This document shows, piece by piece, positions 1 through 64,000 of a stretch of 64,000 nt of DNA; within the stretch, counting starts at the first letter, position 1, and the number at the start of each line of letters is the position of its first letter. Both the position numbers and the translations under genes were made by a program. Where the stretch lies: contig NZ_ATXB01000001.1 of NCBI RefSeq assembly GCF_000421465.1, positions 1,302,001 to 1,366,000 on the forward strand, read 5' to 3'. Source of the DNA: Methylohalobius crimeensis 10Ki. Lineage in GTDB: Bacteria; Pseudomonadota; Gammaproteobacteria; Methylococcales; Methylothermaceae. The notes below the pieces were generated by a model. It was given only the letters and a program-made list of their open reading frames with translations. It did not search any database and was not told where the DNA came from.

Positions 1-1
1 G

Positions 2-172
2 CGCGTCGCGGAGGCCCTGGAAGCGGGTATCGTGGGGATCAACGAAGGGCTGATTTCCAACCCGGTGGCGCCGTTCGGCGGCGTGAAGGAGTCGGGTATC
101 GGTCGGGAAGGGTCCAAATACGGCATGGAGGAGTACCTGGAAGTGAAATATTTGTGCATGGGAGGCGAATGA
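2..172 (+). CDS. NAD(P)-dependent aldehyde (succinate-semialdehyde type) dehydrogenase, C-terminal end
   Basis: Only the last 56 residues are inside the window; the gene starts upstream. The frame reads GIVGINEG, then [14 protein letters not shown] and [11 protein letters not shown] before TGA at 170-172. The PFGGVKxSGxGREG stretch with a following EYLExKY is the conserved C-terminal oligomerisation segment of the succinate-semialdehyde and related semialdehyde dehydrogenases of the ALDH superfamily. The enzyme would oxidise a semialdehyde to the acid in the cytoplasm. It lies 103 bases upstream of a class III aminotransferase on the same strand, the usual partner that makes such a semialdehyde. 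The exact substrate cannot be read from this fragment. Confidence 0.8.
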
Positions 173-275
173 AAATAGGATCTTGCGTTGCCGGGTGGTA
201 GGCGTCATCCTAAATCCACGATGTGGGTCCCGCCGCAGAGGATCGGGTTTGAAAACAAGCGCTAAAGGAGTCTTT

Positions 276-1523
276 ATGAGTCATTTGTCCCCGCTGCTGG
301 CCCAATCCAGCTCCGTGCTCGTGGAACGTGGCGAAGGTGCGTATTTGTATGACGCGGCCGGAACGAAGTACCTGGATTTCACGTCCGGCATCGGCGTGAC
401 CGCCACGGGGCATTGCCATCCGACGGTGGTCGCCGCCGCGCAAAAACAAGTCGCCACCCTGGTCCATGCCCAGTACACCACGGTCAAGCATCCGCGGATG
501 CTGGAACTGACCGACCGTTTGTATGAGCGTCTGCCCGCGGAACTGGACGCCATCGCTTTCTGGAACTCGGGTTCCGAGGCGGTGGAGTCGGCGGTCCGGT
601 TGGCGCGACAAGCCACGGGAAGAGCCAACATCATCGCCTTTCAAGGGGGATTCCACGGACGCACCATGGGCGCGGCGTCCTTGACCACCTCCACCCCCAA
701 GGTGCGCACCGGTTTCCATCCCATGATGGCCGGAGTGGTGTACGCGCCGTTTCCCCATACCTATCGTTACGGCTGGAGCGAAGAAGAGACCACCCGTTTT
801 TGCCTGCAGGAACTGGATCATTTGTTCGTTACCCAATCCGCGCCTTCCGACACCGCCGCCATCATCGTGGAACCGGTTCAGGGAGAGTACGGCTATTACC
901 CCGCCACCGAGGGTTTCATGCAGGGCCTGCGCGAGCGTTGCGATCGGCACGGCATCGTGCTGATCTGCGACGAAATCCAGGCCGGATATGGGCGCACCGG
1001 CCAATTCTGGAGCCATGAACATTTCGATGTCCGGCCGGATATCCTGATTACCGCCAAAGGCTTGGCCAGCGGGTACCCCTTGTCGGCGATTGCCGCATCC
1101 GCCGACTTGATGAAGCAAGGTTTTCCCGGTTCTCAGGGCGGCACCTACGGGGCCAACGCGGTGGCCTGCGCCGCCGCGTTGGCGACCTTGGATGTGTTCG
1201 AGCAAGAAAACCTGCTCGCCAATGTACGCGAGAACGGCGCCTACCTTCGCCAGCAGTTGGAACGATTGCAGTCAGCCTATCGCTTCATCGACGAGATCCG
1301 GGGCATGGGTTTGATGCTGGGCATGGAGATCGTCGACGACAAGAAACAACCCTCGGGCGAACGGGCGGCCCAGTTGCTCAAGGAAAGCGAGGCGGCCGGC
1401 CTGTTGATGCTGCGTTGCGGAACCCACGGCCAGGTGGTCCGGTGGCTGCCGCCCTTGATCGTGACCCGGGAGCAGATCGACGAGGCGGTCGGCTTGTTCG
1501 AGCAAGCATTGCAAACGATTTGA
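276..1523 (+). CDS. class III PLP aminotransferase (4-aminobutyrate aminotransferase-like)
   Basis: A 415-residue cytoplasmic aminotransferase of the omega-amino acid/GABA group. The start at 276 is chosen because AAAGGAG sits at 264-270 and homology begins at MSHLSPLL; an in-frame extension to 183 has no good ribosome site. Visible motifs are the substrate/PLP region FWNSGSEAVESA, the IVEPVQGEYG block, the CDEIQAGYGRTG signature, and the Schiff-base lysine K261 in ITAKGLASGYP. Family members move an omega-amino group to 2-oxoglutarate and give a semialdehyde, which fits the aldehyde dehydrogenase just upstream. The next gene starts 5 bases after the stop, so an operon is likely. GABA itself is not proven as the substrate. 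Confidence 0.88.
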   Translation: MSHLSPLLAQSSSVLVERGEGAYLYDAAGTKYLDFTSGIGVTATGHCHPTVVAAAQKQVATLVHAQYTTVKHPRMLELTDRLYERLPAELDAIAFWNSGSEAVESAVRLARQATGRANIIAFQGGFHGRTMGAASLTTSTPKVRTGFHPMMAGVVYAPFPHTYRYGWSEEETTRFCLQELDHLFVTQSAPSDTAAIIVEPVQGEYGYYPATEGFMQGLRERCDRHGIVLICDEIQAGYGRTGQFWSHEHFDVRPDILITAKGLASGYPLSAIAASADLMKQGFPGSQGGTYGANAVACAAALATLDVFEQENLLANVRENGAYLRQQLERLQSAYRFIDEIRGMGLMLGMEIVDDKKQPSGERAAQLLKESEAAGLLMLRCGTHGQVVRWLPPLIVTREQIDEAVGLFEQALQTI

Positions 1524-1528
1524 TTCCC

Positions 1529-2503
1529 ATGTCCAAGCAAACCCAAATCGTGGTGCTGACCGCGCCCGACGAGCCCGACTTGCCCGGCCTGGAGGCACTG
1601 GGAGGCCAAGCGCGAGTGCGCTATGCGCGCGATGAATCGGTGTTGCGCGAGACCTTGCCGGCGGCGGACATTCTCGTGGTGACCGATTTTCGCACCGATT
1701 GGCTGCGAGAAGTTTGGCCCCGTGAGCATCATATCTCCTGGGTGCACGCCACCAGCGCGGGGGTCGATGCGTTGATGTTTCCCGAGTTGACCGAAAGCGA
1801 CATCATTCTCACCAATGCGCGCGGCATATTCGACCGGGGGATCGCCGAATACGTGTTGGGCGCGGTACTGTTGTTCGCCAAGGACACCTTGGGCAATTTG
1901 GATTATCAGCGCCAGCATCGCTGGCGGCATCGGGAAACCGAATTGATCCATAAACAGACCGCCTTGGTCGTCGGTGCCGGTTCCATCGGCCGCGAAGTGG
2001 CCGCTTTGCTGCGGGCGGTGGGTATGCGGGTGATCGGAACGGCCCGCCATGCCCGCGAGGACGAAAGATTCGATGCAGTGTACGGCGAGGATGCCTTGGA
2101 CGAATTGCTTCCCAGCGCCGATTACGTGGTGATTACCGCGCCGTTGACGCCCCGGACCGAAGGTCTGTTCGACCGTTCCGCCTTCGAGCGAATGCAATCC
2201 GGTGCGCGCCTGATCAATGTGGGCCGCGGCCCGATTGTGAAACTCGATGCCTTGATCGAGGCGTTGAGAAACGGGCAAATCGACGGGGCGGCGCTGGACG
2301 TATTCGAGCAGGAACCGTTGCCGGCGGACAGCCCCTTGTGGGATATGCCCAACGTGATGATTTCGGCGCACATGGCCGGTGATTTCATCGGCTGGCGCCG
2401 AGCTTTGGGCGAGCAGTTCGTGGAGAATTTCCGCCGCTGGGTCGCCGGATCCCCTATGCTGAATGTGGTGGAGAAAAAGCGCGGCTATATCAGCGCCAAG
2501 TAG
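1529..2503 (+). CDS. D-isomer-specific 2-hydroxyacid dehydrogenase family protein
   Basis: A 324-residue NAD(P)-dependent oxidoreductase that interconverts 2-oxo acids and D-2-hydroxyacids. The start at 1529 lies 5 bases after the preceding aminotransferase stop; a longer frame from 1415 would run inside that gene and is rejected. The Rossmann motif VVGAGSIGREVA is in the middle of the protein. The catalytic triad of the family can be placed at R233 (NVGRGPIV), E262 (FEQEPLP) and H281 (SAHMAG). The protein is closer to the GhrA-like and uncharacterised members than to SerA, because it has no ACT domain. In this operon it could reduce the 2-oxo acid made by one of the two aminotransferases; that is inference. 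Confidence 0.87.
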   Translation: MSKQTQIVVLTAPDEPDLPGLEALGGQARVRYARDESVLRETLPAADILVVTDFRTDWLREVWPREHHISWVHATSAGVDALMFPELTESDIILTNARGIFDRGIAEYVLGAVLLFAKDTLGNLDYQRQHRWRHRETELIHKQTALVVGAGSIGREVAALLRAVGMRVIGTARHAREDERFDAVYGEDALDELLPSADYVVITAPLTPRTEGLFDRSAFERMQSGARLINVGRGPIVKLDALIEALRNGQIDGAALDVFEQEPLPADSPLWDMPNVMISAHMAGDFIGWRRALGEQFVENFRRWVAGSPMLNVVEKKRGYISAK

Positions 2504-2589
2504 GATGGGCTTTTGCTCGATCGCCTCAATGGCAACCATTTTTTATGCATCGTCGGGAAACATGTGGCGTGAAATAAAGGAGTGGGGAT

Positions 2590-4011
2590 ATGAGTAAAGA
2601 TGTGTTGCGGATGACCGCGGTTGAATTGCTGGAAGCTTATCGGAAGGGCAGCCTTTCGCCGGTGGAAGCGACCCGGGCCATGCTGGATCAGATCGAGCGG
2701 CTGGATCCACACGTGAATGCCTGGTGTCTGGTGGATTCGGAAACCACCTTGCGTTATGCGCGTGAATCCGAGGAGCGTTACCAGCAAGGCGAACCCAAGG
2801 GCTGGCTCGACGGGGTGCCGGTGGCGGTCAAGGATGTATTCCTGACGCCCATGTGGCCCACCGTCAAGGGTTCCAAGGTGATCGAGCCGAACAGTACGCT
2901 GGGCAAGGAGTCGCCCGCGGTGGCGGCTTTGAAACGCAACGGCTACGTCCCGCTGGGAAAGACCACCACGCCCGAATTCGGCTGGAAGGGCGTGACCGAC
3001 AGCCCCATACACGGCGTGACCCGCAATCCCTGGAATCCGGAAAAGACCTCCGGTGGTTCCAGCGGCGGTTCCGGCGCCGCGGTGGCCCTGGGAATGGGAC
3101 CCTTGGCGCTGGGTACCGACGCCGGCGGGTCGATTCGAATCCCGGCCGCCTTTTGCGGCATCGTGGGTTTGAAACCCACTTTCGGCGAGGTGCCCCATTG
3201 GCCGGCCAGCCCCTTCGGGACGCTCGCCCACGCGGGACCGATGACCTGGACCGTCCAGGATTGCGCCTTGATGATGAACGTCCTGACCGAGCCCGATTTA
3301 CGCGACAGCCAGGCCGCTCCGCGGCGGGGCGTCAATTATTTGGCCGAATTGGACCGGGGCGTTAAGAGGTGGAAAATCGCCTATACGCCCAACTTGGGCC
3401 ATGTGAATGTCGATCCGGAAATCGAAGCGGCGTTCAAACAGGCGGTCGCCGTGTTCGAGAGCCTGGGCGCCGAGGTGATGGAGGTGGACCCCAGCTTCAG
3501 CGATCCGGTGGGCGCATTCGGTCATTTATTCTACGGCGGGGCGGCCAACGCGATGCGCGATATCGGGACCAAAAAACGCGCCTTGATGGACCCCGAACTG
3601 GTCAAGGTGGCCGAAAAGGCGTCCCGGCTCTCCATGCTGGATTATCTGGGGGCGGTCAATATCCGGATGGCGCTCAGCGAGCGCATGGCCGTCTTCCATC
3701 GCAAATACGATCTCTTGCTCACGCCGACCTTGCCCATCACCGCGTTCAAGGCCGGCCGGGAAGTGCCCGAAGACTGGTACAGCACCCGTTGGCCCAGTTG
3801 GACGCCGTTTACCTATCCCTTCAACATGACCGGGCAGCCCGCCTTGTCCGTCCCTTGCGGATTCAGTACCGACGGATTGCCGATCGGATTGCAGATCGTG
3901 GGGCCTCGGTTCAGCGATGAGCGGGTGCTGCGGGCCGGATACGCCTACCAGCAGGCGGCACCCCTGACCGAAAACCGGCCGGAGTTGTTTGATCGGGAGA
4001 ACGGGGCATGA
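2590..4011 (+). CDS. amidase signature family hydrolase
   Basis: A 473-residue cytoplasmic amidase. The Ser-cisSer-Lys triad of the amidase signature family is complete: K81 in AVKDVF, S157 in the GGSSGGSG loop and S181 in GTDAGGSIRIPA, with the 24-residue spacing between the serines seen in characterised members. It is preceded by AAAGGAG at 2577-2583, and its stop overlaps the next start (ATGA at 4008-4011). GatA of the Glu-tRNA(Gln) amidotransferase belongs to the same fold, but there is no gatB or gatC here and the surroundings are catabolic, so a free-standing amidase acting on a small amide or N-acyl compound is preferred. The substrate is unknown. Confidence 0.88.
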   Translation: MSKDVLRMTAVELLEAYRKGSLSPVEATRAMLDQIERLDPHVNAWCLVDSETTLRYARESEERYQQGEPKGWLDGVPVAVKDVFLTPMWPTVKGSKVIEPNSTLGKESPAVAALKRNGYVPLGKTTTPEFGWKGVTDSPIHGVTRNPWNPEKTSGGSSGGSGAAVALGMGPLALGTDAGGSIRIPAAFCGIVGLKPTFGEVPHWPASPFGTLAHAGPMTWTVQDCALMMNVLTEPDLRDSQAAPRRGVNYLAELDRGVKRWKIAYTPNLGHVNVDPEIEAAFKQAVAVFESLGAEVMEVDPSFSDPVGAFGHLFYGGAANAMRDIGTKKRALMDPELVKVAEKASRLSMLDYLGAVNIRMALSERMAVFHRKYDLLLTPTLPITAFKAGREVPEDWYSTRWPSWTPFTYPFNMTGQPALSVPCGFSTDGLPIGLQIVGPRFSDERVLRAGYAYQQAAPLTENRPELFDRENGA

Positions 4012-5204
4012 TCACCGACGCCGATTTCTACGAAAGCGAGGATCCCATCTGGAATCCGGCCCTGCACGCCATTCCGGTGCCGGGAATCCGCAAGATGGTG
4101 AACCTGGCGGCCGAAATGGACGACGTGATCCATCTGTCCATCGGCCAGCCCGATATGCCCGCGCCGCCGCATGTGGTGGAGGCGACCATCGAGGCCATGC
4201 GGGCCGGTCAGACCGGCTACACCATGGACGCGGGATTGCCTGAATTGCTGGAGGCCCTGGCCGAGTATTACGGCGAGCGCTACGGTCGCTCCCTGAGCCC
4301 GGATAACATTCTGGTGACCACCGGCGCGACCGAGGCGATCTACCTGGCGCTGACTTCCACATCGGCCCCGGGACGCGAATTCATCGTGCCCGATCCCAGT
4401 TTCATGCTGTACGCGCCCTTGATCCGAATGAACGGCGGCGAGGTGAAATACATTCCCACCCGGGCCGAAAACGGCCATCAGCTCGATCCCCAGGAAGTGA
4501 TCGACGCCATCGACATGAACACCTACGCCATCGTGCTGAATTCGCCCAGCAATCCCACCGGCACCCTCTACCCGCGGGAAACCGTCGAAGCCATCGTCCA
4601 GGAAGCCGCCTATCGCAACGTCTACGTGATCAGCGACGAGGTCTACGATCACCTGGTCTACGACGACAAGACCTATCCCAGCGTGCTGTCCTGCTGCAGC
4701 GATCTGGACCATGTGATGGTGGTGAGCAGCTTTTCCAAAACCTTCAGCATGGCCGGCATGCGCATCGGCTGGATGATCGCCAGCCAGGGCGCGATCAAAA
4801 AACTGCGCCGCTACCACATGTTCACCACCACGGTGGCCAATACCCCCTGCCAGTGGGCCGGGGTGGCCGCGCTGCGCGGCGATCGGAGCTTTGTCGACGA
4901 GATGCTGGCCGAATACACCCGCCGCCGCAACCGCCTGGTGACCTTGGTCGACGAGACGCCGTATTTGAAGGGCTATCGGCCGGAAGGCGCCTTTTATATT
5001 TTCCCCTCTCTTCCGGAAGGCATCAACGGCACCAATGTGGCGCTGCGCATGCTCAAGGAAACGGGGGTGTGCACCATCGCCGGCGACACCTTCGGCGAAT
5101 CCTGCAGCAATGCCTTGCGGATCAGCTATTCCACCTCCCTGGAGCAAATCGAGAAAGCCTTCGAGCGGATCATCCCCTGGATGAAAAAACAGGATTTTGA
5201 ATGA
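4008..5204 (+). CDS. class I/II PLP aminotransferase (aspartate aminotransferase-like)
   Basis: A 398-residue fold-type I aminotransferase, translationally coupled to the amidase through an ATGA overlap. Visible blocks are the IGQPDMPAPPH segment near the N-terminus, the VTTGATEAIYLAL cofactor region, NSPSNPTGTLY, SDEVYDHLVYDD, the PLP lysine K244 in SSFSKTFSMAGMRIGW, and LRISYSTS near the C-terminus with the carboxylate-binding arginine. Members use amino acids with 2-oxoglutarate or pyruvate. It is the last gene of the 276-5204 run and is followed by a hairpin with a T-run at 5249. The specific amino donor is not readable from sequence. Confidence 0.88.
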   Translation: MITDADFYESEDPIWNPALHAIPVPGIRKMVNLAAEMDDVIHLSIGQPDMPAPPHVVEATIEAMRAGQTGYTMDAGLPELLEALAEYYGERYGRSLSPDNILVTTGATEAIYLALTSTSAPGREFIVPDPSFMLYAPLIRMNGGEVKYIPTRAENGHQLDPQEVIDAIDMNTYAIVLNSPSNPTGTLYPRETVEAIVQEAAYRNVYVISDEVYDHLVYDDKTYPSVLSCCSDLDHVMVVSSFSKTFSMAGMRIGWMIASQGAIKKLRRYHMFTTTVANTPCQWAGVAALRGDRSFVDEMLAEYTRRRNRLVTLVDETPYLKGYRPEGAFYIFPSLPEGINGTNVALRMLKETGVCTIAGDTFGESCSNALRISYSTSLEQIEKAFERIIPWMKKQDFE

Positions 5205-5248
5205 AGGCGTTTGTTTGCGGCGACCTCGGGGGTTCATTGTGACGTGGA

Positions 5249-5270
5249 GGCTGGAATCCAGCCGATTTTT
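5249..5270 (+). terminator. Rho-independent terminator after the aminotransferase operon
   Basis: A 6-bp perfect stem GGCTGG/CCAGCC (5249-5254 with 5258-5263) with a 3-base loop is followed by GATTTTT. It lies 45 bases after the stop of the aminotransferase and before the tail-collar genes. Confidence 0.6.
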
Positions 5271-5421
5271 CGCTTGACCTGCTTTGCGGCTTGTTGTCGC
5301 TTCGTACACCATCAAGGTGACTTTATTCCTCCGGTCTCGATGACTTTCCGCGCAAAGGAAGTGATAGGGCAAGGATCGGGTCTATAATAAATTCGATAAT
5401 TCAAAAAAATAGGAGACACGC

Positions 5422-5943
5422 ATGGCCGAACCGTTTATCGGCGAGATCCGCATGTTTGGATTTGGCTGGACTCCACGGGATTGGGCCCGTTGTGACGGTG
5501 CATTGCTGGAGATCCAGCAGAATTCGGCGCTATATGCGCTTCTGGGAAACCGTTACGGCGGCAACGGCACCACCAACTTTGCGCTTCCGGATATGCGCGG
5601 TCGCGCTCCCGTACACCCCGGGCAAGACATAGGGGATGCTCAGGCGGGCGGTTATGAATCCGTTCCGCTGACATTGGATCAGATTCCGGCTCACAACCAC
5701 CCGGTATTGGCGGCTTCCGAAAACGGCACCACCGACGACCCCGGCGGTGCCTTTCCGGCCAACTACGTTGACCGAAACGGCAATGCCCGCGACGCCTTTG
5801 CCCCTTCCGCGGCGAACCCCGCGAGCCTGGAGCCGGGCACCGTCAGCACCACCGGCGGAAGCGAGGCCCATCCCAACATGCAGCCTTATATGGGGCTCAA
5901 TTTCTGCATTGCCTTGAAAGGCCTCTGGCCGAGTCGTTCCTGA
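5422..5943 (+). CDS. phage tail-collar domain protein (microcystin-dependent-protein-like), copy 1
   Basis: A 173-residue protein that starts at a clear site (AGGAG at 5411-5415). The N-terminal half carries the tail-collar pattern: FIGEIRMFGFGWTPRDW, CDGALLEIQQNSALYALLG, then RYGGNGTTNFALPDMRGR. This is followed by a histidine-containing LDQIPAHNHP segment and a C-terminal NMQPYMGLNFCIAL block. The family includes phage tail-fibre tip modules and stand-alone bacterial proteins called microcystin-dependent protein MdpB. There is no signal peptide. It is the first of three paralogues and sits upstream of a type I secretion locus. With no other phage gene nearby, a host-encoded surface or appendage role is more likely than a prophage. 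TATAAT at 5383-5388 may be its -10 box, but no convincing -35 is seen. Confidence 0.85.
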   Translation: MAEPFIGEIRMFGFGWTPRDWARCDGALLEIQQNSALYALLGNRYGGNGTTNFALPDMRGRAPVHPGQDIGDAQAGGYESVPLTLDQIPAHNHPVLAASENGTTDDPGGAFPANYVDRNGNARDAFAPSAANPASLEPGTVSTTGGSEAHPNMQPYMGLNFCIALKGLWPSRS

Positions 5944-5994
5944 CGCCGTGCGGCTGCGGCAAGTGTTTCACTTTTTCCAACCCGGAGAATCATC

Positions 5995-6522
5995 ATGGCG
6001 GACCCTTTCATCGGTGAGATCAAGTTGTTCGCGGGCAATTTTGCCCCGCGCAACTATGCTTTTTGCGACGGCCAATTGATGGCCATCGCCCAGAATCAGG
6101 CCCTTTTTTCGCTGCTCGGCACCACTTTCGGCGGTGACGGCCACACCACCTTCGCGTACCCCGACATGCGCGGCCGCGTCCCCATCCATTACGGCACCGG
6201 CGGCGGCCTTTCCACCCGCCGCATGGGGGAGCGCGGCGGTAGCGAAACCGTCCGGCTCACCACGTCGCAGATGCCGGCCCACAGCCATTCCTTCAATGCC
6301 GCTCCGGCCTCCGCCTCCTCCAATCAGCCGGCGGGACGGATGTACGCTCAGGCGGATGCTTCGGCCAACGAAATGCTGTACCGCGCCGAAGAACCCGACG
6401 CGACCCTGCACGACGACGTGATGCAGCCCGTGGGCGGAAATCAGGGCCATGACAATATGATGCCGAGTCTGGGCATCAACTTCATTCTGTCGCTTTACGG
6501 CACTTATCCGCAGCGCAGCTAA
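5995..6522 (+). CDS. phage tail-collar domain protein, copy 2
   Basis: A 175-residue paralogue of the preceding gene, separated by 51 bases with GGAG at 5984-5987. It keeps the same order of blocks: FIGEIKLFAGNFAPRNYAFCDGQ, QNQALFSLLGTTFGGDGHTTFAYPDMRGR, TSQMPAHSHSF, and a C-terminal NMMPSLGINFILSLYGTYP. The N-terminal half is well conserved between the copies, while the region between the HxHxF segment and the C-terminal block differs in length and sequence. That is what one expects if this middle part forms a variable tip. No signal peptide or membrane segment is visible. Its export route is unknown; the T1SS genes at 16.5-19.6 kb are the nearest candidate. Confidence 0.85.
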   Translation: MADPFIGEIKLFAGNFAPRNYAFCDGQLMAIAQNQALFSLLGTTFGGDGHTTFAYPDMRGRVPIHYGTGGGLSTRRMGERGGSETVRLTTSQMPAHSHSFNAAPASASSNQPAGRMYAQADASANEMLYRAEEPDATLHDDVMQPVGGNQGHDNMMPSLGINFILSLYGTYPQRS

Positions 6523-6563
6523 CCGGCGACGCCGAATCCGCAACCAAACCAGGAGAACACCCC

Positions 6564-7115
6564 ATGGCTGATCTCTATATCGGCGAGGTCCGGATGTTCG
6601 GGGGAAACTACGCCCCGCGCAATTGGGCCCTATGCAACGGCCAGTTGATGCATATCGACCAGCAGACCATGCTGTTCAGCATTATTTCCAATATGTACGG
6701 CGGCGATGGCCGCACCACCTTCGCGGTCCCCAATCTCATGGGCCGCACACCCATGCACCCCGGCCAAGGTCCGGGACTGACGCGGCGCCATCTGGCTCAG
6801 CCGCTGGGGAGCGACCGGGTCACCGTGACCGGGGATCAACTGCCTTCCCATCGGCACAACCTCAAGGCGAAGAACGCCACCGCTCAATCGGCCGATCCCG
6901 CCAATGACGCCACCCTTGCCAAGCCCATCAAGGACCGGGGCTTACCGCCAACACGGCCCACCCAAGGTTTCAAGCCCGATCCCGCCGCCACCTCCTCCAT
7001 GTCGCCGCAGGCGACGGGCAATGCCGGATCGAGTCAGGCGCACTACAACCGCCAGCCCTTCCTGGCGGTGAACTTCATTATCTGCGTCGTGGGCGACTAT
7101 CCCCCGCGGTCGTGA
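6564..7115 (+). CDS. phage tail-collar domain protein, copy 3
   Basis: The third and longest paralogue (183 residues), 41 bases after copy 2 with AGGAG upstream. Conserved blocks are LYIGEVRMFGGNYAPRNW, CNGQLMHIDQQTMLFSIIS, MYGGDGRTTFAVPNLMGR, GDQLPSHRHNL and a C-terminal NRQPFLAVNFIICVVGDYP. The middle segment is again distinct, with many K, A and P residues. Three tandem copies with short gaps suggest one transcript and possibly a hetero-oligomeric structure, since tail-collar proteins are trimeric in phage. A GNAT acetyltransferase follows 44 bases later on the same strand. Confidence 0.85.
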   Translation: MADLYIGEVRMFGGNYAPRNWALCNGQLMHIDQQTMLFSIISNMYGGDGRTTFAVPNLMGRTPMHPGQGPGLTRRHLAQPLGSDRVTVTGDQLPSHRHNLKAKNATAQSADPANDATLAKPIKDRGLPPTRPTQGFKPDPAATSSMSPQATGNAGSSQAHYNRQPFLAVNFIICVVGDYPPRS

Positions 7116-7159
7116 TCAAATAGCCCGGCTCCGACGGATCCACTTGGTTAGGAAGGTGT

Positions 7160-7651
7160 ATGAATCAAGAGATAATGCCAAGGCTGCGTCCGGTGCACGA
7201 GCCCGACGACTTGCCCCTGCTCGCTGAGATCTATTGCCAGTCGCGGGATTACGAGATGGCGAAAATTCCGCACTGGACCGAGGAAGACAAGCGACGGTTC
7301 CTGCTACAGCAGTTCGAGGTGCAGCACAAATATTATAGGGCCTATCTCGACGGCACCCGCTTCCAGGTTGTCGAGGATCGGAACGGCGAGCCCCTGGGGC
7401 GGCTCTATTTGCGGCCGCTGGAAGACCAGATCCGGGTGGTGGACATTGCCTTGCTGGCCCATCGGCGCGGCAAGGGCGTGGGCAGTCGGTTGATGAGGGC
7501 GATCATGGAGGACGCCGCCGAGGAGGACAAGCCGGTCACCATCCACGTGGAGAGGGAGAACCCCGCGCTGAGTTTCTATCGCCGGCTCGGATTCCGGAAA
7601 ATCGCCGAAGAAGGTGTTTATTACTTGATGGAGTGGCGGCCTCGGAAATAG
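7160..7651 (+). CDS. GNAT family N-acetyltransferase
   Basis: A 163-residue GNAT protein that starts after GGAAGG at 7151-7156. The fold elements are visible: an N-terminal RPVHEPDDLPLLAEIY segment (beta1/alpha1), the central EPLGRLYLR and IRVVDIALL strands, the acetyl-CoA pyrophosphate loop HRRGKGVGSRLM (Q/RxxGxG/A type), and a C-terminal ENPALSFYRRLGFRKIAEEGVYYLMEW block typical of GNATs. It transfers an acetyl group from acetyl-CoA to an amine; the substrate is unknown. Its position directly after three tail-collar genes suggests a role with them, for example modification before export, but that is inference only. Confidence 0.85.
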   Translation: MNQEIMPRLRPVHEPDDLPLLAEIYCQSRDYEMAKIPHWTEEDKRRFLLQQFEVQHKYYRAYLDGTRFQVVEDRNGEPLGRLYLRPLEDQIRVVDIALLAHRRGKGVGSRLMRAIMEDAAEEDKPVTIHVERENPALSFYRRLGFRKIAEEGVYYLMEWRPRK

Positions 7652-7733
7652 CTTCCCGACTCGGGACGGTTAAAGGCGGGAAAGCGCCCCGACCGACGCC
7701 GCCCGCGTCAATCGGAGGCGTGCCGGGTCGGCT

Positions 7734-8153
7734 TCAGGTGAAAATGACCTCGTAGTCGATGTGCTCGTCGGTGCCCTGAACCGGCACCATGAAAAGTGAC
7801 ATATGGCCCATTTCAGGATGCTCCACGGCGAAGGTTCCCTGGCCCGATTCGGCCTCCCGCGGCCCGCGGAAAATCATCGTGAAAGGCGCCCGCTCGGCGA
7901 GTCCCAAGGCCTTGGCGACTTCCGCATTGCTCACTTTGCGCGGCAATTCGGTCACCTCCACCAGGGTGAAGTCCACCGCTTCGTCCTCCAGGGTGATCCG
8001 GAAGGATTGATTCAGGTGCTTTTCGAAATCGTCCTTGGTCAGACGGCCCAGGAGCGGCTTGCCCTCATCCTCCGGGGAGACGGCCACCGGGGGTTCCGCA
8101 GGGGGCTCCACCTTTGCGGGGGGATTGTCGGGATCGAACGGGGTATCGGACAT
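7734..8153 (-). CDS. DUF6916-like protein
   Basis: A 139-residue protein on the opposite strand. The start at 8153 (MSDTPFDPDN) is chosen because AGGAGA lies upstream and the in-frame extension to 8291 is low-complexity. After a Pro/Glu-rich N-terminal tail, the core reads LTKDDFEKHLNQSFRITL, VDFTLVEVTELP, PFTMIFRGPRE and FAVEHPEMGHMSLFMVPV. This matches my recollection of the DUF6916 family of small beta-rich proteins found beside tail-collar genes in other proteobacteria. No signal peptide or membrane segment is seen. It may be an accessory or partner of the tail-collar proteins. The function is unknown, and the family call is from memory of the pattern. Confidence 0.65.
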   Translation of the reverse strand: MSDTPFDPDNPPAKVEPPAEPPVAVSPEDEGKPLLGRLTKDDFEKHLNQSFRITLEDEAVDFTLVEVTELPRKVSNAEVAKALGLAERAPFTMIFRGPREAESGQGTFAVEHPEMGHMSLFMVPVQGTDEHIDYEVIFT

Positions 8154-8483
8154 GGGGGGGTCTCCTACGATTGAAATATTGCGGCTCTTCGACAAGCCCG
8201 GGAAGATCCGGAAGGGCCATCCCGTGGAACCCTGCGGCAATCGAGCCGAGCTTTGGGCATCCACGAAGGCGGTCGCAGTCACCACCAGCAAGGTTAGTTC
8301 CGGATTGACAGAGCGTCAAGGAAGCGCTGGGGGCCATCGGCGGAACCGGATTTCCGCCCACCGGCGGCGGGTGGGTCCTGCGAGTTTGTGGGCTGTACTA
8401 AAATTGGCTATCTTTCTAGGGAGCGCCGTGGGGATTGCACGCTTGTTCCAACCGCGAATCGACAGGGGAGGAGATTCGATTTC
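8154..8483. other. divergent intergenic region between the DUF6916-like and sulfotransferase genes
   Basis: This 330-base stretch contains no convincing gene. It should hold the promoters of both divergent genes. A hairpin GGCGGAA/TTCCGCC is present at 8339-8345 with 8352-8358. A perfect TTGACA at 8305-8310 has no matching -10 at the right distance. Confidence 0.4.
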
Positions 8484-9317
8484 ATGACCAAACAATTCCA
8501 TTTCATCTCCGGGTTGCCGCGTTCGGGATCCACGCTGCTGGCGGCCCTGTTGCGTCAGAATCCGCGCTTTCACGCGTCCATGTCCAGCCCGCTGGGCGCC
8601 CTCGTGTCCGCCAACTTGCAACTGATGAGTCCCGGCACGGAGGTGTCCCTCTTGATGGAGGAGGTCCACAAACCGCGCCTCCTGAAAGGGTTGTTCGACG
8701 CATACTACGGCGACAATGACGCCCGGGTGATTTTCGACACCAACCGTCAGTGGTGCGCCAAGCTGCCCCTGCTCGCCGAGCTGTTTCCCGAAGCCAAGAT
8801 CATCGCCTGCGTGCGCGACGTTTCCTGGATCATGGACAGCCTGGAGCGCCTCATCCGCCGGCATCCCTTTCAAAATTCCCGCCTGTTCGGCTCCGACGCC
8901 GACCGCGCCACGGTCTATTCCCGGGTGGAAGCCTTGGCGCGCCACGACCGCTTGGTGGGATTCCCTTGGGCGGCGCTCAAGGAAGCCTTCTACGGCGAGC
9001 AGGCGGAATCCCTGTTGATTGTCGACTACGATTTGCTGGCCCGGGCGCCGGGCAAGGTATTGCCGTTGATCTACGACTTCATCGATGAACCCTGTTACGA
9101 CGGTCATGACTTCGACCACGTGGAATTCGACGCGCCCGACTTCGACGAAGCCCTGGGCCTTTCGGGACTGCACCGGGTCCGGCCCAAGGTGGCCTTTCAG
9201 CCCCGCCGCACCATTCTGCCGCCGGATCTGTTCAAGAAATTCCAAGGGATGGACTTCTGGCGCGATCTCACCGCCAGCAAGGCCAACGTGATCACGGCGC
9301 AAAGGACGGATGAATAG
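8484..9317 (+). CDS. PAPS-dependent sulfotransferase family protein
   Basis: A 277-residue cytoplasmic protein. The start at 8484 follows GGGGAGGAG at 8465-8473. At the N-terminus it has FHFISGLPRSGSTLLAALL, the 5'-phosphosulfate binding P-loop of the sulfotransferase superfamily. KIIACVRDVSWIMDSLERL then resembles the 3'-phosphate binding region. Enzymes of this type move a sulfuryl group from PAPS to a hydroxyl or amine on carbohydrate, lipid or protein. Sulfotransferases with this short P-loop layout recur next to tail-collar and TPR genes in proteobacteria. Here the gene stands between the tail-collar genes and the giant secreted protein, so a surface target is plausible but unproven. Confidence 0.82.
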   Translation: MTKQFHFISGLPRSGSTLLAALLRQNPRFHASMSSPLGALVSANLQLMSPGTEVSLLMEEVHKPRLLKGLFDAYYGDNDARVIFDTNRQWCAKLPLLAELFPEAKIIACVRDVSWIMDSLERLIRRHPFQNSRLFGSDADRATVYSRVEALARHDRLVGFPWAALKEAFYGEQAESLLIVDYDLLARAPGKVLPLIYDFIDEPCYDGHDFDHVEFDAPDFDEALGLSGLHRVRPKVAFQPRRTILPPDLFKKFQGMDFWRDLTASKANVITAQRTDE

Positions 9318-9420
9318 CATCATATAGCTGTTGCAAGTTAGAGAAAACCTGTAAACGAGTCGACCGTTTCACCGGATCGAGTGTCCGGTCACCCCCTTGA
9401 GCAAGAATGGAGAACCAGGC

Positions 9421-12400
9421 ATGGGTACCTTCGATCGCTTCACGCACAAAAAGACCATCGATTCCACCCGGGAGACGGACCCCCCGTCCCATGAAGCCTT
9501 GCCTGGCGATCGCGCCGAGGTCGCCGTGGTCGACACCTCCGTGGACGATTACCAGGTGTTGGCCGATGCCGCCGCAGAGGCGGGCATGGAGGTCATCCTG
9601 CTCTCCGGCGAGGGCGACGGGGTCGAAGAGCTCGCCGCCGCCCTGGAAGGACGCGAGGCGATCGACGGGCTGCACATTCTCTCCCACGGCGATACCGGCG
9701 AAGTGCATCTGGGGGACGGCGTGCTGTCCTCGGCGACCCTGGACGAGTATGGCGAGGCGCTGGAAACCATTTCGGGGTCGTTGTCGGATGAAGGGGATTT
9801 GTTGTTGTATGGCTGCCGAGTAGGTGAGGGCAAGACCGGGATGGCGTTCGTCGAGGAGCTGGCGGTGGCGACCGGGGCGGATGTGGCGGCGTCGAACGAC
9901 GCCACCGGGAACTTCGCCGCCGGCGGCGACTGGGTGCTCGAGGTGAGCCGAGGTGTGAGCGATGACGTGCCGTTATCGTCTGATGGCCTAGCCAAATTCC
10001 AAAGTCTTCTCGCTTATACCGGAAATATCAGCTTCGATAGCGTTAACGATGCTGGCGCCTATAGTAGCAACCCTGCTGACGATGCCAAGTTCAACGTCGG
10101 AAGCTATCTGCTCGTCGTTGATGGACAGAGCGCAGGTACAGGGGCATATTCCTACTCAGGAAACAGCTATGTCACAATTGGACATTCCGGCGCTTATGAG
10201 TCGCAGGTGACCCTGTATTTTTCGACCGGCGAAACCTTCGACGCGAACAGTATCTATATATACAACTGGTCCGGTCCCACCCATTTTGACACTTTTACGA
10301 TCTCCTCCGATAATGGCGATAGCACAACAAGCAGCTCTCTTGCCAATAGCGGGGAAAACGTTGCCCTCGGGTGGAGCGGCGTTTCGAAAATATACATTAC
10401 GGCAGGCGACGGCGGTATTTTTGGAAAGCTCGATGATTTTGACATCTCCAATCTTAGCCCTGCCGCTTCGAATACCCCACCCTTATTTGCCACCGCCAAC
10501 AACGGCACCATCGCCGAGACCGCGAGCAACGGCGCTACCGTTCTGACCGACGCCGACATCGAGGCCAACGACGGCGACGGCGGCGCCAACGATGCCAACA
10601 TCACCTACGCCATCACCGCCGGCAACCCCGACGGTGACGGCGATACCAACAAGGCTTTCGCCATCGACAGCGCCTCGGGGACGGTCACCGTCAACGATGC
10701 CGACGACCTGGACTACGAGACCCACGGTACCTCCTACACCTTGACCATCCAGGCGGACGACGGCGAATCGTCCAACAACACCACCACCACCGACGTCACC
10801 GTCACCGTCTCCGACATCGCCCCCGCCATTACCTCCGGCCAATCCTTCGGCGTCAACGAAAGCGACGGCGACGGTACCTCCGTCGGCACCGTCGCCGCCA
10901 CCGGCGACGACGATTCAATCACCTTCTCCATCCAGTCCGGCAACACCGGCAGCGCTTTCGCCATCGATTCGTCCACCGGCGAGATCATCGTCAACGACAC
11001 CACTCAGTTGGATCGAACCAACAATGCCGCCAGTTACACCCTAAGCATCCGGGCGACGGACGGCACCACCAATGCCGACCAGAATGTCACTGTCAATGTC
11101 ACCGACGACGTGGCACCGACGGTAACCGATGGCAACATTTCCCTCTCCGGCGCCTCGGGGACCGGCGGCATTTTCAAAGTGGGGGACACCGTCACCGCTA
11201 CATGGAACGACACCGCGGGCGGTGACAATAACAGCGATACCATCTCAAGCGCGACCGTCGACTTTTCCGCTTTCGGCGGCGGGTCTGCGGTGGCCGCCAG
11301 CAACAGCTCCGACACCTGGACGGCGACCTATACCATCGTCGCCGGAGCCATTGACGGGACCAACCTCAACGTTTCCCTCACCGCCACCGACGATGACGGC
11401 AATCCGACCACTACGGCCGACAGTACCAATGCAGCGGTCGACAACGTGGTCCCGACGGTAACCGACGCCAATATTTCCATTTCCGGCGCTTCGGGGACCG
11501 GCGGCGCCTTCAAAGTGGGCGACACGGTGACCGCCACTTGGAACGACACCGCGGGCGGCGACAACAATAGCGACACCATTTCGGGCGTGACCGTCGACTT
11601 CAGCGCTTTCGGGGGCGGAACGGCGGTGGCCGCGAGCAACAGCGCCGGTACCTGGACGGCGACCTACACGCTTACCGAGGATGGCGGCGGGAGCATTGAC
11701 GGGACCAATCTGAACCTCGCGGTGACCGCCACCGATAATGCCGGCAACGCGACCACTACGGCCGATACGACCAACGCCACGGTTGATAATGACAGCCCCG
11801 GCACCCCAACGGGCACCCTGGCCGTGGACGAGAACAGCGCCAACGGCACGGCGGCGGGAACGGTCACTGGCGGCGGCTCCGACGGCGTCACCTACAGTCT
11901 CGCCGATGACGCCGGCGGTCGCTTCGCCATCGACGGTTCGGGCAACGTCACCGTCGCCGACGGCAGTTTGCTCGATCGCGAAGTCAACGCCAGCCACGAC
12001 ATCACCGTGCGCGCTACCGACGATGCTGGCAACACTACCGACGCCGATCTGTCGATCACGATCAACAACGTCAACGAAGCGCCCGTCCTGGCCAATCTCG
12101 ACGGCGATTCGGTCTCCCACAGTCTCGGCGCCAATGGTGTTTCCTTGGACGCGAACGGGGATGCCGCCGTGTCCGATGTGGACTCTCCGGACTTCGACGG
12201 GGGCAACGTCACCGCCTCGATTGTCGCCAATGGCCAGGCCGGCGAGGACGTACTCGCCGTCGGCAACGTCGGCGCGATTTCGGTTACCGGCTCCAACGTG
12301 GTTCATTCCGACGGCGGCGGAACCGTCATCGGTACCGTCAGCGGCGGTTCCAGCGGCAACGATCTGGTCGTTTCGCTGAACGCTAACGCCACGTCGGCCA

Positions 12401-15400
12401 GGGTTCAGGATCTGGCGCGGTCGATCCAGTACGCCAACTCGGATCCCGACAGTGTCAATACCGCTGCACGAACCGTACGCATCACCGTGACCGACGGCGA
12501 CGGCGGCACCGAGACTTCGGCCCATCAAGACGTCACCGTGAATCTGGTGCGAGCCCCCCTCATCGACTTGGACGGCGACGACTCCAGCGGCGCGGGCAGC
12601 GGCGGTTACTCGGGAAGCTTTACCGAGGGCGGGGGCGCGGTCGCGGTGGCCGACAGCGATTCCGCCATCACCGACGACGGCACCTTCAAATCCCTGAGCG
12701 TCACCCTGACCAATCGTCCCGACGGCACCGCCGAAAGCCTGGCTTCCGCTTTCGGGAGCGGCAATCAAACGGTGAACGGCGAGGCGGTGACCATCGGTGC
12801 CTACGACAGCGGCACCGGCCAGTTGACCGTCACCGTCGACGACGCCTCCGCCGATGCGACGACCATGCAAATGCTGATGGCGTCGATCCGCTACGACAAC
12901 GGCAGCGACGACCCCGACACAAGCGACCGTTCGATTACCTTCAGCGCCGTCGACAACGACGACAACGCCGGTGCCGATGCCACCGCGACGATCTCGGTCG
13001 AGCCGGTCAACGATCGACCCACGCTGACCGCCGCCGGCTCCGACCCCACCTATACCGAAGACGATGCCGCGGTGACCTTGTTTAGTGCCACCAGTATCGA
13101 CCCGGTAGAGTCCGCCGATAATATCGGAGAGGTCGTTCTCACCGTAACCAACGTCAACGACGGCGCCGACGAAAGGCTTTCGATCGACGGTCAGGAGGTC
13201 GTCCTGACCGACGCTACTTCCGGCACCACATCGGCCAACGGTTTCGGATACAGCGTCGCCGTTTCCGGCGTCACCGCCACGGTCACCCTAACCAAAAGCG
13301 CCACCGCCGCCGATTGGCAGACGCTGATCGATAATCTCGGCTACCGCAATGCCAGCGACGCCCCCGACACTTCGAATCGCACGGTGACCCTTACTTCTGT
13401 CCAGGACACCGGCGGCACCGCCAATGGCGGCGAAGATACCCATGCCGGACTTTCCGTCAGTTCTACGGTAACGGTTGTCTCTGTCAACGATGCACCTACG
13501 GCGGCCGATCGCACTGTCATTCTCGACGAAGATAGCAGCTTCACTTTCACTGCGGGAGACTTCAATTTTTCCGATGTCGACAGTGGCAGCCTGACCCAGG
13601 TGCAGATCTCCGACCTGCCTTCCGCCGGCAGTTTGGCCCTGGATGGTGTCGCCGTCAGCGCCAACCAGGCGATCGCCAGGAGCGATATCGATGCCGGCAA
13701 ACTGACTTTCACGCCTGCCCCTGATGCCAACGGTACCGCCTATGCTAATTTCGATTTCAAAGTGCACGATGGCGCTGACTACTCCACCGCGAGCTACACC
13801 CAGACCATCGACGTTTCCGCCGTCAACGACGCGCCGGAATTAGACAATAGCGGCAGTCCGAGTTTAACCGCCATCGACGAAGATTCCGCCGCCAACGACG
13901 GCACCTTGATTTCGGATCTGCTCGGCACCAGCCTCACCGATGTGGATGCCGGTGCGAGCGAAGGGATTGCGGTTACATCGATGGATGAGGTCAACGGCGC
14001 GTGGGAATACTCCACGGATGGCGGCGTGAACTGGATCGCGGTAGGGACGGTCGGCGAAGGCGGTGCGCTGTTGCTGGCAGCCGATGCCGATACTCGTCTG
14101 CGTTTTGTCCCCGATGCCGATTGGCAAGGCACGACCACGGTGAGCTACCGGGGTTGGGATACCACTTCCGGTTCGATTGGCACCAAAGTCGATGTCTCCG
14201 TGAACGGTGGCAGCACCGCTTTCTCGAGTGCAAGCGAGACCGCCGCTCTTACAGTTAATACCGTCAACGATGTGCCGACGATTGCAGGCGTGCCCGGCAC
14301 CGCGCAATCCGTCATCGTCGGTCAAGCGGCCTCCTTAGCCGATTTCACCGTAGCCGACGTGGATGGCGACGATTTAACGGTGACGCTGACCGCCTCCAAT
14401 GGAACGATCCGCCAAGTAACCGATTCGAACCCGGATGCCGACGGCATACAATTGACCGGCGCGGTGGATACGATTAATGCCGCCTTGGCCGATGCGACGT
14501 TTACCGCCGCCGGCGCCGGTGATGCCGGCATCGATATCTCCGTAACCGACGGCATAGTAGGCACACCGGTCACCGCCACTTACCTTCTGGAAGCCAGCAA
14601 TCCCCCTTTGCCCTCTCCGTCCCCCGATCCAGAGCCCGAGCCAGAGCCGGGTAACACTTTCGACGGTGTCTCTATCGACAGCCAAACCCGATCCGACGGC
14701 ACCCAAATCCTCACCGTGCCTATCGTGGAGGACGATCGCCAAGACGACCCCGACACGCCGCTGTCGACCCATGCCGATATTCCGGTAGCCACGGACGATC
14801 AAGGCCGCGACCTGTTGACGGTCAGTATTCCCACCGGCGTGGGGCTCAACGTGGAAGGACGGACGATGCCGCTTGTCGGACAAAGCGCGACGGACGAGTT
14901 AATCCGACGGATCGAAACTATGACGGAGTCCGGCAGTCCCGAACGGCAATCCTTGACGCAAGAGGGACAAGCCTTCCTCAATGGCCTGCCATCGGAAGAC
15001 TCCCTGGTCGTGAAAACGGTCTTGCCCACCGTCGCCGGCGGCAACGCGCCGGGTGCGCCGATCATCGTCACCGGCAATCAAGCCGAAGAAGGCACCCGTA
15101 CGGCGCTGGTGATCGACGTGCGCGATCTTCCTTCCGGCACCGTCCTGCAAATCGACAATGTGGACTTCGTCACCCTCATCGGTTCCACCCATGCCGTGGG
15201 GGGGCAGGGCAGAAACGTTGCAGTGGGCGACGATAGCAGCCAATTTATCGTGTTGGGGGAAGACGACGACCGCTTGCACGGCAATGGCGGCGACGACACC
15301 GTCGGTAGCCTCGGCGGCGACGATCAAACCTTCGGCGGCGGCGGAGCCGATATCGTCTACGGCGGCGCCGACCAGGATATTTTGAGCGGCGGCAGCGGCC

Positions 15401-16407
15401 GCGACCGGCTCAATGGAGGATTCGGCTTCGACGTGGCGCTTCAGTCAGGCGAATTGGCCGATTACATAATGAACGTGAACGGTCCCGGGGTGACCCTGAC
15501 TCATCCGCCCAGCGGAGAGGTCGACACGTTCATCGATGTGGAGCGCATTCAATTCGATACCGGTGAGAGTTTGGCCATCGCCCATAGCCGACGGGAAGCG
15601 GTCGCCCAGCATTTGGTCACCACCTGGTTGGACCGCGACTTGACCCGGGAAGAAGCGGCGGCGGTGCAGAATTGGGGCGATGCCAGCCCGCAAGACCTCG
15701 TCGACGCTTTTCAGCGGCTTTTGGCGCCGGTCGAACTGCAGGACAAGAGCGCCGACGAACTGCTGGCCGGTCTCGACGACAACCCGTCGATCCTGTCCCT
15801 GGATGTCGACCGCGACTTTGTCGGCGGCGAGGGCAACGATCAGGGCTATCTGCCGATGGGGCTGGCGTTGAATGCCGATGGCGGCACGGGCCATGACGTC
15901 CTGCAGCTTAGCGGGGGGAGAGAAGGGGTTCATCTGGAAGCCAAAGGCGGCAGTCTCGAGCTGACCCGCTACCAAGACGGCGCCATGCTTTCCTTGACCA
16001 ATGCCGAAATGATCGCCTTCGACGACGGCGACACCGTCGTGTTGGCCCACGATCCCACCGAAGCCGCCTTGGGCCGTCTGGTGCATACCTTTTTCGACCG
16101 CAGCGCCACCGCGGACGAATGGCAAATGGGCCGGGAAGCCTTGCAAAACCCGGGCATCACCGATGAGCAGATCCTCAATTGGTTCCAAAACCAGACCGAT
16201 TTTGCGTCTTTGAACGACGGCGAATACATCCAAACCCTCTATCAAAACACCGTGGGTCGGGACGCGTCGGTTGAGGAGGTACACAATTATCAGGCGCAAT
16301 TGGAGGCCGGTGCATTGGACCGGAACGGCTTGGCGGTGGACCTGGCTCAAAGCGACGAGGCCCTTGCCACCATCGGCAGCGTGATGGAATTCGACGGTTG
16401 GGTGTGA
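9421..16407 (+). CDS. giant DUF4347 / cadherin-like / RTX secreted protein (2328 aa)
   Basis: The start at 9421 has GGAGA at 9409-9413; a TTG at 9397 is in frame but has a weaker site. Residues about 30-200 form a DUF4347 domain (LHILSHGDTGEVHLGDG, LLLYGCRVGEG, ASNDATGNFAAGGDW). A beta-rich segment follows to about 345, then cadherin- and Ig-like repeats to about 1720 with many DxD and NDxP calcium-type motifs (INNVNEAPVL, VEPVNDRPTL, VSVNDAPTA). A Pro/Glu linker (PSPDPEPEPEPG) comes next. RTX-type nonapeptides occupy about 1943-2003 (GNGGDD, GGGGADIVYGGADQD), and DUF4214-like segments the last ~350 residues. There is no Sec signal, so C-terminal T1SS export is expected, and the ABC and HlyD genes follow directly. 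The protein is probably a calcium-stabilised adhesin or surface-layer-like protein. Confidence 0.88.
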   Translation: MGTFDRFTHKKTIDSTRETDPPSHEALPGDRAEVAVVDTSVDDYQVLADAAAEAGMEVILLSGEGDGVEELAAALEGREAIDGLHILSHGDTGEVHLGDGVLSSATLDEYGEALETISGSLSDEGDLLLYGCRVGEGKTGMAFVEELAVATGADVAASNDATGNFAAGGDWVLEVSRGVSDDVPLSSDGLAKFQSLLAYTGNISFDSVNDAGAYSSNPADDAKFNVGSYLLVVDGQSAGTGAYSYSGNSYVTIGHSGAYESQVTLYFSTGETFDANSIYIYNWSGPTHFDTFTISSDNGDSTTSSSLANSGENVALGWSGVSKIYITAGDGGIFGKLDDFDISNLSPAASNTPPLFATANNGTIAETASNGATVLTDADIEANDGDGGANDANITYAITAGNPDGDGDTNKAFAIDSASGTVTVNDADDLDYETHGTSYTLTIQADDGESSNNTTTTDVTVTVSDIAPAITSGQSFGVNESDGDGTSVGTVAATGDDDSITFSIQSGNTGSAFAIDSSTGEIIVNDTTQLDRTNNAASYTLSIRATDGTTNADQNVTVNVTDDVAPTVTDGNISLSGASGTGGIFKVGDTVTATWNDTAGGDNNSDTISSATVDFSAFGGGSAVAASNSSDTWTATYTIVAGAIDGTNLNVSLTATDDDGNPTTTADSTNAAVDNVVPTVTDANISISGASGTGGAFKVGDTVTATWNDTAGGDNNSDTISGVTVDFSAFGGGTAVAASNSAGTWTATYTLTEDGGGSIDGTNLNLAVTATDNAGNATTTADTTNATVDNDSPGTPTGTLAVDENSANGTAAGTVTGGGSDGVTYSLADDAGGRFAIDGSGNVTVADGSLLDREVNASHDITVRATDDAGNTTDADLSITINNVNEAPVLANLDGDSVSHSLGANGVSLDANGDAAVSDVDSPDFDGGNVTASIVANGQAGEDVLAVGNVGAISVTGSNVVHSDGGGTVIGTVSGGSSGNDLVVSLNANATSARVQDLARSIQYANSDPDSVNTAARTVRITVTDGDGGTETSAHQDVTVNLVRAPLIDLDGDDSSGAGSGGYSGSFTEGGGAVAVADSDSAITDDGTFKSLSVTLTNRPDGTAESLASAFGSGNQTVNGEAVTIGAYDSGTGQLTVTVDDASADATTMQMLMASIRYDNGSDDPDTSDRSITFSAVDNDDNAGADATATISVEPVNDRPTLTAAGSDPTYTEDDAAVTLFSATSIDPVESADNIGEVVLTVTNVNDGADERLSIDGQEVVLTDATSGTTSANGFGYSVAVSGVTATVTLTKSATAADWQTLIDNLGYRNASDAPDTSNRTVTLTSVQDTGGTANGGEDTHAGLSVSSTVTVVSVNDAPTAADRTVILDEDSSFTFTAGDFNFSDVDSGSLTQVQISDLPSAGSLALDGVAVSANQAIARSDIDAGKLTFTPAPDANGTAYANFDFKVHDGADYSTASYTQTIDVSAVNDAPELDNSGSPSLTAIDEDSAANDGTLISDLLGTSLTDVDAGASEGIAVTSMDEVNGAWEYSTDGGVNWIAVGTVGEGGALLLAADADTRLRFVPDADWQGTTTVSYRGWDTTSGSIGTKVDVSVNGGSTAFSSASETAALTVNTVNDVPTIAGVPGTAQSVIVGQAASLADFTVADVDGDDLTVTLTASNGTIRQVTDSNPDADGIQLTGAVDTINAALADATFTAAGAGDAGIDISVTDGIVGTPVTATYLLEASNPPLPSPSPDPEPEPEPGNTFDGVSIDSQTRSDGTQILTVPIVEDDRQDDPDTPLSTHADIPVATDDQGRDLLTVSIPTGVGLNVEGRTMPLVGQSATDELIRRIETMTESGSPERQSLTQEGQAFLNGLPSEDSLVVKTVLPTVAGGNAPGAPIIVTGNQAEEGTRTALVIDVRDLPSGTVLQIDNVDFVTLIGSTHAVGGQGRNVAVGDDSSQFIVLGEDDDRLHGNGGDDTVGSLGGDDQTFGGGGADIVYGGADQDILSGGSGRDRLNGGFGFDVALQSGELADYIMNVNGPGVTLTHPPSGEVDTFIDVERIQFDTGESLAIAHSRREAVAQHLVTTWLDRDLTREEAAAVQNWGDASPQDLVDAFQRLLAPVELQDKSADELLAGLDDNPSILSLDVDRDFVGGEGNDQGYLPMGLALNADGGTGHDVLQLSGGREGVHLEAKGGSLELTRYQDGAMLSLTNAEMIAFDDGDTVVLAHDPTEAALGRLVHTFFDRSATADEWQMGREALQNPGITDEQILNWFQNQTDFASLNDGEYIQTLYQNTVGRDASVEEVHNYQAQLEAGALDRNGLAVDLAQSDEALATIGSVMEFDGWV
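11110..11790 (+). repeat. tandem pair of ~336-bp Ig-like domain repeats inside the giant protein gene
   Basis: Two adjacent units begin at 11110 and 11446. Both encode the same domain: PTVTDxNISxSGASGTGG, then FKVGDTVTATWNDTAGGDNN, then TVDFSAFGGG, then TxNATVDN. The second unit has about four extra residues (EDGGG). The DNA identity is high enough to point to a recent duplication and a recombination-prone segment. Confidence 0.85.
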
Positions 16408-16426
16408 GACCCTTGACGGTTTGATT

Positions 16427-16442
16427 AACCGGCTTTCCGGTT
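16427..16442. other. small hairpin between the RTX protein and the ABC exporter gene
   Basis: AACCGG/CCGGTT pair around a 4-base loop. There is no T-run, so it is not a clear terminator. It could lower transcription from the large structural gene into the transporter genes. Confidence 0.35.
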
Positions 16443-16509
16443 CCGCCTGGGCGCGCTGGAAAGATAAAAAGTATCTTCCGGGCCGGGGGATGGCTCGGCT
16501 TGGGAATAT

Positions 16510-18252
16510 TTGGATTGGATCAGGTTTGTGGCCAAATCGGCGAATTTTCCGGAGTTATTGGGCATTTTGAGACGTCTGCGGCGGTACTTCTTCATCGTCG
16601 GAGCGTTTTCTTTCGTCATCAATCTATTGATGTTGACGCCTTCCCTCTACATGCTGCAGGTCTATGATCGGGTGTTGAGCAGCCGCAACGAAACGACCCT
16701 CGGCTTGCTGACCTTGTTGGTCGTGGGATTGTACATGCTCATGGGCGCTTTGGAGTTAGTGCGTTCCCGAGTTCTGGTGCGGGTGGGGGCTTTGATGGAA
16801 GCCGATTCCAACGAGCGCGTGTTCGATGCGGCGTTTGAGGCCACCTTGCGCCGAGAAGGACAGGATGCGCGCCAGGCGCTCTCGGATTTGACCCGGCTGC
16901 GCCAGTTCTTGACGGGTAACGGGCCGTTCGCTTTCTTCGACGCGCCCTGGGCGCCGATTTATCTGGCGGTGATTTTCCTGCTCCATCCGCTCCTGGGCTG
17001 GTTCGGAGTGGCGGCCACCTTGATTCTGCTGGGAGTGACCCTGCTCAATGAGTGGCTGACGCGCGGACCTTTGCAGGAGGCCAATCATATCGCCGGCCAG
17101 TCGCTCAGTGCGACCGGCAATCACTTGATCAATGCCGAGGTGATCGAGGCCTTGGGCATGCTGCCCCGAATGCGTCAGCGCTGGAAGCAAAGACACGTTC
17201 AACAATTGGCCTGGCAGGCGCTGGCCAGCGACCGGGCCGGTCTGATCGCCGCGGTCAGTCGTTTCGTGCGGGTGACCGTTCAGTCGCTGGTTCTCGGTTT
17301 GGGGGCGTATTTCGTGATCCGGGGAGAAATGACTGCGGGCGGCATGATCGCCGGTTCGATCCTGCTCGGGCGAGCCTTGGCGCCGGTGGAGCAGTTGATC
17401 GCCAATTGGCGGGGGTTCGTGAACGCGCGAGGCGCCTATACGCGCCTCGGCGAGTTGCTCGACCGTTTCCCACCCCCCTCGGAGCGTTTATCGTTGCCGC
17501 CTCCCGCCGGGAATCTGACGGCGGTGAATGTCACGGCCCTACCTCCCGCCGCCGAGACGCCGGTGCTCATGGGGTTAAGTTTCGAAATTCCCGCAGGTAC
17601 GGTGGTGGGCATCGTCGGTCCGTCCGGATCGGGCAAATCCACTCTGGCGCGTTTGTTGGTGGGCGTTTGGAATCCCTCCTCGGGTAAGGTGCGACTCGAC
17701 GGGGTGGATGTGGCCGATTGGGACAAGACGGAACTGGGACCGTACCTCGGTTATCTCCCCCAAGACATCGAGTTGTTCGAGGGCACCGTCGCAGAGAACA
17801 TCGCCCGCTTCGGGGAATTGGACTCGGACAATATCGTTGCGGCGGCCAAATCCGCCGGCGTGCACGAAATGATTTTGCGCTTTGCGCAGGGCTACGATAC
17901 GCAGATCGGCCCCGGCGGGGCGGTGCTGTCCGGGGGGCAGCGTCAGAGGATCGCCCTGGCAAGAGCTTTGTTTGGCGATCCGCGCTTGATTGTCTTGGAC
18001 GAACCCAATTCCAATCTGGACGATGCGGGCGAGGCGGCGTTGGTGAGGGCGGTTCGAAAGGCCAAGGCGGATGGCCGGACGGTGGTGGTGATCACGCATC
18101 GGACGAGCATTTTGAACGAAGTCGACCGATTGTTGCTGCTCCGCGATGGCAAGCTACAAGCCCATGGTTCCCGGGATGAGGTGCTGGCAATGCTTCGAAA
18201 TGCTTTTCAGCAAGCCGCCAAGGCCGGGAAAGCCGCATCGATGGCGGGTTAA
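16510..18252 (+). CDS. type I secretion system permease/ATPase (PrtD/HlyB-type ABC exporter)
   Basis: An inner-membrane ABC half-transporter of 580 residues. The N-terminal ~300 residues are the membrane domain, with several hydrophobic helices (YFFIVGAFSFVINLLMLTPSLYMLQVYDRVL). The nucleotide-binding domain carries Walker A GPSGSGKST (K376), the signature LSGGQRQRIALARAL, and Walker B LIVLDEPNSNLD. It lacks the C39-like domain of HlyB, which places it in the PrtD/AprD group that exports RTX proteins. The proposed TTG start at 16510 is weak, so the true N-terminus may differ by a few residues. It follows the giant RTX protein by 102 bases, making that protein the likely substrate, and the HlyD gene follows 15 bases later. 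Confidence 0.9.
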   Translation: MDWIRFVAKSANFPELLGILRRLRRYFFIVGAFSFVINLLMLTPSLYMLQVYDRVLSSRNETTLGLLTLLVVGLYMLMGALELVRSRVLVRVGALMEADSNERVFDAAFEATLRREGQDARQALSDLTRLRQFLTGNGPFAFFDAPWAPIYLAVIFLLHPLLGWFGVAATLILLGVTLLNEWLTRGPLQEANHIAGQSLSATGNHLINAEVIEALGMLPRMRQRWKQRHVQQLAWQALASDRAGLIAAVSRFVRVTVQSLVLGLGAYFVIRGEMTAGGMIAGSILLGRALAPVEQLIANWRGFVNARGAYTRLGELLDRFPPPSERLSLPPPAGNLTAVNVTALPPAAETPVLMGLSFEIPAGTVVGIVGPSGSGKSTLARLLVGVWNPSSGKVRLDGVDVADWDKTELGPYLGYLPQDIELFEGTVAENIARFGELDSDNIVAAAKSAGVHEMILRFAQGYDTQIGPGGAVLSGGQRQRIALARALFGDPRLIVLDEPNSNLDDAGEAALVRAVRKAKADGRTVVVITHRTSILNEVDRLLLLRDGKLQAHGSRDEVLAMLRNAFQQAAKAGKAASMAG

Positions 18253-18267
18253 AGGAATAATAAGTTC

Positions 18268-19599
18268 ATGGCCGTTGAAAAGAAAGTCCTGTCGGTGCGA
18301 GCCTCTGAACCGATTGCCGGAAAAACCGCTGACATTGAGGTGCCTGCGATACCCCCCGATGATATCGGGCGTTTTGTCCGGTTGGGAGTGTGGCTGCTGG
18401 CGGTCGGGTTCGGCGGTTTTTTGACCTGGACGGCGCTGGCTCCCCTGGATGCGGGTGTGCCCGCACCGGGAACCGCGGTGGTGGAGTCCAACCGCAAGAC
18501 GGTGGCCCATTTGACCGGCGGGATCGTGAAGGCGATCCATGTGACCGAGGCTCAGTATGTGAAGTCGGGGCAGCCTCTGATTACCTTGGACGATAGTGAA
18601 ATTGCCGCCAGCTATCGCAGCGCCCTGAAAGAATACTACGCATTGCTGGCCATGGAGGCGCGTTTACGCGCGGAACGGCAAGGCGCCGAAAGCGTCGTTT
18701 TCCCTGACGAACTTCTTGAAGCGGGGAGCGAAGGTCGCGCCAACCTTCAGATAGAAGCGCAGCGCCAACTCTTTTCGGCCAGGCGATCCGCCCTCGATAG
18801 CGAACTCCGATTGCTTGCCGCCCGAGTCGACACCCATACCGCCGACGCCGACGCCAAGGCGGCGCAGCTGGAGTTCTTGCGCGAACAATTGGAGGGGGTG
18901 CGGAATTTGGCCGCCGAAGGCTATGCGCCGCGGAATGCCCGTCTGGAGCTCGAACGTCAGGCCTTGGATCTCGGCAATCAAATCGATCTGGCTCGCCGCG
19001 AGGCACAAGATACCCGACTGGAAGCCTTGAGGCTCAAGCAAAACTATCGCAAGGAAGTGGAAACCCAACTGGCCGATACGGTGCGGCAAGCGGTGGTGGC
19101 CGAAGAAAAAGTGCGGGCGTTAAAGGAGGCGTTGGAACGCACCGTGATCCGAGCCCCGGTTGCAGGGTACGTGAATCATTTGGAAGCCCATACGGTGGGC
19201 GGTGTGGTCAAGCCGGGAGAACCGATGATGGAAATCGTGCCCCGGGATGAGCGCTTGCTGTTCGAGGCACGGATTCCTTCCCATTTGATCGACCGTATTC
19301 AAGCAGGGCAGTTGGCCGATATTCAACTGCAGGCGTTCGTCAATCAACCGCAACTAATCGTAGAGGGGCGGGTGATTTCCGTTTCCGCCGACCTGATTCC
19401 GAGCGCTAACTCCGATATGCCGCCCCATTACTTGGCGCGAGTGGAGGTGACCGATGCGGGAATCGAACAGTTGGGTCATCATCGATTGCAGCCCGGAATG
19501 CCTGCGACGGTCATCGTAAAAACCGGCGAACGGACTTTCTTGGCGTATCTGCTTCGGCCGTTGCTCAGTCGGCTCCATGTTGCTTTGACCGAAGAGTAG
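18268..19599 (+). CDS. HlyD/PrtE-type membrane fusion protein of type I secretion
   Basis: A 443-residue periplasmic adaptor anchored by one N-terminal membrane helix (about residues 32-55, VRLGVWLLAVGFGGFLTW). After the anchor comes a lipoyl-like half (NRKTVAHLTGGIVKAIHV, VKSGQPLITLDDSE), then a long alpha-hairpin or coiled coil (about 100-290), and the second lipoyl half with TVIRAPVAGYVNHLEAHTVGGVVKPGEPMMEIVP. The C-terminal beta-barrel with GMPATVIVKTGERTFLAYLLRPL is the HlyD/PrtE signature region. AAAGGA precedes the start. It works with the ABC protein upstream; the outer-membrane TolC-type partner is not in this window and must be encoded elsewhere. Confidence 0.9.
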   Translation: MAVEKKVLSVRASEPIAGKTADIEVPAIPPDDIGRFVRLGVWLLAVGFGGFLTWTALAPLDAGVPAPGTAVVESNRKTVAHLTGGIVKAIHVTEAQYVKSGQPLITLDDSEIAASYRSALKEYYALLAMEARLRAERQGAESVVFPDELLEAGSEGRANLQIEAQRQLFSARRSALDSELRLLAARVDTHTADADAKAAQLEFLREQLEGVRNLAAEGYAPRNARLELERQALDLGNQIDLARREAQDTRLEALRLKQNYRKEVETQLADTVRQAVVAEEKVRALKEALERTVIRAPVAGYVNHLEAHTVGGVVKPGEPMMEIVPRDERLLFEARIPSHLIDRIQAGQLADIQLQAFVNQPQLIVEGRVISVSADLIPSANSDMPPHYLARVEVTDAGIEQLGHHRLQPGMPATVIVKTGERTFLAYLLRPLLSRLHVALTEE

Positions 19600-19704
19600 A
19601 AATTATGCGGATTGGATTGTTGGTTAGCCGGTTGACGGGAGGCTGCTTTTGGAATCCGCCGCTGAAAAAATTCACAGTATTGATGCGAGCGCGAACCAAT
19701 AATT

Positions 19705-20160
19705 TTAAGGGCATTGAATGATGTCGAAATCAATTAATGATTCGCAATTTTGAAATGGACTACAAAAGTCTGTTCCATCCGTAGTTGCCTTGAATTGGAC
19801 CGCCTGGGTTTCTAGATCCACCCAAAATATCAAGCTTTTTGGTATTAGATCGCTGTTGGTGGGGCTGAAAACATCTAAAGCGCCATTGAAAATAGATTCC
19901 TCATCAATATAACCATTGCCGTGAGTAATGCCGGAATAAGCTTGTGCTAACCATTCCTTCCCCTCTATCACATCACATTGACTCAAGCCATTAAGGGAAA
20001 AATATTTGATATGCTGAGTTACTTCTATGCTAATAAAGCATTCGCCTGTATTCTTGAATGAACCAGAGAAACAAATTTCACCTAGCTCATCAGCAGCATA
20101 AGTCATCTGAGCAATTGAACTTAACAGCATTGCTTTTAATGTATTTAATATAATCCTCAT
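19705..20160 (-). CDS. small AT-rich exported Cys-containing protein, paralogue A
   Basis: A 151-residue protein. The start at 20160 is chosen for its signal peptide (MRIILNTLKAMLLSSIAQMTYAA, likely cleaved after TYAA) and AAAAGG upstream; an in-frame extension to 20202 weakens the signal. The mature part begins DELGEICFSGSFKNTGECFISIEVTQH and ends DFDIIQCP. The cysteines match those of the neighbouring paralogue in position, which suggests disulfide bonds in the periplasm or outside the cell. I do not recognise the family. Base composition is clearly more AT-rich than the flanking secretion genes, which points to horizontal transfer. Confidence 0.72.
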   Translation of the reverse strand: MRIILNTLKAMLLSSIAQMTYAADELGEICFSGSFKNTGECFISIEVTQHIKYFSLNGLSQCDVIEGKEWLAQAYSGITHGNGYIDEESIFNGALDVFSPTNSDLIPKSLIFWVDLETQAVQFKATTDGTDFCSPFQNCESLIDFDIIQCP

Positions 20161-20227
20161 TTCGAAAACCTTTTCAGAAATAATATCTAAAATATTATTC
20201 AAACTATTTGATAAGTTTAATCGAACT

Positions 20228-20686
20228 TCATGGGCAATTTACGAAAATAAAATCATAATCTAAAATGCAATCATCTTCACCTGAGCAAAAATTGTTATCC
20301 TCTGATGAAGCTTTGAATGCAACCGTTTGTGTGTCAATATTGAACTCAAATAAAACTGTTTTCGGTGTCATGTCACTATTGGTAGGAGAAGAAATTCGAA
20401 GAGCACCATTAAAATTTTTGGCGTCTTTTAGGTATCCGCTACCATAAGCAATACCCGAATACAACTCAGCAAACCATTCTTTTCCTTCAACTATTTCGCA
20501 TTCGCTTGAACCGTTCAATGAATAATATTTATTGTGTTGAGTGGCTTCAATACTAATCAAGCAGTTTCCAGTGTTTTGGAACGTTCCGGAAAAACAAAAT
20601 TCACCTAGTTCATTTGCTGCAAATAAAGCTTGAGAAGATAATGTTAGCGCTATAATTGGAAAAAAGTTTTCTATATAACTATTCAT
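20228..20686 (-). CDS. small AT-rich exported Cys-containing protein, paralogue B
   Basis: A 152-residue paralogue of the gene at 19705-20160, lying upstream of it on the same strand. The start at 20686 (MNSYIENFFPIIALTL) has AAGGTG upstream and gives a signal peptide ending near ALFAA. The mature sequence shares the ELGEFCFSGTFQNTGNC opening, the YYSLNGSSECEIVEGKEWFAE block, the SSPTNSDMTPKTVLF strand and the C-terminal VNCP with its partner. Despite the clear shared pattern, many positions differ, so the duplication is not very recent. I do not know a function; a secreted binding or inhibitor-like fold is one possibility among several. Confidence 0.72.
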   Translation of the reverse strand: MNSYIENFFPIIALTLSSQALFAANELGEFCFSGTFQNTGNCLISIEATQHNKYYSLNGSSECEIVEGKEWFAELYSGIAYGSGYLKDAKNFNGALRISSPTNSDMTPKTVLFEFNIDTQTVAFKASSEDNNFCSGEDDCILDYDFIFVNCP

Positions 20687-21300
20687 AGTCACACACCTTA
20701 TCCTGAATTCTGATCTCACGTTTCAGCCAATTTTATCATTGGTAATTTATTTGGTTACGTGTTCCGTCAAATTATGTAATAGTTCTACGATGAAGCCTCT
20801 GACTTCCAGAGGAGTTATGCAAGATGTGACAGAATCGAAATGAGACTAGTCAAAAACATTGCACCCAAAGCTTAACATTGTAGCAGCCCTCAAGCGAAAT
20901 CCTTCTAGTATGGTTCTGAATCATAACATTGATCAGTATTTGGAAATCAAATATTGATCAAATTACATCACTATTTTTTGGATAGAAGGGTTTTTTTCCA
21001 GTTCTGCTTGGTCTGAATCTTTCAATCGCTCCAAGGACTACATAAATATAATAACTGGCATGATCCATTGCCGTCAGCGTTTGTCGCTTCGGACAATGAC
21101 ACGAGGCAGTCGTGTTGGTAATCCCCGGGGGCACGATACATAGGTGACACCCTACCGACGAATTATTTCCCTATTCAGGGTATACGCCGGCTGTGGCGCA
21201 CTAGAGACGATGGATCGTATTCGTCAAGATTTTTTACGTTCCGATAGGGTCTCTTAATGAGATTGGTTATAGGATACTGATTTTATTTAAAAAAGTTGCA
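20687..21300. other. AT-rich non-coding stretch, possibly with an IS remnant
   Basis: No open frame is supported here. Around 21130-21160 the sequence CATAGGTGACACCCTACCG resembles the ends of some transposase genes and may be a decayed insertion-sequence fragment. That is a weak impression. The right part leads into the sigma-54-type promoter at 21301. Confidence 0.35.
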
Positions 21301-21316
21301 TGGCACCAAAATTGCC
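21301..21316 (+). promoter_or_regulatory. sigma-54 (RpoN) -24/-12 promoter
   Basis: TGGCAC at 21301-21306 and TTGC at 21312-21315 give GG and GC elements exactly 10 bases apart, as required for RpoN. It lies 182 bases before the start of the large secreted protein at 21498. An enhancer-binding activator would be needed; one sigma-54 activator (PilR-like) is encoded in this window, but no link is shown. Confidence 0.65.
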
Positions 21317-21497
21317 TAATCTCTAAAAGATGTCCTTTTTAACAAACAAGGGGCATTTTTCAGGGCATCAATCCCGATCGGTGTGTTATGCAAATCTGTT
21401 CTAGTCCTGCGCAAAGTGGCATGCATGAAAAGGAAATTAAAGGAATAAATTCATGGATCGGGCATCTGTGCGTTCATTTGTATGAGGAGATCAAATA

Positions 21498-24400
21498 ATG
21501 AGACATAATCGATCAACTATATTCAGTTCGATCGCAGCAGCGCTGCTGGTAATACCAGGCGCATTCGCAGACGATGGGGGGAACGGGAACCCCGGCTCGC
21601 CTTTCCTGAAAAGCATATCGCAGAAACTCCCGGCTGGCGGCGAAGCCGAGCACGCATTCGTCGATGTGATGAGTCGGTATGTACCATCGCAAGCCGCCGA
21701 TGGTAGCGACAACGATGTAGAGCATTTCAATATCGATGGCGTCCTTGAGGAGACACTTAGCGAGGTCAAACCCCAGATTGGCGTTTTCCTCTACGGTCCT
21801 GTCGAGCATGTGGAAGGCAACGAGGAGATTGGTTTTACCGGTCATGGCAAGCGTGAGGCCTATGCTGCGGTGAGTCTCGACGATGGCAACACTTGGAAGT
21901 TGACCAATCTGTCTGAATCGGCCGATCAGAGTTCCGCCGATTTCGATCGAACCGATGTAAGTCTCTACAGCGACGACGGTATCAACTATCCGGGGGATGT
22001 CCTCAACATTGCCCAAGCTACCGCCGGTGATCACACCATCGTGGCCTGGTTCAGCCGCTACTGCGGCAGTGGTCAGCCCAACTATGCCCTGGAAAGTGGC
22101 GATTCGGAACGGCGCGCGGCTATCGCCGATTACCTCGGAATCGACCTGAATAACGCATCCTACGATGATCTTTACCTCACCGATATGTACCGGGTTTCCG
22201 GCCAGCAGCAGTCGGTGGATTATGCGGAGGACGAATTTGAAAAAAATCAAATCGTTGGCGAGGTGCCCTACGCCTGTCTATGGACCGCGCGGGGCACGCT
22301 CGAGCAACAGGATGACGACACCTACCAGGTGGTTTGGCGCAAGGCCGAGCGCCTTACCTCCGGTCGTCGAGACGTCAACCGGGTCGAAGTCGACATGGTG
22401 GAAGGTGTCGGTGCTGTGATCACCTGGCAGGAAGATCCGGAAGGCTTGCGGCCCGGGCAGGGTCTCGGCCCGGGCGCCGGTTGGAGCGGTGCGGTTGCCA
22501 ATCACGAGACCGATGTGTGGTATTCCTTTATCGAGTGGGATCACTTCGGGCTGGTCCAGCAGGAGAACGAGCAAGGCGATTCCACTGGCGAGATCGTGGC
22601 TCTGGCAGACTACACGGGGACTTCGAACCGGCCCAAGGTCGGCATCCCCGTGGCCATGCCCATGCGGGTGACCGACAACGCCAAGTGTAACGTGGACAAT
22701 CCGGCACCTTACTGCAACGGCTCGGCGATTCAAAACCAGAACGTCCTAAATCCCCTGGCTTACGGCATGAAAGATATGTGCGCCGATACCGTGAATATCC
22801 CTACGGGACCTCAGGGTACGCCGGCACCCGTTTGTGTCACGGAAGACGGTCTGCCACTGGTGGGCAACACCGCTTCCACTCGTCCCCGCGTGAACCTGTT
22901 TGGATACGATTCCAATAGAGATGGCGTGAATGACAGCGGGTGGGTGGTCTTTGTGACAGAGGAGTCCAAAGGGCTGGGCCGGTTCGCGTTCGATCAAGGC
23001 AAGAACATGTGGTACCACACTTTCAGCATGTCCTTGTTCGATACAAGGGCGACCGAAGAAAATGGGTTGATGGCCAACCTCGCCGGCCATGGCAACATGC
23101 TGAACCAGCCGGCGGTGGATTGGGAGACCGGTGCCTTCTATCAGGCCGTCAATACGTCGGAGTTCTGGGATTTTGGGGATTACAACTATGACGTCTACGA
23201 GACGGAAATCGCTCGTCGCGGCAGTTTATTGGCTCAGAATGCGGCCAAGGTCGACCGTCGCCAGGGCTCCTTTGCTCATCACCGCTTGACGGCCTTGCCG
23301 ACCTGGAAGCAGGGCATCATGCAGCAGGGCGGCCCGGCCGATGTGATGGCGCGGCGCATCCTCTTGCCCCGGCGCTACAGGGAGGGCGTGGACAATCCGT
23401 ACGCCTTCACCAACATGGCTTGCGATGAATGGGCCTACGCCGACGGTTCCAATCCCTACTATCCGGATGGGCTATGTCTGGAACCAGCCCTTAACCTGTC
23501 GTCAGTGACCCCGGACACCTGCGTGGACAACGCGACCGGCGACTCAGTGGATTGTCCCAAGGTGGAGAATGGAATCGGAGACACCAATCCCATTCTGCGG
23601 GGTAGCGATGTTCCGGTACCCAATACCACCAAAGTCTTTACCTGGCACCAATGCCCGAATGACGCCTCGGTGGTCAGCAGCAGCGACGAGATTACCCCGG
23701 TGACAGTCTGCGCGGACAACGCCACGAATCGGGCGAACAACTTCACCGACCAATCCTGGTACAACCCGTTGGACGTGGCAAAGGGGCATCGGGGCTTCAT
23801 CGACGGCGACTTCATTATGATCCTTTACGCTTGGTCGCCCAATTGGAAGCTCAACACTGAGGGCAAGGACCGCTACGAACTCTATGTCCGGCGCTCCTTT
23901 GACGGCGGCCAGACCTGGACCATGCTCCCTACAAGGTATCGTCATTACGATCGGACACGCCACAGCGGTCAGGGGGCGGTCACTTGCGAAACCTTCCGCG
24001 GCGAGGAGGGTGCTGAACAGCCGAAGGGTTGTTTCAGCTATGGTGCCGGTGGCGCTGAACAGGCTCGCAACGTCTCGCAGCTGAAATCCATGGCCTTCAC
24101 CATCCTGGATCCGCGCTATTCGGAGACGGCTCCGACTATTCCGGACTCCATTCGAGAAGGAGACACCCGGGATCCTTCTCGGTATTTCATCGTCTACGAG
24201 ACCGGCGACAACCGGACCGTCGAGTTCGGTGAGGCCGAGTCCTTGAACCTGTTTTACAGCCGCGGCGTCCACTTCGGGGACAACTATCAGGTCTGGGCCG
24301 AGGAAGACGACCTGAGCGTTTGCTACCCATCCGATGCCCACGACGATCCGGATGTCTCCGACGTCGTGGCTGGTTCCGGGTTCTGCAACGAGTTCGACGA

Positions 24401-24596
24401 TCTCGAGGGCAAACAGGACATCGCCTCCGGCGAAGGCAGCATCGAGGCCAACCCCAGCGGCGAATGGCTGTATGGCGTCTGGTCACAGACCGACGAAACC
24501 ACAGGCGAGTCCGATGCCATGTGGCGCCGGGTTTGGTACCTCGACGGCTATATCTCTGAGGACTTTGCCTGGATCACCGGCCAAGGACCCAATTAA
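21498..24596 (+). CDS. large secreted protein of 1032 aa, similar in style to choice-of-anchor proteins
   Basis: It begins with a Sec signal peptide (MRHNRSTIFSSIAAALLVIPGAFA, cleavage near FADD) and has AGGAG upstream. The mature protein is rich in D, N, W and Y and shows sialidase/BNR-like elements (AAVSLDDGNTWKLTNL near residue 130, VRRSFDGGQTWTMLP near 805), so a beta-propeller fold is likely. A calcium-loop-like stretch DSNRDGVNDSG lies near residue 476. Several cysteine pairs are present. The C-terminus (DFAWITGQGPN) has no membrane anchor or PEP-CTERM signal. I recall similar very long proteins annotated as choice-of-anchor O in methanotrophs, but I cannot verify that. It is probably extracellular or periplasmic. 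A sigma-54-type promoter precedes it, and a second exported protein gene follows. Confidence 0.75.
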   Translation: MRHNRSTIFSSIAAALLVIPGAFADDGGNGNPGSPFLKSISQKLPAGGEAEHAFVDVMSRYVPSQAADGSDNDVEHFNIDGVLEETLSEVKPQIGVFLYGPVEHVEGNEEIGFTGHGKREAYAAVSLDDGNTWKLTNLSESADQSSADFDRTDVSLYSDDGINYPGDVLNIAQATAGDHTIVAWFSRYCGSGQPNYALESGDSERRAAIADYLGIDLNNASYDDLYLTDMYRVSGQQQSVDYAEDEFEKNQIVGEVPYACLWTARGTLEQQDDDTYQVVWRKAERLTSGRRDVNRVEVDMVEGVGAVITWQEDPEGLRPGQGLGPGAGWSGAVANHETDVWYSFIEWDHFGLVQQENEQGDSTGEIVALADYTGTSNRPKVGIPVAMPMRVTDNAKCNVDNPAPYCNGSAIQNQNVLNPLAYGMKDMCADTVNIPTGPQGTPAPVCVTEDGLPLVGNTASTRPRVNLFGYDSNRDGVNDSGWVVFVTEESKGLGRFAFDQGKNMWYHTFSMSLFDTRATEENGLMANLAGHGNMLNQPAVDWETGAFYQAVNTSEFWDFGDYNYDVYETEIARRGSLLAQNAAKVDRRQGSFAHHRLTALPTWKQGIMQQGGPADVMARRILLPRRYREGVDNPYAFTNMACDEWAYADGSNPYYPDGLCLEPALNLSSVTPDTCVDNATGDSVDCPKVENGIGDTNPILRGSDVPVPNTTKVFTWHQCPNDASVVSSSDEITPVTVCADNATNRANNFTDQSWYNPLDVAKGHRGFIDGDFIMILYAWSPNWKLNTEGKDRYELYVRRSFDGGQTWTMLPTRYRHYDRTRHSGQGAVTCETFRGEEGAEQPKGCFSYGAGGAEQARNVSQLKSMAFTILDPRYSETAPTIPDSIREGDTRDPSRYFIVYETGDNRTVEFGEAESLNLFYSRGVHFGDNYQVWAEEDDLSVCYPSDAHDDPDVSDVVAGSGFCNEFDDLEGKQDIASGEGSIEANPSGEWLYGVWSQTDETTGESDAMWRRVWYLDGYISEDFAWITGQGPN

Positions 24597-24625
24597 GGCC
24601 GAGATTTAGGGAAGTCCGGCAAGTC

Positions 24626-24652
24626 GGTGGACCGTTGATTCGGCGGTCCACC
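24626..24652 (+). terminator. hairpin after the large secreted protein gene
   Basis: A perfect 9-bp stem GGTGGACCG/CGGTCCACC (24626-24634 with 24644-24652) lies 30 bases after the stop. There is no T-run, so it may be a processing or attenuating hairpin rather than a full terminator. Confidence 0.45.
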
Positions 24653-24792
24653 ATCCTTCCGGCAAGATGACTGCGCTGTCTTCAGGAGATCCTGACAATG
24701 GTATCTTGCCTAATCTGTAAAGCATTCTGGCCAGGCTATCGCCGCAATCGATGCAGTTTTCGAGAATAAAAATGTTAATCAGGAGAAGTCTC

Positions 24793-25014
24793 ATGAAATT
24801 TAAAATATTTCAAAACATAAATAATATTACCGCCGCCCTGGCGGTAGGTGCCTTCGCCATGGGTATTGCGCCTGCGGCGAATGCCCTCTCCATGTATAAT
24901 GCCGACGCCTCGTTGGAATTCACCTTGAGCGGTGTCACCGATGCCAATGGAGGCAGCGTGGATAGTAGTGGATGGTCGGTGGAGGCTGATGGCTATGTGT
25001 CGTGTCCCGGATGA
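24793..25014 (+). pseudogene. exported protein gene truncated by the IS481-family element
   Basis: The start at 24793 has AGGAGAAG at 24781-24788. The product begins with a signal peptide (FQNINNITAALAVGAFAMG, then PAANALS) followed by MYNADASLEFTLSGV and a Gly/Ser/Asp-rich stretch. This is a common opening for secreted PEP-CTERM or choice-of-anchor proteins. About 68 host residues remain; the frame then enters the IS left end and stops at 25012-25014. The DNA on the far side of the IS is the antisense 3' end of an RND pump gene, so the missing C-terminal part is not in the window. It was probably a partner of the large secreted protein upstream. Confidence 0.7.
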
Positions 25015-25958
25015 TTGACGACACGTTTATGAAACAAGTGTGGGTGTGACCTTTGCCAATTTTTCAGGGCTTGCACTGGATGAATATGCCCCAAGGCTTT
25101 CTGAGGCACTTGATGATTGTACAACCAGACGTATCGTCGAAGGGTGGTTTCCAGTTCCTCTCCGGAGCGGAAATGATACGTACGCAGGATATCGGCAATA
25201 CGCCCGTTGAATCGCTCCACCATGCCGTTGGTTTGAGGCCTTTTGGGGCGGATGAGTCGATGCTCGATGCCCAGTTCCGTGCACAGTTGATCGAAGACGT
25301 GCTGTCCGGTCGGGGTCCGTTCACCCCGGGTGACAAAGCGATCGGTGAATTCTTTTCCGTTATCGGTAAGAATCTTTTCGATCTTAAACGGCGCGGTCTT
25401 GGCCAGCGCCGCCAGAAAATGCCGCGCATGGCGGGCGCTTTTGCTGTGATAGAGACGCACAAAGACCCAACGCGTGGCCCGATCGATGGCCACAAACAGA
25501 TACCGCCGCCGGGTTTCATCGGCCATTTGGGGCAAATATTTGACGTCGATGTGCACAAAGCCGGGGACATAAGCTTTGAAGGCTTTCGCCTTAGGTGGGC
25601 TTTTATCCGCCGGAGGTCTGCGAGACACCCCGTGTCGCTTGAGCATCCGATGCAACGAAGCGCGGGTCAGGGTCGGATGAATGAATTCCCGCACCACCGC
25701 CAGCAAGTCGTCCAGGGACAAGTCCAACTGCTGGCGCAGCACCAACACCACCTGCTCTTGAGCCGGCGTCAGGGTCGTGGGCAGCCGGTGCGGGGTATGC
25801 GGCAAGTCTTCCACCGAATCGCGTCCCTTCCAGCGCGCGATGGTTTCCACCGTGACGCCAAAGCGCTTGGCCAACACCGTATTCGGTTCCGTGCTCGCCT
25901 GGATCAAAGCGCGGATTCGGGGCGTGGTCGTCGCGTTTTTGTGCAGTCTTACTTGCAT
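24993..25958 (-). CDS. IS481-family transposase
   Basis: A 321-residue DDE transposase. The start at 25958 (MQVRLHKNATTTP) has AGAGGTGACAGG upstream, while an extension to 26003 enters the terminal region. The N-terminus has a helix-turn-helix (AKRFGVTVETIARWKGR). The rve-type catalytic core shows the three acidic residues in FVHIDVKYLP, ILTDNGKEFTDRF and GMVERFNGRIADIL. It is complete and probably active. Its TAG stop lies 3 bases outside the inverted repeat, in flanking DNA (24993-24995), so the last codons depend on the insertion site. Confidence 0.9.
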   Translation of the reverse strand: MQVRLHKNATTTPRIRALIQASTEPNTVLAKRFGVTVETIARWKGRDSVEDLPHTPHRLPTTLTPAQEQVVLVLRQQLDLSLDDLLAVVREFIHPTLTRASLHRMLKRHGVSRRPPADKSPPKAKAFKAYVPGFVHIDVKYLPQMADETRRRYLFVAIDRATRWVFVRLYHSKSARHARHFLAALAKTAPFKIEKILTDNGKEFTDRFVTRGERTPTGQHVFDQLCTELGIEHRLIRPKRPQTNGMVERFNGRIADILRTYHFRSGEELETTLRRYVWLYNHQVPQKALGHIHPVQALKNWQRSHPHLFHKRVVNHPGHDT

Positions 25959-26039
25959 CCTGTCACCTCTCGCATGATGTCTCTGGCCATCAGTAAACCA
26001 CACCGACGGCCTATTAGGGAATCATCCGTGACACGACAA
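24997..26039 (-). mobile_element. IS481-family insertion sequence (about 1.04 kb)
   Basis: The element has 19-bp terminal inverted repeats with one mismatch: TGTCGTGTCCCGGATGATT at 24998-25016 and the complement of TGTCGTGTCACGGATGATT at 26020-26038. It carries one intact DDE transposase. CTAT occurs on both sides (24993-24996 and 26040-26043) and could be a 4-bp target duplication. However, the two flanks belong to unrelated genes that are both cut at the junction, which fits a deletion next to the element. Confidence 0.85.
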
Positions 26040-29000
26040 CTATCCCTTGAACCGCCCCCAACGAACCAGCAGCGGCGGCAGGAGCAGCAAGGTCAAGGCG
26101 GTGGACGACACCAGTCCGCCGATGATGATCGCCGCCATGGGGCCCATGATTTCGCGGCCCGGATTGTCGCTGTCCAGGGCGATGGGCAGCATCGCCAGGG
26201 CGGTGACCAGGGCGGTCATCAACACCGCGGGCAGACGTTCCTGAGCGCCGCGGATGGCGGTGGCGGTATTCCAGGAAAGCTTTTCCTTCAGGACCAGATG
26301 GCGGCAATGGGCGATCAGCATGATCGCATTGCGCACGGTGATTCCGAACAAGGTCACGAAACCCACCATCGATCCCACCGAGACGATTCCTCCCTGCAGC
26401 CAGACCGCGGCGACTCCGCCTACTAGAGCGAAGGGGAGATTGATCAGCGTCAGCAGGGTATGCCGCCAGGAGCCCAAGGCGACGTAAATGAGCAGCAGCA
26501 CCCCCGCACCGGCCAGAAAGGCGTGTAAAAGCAGCGTTTGTCTGGCTTGGTTTCCAGCGACGGCGGCGCCGGTGAATTCCGGGTAGAAACCCGGAGGAAA
26601 ATCGATTTCCGTCAGTATCTTTTGCTTAAGGCGGGTCAGGAAGCTATCCAAGTCGCCGTCGACCTTGGCGGTAATCACCTGCACGCGCTGAGCGTTGCGG
26701 TGCAATAAATTGTAACGGGCTTCGGTTTGACGGATTTCGGCCAGATGCCGCAGAGGGATCAGTTTAGGAGTGCATTTGCCCGGTTGGCTTCCCGAGGAAT
26801 GGGCGACGGGTGTTCGGCAGCTTTCTCCTCCCAAGCTTTGCATCGGCAAGGACGCCAGGATGGCCGGGCTGCGCCGCAATGCCGGCGGCAGAATGACGCT
26901 GATGGGAAAACTGCGGTTGCCGCGGTAGACTTCTCCCACGATGCGGCCTTGGTAGGCGCTTTTCAGGACCCGCCCCAGATCGCCGGGGGAAAGGCCCCAA
27001 AGGCTTAGGTCCTGAGGGCGCGGCACGAGACTCAGCTGAGGCAGGGCGGTCCGAGAACGGAGCCGTACTTCGCATGCACCGGGCAGATCGCGGATCAGGT
27101 CGGCGATGCGCCCGGCGAGGCGATCCAGCCGAGTCAGATCCGGTCCGTAGAGATTGATCGCTATCGGCGCGGTATAGCCGGACAGGGTTTCGTCCACCCG
27201 TTCGACGAGAAAGGTGTTGGCCTCGAAGGCGATCCCGGGGAAGCGTTCCAGAGTGTCCCGCAAATCCTCCAAAACGCCTTGCTGGGCTTGACCCGACAAG
27301 GGTTCCAAATGGACTTCGTACTCGCTGTAGTGACTGCCGTAGGTATCGGCGCCCCGTTCGGCGCGGCCGGCCCACTGGGAAACCGACACCACCCCGGGAA
27401 TATTGGAGAACGCTTCAATCAAGCGTTTTCCCAAGTGCAGCGAAGCATCCAGCGAGGTTCCCGGCAGACTGGCGGTGTGGACGATGAAATGGCCTTCGCG
27501 CAAGTCCGGCAGGAAACGCCCGCCCAGCCCCGGCAGGCTGGCCAGGGCCGCCAGGCAAACCAGCACGGTGCCGGCAAAGGTCAGGCGTGGACGGTTCCCG
27601 ATCACGGCCAGGAGCCGGGCGTAACGGTACTGGAGCCAGCGCACCGGAGGCGGGGGGTCGGTATGCCGGACACCGCCCAGAAGCAGATAACCCAGGGCCG
27701 GAGTGACCGTCAGGGCGACGCCCAGGGAAGCCAGAATCGCCAGAATATAGGCTACCCCCAAGGGGGCGAACAGGCGTCCGGCCACCCCGCTCAGGGTAAG
27801 TAGCGGCAGGAAGACAAGCATCACGATGAGGGTGGCGTAGACCACCGAACCGCGCACTTCCAGGGAGGCTTCCAGAACCACCTGGGCGGGGGAGCGCGGT
27901 CGAGCCGCTCGGCGATTTTCCCGAAGCCTTCGGAAAATGTTTTCGGTATCGATGATGGCGTCGTCCACCACTTCCCCCAAAGCGATGGCCAGCCCTCCCA
28001 GCACCATGATGTTCAGGTTGACCCCCGTTTCCAGCAAAATCAACGCCGCGCTCAGAAGGGACAGGGGAATGGCCAGGGCCGAGATCAGGGCGCTGCGCCA
28101 GTCGAACAGGAAGCCGTACAGCACCAGCACCACGAACAACGCCCCGATGAGCAAATGGCCGCCGAGGCTCTTGATCGAACGCTCGATATAATCGGCCGGG
28201 CGGAACAGACGGGGGTAAAGGGTAATCCCCTGTTTTTCCAGCAGCGGTTGGAATTCGGCCAGAACCTCTTCCACCCCGCGCGATACTTCCAGGGTGTTGG
28301 CGTCGTATTGACCGATGACCATCAGCACCAGGCCGCGTTCGCCGCCGATTTGGGCCGCGCTGACGGCGGGAGCCGTTCCCCATTGGATATCGGCGATCCG
28401 CTCCAGGGGCAGGGGAGAACCGTCGGTGCGTCCGAGGGACAGCTGTCGGAGCCCGCCTAGCGGCTCGCGGTCGAGGGCCAGATTCAGATTCAATCGTTGA
28501 TTGGGCGTTTCCACGAAACCCGAGCCGTGGCGTTGCAAACTCCCCCGCAGTCCGTCCAGGAGCGTGTTGAATCCGAGTCCGTAACGGATGAGCCGCTCCG
28601 GATCGATCCGGATCTGCAGTTGCCGCTCGCCGCCGCCGAACACATTGATGTCGGCCACCCCGGGAACGGATCGCAGCCGGGGGGCCAAGGTCCAATCCAC
28701 GAAGTCGCGCAGGACCATCAGATCGTCGCCGGTCAGGCCCAAGGTAAGGATGGTGGCCGACGACGACGACAGGGGAACCGGCAGGGGCGGGCCGGTGCCC
28801 GGCGGCAAGGTCTGGGCGACGGAAGCCAGCCTTTCGGTCACCTGCTGGCGGGCGCGATAGAGATCGGTGGCGTCCTCGAAAACGGCGGTGATCACCGACA
28901 ATCCGGCGATGGATTCGGAACGGAGATCGGTCAGCCCCAATAGCCCGCCGAGCGTGTTTTCGATGCGTTGCGTTACCCGCCGTTCCACCTGCTCGGCGGT

Positions 29001-29195
29001 CAACCCCGGCGCTTCGGTTTGAATCACCACCTGCTTGGGAGCGAACTCGGGGAAAATATCCAGTCCCGCCCGCGACAGCCGCCAGCCGCCGTAAAGGCAC
29101 AGCACCACGCATAGGCCGACCATCGCCCCGCGCAGGCGAATGGCGGTTTCGATCAGCGCGGCCAGCATCGGCTTGCTTGGAATGTTTGGCATCAA
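26040..29195 (-). CDS. efflux RND transporter permease, HME (CusA/CzcA-like) group
   Basis: A 1051-residue inner-membrane proton-driven pump, normal length for the family. An N-terminal helix is followed by the porter domain, with LPPGTGPPLPVPLSSSSATI typical of heavy-metal RND members. The helix-4 region carries ALGEVVDDAIIDTENIFRRLREN, whose acidic residues form the proton relay. The second half repeats the porter and ends with helices and TALTLLLLPPLLVRWGRF. The stop codon (26040-26042) touches the IS481 junction, so the last residues may have changed. The adaptor gene lies upstream on the same strand across a 132-base gap that holds a large palindrome. No outer-membrane TolC-type gene is present. 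Confidence 0.88.
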   Translation of the reverse strand: MMPNIPSKPMLAALIETAIRLRGAMVGLCVVLCLYGGWRLSRAGLDIFPEFAPKQVVIQTEAPGLTAEQVERRVTQRIENTLGGLLGLTDLRSESIAGLSVITAVFEDATDLYRARQQVTERLASVAQTLPPGTGPPLPVPLSSSSATILTLGLTGDDLMVLRDFVDWTLAPRLRSVPGVADINVFGGGERQLQIRIDPERLIRYGLGFNTLLDGLRGSLQRHGSGFVETPNQRLNLNLALDREPLGGLRQLSLGRTDGSPLPLERIADIQWGTAPAVSAAQIGGERGLVLMVIGQYDANTLEVSRGVEEVLAEFQPLLEKQGITLYPRLFRPADYIERSIKSLGGHLLIGALFVVLVLYGFLFDWRSALISALAIPLSLLSAALILLETGVNLNIMVLGGLAIALGEVVDDAIIDTENIFRRLRENRRAARPRSPAQVVLEASLEVRGSVVYATLIVMLVFLPLLTLSGVAGRLFAPLGVAYILAILASLGVALTVTPALGYLLLGGVRHTDPPPPVRWLQYRYARLLAVIGNRPRLTFAGTVLVCLAALASLPGLGGRFLPDLREGHFIVHTASLPGTSLDASLHLGKRLIEAFSNIPGVVSVSQWAGRAERGADTYGSHYSEYEVHLEPLSGQAQQGVLEDLRDTLERFPGIAFEANTFLVERVDETLSGYTAPIAINLYGPDLTRLDRLAGRIADLIRDLPGACEVRLRSRTALPQLSLVPRPQDLSLWGLSPGDLGRVLKSAYQGRIVGEVYRGNRSFPISVILPPALRRSPAILASLPMQSLGGESCRTPVAHSSGSQPGKCTPKLIPLRHLAEIRQTEARYNLLHRNAQRVQVITAKVDGDLDSFLTRLKQKILTEIDFPPGFYPEFTGAAVAGNQARQTLLLHAFLAGAGVLLLIYVALGSWRHTLLTLINLPFALVGGVAAVWLQGGIVSVGSMVGFVTLFGITVRNAIMLIAHCRHLVLKEKLSWNTATAIRGAQERLPAVLMTALVTALAMLPIALDSDNPGREIMGPMAAIIIGGLVSSTALTLLLLPPLLVRWGRFKG

Positions 29196-29212
29196 CTAGG
29201 CATGGCATTGAG

Positions 29213-29319
29213 CAGGAGTCGGCGGTGTCGATGCGCAACACGCTGTGAATACTTCCCTGTACGCTCGGATCGCAGCATCCATGCTGCGAACGGTTCCGCA
29301 TCGACACCGCCGACTCCTG
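29213..29319. repeat. 107-bp palindromic element with 23-bp perfect arms
   Basis: Arm 29213-29235 (CAGGAGTCGGCGGTGTCGAT plus GCG) is perfectly complementary to 29297-29319. The 61-base loop holds a second hairpin, CGCAGCAT/ATGCTGCG (29271-29278 with 29281-29288). It almost fills the gap between the RND adaptor and permease genes and looks like a dispersed REP- or MITE-type repeat. It could also act as a transcriptional or mRNA-stability element between the two genes. Confidence 0.75.
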
Positions 29320-29327
29320 AATTCCTT

Positions 29328-30296
29328 CTAATCATCGTCTTCCTCGGGCACTTGAGATCGAAATTCCTCCGACAGGAGGAGTTGAGCGCCCCGGGTGACG
29401 ACTTGCTCTCCTCCTTCCAACCCGGATTGAATCCACCACCGAGGACCGGCATCGCGCCATTTATTTAAGCGGCGGCGTTCGAACCGGCTGATGTCCTTCC
29501 GCACAAAGACCCAGGGCAATCCGCCGTACCAGACCACCGCTTCGGCGGGAACGGGCACGGCTTCGCCGGTCTCGGTCAGCCAGGCGGTCAGGCGTTGTCC
29601 GACCCGCAGTTCGGCGGGTTCGTCGGCGAGGAAGAAATGGGTGGGACCGGATAAGGTCGAGTCGGTGCGGGGAGCGGGGGAGACGTATTGTAAGGGGCGC
29701 AGGGTGTCCATGTTTTCAAGCACGGCAGTAAGGGAGGCATCCTCGTCGGGCAGGGTGAGCAAAAGCAGATAAACGCGGCGGTGAACGAGGTCCTGCATTG
29801 TATCGTCGCCGGAGGCGATCCAGCCGCTTACAACGGGACCCCATTCGGCCGTCAGCCGGTTTTGCAAGCGGCGAGATTTCAGGCGCAAAGTATCCGCGCG
29901 GGTTCGGGCGGCGAGCCATTCCTGGCGGACCTGCTCCAGTCGCTCTCGACGAATGGCCTGTCCGGCTTTTTCCAGGCGACTAAGGCGCTTCCGGGCAATG
30001 ACGGCGGCAGGTTCGGCGGCGCTCAGTTCTGCGGCCAGTTGCTCGAGACGGTTGGCGATTTCCAGCAGCGGCAGCGGATCGACGACGCGGGCCGGGACGG
30101 GCGTCCGGGGCGTGAACGATCGCCGTTGGACCGTTTGTATGCGGATACCGGCCAGGCGTTGGCGTGTCTGACTGAGTTCGATAAAAGGCGTCGGGTCAGG
30201 TGATTTTTGGATCGCCAGTGCCGAGGAAAAGGGAAACAATGACAGACTGCTCAGAAGGATCAGTCGGAGTCGAAGGTGAAAAGCGGGAATTGACAT
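29328..30296 (-). CDS. RND efflux periplasmic adaptor (membrane fusion protein)
   Basis: A 322-residue exported protein with a signal peptide (LRLILLSSLSLFPFSSALA). The body contains a helical hairpin rich in R, E, L and A (about 80-160, LEQLAAELSAAEPAAVIARKRL), flanked by shortened lipoyl and beta-barrel parts (VPARVVDP; PAELRVGQRLTAWL, GEAVPVPAEAVVWYGGLPWVFVRKD). It ends with GLEGGEQVVTRGAQLLLSEEFRSQ, the usual membrane-proximal end of CusB/CzcB-like adaptors. It is encoded just before the RND permease on the same strand and should link that pump to a TolC-type channel. It is a little shorter than typical CusB and has no extra metal-binding N-terminal domain. Confidence 0.82.
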   Translation of the reverse strand: MSIPAFHLRLRLILLSSLSLFPFSSALAIQKSPDPTPFIELSQTRQRLAGIRIQTVQRRSFTPRTPVPARVVDPLPLLEIANRLEQLAAELSAAEPAAVIARKRLSRLEKAGQAIRRERLEQVRQEWLAARTRADTLRLKSRRLQNRLTAEWGPVVSGWIASGDDTMQDLVHRRVYLLLLTLPDEDASLTAVLENMDTLRPLQYVSPAPRTDSTLSGPTHFFLADEPAELRVGQRLTAWLTETGEAVPVPAEAVVWYGGLPWVFVRKDISRFERRRLNKWRDAGPRWWIQSGLEGGEQVVTRGAQLLLSEEFRSQVPEEDDD

Positions 30297-30437
30297 GCGC
30301 CCAAAGTATCACTCGACGGGGAATAGGAGAATCGTCTTGTTCGCGGATGTGGCGCGGATTGTAAAGCATCGAGGTTGCTTGTCAACGGAAGGGCTGGGGT
30401 ACAATGGCGGCTTTCTTAAATTACCAAGGGATTTTGC

Positions 30438-30824
30438 ATGAGCCAGGTGCCGCCAGACCTTAAATACTCTTCCACCCATCAATGGGCGAAACAAGAGACC
30501 GACGGGACGGTAACGGTGGGAATTACCGATCACGCCCAGGCGGAATTGGGGGATCTGGTCTTTGTGGATCTGCCGGAAGTCGGCAACGCCGTTCAGGCCG
30601 GTCGACCGTGCATGGTGGTGGAATCGGTCAAATCCGCTTCCGACGTGCATGCGCCGGTGTCCGGGGAAATTGTCGAAATCAACCGCGCCGTCGCCGACCG
30701 TCCCGAACAAATCAACGAACAGCCTTACGAAGCTTGGTTGTTGCGGATTCGTCCCGCCGATTCGTCGGAGCTCGACGCACTCCTCGATGCCGAGGCTTAC
30801 CGATCCCTGATCGGAGCGGTCTGA
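30438..30824 (+). CDS. gcvH: glycine cleavage system H protein
   Basis: A 128-residue carrier protein of the glycine cleavage complex. It matches the H-protein pattern along its full length: [33 protein letters not shown], and the lipoylation site [16 protein letters not shown] with K65. The C-terminus has [10 protein letters not shown]. No gcvT or gcvP lies nearby, so either it serves a complex encoded elsewhere or it works as a separate lipoyl carrier. The stop overlaps the dgkA start (TGATG, 30822-30826), so it heads a dgkA-containing transcript. TACAAT at 30400-30405 may be the -10 box. Confidence 0.9.
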
Positions 30825-31186
30825 TGGGGCAGCCGGGATTGAAAGGATTGCCGCGCCTGATCGCGGCGTTTCAAAATTCCATGGCTGGCATGAAAATTTG
30901 TTGGCAAAAGGAGGAGGCCTTCCGCCAGGAACTTTTAATGCTGATCCTGGCTTTCCCTTTCGGGATTTGGTTGGGAGACAACGGCGTCGAACAGGCCCTT
31001 TTGATCGGCAGTGTGTTTCTAATCCCGATTTTGGAGACCCTCAACTCGGCGGTGGAGGCGGTGGTGGACCGCATCGGAACCGACTTCCATCCCCTGTCGG
31101 GTTACGCTAAGGATATCGCATCGGCCAGTGTGCTCCTCGCCATTTTCCAGGCGCTGCTGGTATGGGGATTGATTCTGTTTAATTAA
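30824..31186 (+). CDS. dgkA: diacylglycerol kinase (prokaryotic DgkA)
   Basis: A 120-residue integral inner-membrane enzyme that phosphorylates diacylglycerol to phosphatidate and so recycles lipid released during membrane-derived glycan synthesis. It shows three hydrophobic helices (LLMLILAFPFGIWLG; ALLIGSVFLIPIL; ASVLLAIFQALLVWGLILF) and the catalytic DgkA motif ETLNSAVEAVVDRIG. KDIASASVLLA is also typical. The start at 30824 overlaps the gcvH stop by one base. A longer frame from 30482 is only a shadow of gcvH. The next gene starts 25 bases later. Confidence 0.93.
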   Translation: MGQPGLKGLPRLIAAFQNSMAGMKICWQKEEAFRQELLMLILAFPFGIWLGDNGVEQALLIGSVFLIPILETLNSAVEAVVDRIGTDFHPLSGYAKDIASASVLLAIFQALLVWGLILFN

Positions 31187-31211
31187 AATTTTGGATGGGG
31201 ATAAGCAAACG

Positions 31212-32144
31212 ATGACCGCATTGATAACCGGCTCCATGGCCTACGACACCATTATGGTGTTCCACGATCATTTCAAGAACCATATCCTTCCGGATCAGGT
31301 GCATATTCTGAACGTCGCGTTTCTGGTGCCCGAGCTTCGGCGCGAGTTCGGGGGGTGTGCCGGCAACATCGCGTACAACTTGAAGCTTTTGGAAAAAGCC
31401 CCCCTTCCCATGGCGACGGTGGGCAAGGACTTCGGCCCCTATCGGGAATGGTTGAGCCGCTTGGGCATCGACCAGCGTTATCTGAGGGAAATCGACGATG
31501 CCTACACGGCCCAGGCGTATATCACCACCGACCTGGCCGACAATCAGATCACCGCATTTCATCCCGGGGCCATGTCCCGGGCCCACCTCAACCAGGTGCC
31601 TCAAGACAGCGACATCCGCATCGGCATTGTCGCCCCCGACGGACGAGACGGCATGATCGAACACGCCGAACAGTTCCATCGGTCCGGGATTCCCTTTATT
31701 TTCGACCCCGGGCAAGGGACGCCCATGTTCGAGGGGAAGGAATTGCTCCGCTTCATCGAGCTGGCCACCTGGGCGATCTTCAACGATTACGAAGCCAAGT
31801 TGGTCCAGGAAAAAACTCGTCTCACCCCGGAGCTGATCTCCGACGACGTGGATGCGGTGGTGGTGACCAAGGGGGCGGAAGGATCGGTGGTTTATATCGA
31901 CCGCGAGCCGATCAAGATTTCCCCGGCCAAGCCGACCGCGGTGACCGATCCCACCGGTTGCGGCGACGCGTACCGGGCCGGCGCGATTTACGGTCTTTTG
32001 GAAGGCTACGATTGGGAAACCGTGGGCGCCATCGCTTCCCTGATGGGGGCGATCAAGGTGGAGAGCGCGGGGACCCAGAACCACACCTTTACCATGGAAG
32101 GGTTTCGGGAGCGTTTTTACGACAATTTCGGTTACCATCTCTGA
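31212..32144 (+). CDS. PfkB-family carbohydrate/nucleoside kinase (adenosine kinase-like)
   Basis: A 310-residue cytoplasmic kinase. The start at 31212 (MTALITGSMAYDTIM) is preferred over 31191 because family homology begins there and GGGG lies at 31197-31200. The PfkB features are the N-terminal GSMAYDTIM strand, the GGCAGNIAYNLKLL substrate-binding segment, and the C-terminal ATP-binding/catalytic signature VTDPTGCGDAYRAGAIYGLL with the base aspartate in GCGDA. The GGCAGN variant is common in adenosine-kinase-like and ribokinase-like bacterial members. It overlaps mazG by ATGA-type coupling, and a role in nucleoside recycling would fit that company. Confidence 0.87.
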   Translation: MTALITGSMAYDTIMVFHDHFKNHILPDQVHILNVAFLVPELRREFGGCAGNIAYNLKLLEKAPLPMATVGKDFGPYREWLSRLGIDQRYLREIDDAYTAQAYITTDLADNQITAFHPGAMSRAHLNQVPQDSDIRIGIVAPDGRDGMIEHAEQFHRSGIPFIFDPGQGTPMFEGKELLRFIELATWAIFNDYEAKLVQEKTRLTPELISDDVDAVVVTKGAEGSVVYIDREPIKISPAKPTAVTDPTGCGDAYRAGAIYGLLEGYDWETVGAIASLMGAIKVESAGTQNHTFTMEGFRERFYDNFGYHL

Positions 32145-32935
32145 TGCGTTCTATCGACCGCCTATTAACCCTCATGGCCCGCTTGCGGGACCCGGAGACC
32201 GGCTGTCCCTGGGACCGCAAACAGACCTTCGAAAGCCTGATTCCCTATACCTTGGAGGAAGCCTACGAAGTGGCCGACGCCATCGAGCGCGAGGCGTGGG
32301 AAGAATTGGAAGGCGAGCTGGGGGATCTGCTCCTGCAGGTGGTGTTCTATGCCCGCATCGCCGAGGAGCAGGGATGGTTCGATTTCGACCGGGTGGTCGA
32401 GGGGATTTGCGACAAGCTGGAGCGCCGCCATCCGCACGTTTTCGCCGGCGTCGAATATGCTTCCGAGAAAGCGCGCAAGCGGGCGTGGGAGGAAATCAAA
32501 CGGGCCGAGCGTCGCAACCAGCCCGCCCCGGAGGATGACAGCGTGCTGGCCGATATTCCGGCCACTTTACCGGGGCTGTTGCAGACCGAAAAGATCCAAA
32601 CCCAAGCCGCCCGCCATGGCTTCGATTGGCCGGAAGTGCCGCCGGTATTCGAGAAGGTGGAAGAGGAGTTGGACGAGCTGCGGGAAGCCTACGCCAGCGG
32701 CGACGCCGCCCATATCCAGGAGGAAGTGGGCGATCTTCTGTTCGTGGCGGTCAATCTGGCCCGCCATTTGAACGTCCATCCCGAAACCGCGCTGCGGGAG
32801 AGCAACCGCAAGTTCGGTCGCCGTTTCCGCTACATGGAAAAGCGTCTGGCCGAGGACGGTAAAACGCTTGCCGAGACGCCCCTGGCCGATCTCGACAGCT
32901 TGTGGGACGAGGCCAAAGGCAGTGGCCGGACTTGA
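32144..32935 (+). CDS. mazG: nucleoside triphosphate pyrophosphohydrolase MazG
   Basis: A 263-residue house-cleaning enzyme that converts NTPs, including non-canonical ones, to NMP and pyrophosphate. The start at 32144 overlaps the upstream kinase stop; the longer frame from 31355 is a shadow. Both tandem MazG domains are visible. The first has [19 protein letters not shown], then [13 protein letters not shown] and the [18 protein letters not shown] metal-binding ExxED-like block. The second has [11 protein letters not shown] and [32 protein letters not shown] near the end is also characteristic. Length and domain layout match E. coli MazG. Confidence 0.93.
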
Positions 32936-33596
32936 ACTCCGCCATTCGCACCGGTGGGATGTGTCTCCCGAAGAGGCTATCGCCCTTCAGCAGGAGTTGC
33001 GGCGCTATCTAAGGCTTGAAGACGATCTGCCCGATCCGGTTCATGCCGTTGCCGGCGTCGACGTGGGTTTCAAGGAAAACGGTCGAGTCACCCGCGCCGC
33101 TGTGGCGGTGCTCGATTTTCCTTCGCTGAAATTACAGGCCCAGTTCTCGGCGGAGGTGCCCACTTCCTTTCCTTATGTGCCCGGCCTCCTTTCCTTCCGC
33201 GAGCTTCCGGCGGTGCTGGCGGCATTGGAAAAGCTGCGGGCCTTGCCCGATCTGATTCTCTGCGACGGCCAGGGCATCGCTCATCCGCGCCGCTTGGGGA
33301 TTGCCAGCCATTTGGGGATTCTCTTGGATCATCCCACCATCGGCGTGGGCAAGAGCCGGCTGACCGGCAAGCACGGGCCGGTGCCCGACGAGCGCGGCGC
33401 TTGGGTGCCGTTGACCGATGGGGACGAGGTCATCGGCGCCGTGCTGCGCACACGGCAAGGAGTCAAGCCCATCTATGTCTCTCCGGGACACCGGATTGAC
33501 CTGGAATCGGCCGTTCGATGGGTGATGGCGTGCACCACCCGCTACAAACTGCCGGAAACGACCCGCTGGGCGGATCGCTTGGCCTCCCGCGATTAA
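32922..33596 (+). CDS. nfi: deoxyribonuclease V (endonuclease V)
   Basis: A 224-residue repair nuclease that nicks DNA near deoxyinosine and other deaminated bases. The GTG start at 32922 overlaps the mazG 3' end by 14 bases and has AAGG just upstream. The conserved blocks are visible: [11 protein letters not shown] with the first catalytic aspartate, [37 protein letters not shown] with the second aspartate, and [11 protein letters not shown]. The C-terminal [12 protein letters not shown] is also typical. It follows MazG and a nucleoside kinase, a sensible grouping for purine-pool cleaning and repair of deaminated bases. Confidence 0.93.
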
Positions 33597-33601
33597 AGAT
33601 T

Positions 33602-33633
33602 CGACGGAGGCGGAACGAATACCCCCTCCGTCG
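33602..33633. terminator. hairpin between convergent nfi and the small exported protein gene
   Basis: CGACGGAGG/CCTCCGTCG form a perfect 9-bp stem (33602-33610 with 33625-33633) just after the nfi stop. Convergent position suggests a shared transcription end, although no strong T-run follows on either strand. Confidence 0.45.
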
Positions 33634-33647
33634 GGAATCGCGGGCTT

Positions 33648-33968
33648 TCAATCGCAGCGGCGATATCGGGGCCGATAGGAAATCGGATAGCCGTAACCGC
33701 GATGGAAGCGCCGCGGACGGAAATGACGGCGTGGCGGATGCCAGTGGCGCCGGTAATAACGGTGACGGGGGCGATGGTGGTGCCGGCGCCGGTGTTTCGG
33801 ACGATAGCCGTAGTATCTCGATGGGCCTGAATGGATCCGGATGGACAGGCCGGTGTTTCCGGAATAACCGCCATATCCCAGGCGGACGTCGGCGGCGCTG
33901 GGTCCGGCGACAAGAGAGCCGGCGAGTATCAGCGCGGCGCCGATTACTTTGAATGCTTGAATGTTCAT
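33648..33968 (-). CDS. small exported His/Arg/Tyr-rich protein
   Basis: A 106-residue protein with a signal peptide (MNIQAFKVIGAALILAGSLV, then AGPSAADV). The start at 33968 follows TTGGAGG and is preferred over the in-frame extension to 34025. The mature part begins with a glycine/tyrosine segment (RLGYGGYSGNTGLSIRIHS) and continues into a very basic tail of R, H, Y and P repeats (KHRRRHHHRPRHRYYRR). Small exported proteins of this composition are common in proteobacteria and poorly understood. Metal or polyanion binding at the cell envelope is possible from the His-rich tail. It has no evident operon partner; corA follows downstream on the same strand's opposite side at 34057. Confidence 0.65.
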   Translation of the reverse strand: MNIQAFKVIGAALILAGSLVAGPSAADVRLGYGGYSGNTGLSIRIHSGPSRYYGYRPKHRRRHHHRPRHRYYRRHWHPPRRHFRPRRFHRGYGYPISYRPRYRRCD

Positions 33969-34056
33969 GTTGACCTCCAAGGTTCTGTGAAAAGTTACCT
34001 TGAACCTTCGCCAACAAAATAACACTCGTTACCTGAATCCAAGCTTTATCCAGCGG

Positions 34057-35010
34057 CTACAACCATCCTTTGCGTTTGAAAATCCAATAGGGCGCAATGC
34101 CCGACAGAATCATCAGCCCCAAGGCCGTCGGATAAGCCCAAGGTTCATCGAGCTCGGGCATGAATTGAAAGTTCATCCCGTAGATGCTGGCGATGAGGGT
34201 GGGGGGCAAAAAAACCACCGCGGCGATGGAGAAAATCTTAATGATTTGGTTCTGTTCGATATTGATGAAACCTTGAGTGGATTCCATCAAAAAGTTGATT
34301 TTTTCGAACAGGAAGGTGGTGTGCGACATCAGGGTTTCGATGTCGCGGGTGATATCGATGCAGGTTTGCTGCAATTCGGGGCGTTCTCGCAGGTGGCGCT
34401 GCAGGAAGGCGATGCTGCGCTGGGTGTCCATAAGGCAGAGCCGGATTTTGCCGTTGCTGTCTTCCAGCCTGGCCAATTGGCTGATCGCGTCTTCCAGTTC
34501 GGAGTTTTCATCTTCCAACACCATGTAGCTCACCCCTTCCAGGCGGCGGTGGATATCCTCCAGGTTATCCGCGTGGTTCTCGACTTTTTGATCCAGGATC
34601 GTGACCAACAATTCCGCCGGGCTTTGACATTCCAATCGGCCTCGGCGGGCGCGCATGCGCAGCAGGCGGAAATCGGCCAAATTGGTGTCCCGGATCGTAA
34701 TCAGCCGGTTGGGTTGCAAGATACAGGCAACGGACGTGGTGGCGTGGCGTCCTTCACTTTGCGCCAGGAACAGCAAATGGATATGAATGCCGGCCTCGTC
34801 GACGAAGTAGCGCGCCGAGCTTTCGATTTCTTCCACCTCTTCCCCGTGGGGTAGGGCGGTGCGAAGCAGTTTGTGCAGCAGGGCGCGCTCGGTTTCGTCC
34901 GGGTCGCGGACGTCGATCCAATCGGCGCCGCCGATATCGAGCGCCTGCTTGATGCCGGTGGCGTTCAGTTTGGTAATCAGGCCGCTTCGGATTTTGAACA
35001 GTCGGAGCAT
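34057..35010 (-). CDS. corA: CorA-family Mg2+/Co2+ transporter
   Basis: A 317-residue member of the CorA family of pentameric divalent-metal channels. The N-terminal cytoplasmic funnel domain includes DWIDVRDPDETE and a long charged helix region. The C-terminal membrane part shows the two helices IIKIFSIAAVVFLPPTLIASI and PTALGLMILSGIAPYWIF, joined by the signature YGMNF plus the periplasmic loop FMPELDEPWAYP. The terminal KRKGWL is the usual basic end. It is monocistronic in this window and lies between the small exported protein and the glycan cluster, all on the minus strand. Confidence 0.92.
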   Translation of the reverse strand: MLRLFKIRSGLITKLNATGIKQALDIGGADWIDVRDPDETERALLHKLLRTALPHGEEVEEIESSARYFVDEAGIHIHLLFLAQSEGRHATTSVACILQPNRLITIRDTNLADFRLLRMRARRGRLECQSPAELLVTILDQKVENHADNLEDIHRRLEGVSYMVLEDENSELEDAISQLARLEDSNGKIRLCLMDTQRSIAFLQRHLRERPELQQTCIDITRDIETLMSHTTFLFEKINFLMESTQGFINIEQNQIIKIFSIAAVVFLPPTLIASIYGMNFQFMPELDEPWAYPTALGLMILSGIAPYWIFKRKGWL

Positions 35011-35085
35011 GACGGGCTTTCCATTTCTCGCGAAAACATGGCTAATGCCGCGGACAAGGGGGATCTTGAATTCCCCGAGGGTATT

Positions 35086-36669
35086 CTATTGGAAAAGCGT
35101 GTAATCCGCCTGCGGGAAGAGATTGTCCATGGATTCCAAGGCGGCCAGATATTCTTCGTCGATCGCCTCCTGTTCCAGGGATTCGGCCAAATAATGAAAA
35201 CGCGCCACGTGGTCTTTCACCCGGCGCTCGGCGTAATCGGTGGCGGTTTCATTGTTGATGATAAAGGGCCAGTCGGAACTCTGGGCCAGCAACAATTCCC
35301 GCACGCATTGATTGAGGGCCCGCCGGATCAAGGAAGGTACCGAATGGTTGACGTAGCGCTTGGCCAACCCTTCCATCCGCTGGCCGCATTCATAGAGTTG
35401 GGGGTAAATCCAATCCGTCTTGCCGTTCATCCAACCCTCGAAATAGCCCTTATGGCCCCAGGTGGAAGTGCAAAGCGTCCCTACCTGATGGACCGGATGA
35501 CGGTCGAGGTAATCGGAAAGGGCGCCTAATTCGAGGGTGTCCTGGTCGAATGCGCCTTTGCGCAAAACGAATTCCAGACACTGGGGACCCTCGAACCACC
35601 AGTGGCCGAACAATTCCGCGTCGAAAGGGGCGACCACGACGGGCGCCGTTTCCATCATCGAATCCAAGTATTCGATGTGGGCAATCCGTTGATAGAGGAA
35701 TTCGCCCGCATGTAGGGCCGCGCGCTCTTTTGCCACCTCCGGATGATAAGGTTCCTTCCAGGCGGTGGGGCCGGTGATCCGGAAATATTTGATTCCCGTA
35801 TCTACCCGCACATCGCCGGCGATATAAGGCCGGATGTAATCGAAATCGAGGTCGTGACCGATGTCGCGGTAAAACTCGCGGTAGTCGGGGTGGCCCGGAA
35901 ACCCTTCCCGCGCCGACCACACTTGCTTCGTGCTGCCCTGATCGCGGCCGAAGGCGGCCACGCCCGAAGGGCTGTACAGGGGCGCGTGCACGCCGTAGAA
36001 GGGCGTCGTATCGGCGTGTTCCAGGCCGTGGGATTCCATGACGAAAAAGCGTATTCCTTCGCGGCTCAGCAGTTCGTCCAAGCCGGGGTAATAACCGCAT
36101 TCGGGCAGCCACATGCCGCTGGGACGAAAACCGAACACGCGCTCGAAGTCATCCAGACCGGTCCGTACTTGGGCCGCGACCGACTTGGGTTGAGAAGCGA
36201 GCAAAGGCAGCAGGCCGTGGGTCGCGGTGGTGGTGATCAGGTCGATGATTCCCTGTTCGTGCAGTTTTTTGAAGGCGGTGGACAAGCGGCCTTCGTATTG
36301 ATCCAGAAAAACCTCCCGCGCTTGGTTGAACAGCCGCTGATAGGTTCCGGCCAGATAATGAAAATGGGGATCGTGCCGGTTCCGTTCCAGTTCCTTCTCG
36401 CTCAATTCGATCAGCTTCGTCAAATGGGCCGCATAGCGCTGTTGAAGGAGGGGATCTTCCAGCATGGCTAACAGGCTGGGTGAGACCGAAAGGGTCAATT
36501 TGACCGGCACCCGTTCGCTGGCCAGGCGATCGAGCATTCGGATCAGGGGAAGATAGGTTTCGGTGATTGCCTCGAACAGCCACCTTTCTTCCAAAAAATT
36601 ATCGTACTCGGGGTGGCGCACATAGGGTAAATGCGCATGCAGAACGAATGCCAGATAACCTTTAGCCAT
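35086..36669 (-). CDS. glycoside hydrolase family 57 protein, probable 1,4-alpha-glucan branching enzyme
   Basis: A 527-residue cytoplasmic enzyme. It starts MAKGYLAFVLHAHLPYVRHPE, the GH57 conserved region 1 with the HAHLPYVR motif. Further blocks include GFRPSGMWLPECGYYPGLDELL, the region with the catalytic glutamate (WLPECGY), and PFDAELFGHWWFEGPQCLEF with the acid/base aspartate in FDAELFGHW. The size of about 525 residues and the C-terminal helical part match the GH57 branching enzymes. It overlaps the upstream glycosyltransferase gene by 8 bases, so the two proteins are likely made together and act on the same alpha-glucan. Confidence 0.88.
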   Translation of the reverse strand: MAKGYLAFVLHAHLPYVRHPEYDNFLEERWLFEAITETYLPLIRMLDRLASERVPVKLTLSVSPSLLAMLEDPLLQQRYAAHLTKLIELSEKELERNRHDPHFHYLAGTYQRLFNQAREVFLDQYEGRLSTAFKKLHEQGIIDLITTTATHGLLPLLASQPKSVAAQVRTGLDDFERVFGFRPSGMWLPECGYYPGLDELLSREGIRFFVMESHGLEHADTTPFYGVHAPLYSPSGVAAFGRDQGSTKQVWSAREGFPGHPDYREFYRDIGHDLDFDYIRPYIAGDVRVDTGIKYFRITGPTAWKEPYHPEVAKERAALHAGEFLYQRIAHIEYLDSMMETAPVVVAPFDAELFGHWWFEGPQCLEFVLRKGAFDQDTLELGALSDYLDRHPVHQVGTLCTSTWGHKGYFEGWMNGKTDWIYPQLYECGQRMEGLAKRYVNHSVPSLIRRALNQCVRELLLAQSSDWPFIINNETATDYAERRVKDHVARFHYLAESLEQEAIDEEYLAALESMDNLFPQADYTLFQ

Positions 36670-38350
36670 GGGCCCATTCCTGTCGATGCTTGAAGGTGAT
36701 TGCGTAGTAGAGGTAATGTTGCGCCGTTATGTTGTCGAGGGAAACGCCCCTATTGGCTTTTTTTTTAGCCAGCAGGCGCTGCATGCTGGCTTGCAAAGGA
36801 TTGGCCAGCAATTCCTGAATGCCCCAAATGATCGAGCCCGGGTTGTCGTAAGTGAGCAGGCCGTTTTGCCCGTGGACGATACAGTGGATGCCCGCTTGGT
36901 GGGTGGTGAGCACGGGCTTGCCGTATTCGACGGCCAACTGGGCCAGATCTTCGTCCTGCCAGGTGCGCGCGGGGATCGCCACGAAGTCGGCCACCGCCAG
37001 CAAGGATTCGAATGTTTCGCTGGAAACATCGCCCAAAAAGCGGCAGCGGTGGCCGATGCCGCCGTGATGGGCGCGGGCTGCCAACTCGCCTTTCAAGGGT
37101 CCGTCGCCGGCCAGCAAGAATTGCACCGCATCGTGCTTGCGGCAAACATGGGTCGCCGCTTCCAGCAACAGATCGGCGCCGGCCGCGTGGGAAATCTCTC
37201 CGGCGAACAGCACCAACGGCGCGTCGGGCGGCATCTCGAATTCACGCTTGACCCGGTTCGAATCGAAAGGGGCTTCGGCGTGCTCTGTGAAGACATCTGG
37301 AATAATGACGACCTTGTCCGGAGAGGCGCCGTACAGGTTGATGACCTGTTGACGGGTGGATGAATGCGGGGTAATCACCAGGCGGGCTGCTTCGACCGCG
37401 GCCTTTTCCTGCTCGCAGATCGCCGCCGACAGTCGGTTCCTCTCGTAACCGTGGGTGCGTTCGTATTCGGTGGAGTGGAGGGAAAGAATCAAGGGGAGAT
37501 TCAATTGTTTCGCCGCCGGATGGCCCGCCACGGCGGAATACCAATCGTGACAATGGAGGATGGAAAAAGGTTTCTTCCGATGAGCGGCGGTCAAATCTCG
37601 AACCAAGGTTTTGGAGAGCCGGGTCAATCCGGTCAACAAGTGTTCGCTTTGCGGCGGCTGGGGTTCGTCCAAGCAGGGGGTGAACAGGCGGGCGTGGCCG
37701 CCGAACTGACTGACCCTCCGGGAAAACTTTTGTAACGAATCGGCCAGAGTGCTTTCCGGTCCGGTTTCCCGGTCGATTCCCACCAGCACCAAGGCGACGG
37801 AAAGCGATTCCGGTTTGTCCATTTCGGCCAAGGCCTGATTCATTCTTTCGTAGACCGGCGCGTCGAAAACATTTTCCACCGGAAAGGTTCTTTGCAATGC
37901 GCCGCCGACGAACAGGCTACCGGTTTGATAATTGCCGGTGGGCCGGTCGTGCTCGAAAAACACTGTGTTGGAGCGGGCAAACGGATAAAAGGCGCCATCG
38001 TCGAAATGACGGCCGATCTCGGCGAGATAATCCCTGCCTAACCGGGGCGGGGAAAAATAATGGTTGCCGGCAAGCCGGTTGACTTCCAGATCGATGAAGC
38101 CGTGGGCGTTGGTGCCATCGAACAGGATATCGGTCACGTCGTAAACGCGAACGATGAGTGGCGGACGGGGAGGCGGTATCTCTTCGCGCCCGCCGGCGGT
38201 TTGAATCAGCGCCTCGTCCACATGCCAGTGCACCTGACCGAGATGAGGGCTGACCATGGAGAGGGCGATGTAATCGGTCGACAGAGGGATCGGATAATGC
38301 TTGCCGACCTTCCAGGCGATTTCCCTGAGCCGCTTTTGCGAAGCCTTCAT
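36662..38350 (-). CDS. DUF4912 - glycosyltransferase family 4 fusion
   Basis: A 562-residue protein. The start at 38350 (MKASQKRLREIAWKVGKHYP) is chosen because the open frame further upstream is an out-of-frame reading of the capA gene. The first ~150 residues form a DUF4912 region (YIALSMVSPHLGQVHWHV, PLIVRVYDVTDILFDGTN, RSNTVFFEHDRPTG). The rest is a GT-B glycosyltransferase with PFSILHCHDWYSAVAGHPAA, LSLHSTEYERTHGYERN, VVIIPDVFTEH, LVLFAGEISHAAGADLLLEA and a C-terminal RTWQDEDLAQLAVEYGKPVL. The second half resembles bacterial glycogen synthases and maltosyltransferases of GT4. With the GH57 branching enzyme next to it, an alpha-glucan synthase role is likely. Confidence 0.85.
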   Translation of the reverse strand: MKASQKRLREIAWKVGKHYPIPLSTDYIALSMVSPHLGQVHWHVDEALIQTAGGREEIPPPRPPLIVRVYDVTDILFDGTNAHGFIDLEVNRLAGNHYFSPPRLGRDYLAEIGRHFDDGAFYPFARSNTVFFEHDRPTGNYQTGSLFVGGALQRTFPVENVFDAPVYERMNQALAEMDKPESLSVALVLVGIDRETGPESTLADSLQKFSRRVSQFGGHARLFTPCLDEPQPPQSEHLLTGLTRLSKTLVRDLTAAHRKKPFSILHCHDWYSAVAGHPAAKQLNLPLILSLHSTEYERTHGYERNRLSAAICEQEKAAVEAARLVITPHSSTRQQVINLYGASPDKVVIIPDVFTEHAEAPFDSNRVKREFEMPPDAPLVLFAGEISHAAGADLLLEAATHVCRKHDAVQFLLAGDGPLKGELAARAHHGGIGHRCRFLGDVSSETFESLLAVADFVAIPARTWQDEDLAQLAVEYGKPVLTTHQAGIHCIVHGQNGLLTYDNPGSIIWGIQELLANPLQASMQRLLAKKKANRGVSLDNITAQHYLYYAITFKHRQEWAHG

Positions 38351-38421
38351 GCGTTTCTCTCGAGCGTTTTCGCTTAGTGTATCGTTTATGAGGGGGGAAT
38401 TGAATGCCCTCCCTGGCATCG

Positions 38422-39567
38422 TCAGGTGCACCGACGATTTGAACGGTTTGTGCCGTACCCATGGAGTCGCAGGTCGTGTTCCCCTGATGGGGTAACCCGA
38501 GTCCCGAACCGTTTTCCTTCGCGGTTCAAAGTCGCCTTGAGCCAAGCCACCCCTGCCTCCGGCGCGTAATTGGCCCGGAAGCGTCGGGTTTGGGTGGGGG
38601 TCAAAAGGAAGCGGCTCAATCGGTTGTTTTCCAGGGTGGGAAAGTACATCAGAGCCAGATCGCCCCTGAATGCTTCGTACCCCCCAATTCCTTCGTAGTC
38701 GTTCAAGAAGTCGCCGCAGCCGTACAGGATGGGTTTGCCCCGGTAGACTTCGATCCCTTTTACGTGGTGGGAGGAGTGGCCGTGCACCAGATCCACGCCG
38801 GCCGCATCGATCAGGCGGTGGGCGAATTCGCGCTGGTCCGGAGAGACCGAGAACCCCCAGTTGCCGCCCCAGTGGATGGAAGCTATCACCAAGTCGCCGG
38901 TTCGTTTCGCGGGGCGCACTTGCCGGGTGACGGTTTCCGCGCTGTCCTCGCCGAGATCGGGCAGAAAGTTCACGCCGGGGAGGGTCTCCTCCGCGACCCA
39001 TTGGTACGGAACGCCACTGTCCGCCATTCCCCAGGCGAAAACCAATACCCGCCCTTTGCCGGGTACCTCCAGAACGGCGGGCTTTGCGGCTTCGGCGGCA
39101 TCGCGCCCGGCGCCCGCGGTCCGAATGCCGGCCCGATGCAGGGTGCTCAAAGTCTCCATCAGGCCTGAGCGGCCCCAGTCCAGCACATGATTGTTGGCCA
39201 GGACGCAGCAGTCGATGCCGGCGGCGGTGAGGCAGGGGAGATTGGCGGGGTGCATGCGGTAGTGGATGCCCTTGCCCGGCCAAGCGTCTTCGCTGGCGGT
39301 CACCGCGGTTTCCAGATTGACGATGCGAAGATCCGGTCCCACCCGGCGGAAGGCGTCCAGGGCATCGCCCCAAATATAGGAAAAGTCCACCGGGCGTTGG
39401 ATGGGACCGTTCGCCTGTTCGGCGATTTTTACGTAGCCCAGCGCCGAACGCATGTACGATTCGTACAAATGCGGCTTTGCCGGGTGGGGCAGAATCTGGT
39501 CGATTCCCCGGCCGGTCATGACGTCGCCGCATAGGAAGAGGGTAATGGGGCGCGAAGATGGTTTCAT
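38422..39567 (-). CDS. CapA family protein (poly-gamma-glutamate capsule-type metallophosphatase fold)
   Basis: A 381-residue protein. The start at 39567 (MKPSSRPITLFLCGDVMTGRG) is where family homology begins; an upstream extension to 39681 is not supported. Key motifs are LFLCGDVMTGRG, RIVNLETAVTASED, CVLANNHVLDWGRSGLMETL, IASIHWGGNW with the histidine motif, and GVDLVHGHSSHHVKGIEVYRGKPILYGCGDFLNDYE. These match the CapA/PgsA calcineurin-like family. The family name comes from polyglutamate capsule synthesis, but no capB or capC is present. It heads the CapA, GT4, GH57 unit and may act on an exported polymer or lipid-linked glycan. The sequence lacks an obvious signal peptide. Confidence 0.85.
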   Translation of the reverse strand: MKPSSRPITLFLCGDVMTGRGIDQILPHPAKPHLYESYMRSALGYVKIAEQANGPIQRPVDFSYIWGDALDAFRRVGPDLRIVNLETAVTASEDAWPGKGIHYRMHPANLPCLTAAGIDCCVLANNHVLDWGRSGLMETLSTLHRAGIRTAGAGRDAAEAAKPAVLEVPGKGRVLVFAWGMADSGVPYQWVAEETLPGVNFLPDLGEDSAETVTRQVRPAKRTGDLVIASIHWGGNWGFSVSPDQREFAHRLIDAAGVDLVHGHSSHHVKGIEVYRGKPILYGCGDFLNDYEGIGGYEAFRGDLALMYFPTLENNRLSRFLLTPTQTRRFRANYAPEAGVAWLKATLNREGKRFGTRVTPSGEHDLRLHGYGTNRSNRRCT

Positions 39568-39881
39568 CTGATGGATCGGTCCAGCCGGATAATTCGGGTG
39601 GTGAAGGATGGCCAGCTTTCCAGAAGGTCGCTCCTTTTGCCAAGTCGAGTCCACTTTAACAAAATCACCCTGTTGCAACATTGACGCTTTGCTTTTAGAG
39701 CTCGATTTATGATCTTATGTACGGCAGCGTACAGACGCAACCCAGTTTTTTCGCTAGGTTTTGCATGACTCATCAAAGCCGACCTGTTTGAAGTGTTTGA
39801 TTTTGGCCGGCTCTTTCAACTTTCGTAAGCGGCGATCCGTCAGCTGGCGAATTTTATAAACTCAACGCGATGGAGTTCCCC
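39568..39881. other. divergent intergenic region between capA and the BON lipoprotein gene
   Basis: No gene is supported here. A palindrome TGTACG-GCAG-CGTACA lies at 39718-39733, downstream of a TTGACG at 39681-39686, and could be an operator for the BON/DUF1207 operon. The promoter assignment is weak because spacing to a -10 box is not ideal. Confidence 0.4.
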
Positions 39882-40340
39882 ATGAAAACGACGAAAGAGT
39901 GCATGAAAAAAATGACGGTCAGCAACATGCTCGTTATGGGTTGTTTATCCGCCATTCTTGGAATAGCCGGTTGCCAGCAGGAAGGAACCGCGGAAAAAAC
40001 GGGAAAAAAAGTCGATCAGGCGGCTGAAAGCGCTGGGCAAGGTATTAAGGAAACGACGGAAAAAGCCGGAGAGGAAATCGAATCGGCTGCCGAATCAGCC
40101 GGCGGATACGTCAGCGATTCGGTCATTACCACTCGGGTCAAGGCGGCCTTTTTAAATGACCCGATGCTCAAATCGTCTCAAATTGAAGTCACTACGGTTG
40201 ACGGCGTTGTGACATTGACCGGCACGGTGGATTCCGAGCAAAGTGTCGACAGGGCTGAAGAGCTGGCCGAGCGCCAGGAGAATGTGAAATCGGTGGAGAA
40301 CGAGTTAATGGTCGATGAAGGCGCATCGATCTACGAATAA
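39882..40340 (+). CDS. BON-domain lipoprotein
   Basis: A 152-residue envelope protein. The start at 39882 is preferred because GGAG at 39872-39875 serves it; an ATG at 39870 is in frame. The N-terminus is a lipoprotein signal with the lipobox IAGC (SAILGIAGCQQEG). A repetitive Lys/Glu/Ala helix follows (TEKTGKKVDQAAESAGQ, ETTEKAGEEIESAAESAG), as in osmotic-stress and phospholipid-binding proteins. The C-terminal 70 residues are one BON domain (SVITTRVKAAFLNDP, IEVTTVDGVVTLTGTVDSEQ, VENELMV). BON domains bind phospholipid surfaces. It overlaps the next gene (TAATG), which also begins with a BON-like segment. Confidence 0.87.
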   Translation: MKTTKECMKKMTVSNMLVMGCLSAILGIAGCQQEGTAEKTGKKVDQAAESAGQGIKETTEKAGEEIESAAESAGGYVSDSVITTRVKAAFLNDPMLKSSQIEVTTVDGVVTLTGTVDSEQSVDRAEELAERQENVKSVENELMVDEGASIYE

Positions 40341-41455
40341 TGAATCGTTGTCGATTGCTGGCGGTTTTGGGTATTCTGTTGATGCCGGCATGCGTTGTTC
40401 ATTCTGCCGAGCTGGATGACAGGTATATTGCCGGTTACGCCACCGGGATATTGAAATACAGTTTCAACCAGGATAAACCGTCATTAAGTGTCCGGGAGGG
40501 CGTGGTGACTTTGCGGGTCGCCGACCTGGATGCCTCCGAGCAGGCGGCATTGGTGCGGATCGTCTCGGAAATCCCCGGCGTTCAAGCTGTCAAGCTTACG
40601 AAAGCGGCTCCGCAAGCCCCTGAGGATGCCCGTTTTTCAGAGCCTATCCAGGTCGCCGAGGAAGAAAAGGGGTTATCGACCGGGGTTCTGCCCGACGGTC
40701 AGATATTTAAGCCATTATTGGCCGATCCGCGCTGGCCGCATTTTTCGGCCGCTTATCGAAATTACCGAAGCAACAACTTTGATGGTAGACATATCGGCTC
40801 CGTCAGCTTCGGCGAAACCATCCCCTTTTATCGTGCCAACTTCGGGCAAACCGCGGTGCAGTGGGAAGCAGGGATTCAAGGAGGGATCTTCAGTGATTTC
40901 AATCTGGGCGCCTCCTCGTCCGATCTTGTCAATACCGATTTTATTGGAGCGATTTATTCGAGCCTGCGCGCAGGCCGGTTTTCGGCTTTCGCTCGCATTT
41001 ATCATCAGAGCTCGCATCTGGGGGACGAATTTCTGCTGCGCCATGTTTCCGATAAATTCGAGCGTGTGAATCTCAGCTATGAAGGCTTGGATCTGAAGTT
41101 GTCTTATGAGCTTCCCTTGGGCTTGCGGATCTATGGCGGTGGGGTAGGGCTTTTTCATAGGGAGCCTGAGGATATGAAACCGTGGTCGACCCAATATGGC
41201 ATGGAGTTTAGAAGCCCTTGGCGCTTTGAATTTGCGGCAATGCGCCCCATCGTCGCGGCAGACTTCAAGAATTTTGAGGAAAACGATTGGAATACCGATG
41301 TATCGGTCAGAGCGGGGGTCGAATTTGAAAATACCCAAGTCTTGGGCCGGAAGCTTCAAGTGCTTGTGGAATATTTCAACGGTTTCTCGCCGAGCGGTCA
41401 GTTTTATAACGAAAAAGTGGAATATATCGGTCTGGGAGCGCATTATTTATTTTAA
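40340..41455 (+). CDS. exported BON-like / DUF1207 outer-membrane protein
   Basis: A 371-residue protein with a signal peptide (CRLLAVLGILLMPACVVHSA). The first ~80 mature residues look like a divergent BON domain (YATGILKYSFNQDK, LSVREGVVTLRVADLD, IVSEIPGVQAVKL). The rest has alternating aromatic beta-strands ending in VEYIGLGAHYLF, a terminal-F outer-membrane barrel signature, and matches the DUF1207 pattern (PDGQIFKPLLADPRWPHFSAAYRNY, SVSFGETIPFYR, YHQSSHLGDEFLLR). Translation is coupled to the BON lipoprotein through TAATG at 40338-40342. A role in outer-membrane lipid homeostasis is a fair guess from these domains. Confidence 0.83.
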   Translation: MNRCRLLAVLGILLMPACVVHSAELDDRYIAGYATGILKYSFNQDKPSLSVREGVVTLRVADLDASEQAALVRIVSEIPGVQAVKLTKAAPQAPEDARFSEPIQVAEEEKGLSTGVLPDGQIFKPLLADPRWPHFSAAYRNYRSNNFDGRHIGSVSFGETIPFYRANFGQTAVQWEAGIQGGIFSDFNLGASSSDLVNTDFIGAIYSSLRAGRFSAFARIYHQSSHLGDEFLLRHVSDKFERVNLSYEGLDLKLSYELPLGLRIYGGGVGLFHREPEDMKPWSTQYGMEFRSPWRFEFAAMRPIVAADFKNFEENDWNTDVSVRAGVEFENTQVLGRKLQVLVEYFNGFSPSGQFYNEKVEYIGLGAHYLF

Positions 41456-42195
41456 TGGCCATTGCCATCGAGGTTGGAGGGGAGAAGACGATCGCATTCC
41501 CCTTTGATCACTTGGTAGCATTCGCAGGCTCGCGCTTCCAGTCCCGCTCGATTCTGAACGGTGATTCGGCCCCGGCTACAAACAATCACGTTTGCTCGCT
41601 GCAATTCTCCGGCGGCTTCCGTAATGCTTTCGCGGCGTACTCCCAGCATGCCGGCAATCCATTCCTGAGTCGCGGTCAATTGATTCGACGAAAGCCGATC
41701 GAGGTTTAGCAGTAGCCAGCGGCACAATCTTTGGTTAACGAAATGATGCCTGTTGCAGACAGCCGTCTGTGCCATTTGAACCAGCAACGTTTGAGTGTAA
41801 CGCAGCAATACGTTGTGCAATACCCCCTTGCGACGCCCCCCCGTGCGGGTGAATTCCCGCATCAACAGATCTCTCCGTAGCCGATAAGCGTAGCCGCCGC
41901 TCCACACCACGGCCTTGTTCGGTGTGGTTTGTCCGCCCATGAAGAGACCGACATCGGTCATGCCTTCCTTGCCGATCACGGCTATCTCGGACGAAGCACC
42001 ATTCTGCAACACGTACAGCAAGGATACGATGCAGGTGGCGGGAAAATAGGCATCCACCATTTCGTGCCCGGATTCAGAAAGCACCTCTCCGGATGACAGA
42101 TAGACACGTTCCAACTGAGGAGAAAGGCGTGCGTATGCCGCTTCGGTAAGCGCGTCGAGGAGATGGTTTTGTCTGGGCGTATCCAGGTCAGCCAT
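41452..42195 (-). CDS. Crp/Fnr family transcriptional regulator
   Basis: A 247-residue regulator. The start at 42195 (MADLDTPRQNHLLDAL) is preferred over 42210. The N-terminal cyclic-nucleotide-binding-like domain includes YLSSGEVLSESGHEMVDAYFP and SEIAVIGKEGMTDVGLFMGG, but lacks the residues that bind cAMP in Crp and the cysteines of Fnr. The C-terminal winged helix reads LTATQEWIAGMLGVRRESITEAAGELQRANVI. This variant, often annotated as Crp/Fnr with unknown ligand, is common in proteobacteria. The gene converges with the DUF1207 gene and overlaps it by 4 bases. Confidence 0.87.
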   Translation of the reverse strand: MADLDTPRQNHLLDALTEAAYARLSPQLERVYLSSGEVLSESGHEMVDAYFPATCIVSLLYVLQNGASSEIAVIGKEGMTDVGLFMGGQTTPNKAVVWSGGYAYRLRRDLLMREFTRTGGRRKGVLHNVLLRYTQTLLVQMAQTAVCNRHHFVNQRLCRWLLLNLDRLSSNQLTATQEWIAGMLGVRRESITEAAGELQRANVIVCSRGRITVQNRAGLEARACECYQVIKGECDRLLPSNLDGNGH

Positions 42196-42334
42196 ATATG
42201 ACCTCGCCATCCGTCAGTCACAACCAAAGTTTCCGCTTCGGGGATGAACAAAAAACCAAAGCAAATATAGGCGGAATTTTGCAGATAATTTGTAACACAG
42301 GGATTTTAGGTTTGAAAGTTAGTAAAAATACTTA

Positions 42335-42353
42335 CCCTAGCTCCATGCTAGGG
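42335..42353. other. hairpin in the divergent region upstream of the symporter gene
   Basis: CCCTAGC/GCTAGGG (42335-42341 with 42347-42353) form a perfect 7-bp stem with a 5-base loop, in the 268-base gap between the Crp/Fnr gene and the symporter gene. It may be an operator or an attenuator; no T-run follows. Confidence 0.4.
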
Positions 42354-42463
42354 AAAAGAGGGCGGATCGCCGCGTGGAAACAGCGTAATATGGCAAATGG
42401 TTTCATTGGCATCATCCCATGATCCATTATGCGTATTTCCGGCTGAGCCGCTGAAAAACTGAT

Positions 42464-43906
42464 ATGACGATTGCCATCTTCTCATTCATCGTTGTGATGA
42501 TTCTGATGACCTCGGCCGGGGCCATGGCGATCGTCCACAAGCGCAAGACGCCGGAGGATTATCTTCTGGCCAGCCGCGGCGTCAGTCCTTGGCTGACGGC
42601 CCTCAGCACGGTGGGCACCAACAACAGCGGCTTCATGTTCATCGGCATGATCGCCTACACCTATCGGATCGGGATCGAATCGATTTGGATGATGGTGGGC
42701 TGGCTCGTCGGCGACTTGCTGGCCTGGCTCACGATCCACGCCCGGGTCCGGTCCGCCACCCATGATCTCGACGTCAACACGCTGCCCGGTCTGATCGGGA
42801 CGCGAAAGAACAGCATCGACCGTTGGATCGTCGTCGCCGGCGGCGTGCTCACCTTCCTGTTCCTGGCGGTCTACGCGGCGGGGCAGTTCAAGGCCGGGGG
42901 GACGGCGCTCACGGCATTATTCGGCTGGGAGATGCATGTGGGGGTGTTGATCGGGGCGGCCATCGTGCTTCTCTACTCCTATGCCGGCGGCATCCGGGCC
43001 GACATTTGGACCGACGCCGCCCAGAGTTTCGTCATGCTGCTGGCCATGGTCAGCATCCTGGTGGCCGCCTATATGAAGCTGGGCGGGGTGGGGGACCTAT
43101 TCGACAACCTGCGCAATCAGGACCCGAGTCTGGTTCGAATCTTTCCCGATCAATTGACTTTCGGGATCGGACCATTCGTCGCCGGGTTTTTCTTCGCCGG
43201 TTTCGCGGTAATCGGCCAACCCCACCTGATGACCCGGCTGATGGCCATCGAATCGACTCGTGCCATCAAGCGGGCGCGCTTGTATTATTTTCTCTGGTTC
43301 GTGCCCTTCTTCATCGCCTCGGTGGGCGTGGGGCTGTACTGCCGGGCGATCCTGCCCGACATCGGTCAACTCGACGTGGCCCGGGGGCTGGAGGAGCCGA
43401 CGGAGCTGGCCCTGCCGCTGATCACCATGGCGCTGCTGCCCCAGGTTTTCGTCGGCATCGCACTGGCAGGACTGTTCGCGGCCACCATAAGCACCGCCGA
43501 CTCGCAAATCATCGTTTGTTCCGGAGCCATCACCCAGGACATCCAGCCCCAGTGGCGTCAGTCGTACCTGGCCTCCAAACTGGGCACTTTCTCGATCACG
43601 GGGCTAGCCTTGCTGATCGCGCTGCTCGAGCCGGAAGGGGTGTTCTTTCTGGTGTTGATCGCCTGGAGCGTCCTGGGCGCGGCCCTGGGTTCGGTACTGG
43701 TGGTCCGGGTGCTCGATTTGCCGCTTCCCACCTCGGTGGGGATCGCCATGATGGGCGTCGCCACGATAACCGTGGTGGCGTGGCAATTCGCCGGTCTCGA
43801 CGACGATATTTTCAAGGCCATGCCCGGTTTTCTGGCTGCCGCGGCGGTATATGGTGTTTACTACTTGCTAAGTGGGCGCAAAGAACCAGGAGCCGTAGGA
43901 GATTGA
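42464..43906 (+). CDS. sodium:solute symporter (SSS family, PutP-like)
   Basis: A 480-residue inner-membrane transporter with about 12-13 hydrophobic helices. The SSS pattern is visible: EDYLLASRGVSPWLTALSTVGTNNSGFMFIGM in the first third, LYSYAGGIRADIWTDAAQSFVML with the residues that form the sodium site in helix 5, and GIALAGLFAATISTADSQIIVCSGAI for the helix-8 sodium/substrate motif. It resembles PutP, the sodium/proline symporter, in these blocks. No proline catabolic genes are near, so the solute is not assigned. Import of a compatible solute or organic acid is possible. Confidence 0.88.
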   Translation: MTIAIFSFIVVMILMTSAGAMAIVHKRKTPEDYLLASRGVSPWLTALSTVGTNNSGFMFIGMIAYTYRIGIESIWMMVGWLVGDLLAWLTIHARVRSATHDLDVNTLPGLIGTRKNSIDRWIVVAGGVLTFLFLAVYAAGQFKAGGTALTALFGWEMHVGVLIGAAIVLLYSYAGGIRADIWTDAAQSFVMLLAMVSILVAAYMKLGGVGDLFDNLRNQDPSLVRIFPDQLTFGIGPFVAGFFFAGFAVIGQPHLMTRLMAIESTRAIKRARLYYFLWFVPFFIASVGVGLYCRAILPDIGQLDVARGLEEPTELALPLITMALLPQVFVGIALAGLFAATISTADSQIIVCSGAITQDIQPQWRQSYLASKLGTFSITGLALLIALLEPEGVFFLVLIAWSVLGAALGSVLVVRVLDLPLPTSVGIAMMGVATITVVAWQFAGLDDDIFKAMPGFLAAAAVYGVYYLLSGRKEPGAVGD

Positions 43907-44009
43907 CCATCAAGTCATCCATTACTCCCGAGAGCGAGATAGGGAGCAGGTGAGTTTTCTGTGTTAGCTTTTCTCACGCTGAACAAGCGCCTCGTGATCC
44001 TCGCAGGGA

Positions 44010-44025
44010 AGCCCGGCTCCGGGCT
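44010..44025 (+). other. hairpin after the symporter gene
   Basis: AGCCCGG and CCGGGCT form a 7-bp stem with a two-base turn, or a 6-bp stem with a 4-base loop. It lies between the symporter stop and the parDE module and may end transcription, but there is no T-run. Confidence 0.35.
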
Positions 44026-44156
44026 AGTAGACTTACGCCGAACGTCCGGAGTCCCCCTTCCAATGAGCATTAATAAAGGCCCGGTTAATTATTTGGCTGT
44101 TTATGGCAATCTTTGCCATACTGAAACCAAATGATAATTTTTGAAAGGTGTGAATC

Positions 44157-44414
44157 ATGGCAACCATGAATGTATCGTTGCCCGACCCCATGAAAGATTG
44201 GGTGGAAGCCCGGGTTAAGGGTGGTAAGTTCGCCAATTCCAGCGATTATATCCGCGATTTGATCCGGCGGGATCAGCTGTATCAGGAAAAGCGCCACGTG
44301 CTCGTCCAGGCCTTGATCGAAGGCGAGGAAAGCGGTCCCGCAGGGAAGCTCGATATGGAGGAAATCAAGCAAAAAGCCAGGCAAAAGGCGGGGTTGCCTC
44401 CATCCGATGCATGA
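44157..44414 (+). CDS. parD: ParD-family antitoxin (ribbon-helix-helix)
   Basis: An 85-residue antitoxin. The N-terminus reads MATMNVSLPDPMKDWVEARVKGGKFANSSDYIRDLIRRDQ, the ribbon-helix-helix DNA-binding and dimer region of the CopG/ParD family. The C-terminal tail (EEIKQKARQKAGL) would wrap around the toxin. It overlaps the ParE gene by 8 bases, the usual layout, and should repress its own promoter. It lies outside the denser toxin-antitoxin island at 47-52 kb. Confidence 0.9.
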   Translation: MATMNVSLPDPMKDWVEARVKGGKFANSSDYIRDLIRRDQLYQEKRHVLVQALIEGEESGPAGKLDMEEIKQKARQKAGLPPSDA

Positions 44415-44697
44415 AATTCGTAAGCGAGCGTCAGCCGAGGAGGACCTGATCGGTATTTGGAGCTATACGTTCGCACAATGGGGCCCCCAACAGGCCGATG
44501 CTTATCTTGATCGGCTCGCTCAGGGGATCGCGATCATCGCCGAAAATCCATTGATCGGGGTCAATTGCGACTCTATCCGGCTGGGCTACCGGCGGTTTCA
44601 AGTCAAACATCACATGGTGTATTATCGGGTGCAACCGGGGCAAATCGAGATCGTCCGTGTCCTTCACGAAGAAATGGAGCCGGACCGGCATTTATGA
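44407..44697 (+). CDS. parE: ParE-family toxin (RelE/ParE superfamily)
   Basis: A 96-residue toxin encoded directly after ParD with an 8-base overlap. It shows the ParE pattern: IRKRASAEEDLIGIWSYTFAQWGPQQADAYLDRLAQGI, NPLIGVNCDSIRLGYRRFQVKHHMVYYRV and a C-terminal IVRVLHEEMEP. ParE toxins inhibit DNA gyrase, though some members of this fold act otherwise. The module looks complete. Confidence 0.9.
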   Translation: MHEIRKRASAEEDLIGIWSYTFAQWGPQQADAYLDRLAQGIAIIAENPLIGVNCDSIRLGYRRFQVKHHMVYYRVQPGQIEIVRVLHEEMEPDRHL

Positions 44698-44826
44698 TCC
44701 GTCTCGGCCAGATTTTCTGTCGGAAATGGGAGCTAAAAAGGCGCCCATCGACCGCCGGGAAACCGCCGATTGTGTGGAGATACTTCGATGTCTGGCTTCG
44801 TACCTTTTTAGGCTTGCATTTCGAGA

Positions 44827-44836
44827 CGACCGGTCA
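44827..44836. promoter_or_regulatory. probable TetR operator, site 1
   Basis: CGACCGGTCA, centred on the palindrome GACCGGTC, lies 13 bases before the TetR start. The same core reappears before the DUF4242 gene at 45469, which supports self-regulation and control of the neighbour. Confidence 0.6.
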
Positions 44837-44849
44837 TATCATTTGAGAC

Positions 44850-45446
44850 ATGAACCGAGAAGCACGCAAACAACTCAACCGCGAGAAACTGCTCGACCGG
44901 GGCGTTCAATTGCTCATGGAAAACGGCTATCACGCTACCGGCATCCAGGGAATTTTGGCCTCGGTGAACATCCCCAAGGGCTCCTTCTATAACTATTTTT
45001 CCAGCAAGGAGGCTTTCGGCGCCGAGGTCATCCGTCATTACATCGAGCCGTTCATCGCGCAATTGGACGACTTCCTTTCCCGGCCCGACCTGGACCCTCT
45101 GAGCGCTTTGCGGAGTTACTTCGACACCTTGATCCAGGAGTCCGCCCGCAACGATTTCAAGGGTGGCTGTCTTTTGGGCAACTTGATGGGGGAAATCGGA
45201 GACACCAGCGACACCTGTCGGCGGGTTCTGCAAGAAGCGGTTCACTGCTATCGGGACAAGATTCGGCAGGGGCTGGTGCAGGCCCAAGCCCGGGGACAGG
45301 TTCGCACCGACCGGAGCGCGGAGGAATTGGCCGATTTGATGGTCGATTACTGGCAAGGCACCTTGCTGCGCATGAAAATCGAGCGTTCCGTCGTGCCCTT
45401 GCACGCGTTCATGCGCCATATTTTTGAACACACCCTACCCGGATAA
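44850..45446 (+). CDS. TetR/AcrR family transcriptional regulator
   Basis: A 198-residue repressor-type protein. The N-terminal helix-turn-helix reads LLMENGYHATGIQGILASVNIPKGSFYNYFSSKEAFGAEVI, the typical TetR signature. The C-terminal ligand domain (FKGGCLLGNLMGEIGDTSDTCR) resembles the TetR_C group with a cysteine near the ligand site, as in NemR-like electrophile sensors. The GACCGGTC palindrome occurs just upstream of this gene and of the next gene. It therefore probably represses both. The inducing ligand is unknown. Confidence 0.88.
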   Translation: MNREARKQLNREKLLDRGVQLLMENGYHATGIQGILASVNIPKGSFYNYFSSKEAFGAEVIRHYIEPFIAQLDDFLSRPDLDPLSALRSYFDTLIQESARNDFKGGCLLGNLMGEIGDTSDTCRRVLQEAVHCYRDKIRQGLVQAQARGQVRTDRSAEELADLMVDYWQGTLLRMKIERSVVPLHAFMRHIFEHTLPG

Positions 45447-45457
45447 TTTTTTTGGCC

Positions 45458-45478
45458 GACCGGAAAACTGACCGGTCA
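45458..45478. promoter_or_regulatory. probable TetR operator, site 2
   Basis: The perfect palindrome TGACCGGTCA (45469-45478) is preceded by a half site GACCGG at 45458-45463. It lies 30 bases before the DUF4242 start and shares its core with site 1 upstream of the TetR gene. Confidence 0.62.
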
Positions 45479-45507
45479 TTTTTAAACCGACCCAAAAGGA
45501 GGCAATC

Positions 45508-45783
45508 GTGCCCAAGTACGTGATCGAACGCGAAATCCCCGGTGCCGGCAATCTGAGCGAAGAGGAATTGCAGGCCATTTCGCAAAAATCCTGCGGGATT
45601 CTCCAGCAAATGGGACCGCAAATCCAATGGCTGGAGAGCTACGTGACCCAAGACAAGATCTACTGCGTGTATATCGCTCCCAGCGAGGAAGCCGTCCGGG
45701 AGCACGCCAGTCAGGGCGGTTTCCCGGCCAATAAAATCAGCCGGGTCAACACGGTAATCGACCCTACCACCGGTGAGGGTTGA
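45508..45783 (+). CDS. DUF4242 protein
   Basis: A 91-residue cytoplasmic protein that starts after AAAGGAGG. The sequence KYVIEREIPGAGNLSEEELQAISQKSCGILQQMG and WLESYVTQDKIYCVYIAPSEEAVREHASQGGFPANKI matches the DUF4242 ferredoxin-like alpha+beta fold. A Streptomyces member binds nickel through histidines; here one H is present in REHASQGG. It lies under a predicted TetR operator and is followed by a beta-propeller protein gene. Its biochemical role is not known. Confidence 0.83.
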   Translation: MPKYVIEREIPGAGNLSEEELQAISQKSCGILQQMGPQIQWLESYVTQDKIYCVYIAPSEEAVREHASQGGFPANKISRVNTVIDPTTGEG

Positions 45784-45916
45784 GGGGGAGTGAAATAAAG
45801 GAGGCTTTGTCATCGAATCCGGGCGGCGAAGGCATTTTAAGGTAACGACCGGCCTGAGCCGCTCTCAAGCCTTCTTGCTTCTGAAGAAGTGTCGTGACTT
45901 TTGAAATGGTTTCCTT

Positions 45917-47095
45917 ATGAGCATCAAACGAATATTTATCTTCTTGATTGCGGGGCTGTCGCTGACGACCGGGCCGGTCGGCGCTGAAATTCTGGCGATG
46001 GTGAACTACGAGAGCAAGCGGTTGGAGACGCCGAAAGGGGTGACATTGTTCGGCATGAAAGCGCGCCGCGAAGGGATTGCGATAATGGACGTCGATCCGA
46101 AATCGCCGCGTTTCGGAAAAATTCTGGTCGACATTCCGCTGAATCCCGAATGGGAGGCGCATCATATTTTTTATGACAAAAGCATGCGCAAGGCGTATGT
46201 CGTCTTCTTGAGAAATTCGCAGCTCGGCGTCATCGAAATGGATCAATTCCCTTATCGCATGGATTTGGTCGATCTGCCGCAATGCGCGTTTGCCGAAGAC
46301 ATTAGCTTTTCCGATGACAATCAAACCTGGTATGTGACCTGCATGGACGGCGACAAGGTCGTCGTCGGCGATGCGGCCACCGATCGGGTGACCGCTACCA
46401 TCAAAACCGCGGCGCCTTATCCCCACGGTTTCGCCATCAATAATCGCATCGACCGGGCGCTTGCCACCAGTACCATAAACGCCACCGATATGAGCAAGGC
46501 CGGCGAGGCTTTGACCGTCATTCAGCCCAGCACGAACGAGGTTCTAGGGACCGTCAAGGTATCCGACAAGGAGTCCCCTTCCGGGGTGGCGCCGGTCGAG
46601 GTGCTGTTCGTGCCCGCCAGCGAGCCGGCCACCGCCTACGTCGCCAATATGTATGGTGGCACTCTCTGGGCGTTGACCTGGCGGGCGCAGTCGAAAACCT
46701 TCGAGCCCCGCCCGGTCTTCGATTTCGGGGAGCGCGGGTTTAACGTCCCGCTGGAAATTTATTTTAACGACAAGGGCGACCGGCTTTTCGTGACCACCGC
46801 CAAGCCCGGTCATTTGCACATCTTCGATTTGAGCGAAGGGCTGCTGCAGCCCAAATTGCTTCATTCGATTCCCGCCGCCGAAGGCGCGCATCACGTGGCC
46901 TTCACCAAGGACTGGCGTTACGCCTTCGTACAAAATTCCCTGCTCAACCTGGAGGGGATGCGAGACGGCGAAATCACCGTGGTCGATTTAACATCCCAAG
47001 AAGTCGTGGCGCGCATCGATACACTCAAAAAGCAGGATTTGCTGCCCAACAGCATCGTCCTCTTGCCGCAGTGGAATCATTTGGCCGGACATTGA
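45917..47095 (+). CDS. exported YVTN-type beta-propeller protein
   Basis: A 392-residue protein with a signal peptide (IKRIFIFLIAGLSLTTGPVGA). The body is built of repeats with the beta-propeller feel: GIAIMDVDPKSPRFGKIL, KAYVVFLRNSQLGVIEMD, TWYVTCMDGDKVVVGDAATDRV, EVLFVPASEPATAYVANMYGG, LFVTTAKPGHLHIFDLSEG, and HHVAFTKDWRYAFVQNSLL. This is like the YncE/YVTN group. No heme or PQQ motif is present. It ends at a strong terminator. It may be part of the TetR/DUF4242 unit, although a 133-base gap separates it from DUF4242. The function is unknown; a periplasmic binding role is likely. Confidence 0.75.
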   Translation: MSIKRIFIFLIAGLSLTTGPVGAEILAMVNYESKRLETPKGVTLFGMKARREGIAIMDVDPKSPRFGKILVDIPLNPEWEAHHIFYDKSMRKAYVVFLRNSQLGVIEMDQFPYRMDLVDLPQCAFAEDISFSDDNQTWYVTCMDGDKVVVGDAATDRVTATIKTAAPYPHGFAINNRIDRALATSTINATDMSKAGEALTVIQPSTNEVLGTVKVSDKESPSGVAPVEVLFVPASEPATAYVANMYGGTLWALTWRAQSKTFEPRPVFDFGERGFNVPLEIYFNDKGDRLFVTTAKPGHLHIFDLSEGLLQPKLLHSIPAAEGAHHVAFTKDWRYAFVQNSLLNLEGMRDGEITVVDLTSQEVVARIDTLKKQDLLPNSIVLLPQWNHLAGH

Positions 47096-47119
47096 GTCAT
47101 CGGGCAGGCGGCAGGGAAC

Positions 47120-47157
47120 ACGCCCCTCGTTCCATGTGGAGGGAGGGGCGTTTTTTT
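47120..47157 (+). terminator. Rho-independent terminator
   Basis: ACGCCCCTC at 47120-47128 pairs with GAGGGGCGT at 47143-47151, and a run of T follows (47151-47157). It closes the beta-propeller gene transcript and marks the left edge of the accessory island. Confidence 0.85.
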
Positions 47158-47195
47158 CGCCCGTGCGTCTCGCGCAAAACCTGTAGGAATGTATC

Positions 47196-47515
47196 ATGGC
47201 GAAAACCATCACTACCCGCTACGATGTTGCCGAACACCTCCGCACTCCCGAGGAAATGGCGATGCCGCTTTTATCGCTAAGGCTCTGAGTGACATTGCTC
47301 GTGCCAAGGGCATGTCACAGGTCGCACGGGATGCAGGCCTGTCACGCGAAAGTCTGTATAAGGCCCTTTCCGGAGAACGAAGCCCTGGCTTCGATACCAT
47401 ACTCAAAGTTATAAAAGCACTGGGTTTGAAATTACACGCTGAAGCAGCCGCGCCGCCAAGGCATGGAGGGGTAGATTCCGCCGCGGAAAAATCGCAAGGC
47501 ACAGCGGGGGTATGA
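47196..47515 (+). pseudogene. HigA-like addiction-module antitoxin, frameshifted by an internal deletion
   Basis: The gene begins in one frame at 47196 (MAKTITTRYDVAEHLRTPEEMA) and continues in another frame with GDAAFIAKALSDIARAKG, MSQVARDAGLSRESLYKALSGERSPGF, and TILKVIKALGLKLHAEA. Intact relatives have about a dozen residues between EEMA and GDAA. The break lies at AAATGGCGATG, so a deletion between two short copies of ATGGCG would explain both the loss and the shift. The helix-turn-helix part is intact, but no in-frame start serves it well. No matching toxin gene lies next to it. It is probably a dead antitoxin. Confidence 0.72.
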
Positions 47516-47605
47516 CAAGCATCTGTATAAGCTGAGGCACTTGGTCAAGCATGTACTTCGCCCTTATGCAACAAAACGTTCCGATAAGGCAGGAGAAAAA
47601 CAAGT

Positions 47606-47866
47606 ATGGGGAAGTATTCGAAACTGAGAGACAAGATTCTCGCGGGCGGAGCGGATACAAATATCGAATTCTCTTCCCTTCGCCAGTTGCTGACCCGTCT
47701 TGGCTTTGAAGAAAGGATAAAAGGGGATCATTACATCTTCACACGAGGCGATGTCTCTGAGATCATCAATTTGCAGCCTCGGGGCAAGAAGGCGAAACCG
47801 TACCAAGTCAAACAGGTACGGAGTATCTTGGTCAAACATCGATTGGGAGATGCTGATGTCGATTAA
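47606..47866 (+). CDS. hicA: HicA-family mRNA interferase toxin (module 1)
   Basis: An 86-residue toxin with a double-stranded-RNA-binding-like fold. Visible features are the N-terminal MGKYSKLRDKILAGG, FSSLRQLLTRLGFEERIKGDHYIFTR with the catalytic histidine in GDHYIF, and the C-terminal KPYQVKQVRSILVKH. HicA cleaves mRNA. A HicB gene overlaps its end, so the module is complete. GCAGGAG lies about 10 bases before the start. Confidence 0.88.
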   Translation: MGKYSKLRDKILAGGADTNIEFSSLRQLLTRLGFEERIKGDHYIFTRGDVSEIINLQPRGKKAKPYQVKQVRSILVKHRLGDADVD

Positions 47867-48068
47867 GTATGAATTGATAATTTACTGGAGCGACGAAGAT
47901 GGTGCCTTCGTAGTAGAGGTTCCAGAGTTACCCGGGTGTATGGCTGATGGTGAAACGTATGAGGAAGCTGTGACCAACGCCAGACAGGTTATTGAGGAGT
48001 GGATAGAAACTGCGCAAGAACTTGGCCGCGCCATCCCGGAACCCAAAGGTCGACTGATGTATGCATAA
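47856..48068 (+). CDS. hicB: HicB-family antitoxin (module 1)
   Basis: A 70-residue antitoxin. It starts at 47856 (or 47850 with two extra residues) inside the hicA end. The sequence YELIIYWSDEDGAFVVEVPELPGCMADGETYEEAVTNARQVIEEWI is the classic HicB degenerate-RNase-H fold. No DNA-binding extension is seen, as in short HicB proteins. The TAA stop lies within GCATAAC, which may be the start of an integron-type attC site. Confidence 0.88.
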   Translation: MSIKYELIIYWSDEDGAFVVEVPELPGCMADGETYEEAVTNARQVIEEWIETAQELGRAIPEPKGRLMYA

Positions 48069-48116
48069 CAAGGGCGCTGCAGTCCGGCGCTTGACAGCTC
48101 GGTCGCTGTCAAGCGC
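48061..48116. repeat. attC-like half site with a 12-bp hairpin
   Basis: After the hicB stop comes GCATAAC, then AAGGGCGCTGCAGTCCG, and a perfect 12-bp stem GCGCTTGACAGC/GCTGTCAAGCGC (48087-48098 with 48105-48116). The layout resembles the left half and central stem of an integron cassette attC site, but the complementary right half (GTTATGC) is not found, perhaps because the IS256-family element begins here. It may simply be a terminator-like hairpin. Confidence 0.4.
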
Positions 48117-48872
48117 GAGGGTGTACAAATAACTGTGTAACTGGTTATCTGTAATCGACAAGCAGGAGAATGACCAGTGACCAGAATTCAGAAAAAGACC
48201 GACGCCCTGCTCGACGAACTCATCCAGGACTGTAAGAGTCCGGAAGACATTTTGGGCGAACATGGCCTGTTGAAGCAATTAACCCAGCGGGCAGTAGAGC
48301 GCGCTTTTGAGGCAGAGATGGCCTTGCACTTGGGTTACGAGCCGCATGCTCCGGAAGGCCGAGCCACCGGCAATAGTCGCAACGGCAAGGGTAGGAAGAC
48401 CATCCAGAGCGATGCCGGCCAATTTGAGATCGACGTTCCCCGCGACCGCAACGGGAGTTTCGAGCCCCAGCTGGTCAAGAAGCGCCAGCGACGGCTTGAC
48501 GGTTTCGACGACAAGGTGCTGGCTTTGTACGCGCGGGGACAGTCGACCCGAGAGATCCAGGCCCAACTGGAGGAACTGTATGGGATCGAAGTTTCCCCGA
48601 CGCTGATCTCCAACGTCACCGATGCCGTGCACGAAGAGGTCCAGGCTTGGCAAAGCCGGCCGCTGTCGGCCGTCTACCCGATTCTGTACTTCGATGCCCT
48701 ATTCGTAAAATCCCGCCAGGATGGCCCGGTGAAGACCAAGGCAGTTTATTTGGCGCTGAGCATCAACCTGGAAGGCGAAAAGGAGCTGCTGGGCCTATGG
48801 ATGAGTGAGCGTGAAGGGGCCAAGTTCTGGTTCTTGGTCTTCAACGACCTGAAAAACCGCGGGGTCGAAGAC
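48117..48872 (+). mobile_element. left part of an IS256-family insertion sequence, truncated
   Basis: The left end GAGGGTGTACAAATAACTGT (from about 48116) looks like an IS256-family terminus, with the transposase starting 60 bases inside. The element breaks off at 48872 where repeats rich in GAATATTC begin. The right end and about 40 percent of the transposase are missing. Confidence 0.7.
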
Positions 48873-48908
48873 GGAATATTCGGGGTCAAATATTCGGGGT
48901 CAGAGTAA
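48177..48908 (+). pseudogene. IS256-family (Mutator-type) transposase, 3'-truncated
   Basis: The first 232 residues are a typical IS256 transposase: LTQRAVERAFEAEMALHLGYE, the QFEIDVPRDRNGSFEP domain, DDKVLALYARGQSTREIQ, and the first catalytic aspartate in PILYFDALFVKSRQDG. Homology stops after NDLKNRGVED at 48872. The frame then runs 11 codons into repeat DNA and ends at 48908. The second aspartate and the glutamate of the DDE triad are lost, so it cannot be active. Confidence 0.85.
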
Positions 48909-48968
48909 TATTTATCTACTATTACCAGCACATGAAATTGTAATATTGAAACATAAATATTACTCTGA
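48900..48968. repeat. 16-bp inverted repeat just upstream of the group II intron
   Basis: TCAGAGTAATATTTAT at 48900-48915 is perfectly complementary to 48953-48968, around a 37-base AT-rich loop. Copies of GGGGTCA and AATATTC flank the left arm at 48873-48900. The right arm ends in TACTCTGACC, which also begins the exon sequence found after the intron. This palindrome is the likely intron target. Confidence 0.75.
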
Positions 48969-49460
48969 CCGTATGCCGTAACCGGCTGTTTTTCTTGCGG
49001 GTTAAAGTCCCGCGAAAGGAGTTGTCCGTACACCTTTGTAGCGCCCGGAAGCAGCGTCCGAGCAATCGGGGGTTGTAAGTTTCCGAGGGGCGAAGTTGCC
49101 GGCCGTAGCGCAAGCGAACCTACGGGTAGCCTCGTCAATTAGTTGGAGATGCCGACCCTGTGGTCAGAAGGGGAAGGCCGCTGTCGATGGGATGAGAGAA
49201 CGGAAGCGTTCCACCGGATCTCCCGGGGTAGCAGGGGCGGCAGGTAACGGAAGAAAACCAGTGCAGTGCGGGAGATCCGCGGCGGTGGCGGGGCAGAACC
49301 GCCAACGGGTGCGTATAAGGCGAGTGCCGAAGTCGTGCCGGGCCGTCGTGGAAGTCGGAGGGGTCCATACTACCGTTCGAGGACTTGGGACAACACAACC
49401 CGGTCCGAGGGAAGGGGCCCTGCTTTGTTCACGCAACCGAAGAGTGGAGGATCAGGGGAT

Positions 49461-49535
49461 TATTCGCCCCCCTCCCTGGGGCTCACCCCTTCGGGGCCAG
49501 CCTGCAGCTGTTCAAAATCGCTCCCGGCGATTTTG
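49461..49535 (+). repeat. structured repeat element, copy A (inside the group II intron)
   Basis: A 75-base sequence that begins TATTCGCCCC and contains the hairpin CAAAATCG-CTCCCGG-CGATTTTG (49513-49535) and the pairing GGGGCTCACCCCTTCGGGGCC. An inverted copy lies at 50898-50971. The terminal hairpins of the two copies differ by compensatory changes, while the loop CTCCCGG is identical. Confidence 0.78.
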
Positions 49536-49539
49536 TGCC

Positions 49540-50871
49540 ATGGTGCTACGAACCCCGGAAAAGATCAGGACGCTGCAGAGGAAGCTCTACACCAAGGCCA
49601 ATCAGGAGCCGGACTTCCGCTTCTATGCCTTGTACGACAAGCTGTGCCGGGCGGACATTCTGAGTCACGCCTATCGGCGGGTCCGGTCGAACAAGGGCGC
49701 GCCCGGCGTAGACGGGCAGACCTTCGAGGCCATCGAGGCAGAAGAAGGGGAAGCGCAATTCTTGCAACGCCTACAGAAGCAGTTGGAAAGCAAGACGTAC
49801 CAAGCGGACGCGGTGCGTCGGGTAGGGATACCCAAGCCCGATGGCAGCAAACGGCCGCTGGGAATTCCCACCATCCGGGATCGAGTGGTGCAAATGGCGG
49901 CCAAAATTGTCCTGGAGCCGATCTTCGAGGCGGACTTCTGCGAGCACTCGTATGGTTTCCGTCCGAAGCGCTCGGCCCATGACGCGGTGGATGCCGTGGC
50001 GGACGCCCTGTTGAGCGGCCACGCCCAAGTGATCGACGCGGACCTGTCGAAGTATTTTGACACCCTCCCCCACGCCAAGCTGTTGGCGGCAGTGGCCGAA
50101 CGCATCAGCGATGGTGCGGTGCTGGCGCTCATCAAGCAATGGCTCAAGGCACCGGTGGTGGAAGAAGACGACGACGGCACACGGCGGACGAGGGGAGGTG
50201 GCAAAAGCAATCGGCGGGGCACGCCCCAGGGCGGGGTGATCTCGCCGTTGCTAGCGAACCTGTATCTGCATCTTCTGGATCGGATATGGGAACGGCATGG
50301 ACTGGAAACACGCTACCGCTGTCGGCTGGTGAGGTACGCCGACGATATAGTGGCATTGTGCGCAGGGGATGTCGAGGCGCCGCTGGCGGCGCTGCGACAG
50401 ATCTTGGAGAAGCTGGACCTCAGCCTCAACGAGACCAAGACCCGGGTAGTGGATGCTCGCGAGGAATCCTTCGACTTCCTCGGATTCAGCTTTCGCGTGA
50501 AGCGGAGCTGCAAGAGTGGCAAACACTACCCGCACGTGGAACCGTCCAAGCAGGCGGTGCAGCGGATCAAAGATCGCACCAAGGCGCTGACCGACCGGCG
50601 GCGCACCCCGGTTCCGATGCCAATGATCATGGGCGAACTCAACGCCACCTTGCGTGGCTGGTCCAATTATTTCCACCACCGCAACTGCACTCGGGTGATG
50701 TCCAAAGTGAAGCTGCAAGTGGAAGAGCGGGTGCGTATCCACCTGCGGCGGCGTCACAAGCTGGCCAGCCGGGGATATCATCGCTTTCCGGGCCGAATAA
50801 TCTATGGACGTTATGGGCTTTTCAAGCTGCCGACGACGGCGCCCTGGCGCTCGGCGCATGCCTCGGTGTGA
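49540..50871 (+). CDS. ltrA: group II intron reverse transcriptase/maturase
   Basis: A 443-residue intron-encoded protein. The start at 49540 (MVLRTPEKIRTLQRKLYTKA) is chosen because an upstream extension to 49096 reads structured intron RNA. The RT palm/finger blocks are visible: SNKGAPGVDGQTFEAIE, GIPKPDGSKRPLGIPTIRDRVVQ, YGFRPKRSAHDAV, DADLSKYFDTLPH, RGTPQGGVISPLLANLYLH and the catalytic YADDIVALC. The X/maturase region follows with LRGWSNYFHHRN. No C-terminal HNH endonuclease is present. The protein looks intact even though the intron RNA appears damaged. Confidence 0.92.
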   Translation: MVLRTPEKIRTLQRKLYTKANQEPDFRFYALYDKLCRADILSHAYRRVRSNKGAPGVDGQTFEAIEAEEGEAQFLQRLQKQLESKTYQADAVRRVGIPKPDGSKRPLGIPTIRDRVVQMAAKIVLEPIFEADFCEHSYGFRPKRSAHDAVDAVADALLSGHAQVIDADLSKYFDTLPHAKLLAAVAERISDGAVLALIKQWLKAPVVEEDDDGTRRTRGGGKSNRRGTPQGGVISPLLANLYLHLLDRIWERHGLETRYRCRLVRYADDIVALCAGDVEAPLAALRQILEKLDLSLNETKTRVVDAREESFDFLGFSFRVKRSCKSGKHYPHVEPSKQAVQRIKDRTKALTDRRRTPVPMPMIMGELNATLRGWSNYFHHRNCTRVMSKVKLQVEERVRIHLRRRHKLASRGYHRFPGRIIYGRYGLFKLPTTAPWRSAHASV

Positions 50872-50897
50872 AGAACATCGGAAAGCCGTGTACGGGA

Positions 50898-50971
50898 CAA
50901 ATTGGCCGGGAGCCAATTTGAACAGACGCAGGCTGGCCCCGCAGGGGTGAGCCCCAGGGAGGGGGCGAATA
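50898..50971 (-). repeat. structured repeat element, copy B (in the domain V loop)
   Basis: A 74-base inverted copy of the element at 49461-49535. Read on the minus strand it starts TATTCGCCCCC and ends with the hairpin CAAATTGG-CTCCCGG-CCAATTTG. It occupies the place where domain V of a group II intron normally has a GNRA tetraloop. Confidence 0.78.
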
Positions 50972-51097
50972 AAACCGTATGCACGGTTTGATGAGGGAGG
51001 ACAGGCCAACATGACTACGCCTCGGCTAGTGAGGCACCGCCAGACGAAAGAGGCGGCAACAGATAGGTCGGTGCTACGGTAGTGGTAACCTGTCTTC

Positions 51098-51191
51098 TAC
51101 TCTACCCGAATATTCTTACTCTGACCCCGAATATTCTACTCTACCCGAATATTCTTACTCTGACCCCGAATATTCTTGACCCCGAATATTC
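51098..51191 (+). repeat. 39-bp tandem repeats after the intron
   Basis: Two identical 39-base units (51098-51136 and 51137-51175) are followed by a 16-base partial unit to 51191. Each unit joins TACTCTACCCGAATATTC to TTACTCTGACCCCGAATATTC. The first half contains the last bases of the intron (TACTCTAC), so part of the intron end was duplicated together with exon DNA. GAATATTC is itself palindromic and occurs five times in the array. Confidence 0.88.
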
Positions 51192-51636
51192 TGCAATGAA
51201 CACCGCCAACATCGGACGGCGTAAAAAGCCTGAACCGATCGATAAGGCCAGGCACCACCGACCACCATCATCATGCCCATGCTGTAGCTACCGGCCACCA
51301 CCACTCCAACGGCAGATAGTTTCCTTACAAGAAAATTTCCAAAGACCTTCAAAAATTGGCACAATTCATCGCATTGTGAATAATAAACCGCAATAGACTG
51401 CATTCCACCGTGAAGTACACCAAGGCGAGGTAAGATAAATCCTTGTTACACCGTCTCTATTATTCCCTATACGTTAAATCATGGAATACTGATTTATTGC
51501 GAAATAGTGAACTATCGACCGGAAGCCGCCACGCATCGATGGCGCTGTGGCCGGGGGCTGATGGTCATGGAGATACCGGGATGGTCGGCGCTGGCGTGGT
51601 GGACGGTTCCGGCCTTCCGGTTTTGGCTTGTGGTGT
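51192..51636. other. non-coding stretch between the repeat array and the second HicAB module
   Basis: No reading frame here shows a recognisable protein, and I see no intact RNA gene. It does not contain the missing right part of the IS256-family element. It may be degraded accessory DNA. Confidence 0.4.
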
Positions 51637-51849
51637 TTACAGGTCTTCTGGTTTAAGGCCGGTCTGTTTTGCTATGCGCGCCATCATCCGTGGCCCAATC
51701 TCTTCGTTATCGTGGAAGGCGAAAACCACGTCTTGCCAACCTGGCCGCGCCAATGTCCGATGTGATCCTGATTGACGCTTCACCTTCCAACCAATACGCA
51801 TCAAAGCCGCCAAGACACGCTTTGCCTTACACGACGGCCAACGACTCAC
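51637..51849 (-). CDS. hicA: HicA-family toxin (module 2)
   Basis: A 70-residue HicA protein. It reads MSRWPSCKAKRVLAALMRIGWKVKRQSGSHRTLARPGW, with the catalytic histidine in SGSHRTL, then FAFHDNEEIGPRMMARIAKQTGLKPEDL. It is encoded after its antitoxin and overlaps it by 4 bases. It is only distantly similar to HicA module 1, so the two modules are unlikely to be recent duplicates of each other. Confidence 0.87.
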   Translation of the reverse strand: MSRWPSCKAKRVLAALMRIGWKVKRQSGSHRTLARPGWQDVVFAFHDNEEIGPRMMARIAKQTGLKPEDL

Positions 51850-52043
51850 GCGGCAAACAGGGTTTTCAGGTCGGGTATGTCTTCGCCATGCTCTAGGCGT
51901 TCCGCCAGCACCCGCAAGGCCAAGGCTTCGGCTTTTGCTATCGCTTCAGCCCGATCCGATCCATACGCCAGGACGCCGGGGAGTTCGAGAACTTCCGCGA
52001 TATAGCGCCCGTCTTCTTCGCGTTCGACTTCAACGGTAAGCAT
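51846..52043 (-). CDS. hicB: HicB-family antitoxin (module 2)
   Basis: A 65-residue short HicB. MLTVEVEREEDGRYIAEVLELPGVLAYGSDRAEAIAKAEALALRVLAERLEHGEDIP shows the strand-strand-helix core of HicB with the ELPG motif. It precedes hicA on the minus strand with ATGA-type overlap, the reverse gene order of module 1. The pair lies between the intron region and tRNA-Arg. Confidence 0.87.
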   Translation of the reverse strand: MLTVEVEREEDGRYIAEVLELPGVLAYGSDRAEAIAKAEALALRVLAERLEHGEDIPDLKTLFAA

Positions 52044-52200
52044 GATATTGGGCCGCTCCAGTTTCGTCGGTGATGTACTGGTGGGGCATTTTCATAATCC
52101 GTTTCCGGGAAAAATGCGAATGAGCGTACCAAGGGCGTACCAAACAGAAAATTCATGGATGCGAGTATCTTGGTGCTTTTCTGTAAGCCTTTGATCTAAT

Positions 52201-52277
<77 letters not shown>

Positions 52278-52378
52278 TTTAAGAAGAGCTAATTTTATCT
52301 GTTTTGGCGGTTTTGCTCAAATTTTTATGTCGTTTGGAAGGGATGGAAAGGCTTAGGTGTTCTGAAGCGGCGGTGAGT

Positions 52379-52387
52379 TGTTATAAT
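52379..52387 (+). promoter_or_regulatory. extended -10 promoter upstream of fhcB
   Basis: TGTTATAAT is a perfect extended -10 element (TGn followed by TATAAT), about 38 bases before the fhcB start. There is no good -35 box at 17 bases, which an extended -10 can tolerate. Confidence 0.6.
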
Positions 52388-52424
52388 GCCGGGACAGTAT
52401 CCGCGCAAACAAGGAATTGACGGC

Positions 52425-53699
52425 ATGGCGAAAATGATCGAACCGGGTGTGTGGACGCAGGTGCCCAGCCCGTTCTGCGGCATCGCCGCTGATGATCTGA
52501 AGATTCGGGTGGCCGACGACGGTCGACTCGAGATAGTGGAAAACGGTGATTCGATTACCCGGGCCGGGTTCGAGCAGCCTTTGGGCGATGCTCGGCCGCG
52601 GGTCGGCGGCAAGCCGGCCTCGCTGGAAGAGGCGGTGACTCGAGCCGCCGAGATTCTCAAGAAAGCGGAATTGCCCTTGGTGGCCGGCTTGGCCACCGAC
52701 GTCAACGGCATGCGTGCGGCCTTGTCTCTGGCAGATCGGTTGGGGGCGGTGGTGGATACCATGAACGCCGGGGCCGCCTTGCGCAATTTGTTGGTGCAGC
52801 AGGACGCCGGTTGGATGACGACCACTTTGTCCGAGGTCAAGAACCGCGCCGATCTGATCGTGGTGGCGGGGGTGGATTTGGAAGCCCGCTTCCCCCGTTT
52901 CTTCGAGCGCCACGTCTGGGTGGACGGCATGTTCGTCGAGGCGAAGGAACGGGATATCGTCTATTTGGGGAAGACCCCTTCGGGAAAGGCGGCGGTTTCT
53001 CCGGATGGACGCGAGCCTCGAGCAATGGCATGCGAGGACGCCGATTTGCCCGCGGTGACGGCGGTACTTCGCGCGTTGGTCAAGGGAGAGCGAGTCGCGA
53101 CTGAAAAAGTGGGCGGAATCGCCGTTTCCGAATTGGCGGCATTGGCCGATCGGCTCAAAAACGCCCGTTACGGCGTGATCGCCTGGGCCGCCGGCGCGCT
53201 GGACTGGGCGCATGCCGAACTGACCGTCCAGACGCTGTGCGAGACGATCAAGGAGCTCAACCATACCACCCGCTGCAGCGGCCTGCCCCTGGGCGGGATG
53301 GAAGGCGATCAGACCGCGACGCAAGTGTGCGGCTGGCAGACCGGCTATCCCTTGCGGCTGCGGTTCAGCCGCGGATGTCCCGAATACGACCCCTATCTCA
53401 ACGACGGTGAACGCTTGCTGGCCGAGGAGCAAGCCGATGCGCTGCTGTGGGTATCGGCCTACAACCCTCAGCGCACGCCGCCGGTCGCCGAGGTGCCCAC
53501 GATTGCGGTGGGACGCGGCGGAATGACCTTCGAACGCGAACCCGAGGTGTTCATTCCGGTGGGTTGCCCCGGCATCGACCACGCCGGCCATACCTATCGA
53601 ACCGACAATGTGGTGGCGGTCCGGCTTGCCAGGCTCCGTGACACCGATCTGCCCGCCACGGCCCGGGTGCTGGGGGAAATCGAGCAAGCGTTGATCTAA
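52425..53699 (+). CDS. fhcB: formyltransferase/hydrolase complex subunit B (formylmethanofuran dehydrogenase subunit B-like)
   Basis: A 424-residue subunit of the complex that releases formate from formyl-tetrahydromethanopterin through methylofuran in methylotrophic bacteria. The start at 52425 follows AAGGA at 52411-52415. It resembles archaeal FwdB/FmdB along its length (LPLVAGLATDVNGMRAALSLADRLGAVVDTMN, ADLIVVAGVDLEARFP, SGLPLGGMEGDQTATQVCGWQTGYPLRLRF, PTIAVGRGGMTFEREPEVFIPVGCPGIDHAGHTYRTDNV). The N-terminal cysteine cluster for Fe-S and molybdopterin found in the archaeal enzyme is missing, as expected for the bacterial complex, which does not oxidise. It is first in a fhcB-A-D-C order. 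Confidence 0.92.
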   Translation: MAKMIEPGVWTQVPSPFCGIAADDLKIRVADDGRLEIVENGDSITRAGFEQPLGDARPRVGGKPASLEEAVTRAAEILKKAELPLVAGLATDVNGMRAALSLADRLGAVVDTMNAGAALRNLLVQQDAGWMTTTLSEVKNRADLIVVAGVDLEARFPRFFERHVWVDGMFVEAKERDIVYLGKTPSGKAAVSPDGREPRAMACEDADLPAVTAVLRALVKGERVATEKVGGIAVSELAALADRLKNARYGVIAWAAGALDWAHAELTVQTLCETIKELNHTTRCSGLPLGGMEGDQTATQVCGWQTGYPLRLRFSRGCPEYDPYLNDGERLLAEEQADALLWVSAYNPQRTPPVAEVPTIAVGRGGMTFEREPEVFIPVGCPGIDHAGHTYRTDNVVAVRLARLRDTDLPATARVLGEIEQALI

Positions 53700-53736
53700 G
53701 TAAGAAGCCAATTACCGACAGGAAGGATAGTCTTTC

Positions 53737-55398
53737 ATGCTGATCAAATTGACAGGCGGTACCGTCTACGATCCGGCGCACGGAATCGACGGTCAGGTAC
53801 GCGACGTTTTTATCCAGGACGGGCGTATCGTCCAGCCGGAACCGGGCGTTCGGGTGGATCGAGAATACGATCTGCGCGGCAAAGTGGTGATGGCGGGGGC
53901 CATCGACATGCACACCCATATCGGCGGCGGCAAGGTCAATATCGCCCGCACCATGCTGCCCGAGGATCACCGCGCCGATCCCGCCTATCATACCCAGTTG
54001 TTGCGCTCCGGTTGCGGGCATGCGGCGCCCAGCACCTGGACCACCGGTTATCGCTATGCCGAGATGGGGTTCACCACCGCCTTCGAGCCGGCGGTTCTCC
54101 CCGTCAATGCCCGTCAGGCGCATATGGAAATGGGCGACACGCCCATGCTCGACAAGGGCGGTTATGCCATGCTCGGCAGCGACGACTTTCTTCTCCGCCT
54201 GCTGAAAGACGGCGCCGACCAGAAACTTGTCAACGATTACGTGGCCTGGACGCTGAACGCGGCTCAATGTCATGCCATCAAGGTGGTCAATCCGGGCGGC
54301 ATCAGCGCGTTCAAATTCAATCAGCGGGCGCTCGATTTGGACGAACCGAATGCCTATTACGGCGTCACCCCGCGTCAGGTGCTCAAAAGTTTGGCCACTG
54401 CGGTGCACGAATTGGGCGTCCCCCATCCGCTCCACGTCCACGGCTGTAATCTGGGGGTGCCCGGCAACATGGAAACGACCCTCAATACGATCACCGGGAT
54501 CGAGGGGTTGCCCATGCATTTGACCCATATCCAGTTCCACAGCTACGGCACCGAAGGGGATTTCAAATTCTCCTCGGGGGCGGCCCGGATCGCGGAGGCG
54601 GTCAACGCCAACCCCAATATCACCGTGGACGTGGGGCAGGTGCTGTTCGGCCAGACGGTCACCGCATCCGGCGACAATATGCGCCAGCACGCCAACGTTC
54701 ACCACGCCCATCCCAATAAATGGGTGTGCATGGACATCGAATGCGACGCCGGTTGCGGGGTGGTGCCTTTCAAATATCGGGACCAGAACTTCGTCAACGC
54801 GCTCCAGTGGGCCATCGGATTGGAAATATTCCTGATGGTCAGCGACCCCTGGCGGGTATTTTTGACCACCGACCATCCCAACGGCGCGCCTTTCACCAGC
54901 TATCCCCACCTGATCCGCCTGCTGATGGACCGGACCTTCCGCAACGAACAACTGTCCCGCCTCCATCCGGAAGCTCAGAAGATGACGCCCCTGGCGAGCA
55001 TCGAGCGTGAATATTCCCTCTATGAAATCGCGATCATGACCCGGGCCGGAGCGGCGCGGCTGCTGGGGCTCGCCGACCGGGGGCATTTGGGTCAGGGAGC
55101 GGCGGCCGACATCACGGTCTACACGCCGCAAGAGGACAAGGAAAAAATGTTCGAACGTCCCGATTACGTGTTCAAGGATGGCCGGCTGGTCATACAGAAC
55201 GGCCGGGTGGTGGACGTGGTGTGGGGGACGACCCACACGGTCAAACCCGACTACGACCCCGGCATCGAAAAGTCTTTGGAAGCCTACTTCGATCGTTATC
55301 TCACCATGAAACTGGATAATTTCGTCATCCGAGACGAGGAAATCAGCGAGGACGGGCGCGGCAGCGTGACGGTGCATTCCTGTGGAGGGCGCGAGTGA
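53737..55398 (+). CDS. fhcA: formyltransferase/hydrolase complex subunit A
   Basis: A 553-residue amidohydrolase-fold subunit that hydrolyses formyl-methylofuran to formate. The metal-binding HxH lies at H59/H61 in AIDMHTHIGGGK, and further conserved blocks include VNPGGISAFKFNQRALDLDEPN, PHPLHVHGCNLGVPGNMETTL, PMHLTHIQFHSYGTEGDFKFSSGA and LGLADRGHLGQGAAADITVYTP. It starts 37 bases after fhcB with AGGAAGG upstream and overlaps fhcD. The archaeal homologue is FwdA/FmdA. Confidence 0.95.
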   Translation: MLIKLTGGTVYDPAHGIDGQVRDVFIQDGRIVQPEPGVRVDREYDLRGKVVMAGAIDMHTHIGGGKVNIARTMLPEDHRADPAYHTQLLRSGCGHAAPSTWTTGYRYAEMGFTTAFEPAVLPVNARQAHMEMGDTPMLDKGGYAMLGSDDFLLRLLKDGADQKLVNDYVAWTLNAAQCHAIKVVNPGGISAFKFNQRALDLDEPNAYYGVTPRQVLKSLATAVHELGVPHPLHVHGCNLGVPGNMETTLNTITGIEGLPMHLTHIQFHSYGTEGDFKFSSGAARIAEAVNANPNITVDVGQVLFGQTVTASGDNMRQHANVHHAHPNKWVCMDIECDAGCGVVPFKYRDQNFVNALQWAIGLEIFLMVSDPWRVFLTTDHPNGAPFTSYPHLIRLLMDRTFRNEQLSRLHPEAQKMTPLASIEREYSLYEIAIMTRAGAARLLGLADRGHLGQGAAADITVYTPQEDKEKMFERPDYVFKDGRLVIQNGRVVDVVWGTTHTVKPDYDPGIEKSLEAYFDRYLTMKLDNFVIRDEEISEDGRGSVTVHSCGGRE

Positions 55399-56294
55399 TG
55401 GAAATCAACGGCGTTCATATCGACGAAACCTTCGCCGAGGCCTTCCCCATGAAGGGCACGCGCGCCCTCATTACCGCCCAAAACCTGGAGTGGGCCTATC
55501 ACAGCGCGCGCGCCATGACGGGATTCGCCACTTCGGTCATCGCCTGCGGCTGCGAGGCGGGCATCGAGCGGGAGCTGTCCCCGGAGGAAACCCCCGACGG
55601 GCGCCCCGGCGTGTCGGTGCTGTTTTTCGCCATGGGCGGCAAGGCGCTCGCCAAGCAGGTGGAAACCCGCGCCGGTCAATGCGTGTTGACCTCGCCCACC
55701 TCGGCGCTGTTCGCCGGCATCGAGGAAGGCAAGCCGGTCCCCTTGGGAAAGAACCTGCGCTTTTTCGGCGACGGTTTTCAGATCTCCAAGAAGATCGGCG
55801 GCAAGCGTTATTGGCGCGTTCCGGTGATGGACGGGGAATTTCTGACCGAGGAGTTCACCTACCAGGTAGGCGCGGTCGGCGGGGGCAACTTCCTGATCCT
55901 GGCCGAATCCCAACCCCAGGCGCTGGCCGCGTGCGAAGCGGCGGTGGCGGCGATGAAGCAGGTTCCCAACGTGATCATGCCGTTTCCCGGCGGGGTGGTG
56001 CGTTCCGGCTCCAAGGTGGGTTCCAAGTACAAGGCGCTCAACGCGTCCACCAACGATGCCTTCTGTCCCACCCTCAAGGGAGTGACGAAATCCCAATTGT
56101 CGCCGGAGATCGAATCGGTGATGGAGATCGTCATCGACGGTCTGACCGAGGAAGATATCCGGCGGGCCATGCGCGCGGGAATCGAAGCCGCCTGTGCGTT
56201 GGGGGCGAAAAACGGTATTCGTCGGATCAGCGCCGGCAACTATGGCGGCAAGCTGGGACCGTTCCATTTTCACCTAAGGGAAATCATGGCGTAG
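55398..56294 (+). CDS. fhcD: formylmethanofuran-tetrahydromethanopterin formyltransferase (subunit D)
   Basis: A 298-residue enzyme that moves the formyl group between tetrahydromethanopterin and methylofuran. The start is placed at ATG 55398, which overlaps the fhcA stop (TGATG); a GTG at 55395 is also possible. It is strongly conserved: GVHIDETFAEAFPMKGTRALITA, NLEWAYHSARAMTGFATSVIACGCEAGIER, FGDGFQISKKIGGKRYWRVPVMDGEF, GGNFLILAESQPQAL, VVRSGSKVGSKYKALNASTND, and NYGGKLGPFHFHL. This gene, together with fhcA, B and C, is a hallmark of C1 oxidation in methylotrophs. Confidence 0.96.
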   Translation: MEINGVHIDETFAEAFPMKGTRALITAQNLEWAYHSARAMTGFATSVIACGCEAGIERELSPEETPDGRPGVSVLFFAMGGKALAKQVETRAGQCVLTSPTSALFAGIEEGKPVPLGKNLRFFGDGFQISKKIGGKRYWRVPVMDGEFLTEEFTYQVGAVGGGNFLILAESQPQALAACEAAVAAMKQVPNVIMPFPGGVVRSGSKVGSKYKALNASTNDAFCPTLKGVTKSQLSPEIESVMEIVIDGLTEEDIRRAMRAGIEAACALGAKNGIRRISAGNYGGKLGPFHFHLREIMA

Positions 56295-56298
56295 ACCT

Positions 56299-57111
56299 AT
56301 GCTGACTTTAACTTTGAAGGCCGAACCCAAGCAGCGAGTGGATTTGTCTCCGTTGAGCGGGGCGCCCCATTTGACCGTCGCCGAAATCGCCGCGCTCAAG
56401 GTGTGGTCCGGCAAAAAGACCCTGCGGATGGACGAGCTGTTCCAAATCGAGGGGGAAGACACCTCCCGATGGGTCATTCGTAACGCCAATGCCAAGCTCG
56501 ATTGCATCGGCAAGGACGGCGAGGATCTGGATATCACCGTGGAAGGGGATGCCGGTGCTTACTTGGGCATGGGACTCCGGTCCGGCCGTATCCGGGTGAC
56601 CGGCAACGCGGATCTTTTCGCCGGGTGCGAGATGCGCGGCGGTTTGATTCAGATCGACGGCAACGCCGGGGATTTCCTGGGGGCGGCGCTGCCGGGCAAT
56701 AAACGCGGCATGCGCGGCGGCATCGTGTTGGTGAAAGGCAACGCCGGCGATCGTTTGGGCGACGAAATGCGACGCGGGATCATTCTGGTGGAAGGCGATG
56801 CGGGAGACTACTGCGCCTCGCGGATGATCGCCGGGACCGTCGCGGTGATGGGAAGCACCGGCCGTTACTTGGGGTACGGACTGAAGCGGGGGACGGTGCT
56901 CTTATGGCAACAGCCGGCGGAAATGCTGCCGACTTTCGGCGATTGCGGCGCGCATACCTTGGCTTATCTGCCCTTGTGGTTCGCTTCTTTGAGCGACCTG
57001 GACAGCCGCTTTGCCGCCTCCGAATCCGTGTTCAAGCGGGTCCGCCGCTACGGCGGCGATCTTGCCGCCGTGGGACGGGGGGAAATTCTGATTCGAAGCG
57101 CCGGTGCTTAG
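56299..57111 (+). CDS. fhcC: formyltransferase/hydrolase complex subunit C
   Basis: A 270-residue subunit of the complex, related to archaeal FwdC and to the glutamate synthase alpha-subunit C-terminal domain. The middle is a right-handed beta-helix of GxxxG repeats (ITVEGDAGAYLGMGLRSGRIRVTGNAD, GGLIQIDGNAGDFLGAALPG, GGIVLVKGNAGDRLGDEMRRGIILVEGDAGDY, GTVAVMGSTGRYLGYGLKRGTVLL). It begins 4 bases after fhcD and completes the four-gene set. Confidence 0.95.
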   Translation: MLTLTLKAEPKQRVDLSPLSGAPHLTVAEIAALKVWSGKKTLRMDELFQIEGEDTSRWVIRNANAKLDCIGKDGEDLDITVEGDAGAYLGMGLRSGRIRVTGNADLFAGCEMRGGLIQIDGNAGDFLGAALPGNKRGMRGGIVLVKGNAGDRLGDEMRRGIILVEGDAGDYCASRMIAGTVAVMGSTGRYLGYGLKRGTVLLWQQPAEMLPTFGDCGAHTLAYLPLWFASLSDLDSRFAASESVFKRVRRYGGDLAAVGRGEILIRSAGA

Positions 57112-57199
57112 TGCTTGTGCAAGGTACGCTAGATCGGCTAGTCTACAATCTGTTGAGCAACATAACGATAACACCCGATGTAAAGGGGGAGAATTCACA

Positions 57200-57625
57200 A
57201 TGATGACGACACTTCTGGCCGGTATTTCCATTCTGCTGATCGTTTATATCGCTTATATCCTGATTACCGCTTTCATAGGCGATAGCTCAGGCGAATTCTA
57301 CGCTCAAATCCATCCGGCCGAAGCGACCGGTCCCGTAGAAACAGCGTCGGCCGAAGCGCCGGTCGAAGTGCAGGCTCGTCCGGAAGAAGCAGCTTCCGAG
57401 GAAGAGGCCGCCCAGGTCAAGCAACTACGTCATCCGGAAAGTGGAGAAGCCGCGGCGGTTCCCACCAATTACCGCTTCGCCAAGCGCTGGATCAAGGAAG
57501 CTCTGGTGAGCGAGGGCCTGCTGGACCGGGTGTACAAAAACAACGAACTTCAGGACGAAGCCACCAACGAGCAGGTCAAAGCGGCGTTGGGTCACTTCAA
57601 GCGGCTGAAAAAATACTGGGCTTAA
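57200..57625 (+). CDS. small inner-membrane protein of unknown function
   Basis: A 141-residue protein whose start at 57200 follows AAAGGGGGAG. One N-terminal hydrophobic helix (LLAGISILLIVYIAYILITAF) is followed by an acidic Ala/Glu/Pro linker (ETASAEAPVEVQARPEEAASEEEAAQ), and a C-terminal basic helical segment (YRFAKRWIKEALVSEGLLDRVYKNNELQDEATNEQVKAALGHFKRLKKYWA). I do not recognise the family. It lies 88 bases after fhcC and converges with pilR, overlapping its end by 4 bases. A link to C1 metabolism is possible from position only. Confidence 0.75.
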   Translation: MMTTLLAGISILLIVYIAYILITAFIGDSSGEFYAQIHPAEATGPVETASAEAPVEVQARPEEAASEEEAAQVKQLRHPESGEAAAVPTNYRFAKRWIKEALVSEGLLDRVYKNNELQDEATNEQVKAALGHFKRLKKYWA

Positions 57626-58977
57626 TCGATGCCCAGTTTTTTCAGCCGGTAGCGGAGCGAGCGGAAAGTCAGGCCCAATTTTTGCGCGGCGGCGGTACGG
57701 TTCCAGCGGGTCTTTTCCAATGCGTCCACGATGGCGCGCCGTTCGATTTTCTGAAGGTAATCTTCCAGGAAGAATTCCTCAGCGGGAATGGCTTCCTCGA
57801 CGGAAGGCGGCTCCGGCAGGATCGTTTCCATCTCGGGGAGAGCAAGGTCGGCCACGTCGATCTTTAGGTTTTCGCACAAGGCGGCCGCGCGCTCCAAAAT
57901 ATTCTCCAATTCGCGTACGTTGCCCGCAAAGTCGTATTGGCAGAGCGCCGTCCACGCTTTCTCGGTCAGTCGCGGGCATTCCTCCAGGCCGTTTTCTTGA
58001 GTCAAGCGAGCCAAGATGCGTTCGGTCAACTGGGGAATATCCTCCCGCCGTTGCCGAAGCGGCGGTACGTTCAATTCGATGACGTTGATTCGGTAGAACA
58101 AATCCTGACGAAAACGCCCTTCTTCCACTCTTTGTTTCAAGTCGTTGTGGGTGGCGCTCAAGATGCGCACATCCACCGGGATTTCCTGTTCCGAGCCCAC
58201 CGGACGCACGGTTCTTTCCTGAATGGCGCGCAGCAGTTTGACCTGCAGGGCTAAGGGCAGGTCGGCGACTTCATCCAGGAATAAAGTGCCGCCCTCGGCG
58301 GCTTGGAACAGGCCGTTTTTATCCGCGACCGCACCGGAGAAGCTCCCTTTGCGGTGGCCGAAAAATTCGCTTTCCATCAGCTCCGCCGGAATCGCGCCGC
58401 AATTGACCGCAACGAACGGTTTGTCGGATCGGGGGCCCTTGGCGTGAATCAGACGGGCGACCAGTTCCTTGCCGGTGCCGGATTCGCCGCTGATGAAGAT
58501 CGGCGCTTGGGTGCGTGCGAGTTTGACGATCTTGGAACGGATGTCGCGCATCGCTTCCGATTCGCCCAACAAAGTGTTGCGCGAGCGGCGGTCCTTGCGG
58601 CCGGTTTCGTGGGCCAGCCGCAAGGCCGCTTCGACCAGTTTTCGTAAAATCTTCAAATCTACCGGTTTGGAAACGAAATCATAAGCGCCGCATTTGAGCC
58701 CCTTGACCGCCGCTTCCATATTGCCGTGGGCGGTAATGACCGCCACCGGCAGGTTGGGGAAGCTTTCCTGAATATGGGCCACCAGATCCAGACCGTTCCC
58801 ATCCGGAAGGCGCATATCGGTGAGACAAAGCTGAAAGGTCTCGCGGTCGAGCCAGTTCCGGGCTTCCTGGAGGGAAGTGGCGCTCCGGGTTCTGACGTCC
58901 ATCCGCGCCAGGGTCAATTCCATCAGTTCCAAAATATCCGGTTCGTCATCGACGATCAGTGCGTGCGGGGTAGTCAT
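57622..58977 (-). CDS. pilR: sigma-54-dependent response regulator, PilR-like
   Basis: A 451-residue NtrC-family activator. The start at 58977 (MTTPHALIVDDEPD) overlaps the sensor gene stop by ATGA. The receiver domain has the phosphorylatable aspartate D54 in CLTDMRLPDG. The AAA+ domain has Walker A GESGTGKELVAR, the sigma-54 contact loop as GSFSGA (a variant of GAFTGA), Walker B GGTLFLDEVADLP, and FRQDLFYRINVIELNVPPLRQRREDI. The C-terminal Fis-type helix-turn-helix is IVDALEKTRWNRTAAAQKLGLTFRSLRYRLKKLGI. With PilS it should control type IV pilin genes from RpoN promoters. Confidence 0.9.
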   Translation of the reverse strand: MTTPHALIVDDEPDILELMELTLARMDVRTRSATSLQEARNWLDRETFQLCLTDMRLPDGNGLDLVAHIQESFPNLPVAVITAHGNMEAAVKGLKCGAYDFVSKPVDLKILRKLVEAALRLAHETGRKDRRSRNTLLGESEAMRDIRSKIVKLARTQAPIFISGESGTGKELVARLIHAKGPRSDKPFVAVNCGAIPAELMESEFFGHRKGSFSGAVADKNGLFQAAEGGTLFLDEVADLPLALQVKLLRAIQERTVRPVGSEQEIPVDVRILSATHNDLKQRVEEGRFRQDLFYRINVIELNVPPLRQRREDIPQLTERILARLTQENGLEECPRLTEKAWTALCQYDFAGNVRELENILERAAALCENLKIDVADLALPEMETILPEPPSVEEAIPAEEFFLEDYLQKIERRAIVDALEKTRWNRTAAAQKLGLTFRSLRYRLKKLGID

Positions 58978-60587
58978 AGTTCTATCGTGGCTAGATCGGC
59001 GTTGGCGAGCGTGAGGCGAAAGCAACTGCCGTGAGGACCGAAATCGTATTCCAGCTTGGCTTGGTTCAACTGGGCCAATTCCCGTGCGATGTACAGGCCT
59101 AAACCGGTACCCGACGAGGAGGTGGTGAAGAACGGCTCGAATATCCGCCGGGCCTGATCGGCGGGGATGCCGGGACCGCGGTCGATGACCTCGACACAAG
59201 GCTTTTGGGACGCATCGTGACGAAGGCGCAAAATAACTTTGCCGTTATCCGGCGTGCCGTATTTAAAGGCGTTGCCGCACAAATTGGACAGAATTTGTTT
59301 GAGCTGGACCGGATCGGCCCAGGCACTCGGCGATTCCGGGGGAAGCTGAAGATCGATCAGGGAATCCCGCGAGGCGGTTTCCTGAAATTCCCGGCAGAAT
59401 TGTTCCAGCCAAGTCTTCAGAAACAACCGTTCCCGTTGCGCGGAGTTGCGGCGGGATAGTTGCAACACGTTATCGATGATTTCGTCCACCCGTCGGGAAT
59501 GATTTTGAATGATCTCCACCAAGCGCAGGTCCTGGGGACCCAGACCGTCGCTTTCCCCCAGCAGTTGGCCGGCATGACTGATGGCGCCGAGGGGATTGCG
59601 GATTTCGTGGGCGATGCTCGCGGTCAATTTGCCCAGGGAAGCCAATTTGCTTTCCTGGACCCGCTGATGATGCAAAGCGCTGTCTTCGAGAAAAATCATG
59701 GTCAATGTTTCGCCGTGCATGGGGAGGCGGCTGAAACGGGCCTGAATCGGTTCCGTTTGACTGATAAGGGTAGCAAAATTTTGCGCCGGTTGGGCTTGCC
59801 ACTCGCGCAGTGCGGCCACCAGCAGTCCGGGTAGGGTGCTGAGCTCTCGGGGTTTGGCGGGCAACTGCAAAAGCCTCAAGGCGGAATCGTTGATCAGGCG
59901 GATGCGATTGGCGGTATCGAGGACGATGATCCCGGATTGGAGGTGCTGGACGATGAATTCATTCAGTTGCTCCAGATTGGCCAGGTCCACCTTGCGTTGG
60001 TCGGCCAGGGCCTGGCTTTGTTCGGCCCGGCCCGCCAAGGCGACCGCCAGCAAGGCAATGGTGAAATAAGCGATGCCGAGCATGCCCGCGTAGGTGTAAT
60101 GCGTGGTTTCGAAAGCGTGATACCAATCGCCGATTGCTTCCACCGCCAGTACGTCGATGCTGGCCAGGGCGGCAAAACCGAGGGCGCAGCGTCCGCCAAT
60201 CAGAATGCCGGCGGCCACGACCGAAACCGCCAGCAAAACGCCGAAACCGCTCTCCAGCCCGCCGCTGGTGTATATCAGCAAGGGAAGGAGGCCGAGATCC
60301 AAACAAAGGTGCATCCCTGTTTGCCAGACATAGTTGGGTTGGCGCCACCCTAGGAACGGAAGGGTAGCGACGATGGCCAGGAAATAAGCGTAAGCGGTCC
60401 AGAGGAACAGCGATGGATGGACTTTGCCCAGATGGGCCGGTCCCCAAGAGGATTGGAACGCAATGCACAGCAATAGGCTCAGAACCGCCTGGTATCCAGT
60501 AAATACGGACAACAGTTGCCAAGCTTGGGATGCTTGGATTCGATACTTGGAAAACGGGCAGGGGCGCAGCTGCTGGTGGTTAATCAT
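58974..60587 (-). CDS. pilS: sensor histidine kinase, PilS-like
   Basis: A 537-residue membrane kinase. About six N-terminal hydrophobic helices (LLSVFTGYQAVLSLLLCIAF; LFLWTAYAYFLAIVATLPFL; LLAVSVVAAGILIGG; AGMLGIAYFTIALLAVALAG) are followed by a PAS-like segment (LNEFIVQHLQSGIIVLDTANRIRLINDSA). The dimerisation/phosphoacceptor helix is LGKLTASIAHEIRNPLGAISHAGQLL. The catalytic domain has the N box QILSNLCGNAFKYG, then VIDRGPGIPADQARRIFEPFFTT and SGTGLGLYIARELAQLN. This multi-helix plus PAS plan matches PilS of Pseudomonas. It is coupled to pilR. Confidence 0.9.
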   Translation of the reverse strand: MINHQQLRPCPFSKYRIQASQAWQLLSVFTGYQAVLSLLLCIAFQSSWGPAHLGKVHPSLFLWTAYAYFLAIVATLPFLGWRQPNYVWQTGMHLCLDLGLLPLLIYTSGGLESGFGVLLAVSVVAAGILIGGRCALGFAALASIDVLAVEAIGDWYHAFETTHYTYAGMLGIAYFTIALLAVALAGRAEQSQALADQRKVDLANLEQLNEFIVQHLQSGIIVLDTANRIRLINDSALRLLQLPAKPRELSTLPGLLVAALREWQAQPAQNFATLISQTEPIQARFSRLPMHGETLTMIFLEDSALHHQRVQESKLASLGKLTASIAHEIRNPLGAISHAGQLLGESDGLGPQDLRLVEIIQNHSRRVDEIIDNVLQLSRRNSAQRERLFLKTWLEQFCREFQETASRDSLIDLQLPPESPSAWADPVQLKQILSNLCGNAFKYGTPDNGKVILRLRHDASQKPCVEVIDRGPGIPADQARRIFEPFFTTSSSGTGLGLYIARELAQLNQAKLEYDFGPHGSCFRLTLANADLATIEL

Positions 60588-60655
60588 GGACTCGCCTTGA
60601 ATGAGGCAGTTGGCTTAGAATGGCAACCAGGGGTTGAATTAATTATAGCGGCATT

Positions 60656-61825
60656 ATGAACATCCACGAATACCAGGCTAAGACCTGGTTTGATGAATAC
60701 GGCATCCCGATTCCCGCCGGCCGGGTTGCCCGAACCCGGGACGCAGCCCGGGCGGCGGCAGCGGCCCTGGGCGGGGGGCCTTGGCTGGTGAAAGCGCAGG
60801 TTCACGCCGGCGGGCGGGGCAAGGCGGGCGGGGTGATCGTGGCCGAGACGCCCGCTGAAGTCAGGGATGCGGCGGGAAAGCTTTTGGGCACGCACTTGGC
60901 GACCCCGCAAACCGGACCCGGTGGATTGCCGATCGATGCCGTGCTGGTGGAGGCGGCGACCGACGTGGCGCGCGAATTGTATTTGAGCTGGGTGATCGAC
61001 CGGGGGCGAGGGCGGATTTCGGTGATGGCTTCGGCTGCCGGCGGGATGGACATCGAGCAGGTTGCCGCCGAGCAACCGGAACAAATCCTGCGTTTCCACA
61101 TTCACCCGGCGGCAGGTCCGATGCCCTACCAAGGCCGGGAAATGGCCTTCGGATTGGGACTGGCGGGAAAGCAGGTAGGTGTTTTTGTGGCCCTTTTGAA
61201 CGGCCTCTATCGGCTGTTTTTGGACAAGGACGCCAGCCAGATCGAAATCAACCCGCTGGCGATAACCGCCGAGGGCGCGTTGATGGCGCTGGATGCCAAG
61301 ATCAATTTCGACGACAACGCGCTCCATGCGCATCCCGATATCCAGGCCATGCACGATCCGACGCAGGAGGATGCGAAAGAACGGCGGGCACGGGAGCACG
61401 GACTCAGTTATGTCACGTTGGATGGAAACATCGGCTGCATGGTCAATGGCGCCGGGCTTGCCATGGCGACCCTGGATCTGATCAAACAGTGCGGCGGCGA
61501 GCCGGCCAATTTTCTCGACGTGGGCGGCGGAACCTCGGCCGAGCGGGTGACGGAAGCGTTCAAGATCATTTTATCGGATTCCCAGGTGAGAGCGATTCTG
61601 GTCAATATTTTCGGCGGCATCGTCCGCTGCGATCTGATCGCCGAGGGCATCATCGCCGCGGTGCGCGAAGTGCACGTGGGCGTGCCGGTGGTGGTGCGCC
61701 TGGAGGGCACTGAAGCCGAAGCGGGTCGCAAGCTGTTGGAGCAGTCGGGGCTGGCGATCATTCCCGCGTCGGATCTGTTGGAGGCGGCGCATAAGGCGGT
61801 GGCGGCAGCGGAGGAAGAGGCATGA
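60656..61825 (+). CDS. sucC: succinate-CoA ligase (ADP-forming) beta subunit
   Basis: A 389-residue beta subunit that binds nucleotide and catalyses succinyl-CoA to succinate with ATP formation in the TCA cycle. The pattern follows E. coli SucC closely: [133 protein letters not shown] and [17 protein letters not shown]. The malate-CoA ligase of the serine cycle is a close relative, and I cannot exclude it, but no other serine-cycle gene is near. It overlaps sucD by 4 bases. Confidence 0.9.
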
Positions 61826-62691
61826 GCGTATTGGTCGATGGCAATACCAAGGTGATTTGTCAGGGATTCACCGGCAAGCAGGCGACTTTCCACTCCCGAC
61901 AGGCCTTGGAATACGGGACTCGTCTGGTGGGCGGCGTGACCCCCGGGCGGGGCGGCCAGACCCATTTGGGACTACCGGTGTTCGATACGGTACGCGAGGC
62001 GGTGCGCGCCACCGATGCGGAGGCGAGCGTTATCTACGTTCCGCCGGCGTTTGCCGCCGATGCGATCCTGGAGGCGGCCGATTGCGGGCTGCGCCTGGTG
62101 GTGTGCATCACCGAGGGGATTCCCACCTTACACATGCTGCGCGTCCGGGAAGCGCTCAGCGAATATGAGTGTGTGCTGATCGGTCCCAACTGTCCGGGGA
62201 TCATCGCGCCCGATGCATGCAAGATTGGCATCATGCCCGGCTTCATCCACCGCCGCGGCGGCGTGGGCATCGTGTCGCGATCGGGGACATTGACCTACGA
62301 GGCGGTCTGGCAGACCACCCGCGAGGGCTTGGGACAGAGCACCTGCATCGGAATCGGGGGGGATCCGCTCCACGGCATGAATTTCATCGATGCGTTGGCG
62401 CTCTTCGAGGAAGATTCGGAAACTCGCAGCATTATCCTGGTGGGGGAAATCGGCGGGGAAGAGGAAGAAGAGGCGGCGGAATTCATCCGCACGCGGGTCT
62501 CCAAGCCGGTCGTGGCGTACATCGCCGGCCGGAGTGCGCCGCCGGGGCGGCGAATGGGACATGCCGGAGCGATCGTCAGCGGCGGCCGCGGCACCGCCGA
62601 GGCCAAGGTGACGGCCCTGCGCCGGGCCGGCGTGGAGGTGGTGGATTTGCCCACTGAAATGGGCGCGCGGATGAAGGATTGTCTGACGTGA
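61822..62691 (+). CDS. sucD: succinate-CoA ligase alpha subunit
   Basis: A 289-residue alpha subunit that carries the phosphohistidine intermediate. The features are [26 protein letters not shown] (CoA binding), [99 protein letters not shown], and the catalytic histidine H247 in [19 protein letters not shown]. It is translationally coupled to sucC and followed by nadE, whose likely start is close to or overlapping its stop. Confidence 0.93.
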
Positions 62692-62702
62692 AAGGAATTC
62701 GA

Positions 62703-64000
62703 TTGCGCTTGGCTTTGGCCCAGCTCAACTATTGCGTGGGCGACATCGAAGGCAATGTGACCAAGATCATCGCCGCCGCCCAAAGGGCCCGCGACGAGCT
62801 GGAGGCGGATGCGGTCGTTTTCAGCGAATTGGCCGTCTCCGGTTATCCCCCCGAGGATTTGCTTTTGCGGCCCGATTTTCTGCGCGTCTGCCGGACGGGG
62901 TTGGACCGGATTCGGCAGGCGGCTTCGGGTATCGAGATCATCGTCGGGTTTCCCGAGAGCCACAACGGCCGTTTGTATAATAGCGCGGCAGTGCTCGGCG
63001 ACGGCCAGCTACGTTTCGTCTATCGCAAGCACGAACTGCCCAATTACGGGGTGTTCGACGAGAAACGCTATTTTCAAGCCGGCGATGCCGCAGGACTGTT
63101 CCTGCTCAAAGGCGTTCCCGTGGGCTTGTCCATCTGCGAGGATATTTGGCATGCCGGCCCGGTGGAACTGACCTGCTTGGCGGGCGCGCATCTGATGCTC
63201 AATCTCAACGCCTCGCCGTTTCATATTCGCAAGATTTACGAGCGCGAGGCCTCGGTGCACGCCCGAATCGCCGACACCCGCATGCCGGTGGTGTACGTCA
63301 ATCAGGTGGGCGGTCAGGATGAATTGGTCTTCGACGGGGGTTCCTTTGTTATGAACGACACCGGGCAGGTGGTGCGCCGCTTGCCGGAATTCCAGGAGGC
63401 GCTGGAAATCGCCGAGTTCGAATGGGACGGTGAGCGGGCAAGTCCGCGGCCCGGCCCGGTCGCGCCAGTGGCCGAGGAGATCCCCAGCATCCATAAAGCC
63501 ATCGTGCTGGCAATCGGCGACTATACTCGCAAGAATCGCTTCGAGGGGGCGGTATTGGGTTTGTCCGGGGGCATCGATTCTTCCGTGGCCTTGGCACTCG
63601 CAGTCGAGGCCCTGGGCGCCGACAACGTGGAGGCGGTGATGATGCCGTCGCGTTTTACATCCGAGATCAGCCTCTCCGATGCCAAGGCTTTGGCGGCCAA
63701 CCTGGGCGTAGGTTACCGGGTGATCCCCATCGAATCGGCTTTCGGCGCGTTCCTCGGTTTGCTTTCGGACGAGTTCGCCGGGATGGCCTGGGACGTGACC
63801 GAAGAAAATATTCAGGCTCGTTGCCGCGGCGTCACCCTGATGGCCATTTCCAACAAGTCAGGAAAGCTGGTTCTGTCCACCGGCAACAAGAGTGAGATGA
63901 GCGTCGGTTATGCCACCTTGTACGGCGATATGGCCGGCGGGTTTGCGCCGATCAAGGATGTGACCAAATTAAAGGTATATCGTCTTGCCGAGCATATCAA
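62703..64000 (+). CDS. nadE: glutamine-dependent NAD+ synthetase, 3' end outside the window
   Basis: The gene runs off the right edge. Its N-terminal part is a nitrilase-type glutaminase (LALAQLNYCVGDIEGNV, VFSELAVSGYPPEDLLLRPDF with the glutamate, YRKHELPNYGVFDEKRYF with the lysine, VGLSICEDIWHAG with the nucleophile cysteine). The second domain is the NAD synthetase proper with the PP-loop LSGGIDSSVALALAVEALG and LVLSTGNKSEMSVGYATLYGD. It converts nicotinate adenine dinucleotide to NAD+ with glutamine as nitrogen donor. The TTG at 62703 is supported by AAAGGA at 62691-62696; a GTG at 62688, overlapping the sucD stop, is the alternative start. Confidence 0.92.
   Translation, partial: MRLALAQLNYCVGDIEGNVTKIIAAAQRARDELEADAVVFSELAVSGYPPEDLLLRPDFLRVCRTGLDRIRQAASGIEIIVGFPESHNGRLYNSAAVLGDGQLRFVYRKHELPNYGVFDEKRYFQAGDAAGLFLLKGVPVGLSICEDIWHAGPVELTCLAGAHLMLNLNASPFHIRKIYEREASVHARIADTRMPVVYVNQVGGQDELVFDGGSFVMNDTGQVVRRLPEFQEALEIAEFEWDGERASPRPGPVAPVAEEIPSIHKAIVLAIGDYTRKNRFEGAVLGLSGGIDSSVALALAVEALGADNVEAVMMPSRFTSEISLSDAKALAANLGVGYRVIPIESAFGAFLGLLSDEFAGMAWDVTEENIQARCRGVTLMAISNKSGKLVLSTGNKSEMSVGYATLYGDMAGGFAPIKDVTKLKVYRLAEHI

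Follow-up and report, generated by a model that had tools for sequence, protein, structure and literature searches.

The window, a stretch of 64,000 nt of the Methylohalobius crimeensis 10Ki genome (G000, 3.5 Mb in 5 contigs; window G000:C1:1302001-1366000), carries on its minus strand two genes of one operon separated by a palindromic element, an arrangement already read in the earlier note and confirmed here. The upstream gene (29328-30296) is RND periplasmic adaptor-like, as judged from a match to RND_mfp (E 3.1e-8, 33 bits, below the cut-off of 94.9) and a weak match to CzcB, with no Pfam match at E 0.001. The downstream gene (26040-29192) encodes a CzcA-like RND permease of the AcrB/AcrD/AcrF family (PF00873) and is directly followed by an IS481-family transposase gene (24993-26003), also on the minus strand. 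The adaptor stop and the permease start lie 135 nt apart, and the element between them (29213-29319), recognised by its inverted repeat, its predicted fold and its genome copies, consists of an outer helix and a core, with its ends 8 nt from the adaptor stop codon and 20 nt from the permease ATG.

The arms of the palindrome (29213-29239 and 29293-29319) are 27 nt each, stand 53 nt apart and are 96% complementary: 23 bp pair perfectly from the outside, followed by one C.C mismatch and three more pairs. They form the sole inverted repeat of at least 12 nt within 29100-29450, and the RNA fold predicted for 29200-29330 reaches -71.3 kcal/mol versus -39.6 (sd 3.5) in 200 shuffles, none of which equalled it (z -9.0). 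The 107-bp palindrome had therefore been correctly placed and described in the earlier note, and the 8-bp inner hairpin that it mentioned is contained in this fold. The perfect part of the outer helix joins a left arm (29213-29235) that varies among copies to a right arm (29297-29319), and the segment ACGCTGTGAATACTTCCCTGTACGCTC (29240-29266) is conserved in the aligned copies. Two hairpins are possible between the arms, TAC-TTCCCT-GTA (29250-29261), which is the weaker and was absent from the earlier note, and TCGCAGC-ATCCAT-GCTGCGA (29270-29289). On the minus strand, they read UAC-AGGGAA-GUA (stem A) and UCGCAGC-AUGGAU-GCUGCGA (stem B), each with a CANGGANG-type motif (29252-29259 and 29276-29283). 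In the window's own predicted fold the loop of stem B is open; stem A does not form there, and most of its GGA is paired. Positions 29196-29212 may be a leftover of an outer miniature-transposon flank, comprising CTAG and a short spacer.

The same junction was compared in relatives, the permease start being found in 28 of 41 genomes (own included). The comparison covers 20 loci, 19 of them outside the own genome; the upstream gene in relatives was taken as the adaptor by its position and similar acidic end rather than by a family search, and the permease match begins 12-24 nt inside the expected gene. In 13 of the 19 junctions, including all eight congeners with the gene, the upstream stop lies at most 45 nt from the start of the match, and in all eight of these congeners it lies within about 15 nt of the expected start of the pump (for tight-junction examples, see GACGACTGAATG and GACTGATG); the other six junctions have no adjacent stop by the rule used. 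Such proximity leaves no room for the element in those relatives, so that the window element is an insertion at that junction. Stop and start lying this close suggest that adaptor and pump are translationally coupled in the relatives. Since the insertion parts a stop and a start that lie together there, the proposal of the earlier note that the element sets the adaptor-to-pump ratio is plausible, as is a predicted effect on the operon as a whole.

Copies, spread and evolution of the arms

The element is not single-copy. A BLAST search (E <= 1.9e-14) finds it at 20 places in the own genome, the window's included, and a covariance model built for the own-genome search (R1) finds it at 30 distinct places (E <= 5.3e-6), the weaker rows including the same elements in the opposite-strand reading. 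These copies, together with the class-wide matches given below, support the view of the earlier note that it is a dispersed repeat. When the 20 copies are aligned, they have in common a core of ~55 nt with a mean pairwise difference of 7.7% (columns 26-80), while their arms differ by 31-39% yet remain complementary, except that one copy (L020) has lost part of the left arm. RNAalifold reads the alignment as a three-way junction. Two-sided changes amount to 63 cells, all in the outer helix, versus 12.9 in shuffles (0 of 500 shuffles reaching this value), and both sides have changed in 17 of the 20 outer pairs.

As to the nature of the repeat, the earlier note had offered REP or MITE. The MITE-like part stands for the sister copies, in which end repeats such as CTCTGTTGACATTT occur and of which one (L009) has CTAG adjoining both ends, and agrees with the related operons, in which the element would not fit; for the window copy the MITE-like reading is a possible one. 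The REP part does not stand: REPs measure 20-40 bp where described, unlike the element, and a REP/RAYT origin was rejected, as the 30 places have no Y1 transposase gene within 3 kb: of seven PF01797 matches in the own genome, the nearest is 3.1 kb away. An autonomous insertion sequence with the same ends was not found either, no inward-facing pair at insertion-sequence distance appearing (by eye) among 24 matches to the end pattern. A plasmid blastn search with the element gave no match. Four sister copies (L004, L008, L009 and L013) have one short (~22 nt) and one long (~38 nt) outer-transposon flank, and by eye the core between them points either way, as if it could flip within an outer transposon. 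A fragment of the element also lies within another long inverted repeat (L024, G000:C1:2647994-2648041).

Among the own genome and 40 relatives, 12 of 41 genomes match, and the core pattern recovers at least 119 stretches in genome contigs. The 80 titles among the matches listed are presumably all gammaproteobacterial, two of them giving no more than 'Proteobacteria bacterium'. A second covariance model, built on 102 matches from 83 loci (16 in relatives and 67 out of the 119 from the pattern, most of the latter clear-armed), matches at least 74 of the 369 genomes sampled in the class, the own one among them, and at least 67 of 272 genera, the class-wide count being a lower bound because scoring was limited to 10 candidates per genome. 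Of 398 genomes sampled from the phylum, an unstated number of them from outside the class, 32 match, and all 32 are labelled as the own or the same class. Copies with a lost arm exist, since at least 15 rows among the matches listed have no well-paired arm (some of these reach a contig end), and the flanks around the same core are lineage-specific when judged by eye. As to arrangement, five elements form a tandem array in one orientation with a spacing of ~227 bp (G581:C1:94418-95440), and thirteen close inverted pairs are arranged in forward then reverse order with gaps of ~41-214 bp (L146, L181, L166, L135, L161, L211, L150, L148 and L189; L282, L248, L259 and L286), with one inverted pair in the opposite order in G009.

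The pairing of the outer helix extends to these wider sets. Over the whole structure, the 102 copies contain 1124 two-sided cells versus 303.5 in shuffles, and all four Watson–Crick types occur at each of 20 outer pairs; in this set, 67 of the 83 loci came from a pattern in which stem A is fixed, and weak-arm loci were mostly left out. In a further set of 98 copies, selected as high-scoring matches of the model built from the first, 1226 two-sided cells are counted versus 351.7 in shuffles. Closely related copies show how the arms change. Six copies in G312 have an identical 52-nt core, and among 16 copy pairs with identical cores (15 among these six and one other) the arms differ per 26 pairs by 4.4 two-sided versus 1.9 one-sided changes. 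An orthologous site in Marinobacter, whose flanks are 82 and 85% identical, shows by eye three two-sided changes and one one-sided change in the arms. At a site common to Stenotrophomonas maltophilia SJTL3 and G312 (L148/L255), the element seems to have been exchanged whole, because flanks that are alike (91 and 94% identity) enclose different arms and a different core; a second element at this site is mostly missing in G312, and no donor with the same arms was found among the G312 copies listed. Two readings of the arms were given up. Captured host terminators were rejected because the own copies have a common arm consensus, and hypermutable arms, a reading prompted by the G312 comparison, were dropped because divergence is apparent in the flanks of these copies too, so that a strongly constrained core suffices as explanation.

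The reverse strand and its two possible GGA loops

The two strands of the element are not equivalent. Non-Watson–Crick cells in the 102 copies comprise 91 A-C, 26 G-T and 51 others, and by element A-C predominates in 43, G-T in 12 and neither in 47 (p 3.3e-5); in the second set (98 rows, 96 kept), the cells number 71, 20 and 35, respectively, and the elements 39 versus 7 with 50 ties (p 1.8e-6). An A-C on one strand corresponds to G-U on its complement, so that these mismatches would still pair on the reverse strand. The asymmetry has the same direction in all four gene contexts (55:20, 28:14, 30:6 and 24:4), and the better predicted fold belongs to the reverse strand in 178 elements and to the forward strand in 36, partly owing to the same asymmetry. 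A reverse-strand single-stranded DNA hairpin used in transposition could give the same strand trace.

In the 96 copies counted (98 rows, two dropped), C-ANGGAN-G is the consensus of both hairpins on this strand. The counts are C94 A96 N G95 G95 A96 N G95 for stem A and C92 A91 N G96 G92 A95 N G96 for stem B, so that the fixed positions are each kept in 91-96 of 96 copies and the two N are the only free positions in both loops. Stem A was fixed by the pattern in loci from L095 onward, and stem B lies outside the pattern. Among 132 copies, TCC is found in stem B of 127 and the complete C.TCC.TG in that of 104; the 10 weaker own copies all have TCC and two have the complete motif, several showing five-nt loops. 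The distance from GGA to GGA is 20 nt in 81 of the 93 copies measured.

These features resemble published binding sites of CsrA and its relatives. A CsrA review gives the SELEX sequence RUACARGGAUGU, with mostly six-nt loops on short stems, and a distance of 10-63 nt for two-site binding, best above 18; the RsmE consensus is given as A/UCANGGANGU/A, and the ANGGAN hexaloop is a printed feature of RsmE/CsrA sites. With loops AUGGAU and AGGGAA in motifs 21 nt apart, the window has a C-ANGGAN-G pair within this spacing, and in its operon the reverse, CsrA-like strand is the mRNA sense strand. A csrA gene is present in the own genome, in 313 of the 369 genomes of the class and, by a by-hand comparison of listings, in 69 of the 74 element genomes; of the five without a csrA match (G048, G109, G140, G235 and G381), only G235 is >90% complete (98%). 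This co-occurrence lends weak support, as relatedness among genomes is uncorrected. No paper joining these repeats to CsrA is among the literature-search matches listed, and the published CsrA-related sRNAs of Alcanivorax are other RNAs than this element.

Two observations count against the idea that the reverse strand generally acts in mRNAs. In minimum-energy folds, an open six-nt loop closed by C-G is found for 58 of 402 reverse-strand motifs versus 79 of 402 forward ones, partly because an inner A-U pair shrinks the stem B loop to four; the predicted folds thus often appear to hide the loops. In addition, gene contexts (called on unannotated DNA by a purpose-made codon-scored ORF caller, three rows being dropped) place 68 of 227 elements between co-directional genes with the forward strand as sense and 45 with the reverse strand, the remainder being convergent (44), divergent (25), overlapping a called ORF (28) or at edges (17), so that the reverse strand is sense at 45 of 113 co-directional sites.

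Competing explanations and the proposed reading

The element could be a miniature transposon and nothing else, its palindrome being a DNA hairpin or cruciform that a transposase recognises, its arms being kept matched by template-switch repair and its effects on genes being accidental. Such repair is a mechanism of quasi-palindromes. In favour of this account are the excess of two-sided over one-sided arm changes, the end repeats and CTAG of the own copies, the lineage-specific flanks around the same core (by eye) and gene orientations that show no preference for the supposed RNA strand. However, it gives no reason to expect that both loops fit an RNA-binding consensus and vary at its two free positions, the 24 end-like matches include no recognisable autonomous partner, and the vicinity of the 30 places within 3 kb contains no Y1 transposase gene; we regard it as a doubtful explanation. 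A function at the RNA level that does without CsrA, in which the hairpin would protect the end of the upstream adaptor mRNA or be cut by RNase III, draws on the position of the elements, which lie nearer to gene 3′ ends than to starts (median 55 versus 114 nt; within 60 nt, 111 of 210 3′ ends versus 52 of 171 starts). It also has parallels: NEMIS RNA is processed by RNase III and an effect of YPAL on mRNA stability is possible (PMC2229807), and stability roles are described for palindromes of Neisseria and Yersinia. For such a role the outer helix alone suffices, and the conserved loops and the strand asymmetry are left unexplained; it is judged unlikely.

The earlier note had further suggested that the element caps or stalls transcription inside the operon. 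The hairpin is very stable, as its folding energy indicates, but no T run follows it on either strand, so that nothing points to an intrinsic terminator, and the copies sit between co-directional, convergent and divergent genes alike; a terminator or transcription block is thus highly improbable.

What lies at the adaptor/permease junction is a dispersed element with a conserved core and an outer helix that has stayed paired while its sequence changed, and it is absent from the sister operons. That it is a mobile palindrome related to YPAL is, from its sequence and copies, very probable. Whether its working form is a CsrA-binding RNA is judged an even matter: this form would be the reverse-strand RNA, folded as a three-way junction with two C-ANGGAN-G hairpin loops ~20 nt apart, both of which one CsrA/RsmA dimer could bind. 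The insertion would have taken apart the closely joined adaptor stop and pump start and left, 20 nt ahead of the pump start codon, a stable hairpin that CsrA possibly binds, so that translation or stability of the pump should depend on the structure and on free CsrA. The reading as a whole, namely a class-wide mobile palindrome family whose reverse-strand RNA bears two CsrA-type loops and on which, with CsrA, the pump now depends, is slightly favoured. The element may then be regulatory DNA that jumps, and not an inert repeat. Were CsrA to bind, transposition would amount to a direct rewiring of a global post-transcriptional network, and the number of repeats could alter the pool of free CsrA. 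The window offers a clean comparison pair for this, with one operon that has the insertion and eight congeners without it.

Comparison with known repeats and RNA families

The described member of the class-wide miniature palindrome family would be the YPAL/RU-2 repeat of Yersinia and Erwinia, reportedly the subject of De Gregorio 2006. Like the element, YPAL/RU-2 is miniature and dispersed, has inverted repeats and possesses a core homologous to that of the window; it differs in measuring 168 bp, in having its own termini and in arms and flanks unlike those of the element. The 168-nt sequence of RU-2, which is the same as YPAL, is printed by Delihas 2007 (PMC2759123). Its reverse complement agrees with a Y. 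similis locus in 164 out of 167 positions; its alignment with the core in the window extends over 59 nt, scoring 54 against a maximum of 38 in 300 shuffles. As no more than these 59 nt are covered, the window element is a relative of YPAL and not YPAL itself. YPAL is said to be mobile, its target duplications varying from 3 to 26 bp at dyad targets, and to have possible effects on mRNA (PMC2229807); in the passages of both papers that deal with the repeat, Yersinia and Erwinia carotovora are the only hosts named and no link to CsrA is given (PMC2759123, PMC2229807). YPAL-like copies also occur in 5 of 5426 E. coli genomes (NZ_CP022154, NZ_CP058751, NZ_CP058883, NZ_CP067312 and NZ_CP067266), four of them on plasmids and all from wastewater or treatment-plant samples.

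The Rfam family Ysr224 ('Yersinia sRNA 224', RF02770) coincides with the element at 126.5 bits in Y. similis and 73.3 in Pectobacterium, and is the top Rfam match in the window (30.9 bits, E 3.6e-5), far below its cut-off of 70. Its model spans the left flank, left arm and core of YPAL without the right arm; the family is annotated on the forward, that is, the opposite strand, which counts against the reverse-strand reading. Ysr224 has been listed among the 20 most prevalent bacterial sRNAs, and several expressed copies have been reported in Y. ruckeri; since it appears to be part of a repeat, such prevalence counts may be inflated.

The TwoAYGGAY motif (RF01731), known from the human gut, gammaproteobacteria and Clostridiales (PMC2864571), has already been proposed to bind CsrA (PMC2864571, PMC4333381), and the descriptions of the motif in these two papers contain no mention of a mobile repeat; further papers that refer to it are likewise silent on mobility where they do so. 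It resembles the element in having two GGA hairpins within a poorly conserved outer helix, and aligns to the reverse strand of the element: its model scores 38.4 bits on a Marinobacter copy and 27 in G312, and the sole match listed for the own genome at E <= 10 falls on an element, again in reverse-strand reading (34 bits, E 0.002). In two such alignments (own genome and Marinobacter), both GGA loops align in order, one to one. A difference is that the elements stay below the Rfam cut-off of 43 bits, which none reaches (best 38.4), with no match listed in the window at E <= 10 or in 12 other loci at E <= 1; of the two window loops, AGGGAA is not AYGGAY. The score alone is modest evidence, because unrelated long-hairpin miRNA families score as well in the same small searches.

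With the REP, BIME and REPIN sequences associated with RAYT, the element has in common that it is a dispersed intergenic palindrome, sometimes in inverted pairs, and it differs by its size of ~107 bp and by the lack of a Y1 transposase neighbour in the own genome. CsrA sponges of the CsrB/RsmZ type have ANGGAN hexaloops and paired sites as well, but the element has two sites only, dispersed copies and mobile flanks. Taken more broadly, one mobile family could carry a conserved two-site CsrA/RsmA-binding RNA throughout the class, with YPAL, Ysr224 and at least part of TwoAYGGAY as its pieces, and its jumping would place genes under Csr/Rsm or take CsrA away; judged from the sequences, this wider proposal has a little less than an even chance. 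The results extend the Yersinia repeat to at least 67 of the 272 sampled genera of the class and link things that have been filed separately, namely a mobile repeat of Yersinia, an Rfam 'sRNA' and, more loosely, a motif suspected of CsrA binding.

What the first reader, a model, noticed from the sequence alone, without database searches (positions are those of the whole stretch)
50883..50989. Group II intron whose catalytic domain V loop is occupied by a 74-base structured repeat
The two halves of domain V, AAGCCGTG-TACGG and CCGTA-TG-CACGGTTT, pair perfectly with the expected two-base bulge, but are separated by 79 bases in place of a GNRA tetraloop. The domain V tetraloop normally docks into domain I, so the intron RNA is probably crippled unless the insert is tolerated. 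The maturase gene is still intact, which suggests a recent event or a retained function.
Basis: partly seen in the sequence, partly recalled or inferred. Interest (0 to 1): 0.72.

Follow-up and report, generated by a model that had tools for sequence, protein, structure and literature searches.

The report
Mobile hairpin repeat inside intron catalytic core
A 74-base mobile, hairpin-forming repeat has landed exactly in the loop of the catalytic hairpin (domain V) of a self-splicing bacterial intron, yet a second, nearly identical copy of the same interrupted intron sits at a new target site, so the ribozyme probably stayed active.

Summary
Domain V (DV, 50883-50989) is 107 nt instead of 33, because 74 nt lie inside its loop. 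Twenty sister-intron loci all have a 33-nt DV, and no other of 301 genomes of the order has a 60-90 nt insert there. The insert is clean, with no target-site duplication. It is a repeat that also sits, inverted, in domain IV of the same intron (49462-49536), in another group II intron, and in about half of the sampled genomes of the order and 39% of those of the class. Its stems show two-sided compensatory changes.

The 'crippled' reading is not supported. The genome holds a second intron copy with one difference in about 1,980 intron nt. Its left flank is new, its 5' end is exact behind the same target motif, and it carries both repeats (the DV one cut off after 57 nt by a 3' truncation). The intron therefore most likely moved after DV was interrupted. 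In relatives the repeat also rides in-frame beside a catalytic aspartate of a multi-copy transposase.

Best explanation: the repeat forms its own hairpins on an intact DV helix and is tolerated; the loop's docking contact is lost or weakened. No splicing data exist. The repeat's mobilising enzyme is unknown.

The parts
48971..51105 (+). group II intron, complete (GTATGCC...CTCTAC)
   Evidence: Rfam RF02005 at 49004-49238, 72.5 bits; sister introns share both ends; joining 48970/51106 restores the repeat TGACCCCGAATATTC
48898..48970 (+). 5' exon: REP-like palindrome (arms 48898-48915 / 48953-48970), the intron target; only the last 18 nt are shared with copy 2
49462..49536 (-). 75-nt copy of the repeat, inverted, in domain IV between the AGGGG (ribosome-binding-site-like) and the ATG of the maturase; absent from sisters (GGATCAGGGGATTGCCATG)
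49540..50871 (+). intron-encoded reverse transcriptase/maturase, 443 aa, no premature stop; the same protein at 100% identity in copy 2
50883..50896 (+). domain V 5' strand AAGCCGTGTACGG plus one loop G; AGC triad 50884-50886
50897..50970 (+). 74-nt copy of the repeat inserted in the domain V loop; hairpins H1 to H4
50971..50989 (+). rest of the original loop (AAAA) and domain V 3' strand CCGTA-TG-CACGGTTT
50990..51105 (+). domain VI region and 3' splice site, kept as in sisters
51095..51172 (+). 39-nt exact tandem duplication that spans the intron/3' exon junction, so a second TCTACTCTAC|CC stands at 51144

Best explanation
A small mobile palindromic repeat (about 75 nt, four hairpins, no gene of its own) inserted cleanly into the loop of domain V of a group II intron, and another copy inserted in the opposite direction into domain IV. 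In the RNA the insert folds into its own hairpins on top of an undisturbed domain V helix (AGC triad, bulge, both helices), so the active site still forms. What is lost or weakened is the docking contact of the loop with domain I, which is helpful but apparently dispensable when the maturase is present. The intron with both inserts then made at least one new copy by retrotransposition into another REP-like target, carrying the repeat along. Shown: the insertion, its empty site, the intact remaining intron and ORF, and two copies with different left flanks. Inferred: that copy 2 arose by reverse splicing and reverse transcription rather than DNA recombination, that loop docking is bypassed, and how the repeat itself moves.
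For: DV is 107 nt here and 33 nt in 20 sister loci. The exact empty site is in sister L014. No long-loop DV in 300 other genomes of the order. DV and DVI fold the same with and without the insert. Copy 2 at G000:C1:2470355-2472340 has one mismatch (49046) over the intron plus one in the shared 18 nt of target, unrelated sequence further upstream, its intron 5' end exactly behind ATAAATATTACTTTGACC, the DIV insert complete and 57 nt of the DV insert. Sister introns in other genomes sit behind the same TGACC motif. The repeat is a mobile dispersed family: 145/301 genomes of the order, 107/274 of the class, 12 of 20 pairs with two-sided changes. Parallels of co-mobility: the same repeat at one site of a different group II intron in G000 and G063 (different families), with the immediate junctions also shared by G027; in-frame beside the catalytic TDNG of a transposase with at least six copies at different sites in G001, uninterrupted in G009. 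Literature: Ll.LtrB still trans-splices when broken in DI through DV, with some breaks in zeta-zeta' contacts (PMC3410883).
Against: No RNA data. Copy 2 lost its 3' end inside the DV insert (57 of 74 nt remain), so its 3' junction cannot be checked and the full insert in copy 2 is inferred. Only two copies exist, and copy 2 now lacks the rest of DV and DVI. The DIV and DV copies are inverted and could form a long duplex (-140.7 kcal/mol against about -62 for the separate hairpins) that would pull DV out of place. The DIV insert separates the ribosome-binding-site-like AGGGG from the ATG. Breaks tolerated in Ll.LtrB trans-splicing are not the same as insertions in cis.
Confidence: 0.7

Rival explanations
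1. The intron is dead: the insert in domain V stopped splicing and mobility, and copy 2 is a DNA-level duplication through the short REP homology, or gene conversion spread the inserts between two older intron copies.
For: Copy 2 is truncated; only two copies in the genome; 18 nt of REP homology at the 5' junction; strong inverted-repeat pairing potential; insertions in catalytic regions of organellar introns are associated with loss of self-splicing (PMC4424553).
Against: Homology stops 18 nt upstream, too short for ordinary recombination, and the junction falls exactly at intron position 1 behind the motif that sister introns use. One difference in about 1,980 intron nt means the copying is recent, and the ORF has no stop in either copy. 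Gene conversion would have to cover the whole intron and stop at its first base.
Confidence: 0.22
2. The two inverted repeats were recruited: pairing of the domain IV copy with the domain V copy forms a switch that couples translation of the maturase to folding of the catalytic core.
For: Inverted copies with 89% complementarity bracket the ORF; predicted duplex -140.7 kcal/mol; the domain IV copy lies between the AGGGG and the ATG.
Against: Each copy kept its own hairpin by compensatory differences (H1 stem CAAATTGGC/GCCAATTTG against CAAAATCGC/GCGATTTTG), as expected of two independently inserted family members. The arrangement occurs only in this genome (no repeat in 47 sister loci) and is too young to show selection.
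Confidence: 0.05
3. The insert removes itself from the RNA (an inner intron, twintron-like), so that domain V is restored before the outer intron splices.
For: The repeat sits in DV, in group II intron cores and in tRNA-like sequences with exact edges, where an RNA-level exit would be useful.
Against: 74 nt with no resemblance to group I or II or any Rfam intron; no GU..AY ends; in the transposase it keeps the frame and is free of stops, so it need not leave; the tRNA-like sites checked are remnants next to intact tRNA genes.
Confidence: 0.03

Closest known systems
Bacterial group II intron retroelements (Rfam RF02005 group-II-D1D4-6, with RT/maturase TIGR04416)
   Same: All domains recognisable, intact maturase, exact ends, REP-like target used by sisters.
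   Different: Domain V loop holds a 74-nt foreign repeat, domain IV holds a second inverted one.
Group II introns with an added 3' 'domain VII' (B.c.I4, B.th.I7 and others; PMC3261151)
   Same: Extra 53-70 nt structured segment; mobility with it was inferred from copies at different sites, the same logic as here.
   Different: That segment lies behind domain VI and became part of splicing; here a dispersed mobile repeat sits inside domain V.
Tn5-fragmented Ll.LtrB (PMC3410883)
   Same: Breaks in loops from DI to DV, including some zeta-zeta' positions, still allow trans-splicing.
   Different: Laboratory breaks acting in trans, not a natural insertion in cis.
Rickettsia palindromic elements and other MITE/REP-type repeats (review PMC10969869)
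   Same: Short palindromic dispersed elements, in-frame insertion into genes (here).
   Different: No sequence relation was tested or claimed; this repeat is a different four-hairpin family, seen here in ribozyme cores, a transposase and tRNA-like remnants.
Rfam RF02902 AaHKsRNA22 (Aggregatibacter sRNA 22)
   Same: Same order of hairpins and the motifs ACAAA..TTTGAAC..GGCCCC..GGGGcGA; weak hit, 23.9 bits, E = 0.013.
   Different: Below the family cut-off (39.8 bits), also in a relative (27.2 bits); a lead only.

Membership tests
Group II intron retroelement | Domain I-IV scaffold recognised by a covariance model | tested here: met
   RF02005 72.5 bits against 49
Group II intron retroelement | Domain V of 33-34 nt with AGC triad, bulge and capping loop | tested here: inconclusive
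   Triad, both helices and bulge kept; length 107 nt and loop occupied; generic Intron_gpII model only 16.1 bits
Group II intron retroelement | Domain VI with branch-site helix and AY 3' end | tested here: met
   Same sequence and fold as in sisters, ends in AC; the branch A itself not tested
Group II intron retroelement | Intron-encoded RT/maturase | tested here: met
   TIGR04416 403.3 bits, RVT_1 and GIIM
Group II intron retroelement | Copies at separate targets sharing the target motif (retrohoming) | tested here: met
   Two copies, new 5' flank, same TGACC| motif; 3' junction of copy 2 lost
Group II intron retroelement | Splicing activity | not testable with these tools
   No RNA data
Twintron (intron within intron) | Insert is itself an intron | tested here: not met
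   No intron family match in the insert; 74 nt
MITE / REP-type mobile repeat | Short, non-coding, palindromic, dispersed in many copies | tested here: met
MITE / REP-type mobile repeat | Target-site duplication (typical MITE) | tested here: not met
   Clean insertion before A/AA in DV and DIV and in the transposase
MITE / REP-type mobile repeat | Known mobilising transposase (cognate IS ends, or a RAYT for REPs) | not tested
   No source element was looked for systematically

The most novel reading that the evidence does not exclude
A widespread, apparently undescribed mobile hairpin element of this bacterial class inserts without target duplication in front of AA and spreads by riding inside the catalytic parts of other mobile elements (ribozyme domain V, the DDE transposase core) that it leaves active because it folds independently; the window intron is a natural active group II ribozyme with a 74-nt insertion in domain V.
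Probability: 0.45. Interest if true: 0.78.

Novelty: new variant of a known kind. Interest (0 to 1): 0.62.

Why it matters
Domain V is the most conserved part of group II introns and the counterpart of U2-U6 in the spliceosome; its capping loop is taken to dock in domain I. A natural intron that seems to have moved with 74 foreign bases in that loop makes the need for this contact directly testable, and points to a permissive site for tagging the ribozyme core. The repeat is itself notable: a structured element spread across the class that gets into active sites of mobile elements and is copied with them.

Tried and rejected
Whether the long loop is normal for the class: rejected. Whether the insert is an intron or a known RNA family: rejected or only weak hits. 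Whether the repeat is specific to group II introns: rejected, it is dispersed. Whether the repeat is plasmid-borne: no match in the plasmid collection. Whether tRNA genes with the repeat in the T- or D-loop could be working tRNAs: aragorn on joined flanks found none, and the loci examined (L183, L186, L188, L210) hold an intact tRNA gene beside the interrupted remnant or nearby. Whether the repeat is described in papers: no held paper contains six of its core sequences and topic searches found nothing; the library is open-access only. My first regular expressions for domain V missed most sisters and were corrected.

Full report
Observation. The window holds a complete group II intron at 48971-51105: Rfam RF02005 matches 49004-49238 with 72.5 bits, and an intact 443-aa reverse transcriptase/maturase lies in domain IV. 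Sister introns share its ends. Joining 48970 to 51106 restores TGACC|CCGAATATTC, which is present intact downstream.

Comparison with sisters. Twenty sister loci, from 83% protein identity down to about 55%, all have a 33-nt DV with five loop bases. Sister L014 carries the exact empty site GTACGGGAAAACCGTATG; adding 74 nt after GTACGGG gives the window sequence letter for letter. No other of 301 genomes of the order has a 60-90 nt insert in this DV. So the insert is a derived event, not a class feature. The sisters' loop is not always GNRA-like: several copies in G124 read TTAATAG.

What the insert is. The same sequence, 89% alike and inverted, stands in domain IV at 49462-49536, between an AGGGG and the maturase ATG, where sisters read GGGGATTGCCATG. 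A further copy sits in another group II intron at G000:C1:1206556-1206630. A covariance model built from 13 copies finds the repeat in 145 of 301 genomes of the order, 38 of 50 genera, and in 107 of 274 genomes of the class. The four hairpins are supported by covariation: 94.6% of cells paired, 12 of 20 pairs with changes on both sides, almost no one-sided change, and no slid version comes near. Where an empty site is known, it inserts without target duplication just before A or AA: DV and DIV here, and the transposase. Many copies follow GGTTCG and precede AATCC in tRNA-like remnants.

Is the intron crippled? The decisive item is copy 2 at G000:C1:2470355-2472340, minus strand. It differs by one base in the intron (49046) and one in the shared 18 nt of target. 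Its upstream DNA is unrelated, and its intron starts exactly behind ATAAATATTACTTTGACC. It has the complete DIV insert and 57 of the 74 nt of the DV insert, then breaks off into unrelated DNA. Both inserts therefore pre-date the copying, and the simplest route to a new target with an exact 5' end is retrotransposition, which needs a working domain V in the moving RNA. The reservation is real: the 3' end of copy 2 is gone, so I cannot see its 3' junction, and DNA recombination through 18 nt cannot be strictly excluded.

How it could work. Folding predicts the normal DV helix with the four repeat hairpins as a crown, and the same DVI with and without the insert. In the ensemble the DV pairs keep probabilities of about 0.45-0.6, so local folding is plausible but not certain. 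The inverted DIV copy could pair with the DV copy far more stably (-140.7 against about -62 kcal/mol); I assume local hairpins win because they form first, which is inference. Published work shows that Ll.LtrB tolerates breaks from DI to DV, with some in zeta-zeta' contacts (PMC3410883), and that introns with an extra 3' domain are mobile with it (PMC3261151). That the DV loop docks in domain I through zeta-zeta' is general knowledge, not tested here.

A wider pattern. In genome G001 the same repeat lies in-frame, 25 codons without a stop, directly behind TDNGK, next to a catalytic aspartate of an integrase-core (rve) transposase; the family (IS481-like) and the catalytic role of that aspartate are my reading. 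At least six copies of that element have different flanks, and G009 has six copies of the uninterrupted gene. A different group II intron carries the repeat at one and the same site in G000 and in G063 of another family, and the junction sequence is shared by G027. So this repeat is repeatedly copied inside other mobile elements. The mobiliser of the repeat is unknown. Rfam RF02902 of Aggregatibacter has the same layout, but the match is weak.

Verdict. The 'crippled' reading is less likely than tolerance with retained mobility. It is a new variant of a known kind, with an interesting and apparently undescribed repeat behind it. Organism names of the genome handles are not given by the tools; that the window comes from a methylotrophic gammaproteobacterium is my inference from formylmethanofuran-dehydrogenase-like ORFs and from the named sister introns.

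Noticed in passing
L049, L053, L057, L061, L064, L068, L071 (G001); L104, L118, L125, L130 (G009): The repeat is inserted in-frame (25 codons) directly behind TDNGK of an rve/IS481-like transposase; the interrupted element is present at six or more sites in G001 and uninterrupted in six copies in G009.
   Followed up: partly
L183, L186, L187, L191, L194, L201, L206, L044-L046, L072: Repeat copies sit between GGTTCG and AATCC of tRNA 3'-end remnants; in several an intact tRNA 3' end lies just upstream, as if tRNA 3' ends were duplicated in tandem and then invaded.
   Followed up: partly
L188 (G426), 1430-1700: A tRNA-Ser(UGA)-like remnant seems to carry two repeat copies, in the D-loop and in the T-loop; an intact tRNA-Ser(UGA) lies about 200 bp downstream.
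   Followed up: partly
window 51095-51172: A 39-nt exact tandem duplication spans the intron 3' junction and gives two potential 3' splice sites (51105 and 51144).
   Followed up: no
L005/L007 (G000), L144 (G063), L134 (G027), L058 (G002): Another group II intron (RF02001) carries the same repeat at one site in several genera, sometimes in what look like truncated introns.
   Followed up: partly
L074, L091, L101 (G124), L079 (G276): Sister introns whose domain V loop reads TTAATAG instead of a GNRA-like GAAAA, yet present in several copies in G124.
   Followed up: no
L026, just after 3717: A distant sister intron whose domain V looks shortened (AAGCCGTGCATGGTTTGATGAG), lacking the upper helix and loop.
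   Followed up: no
window 48177-48908: A transposase-like ORF (IS256-like by eye) is cut off by the REP-like palindrome into which the intron inserted.
   Followed up: no
L030, L031, L035, L036, L038 (G000): A second GC-rich palindromic repeat family in the same genome (CCCTCCCTGGCCCTCCCCCC...), which shares the CCAGGGAGGGGG motif with hairpin H4.
   Followed up: no
window 50890-50983 against Rfam RF02902: Weak similarity of the repeat to Aggregatibacter sRNA AaHKsRNA22, which suggests that the sRNA family may be the same mobile repeat in Pasteurellaceae.
   Followed up: partly
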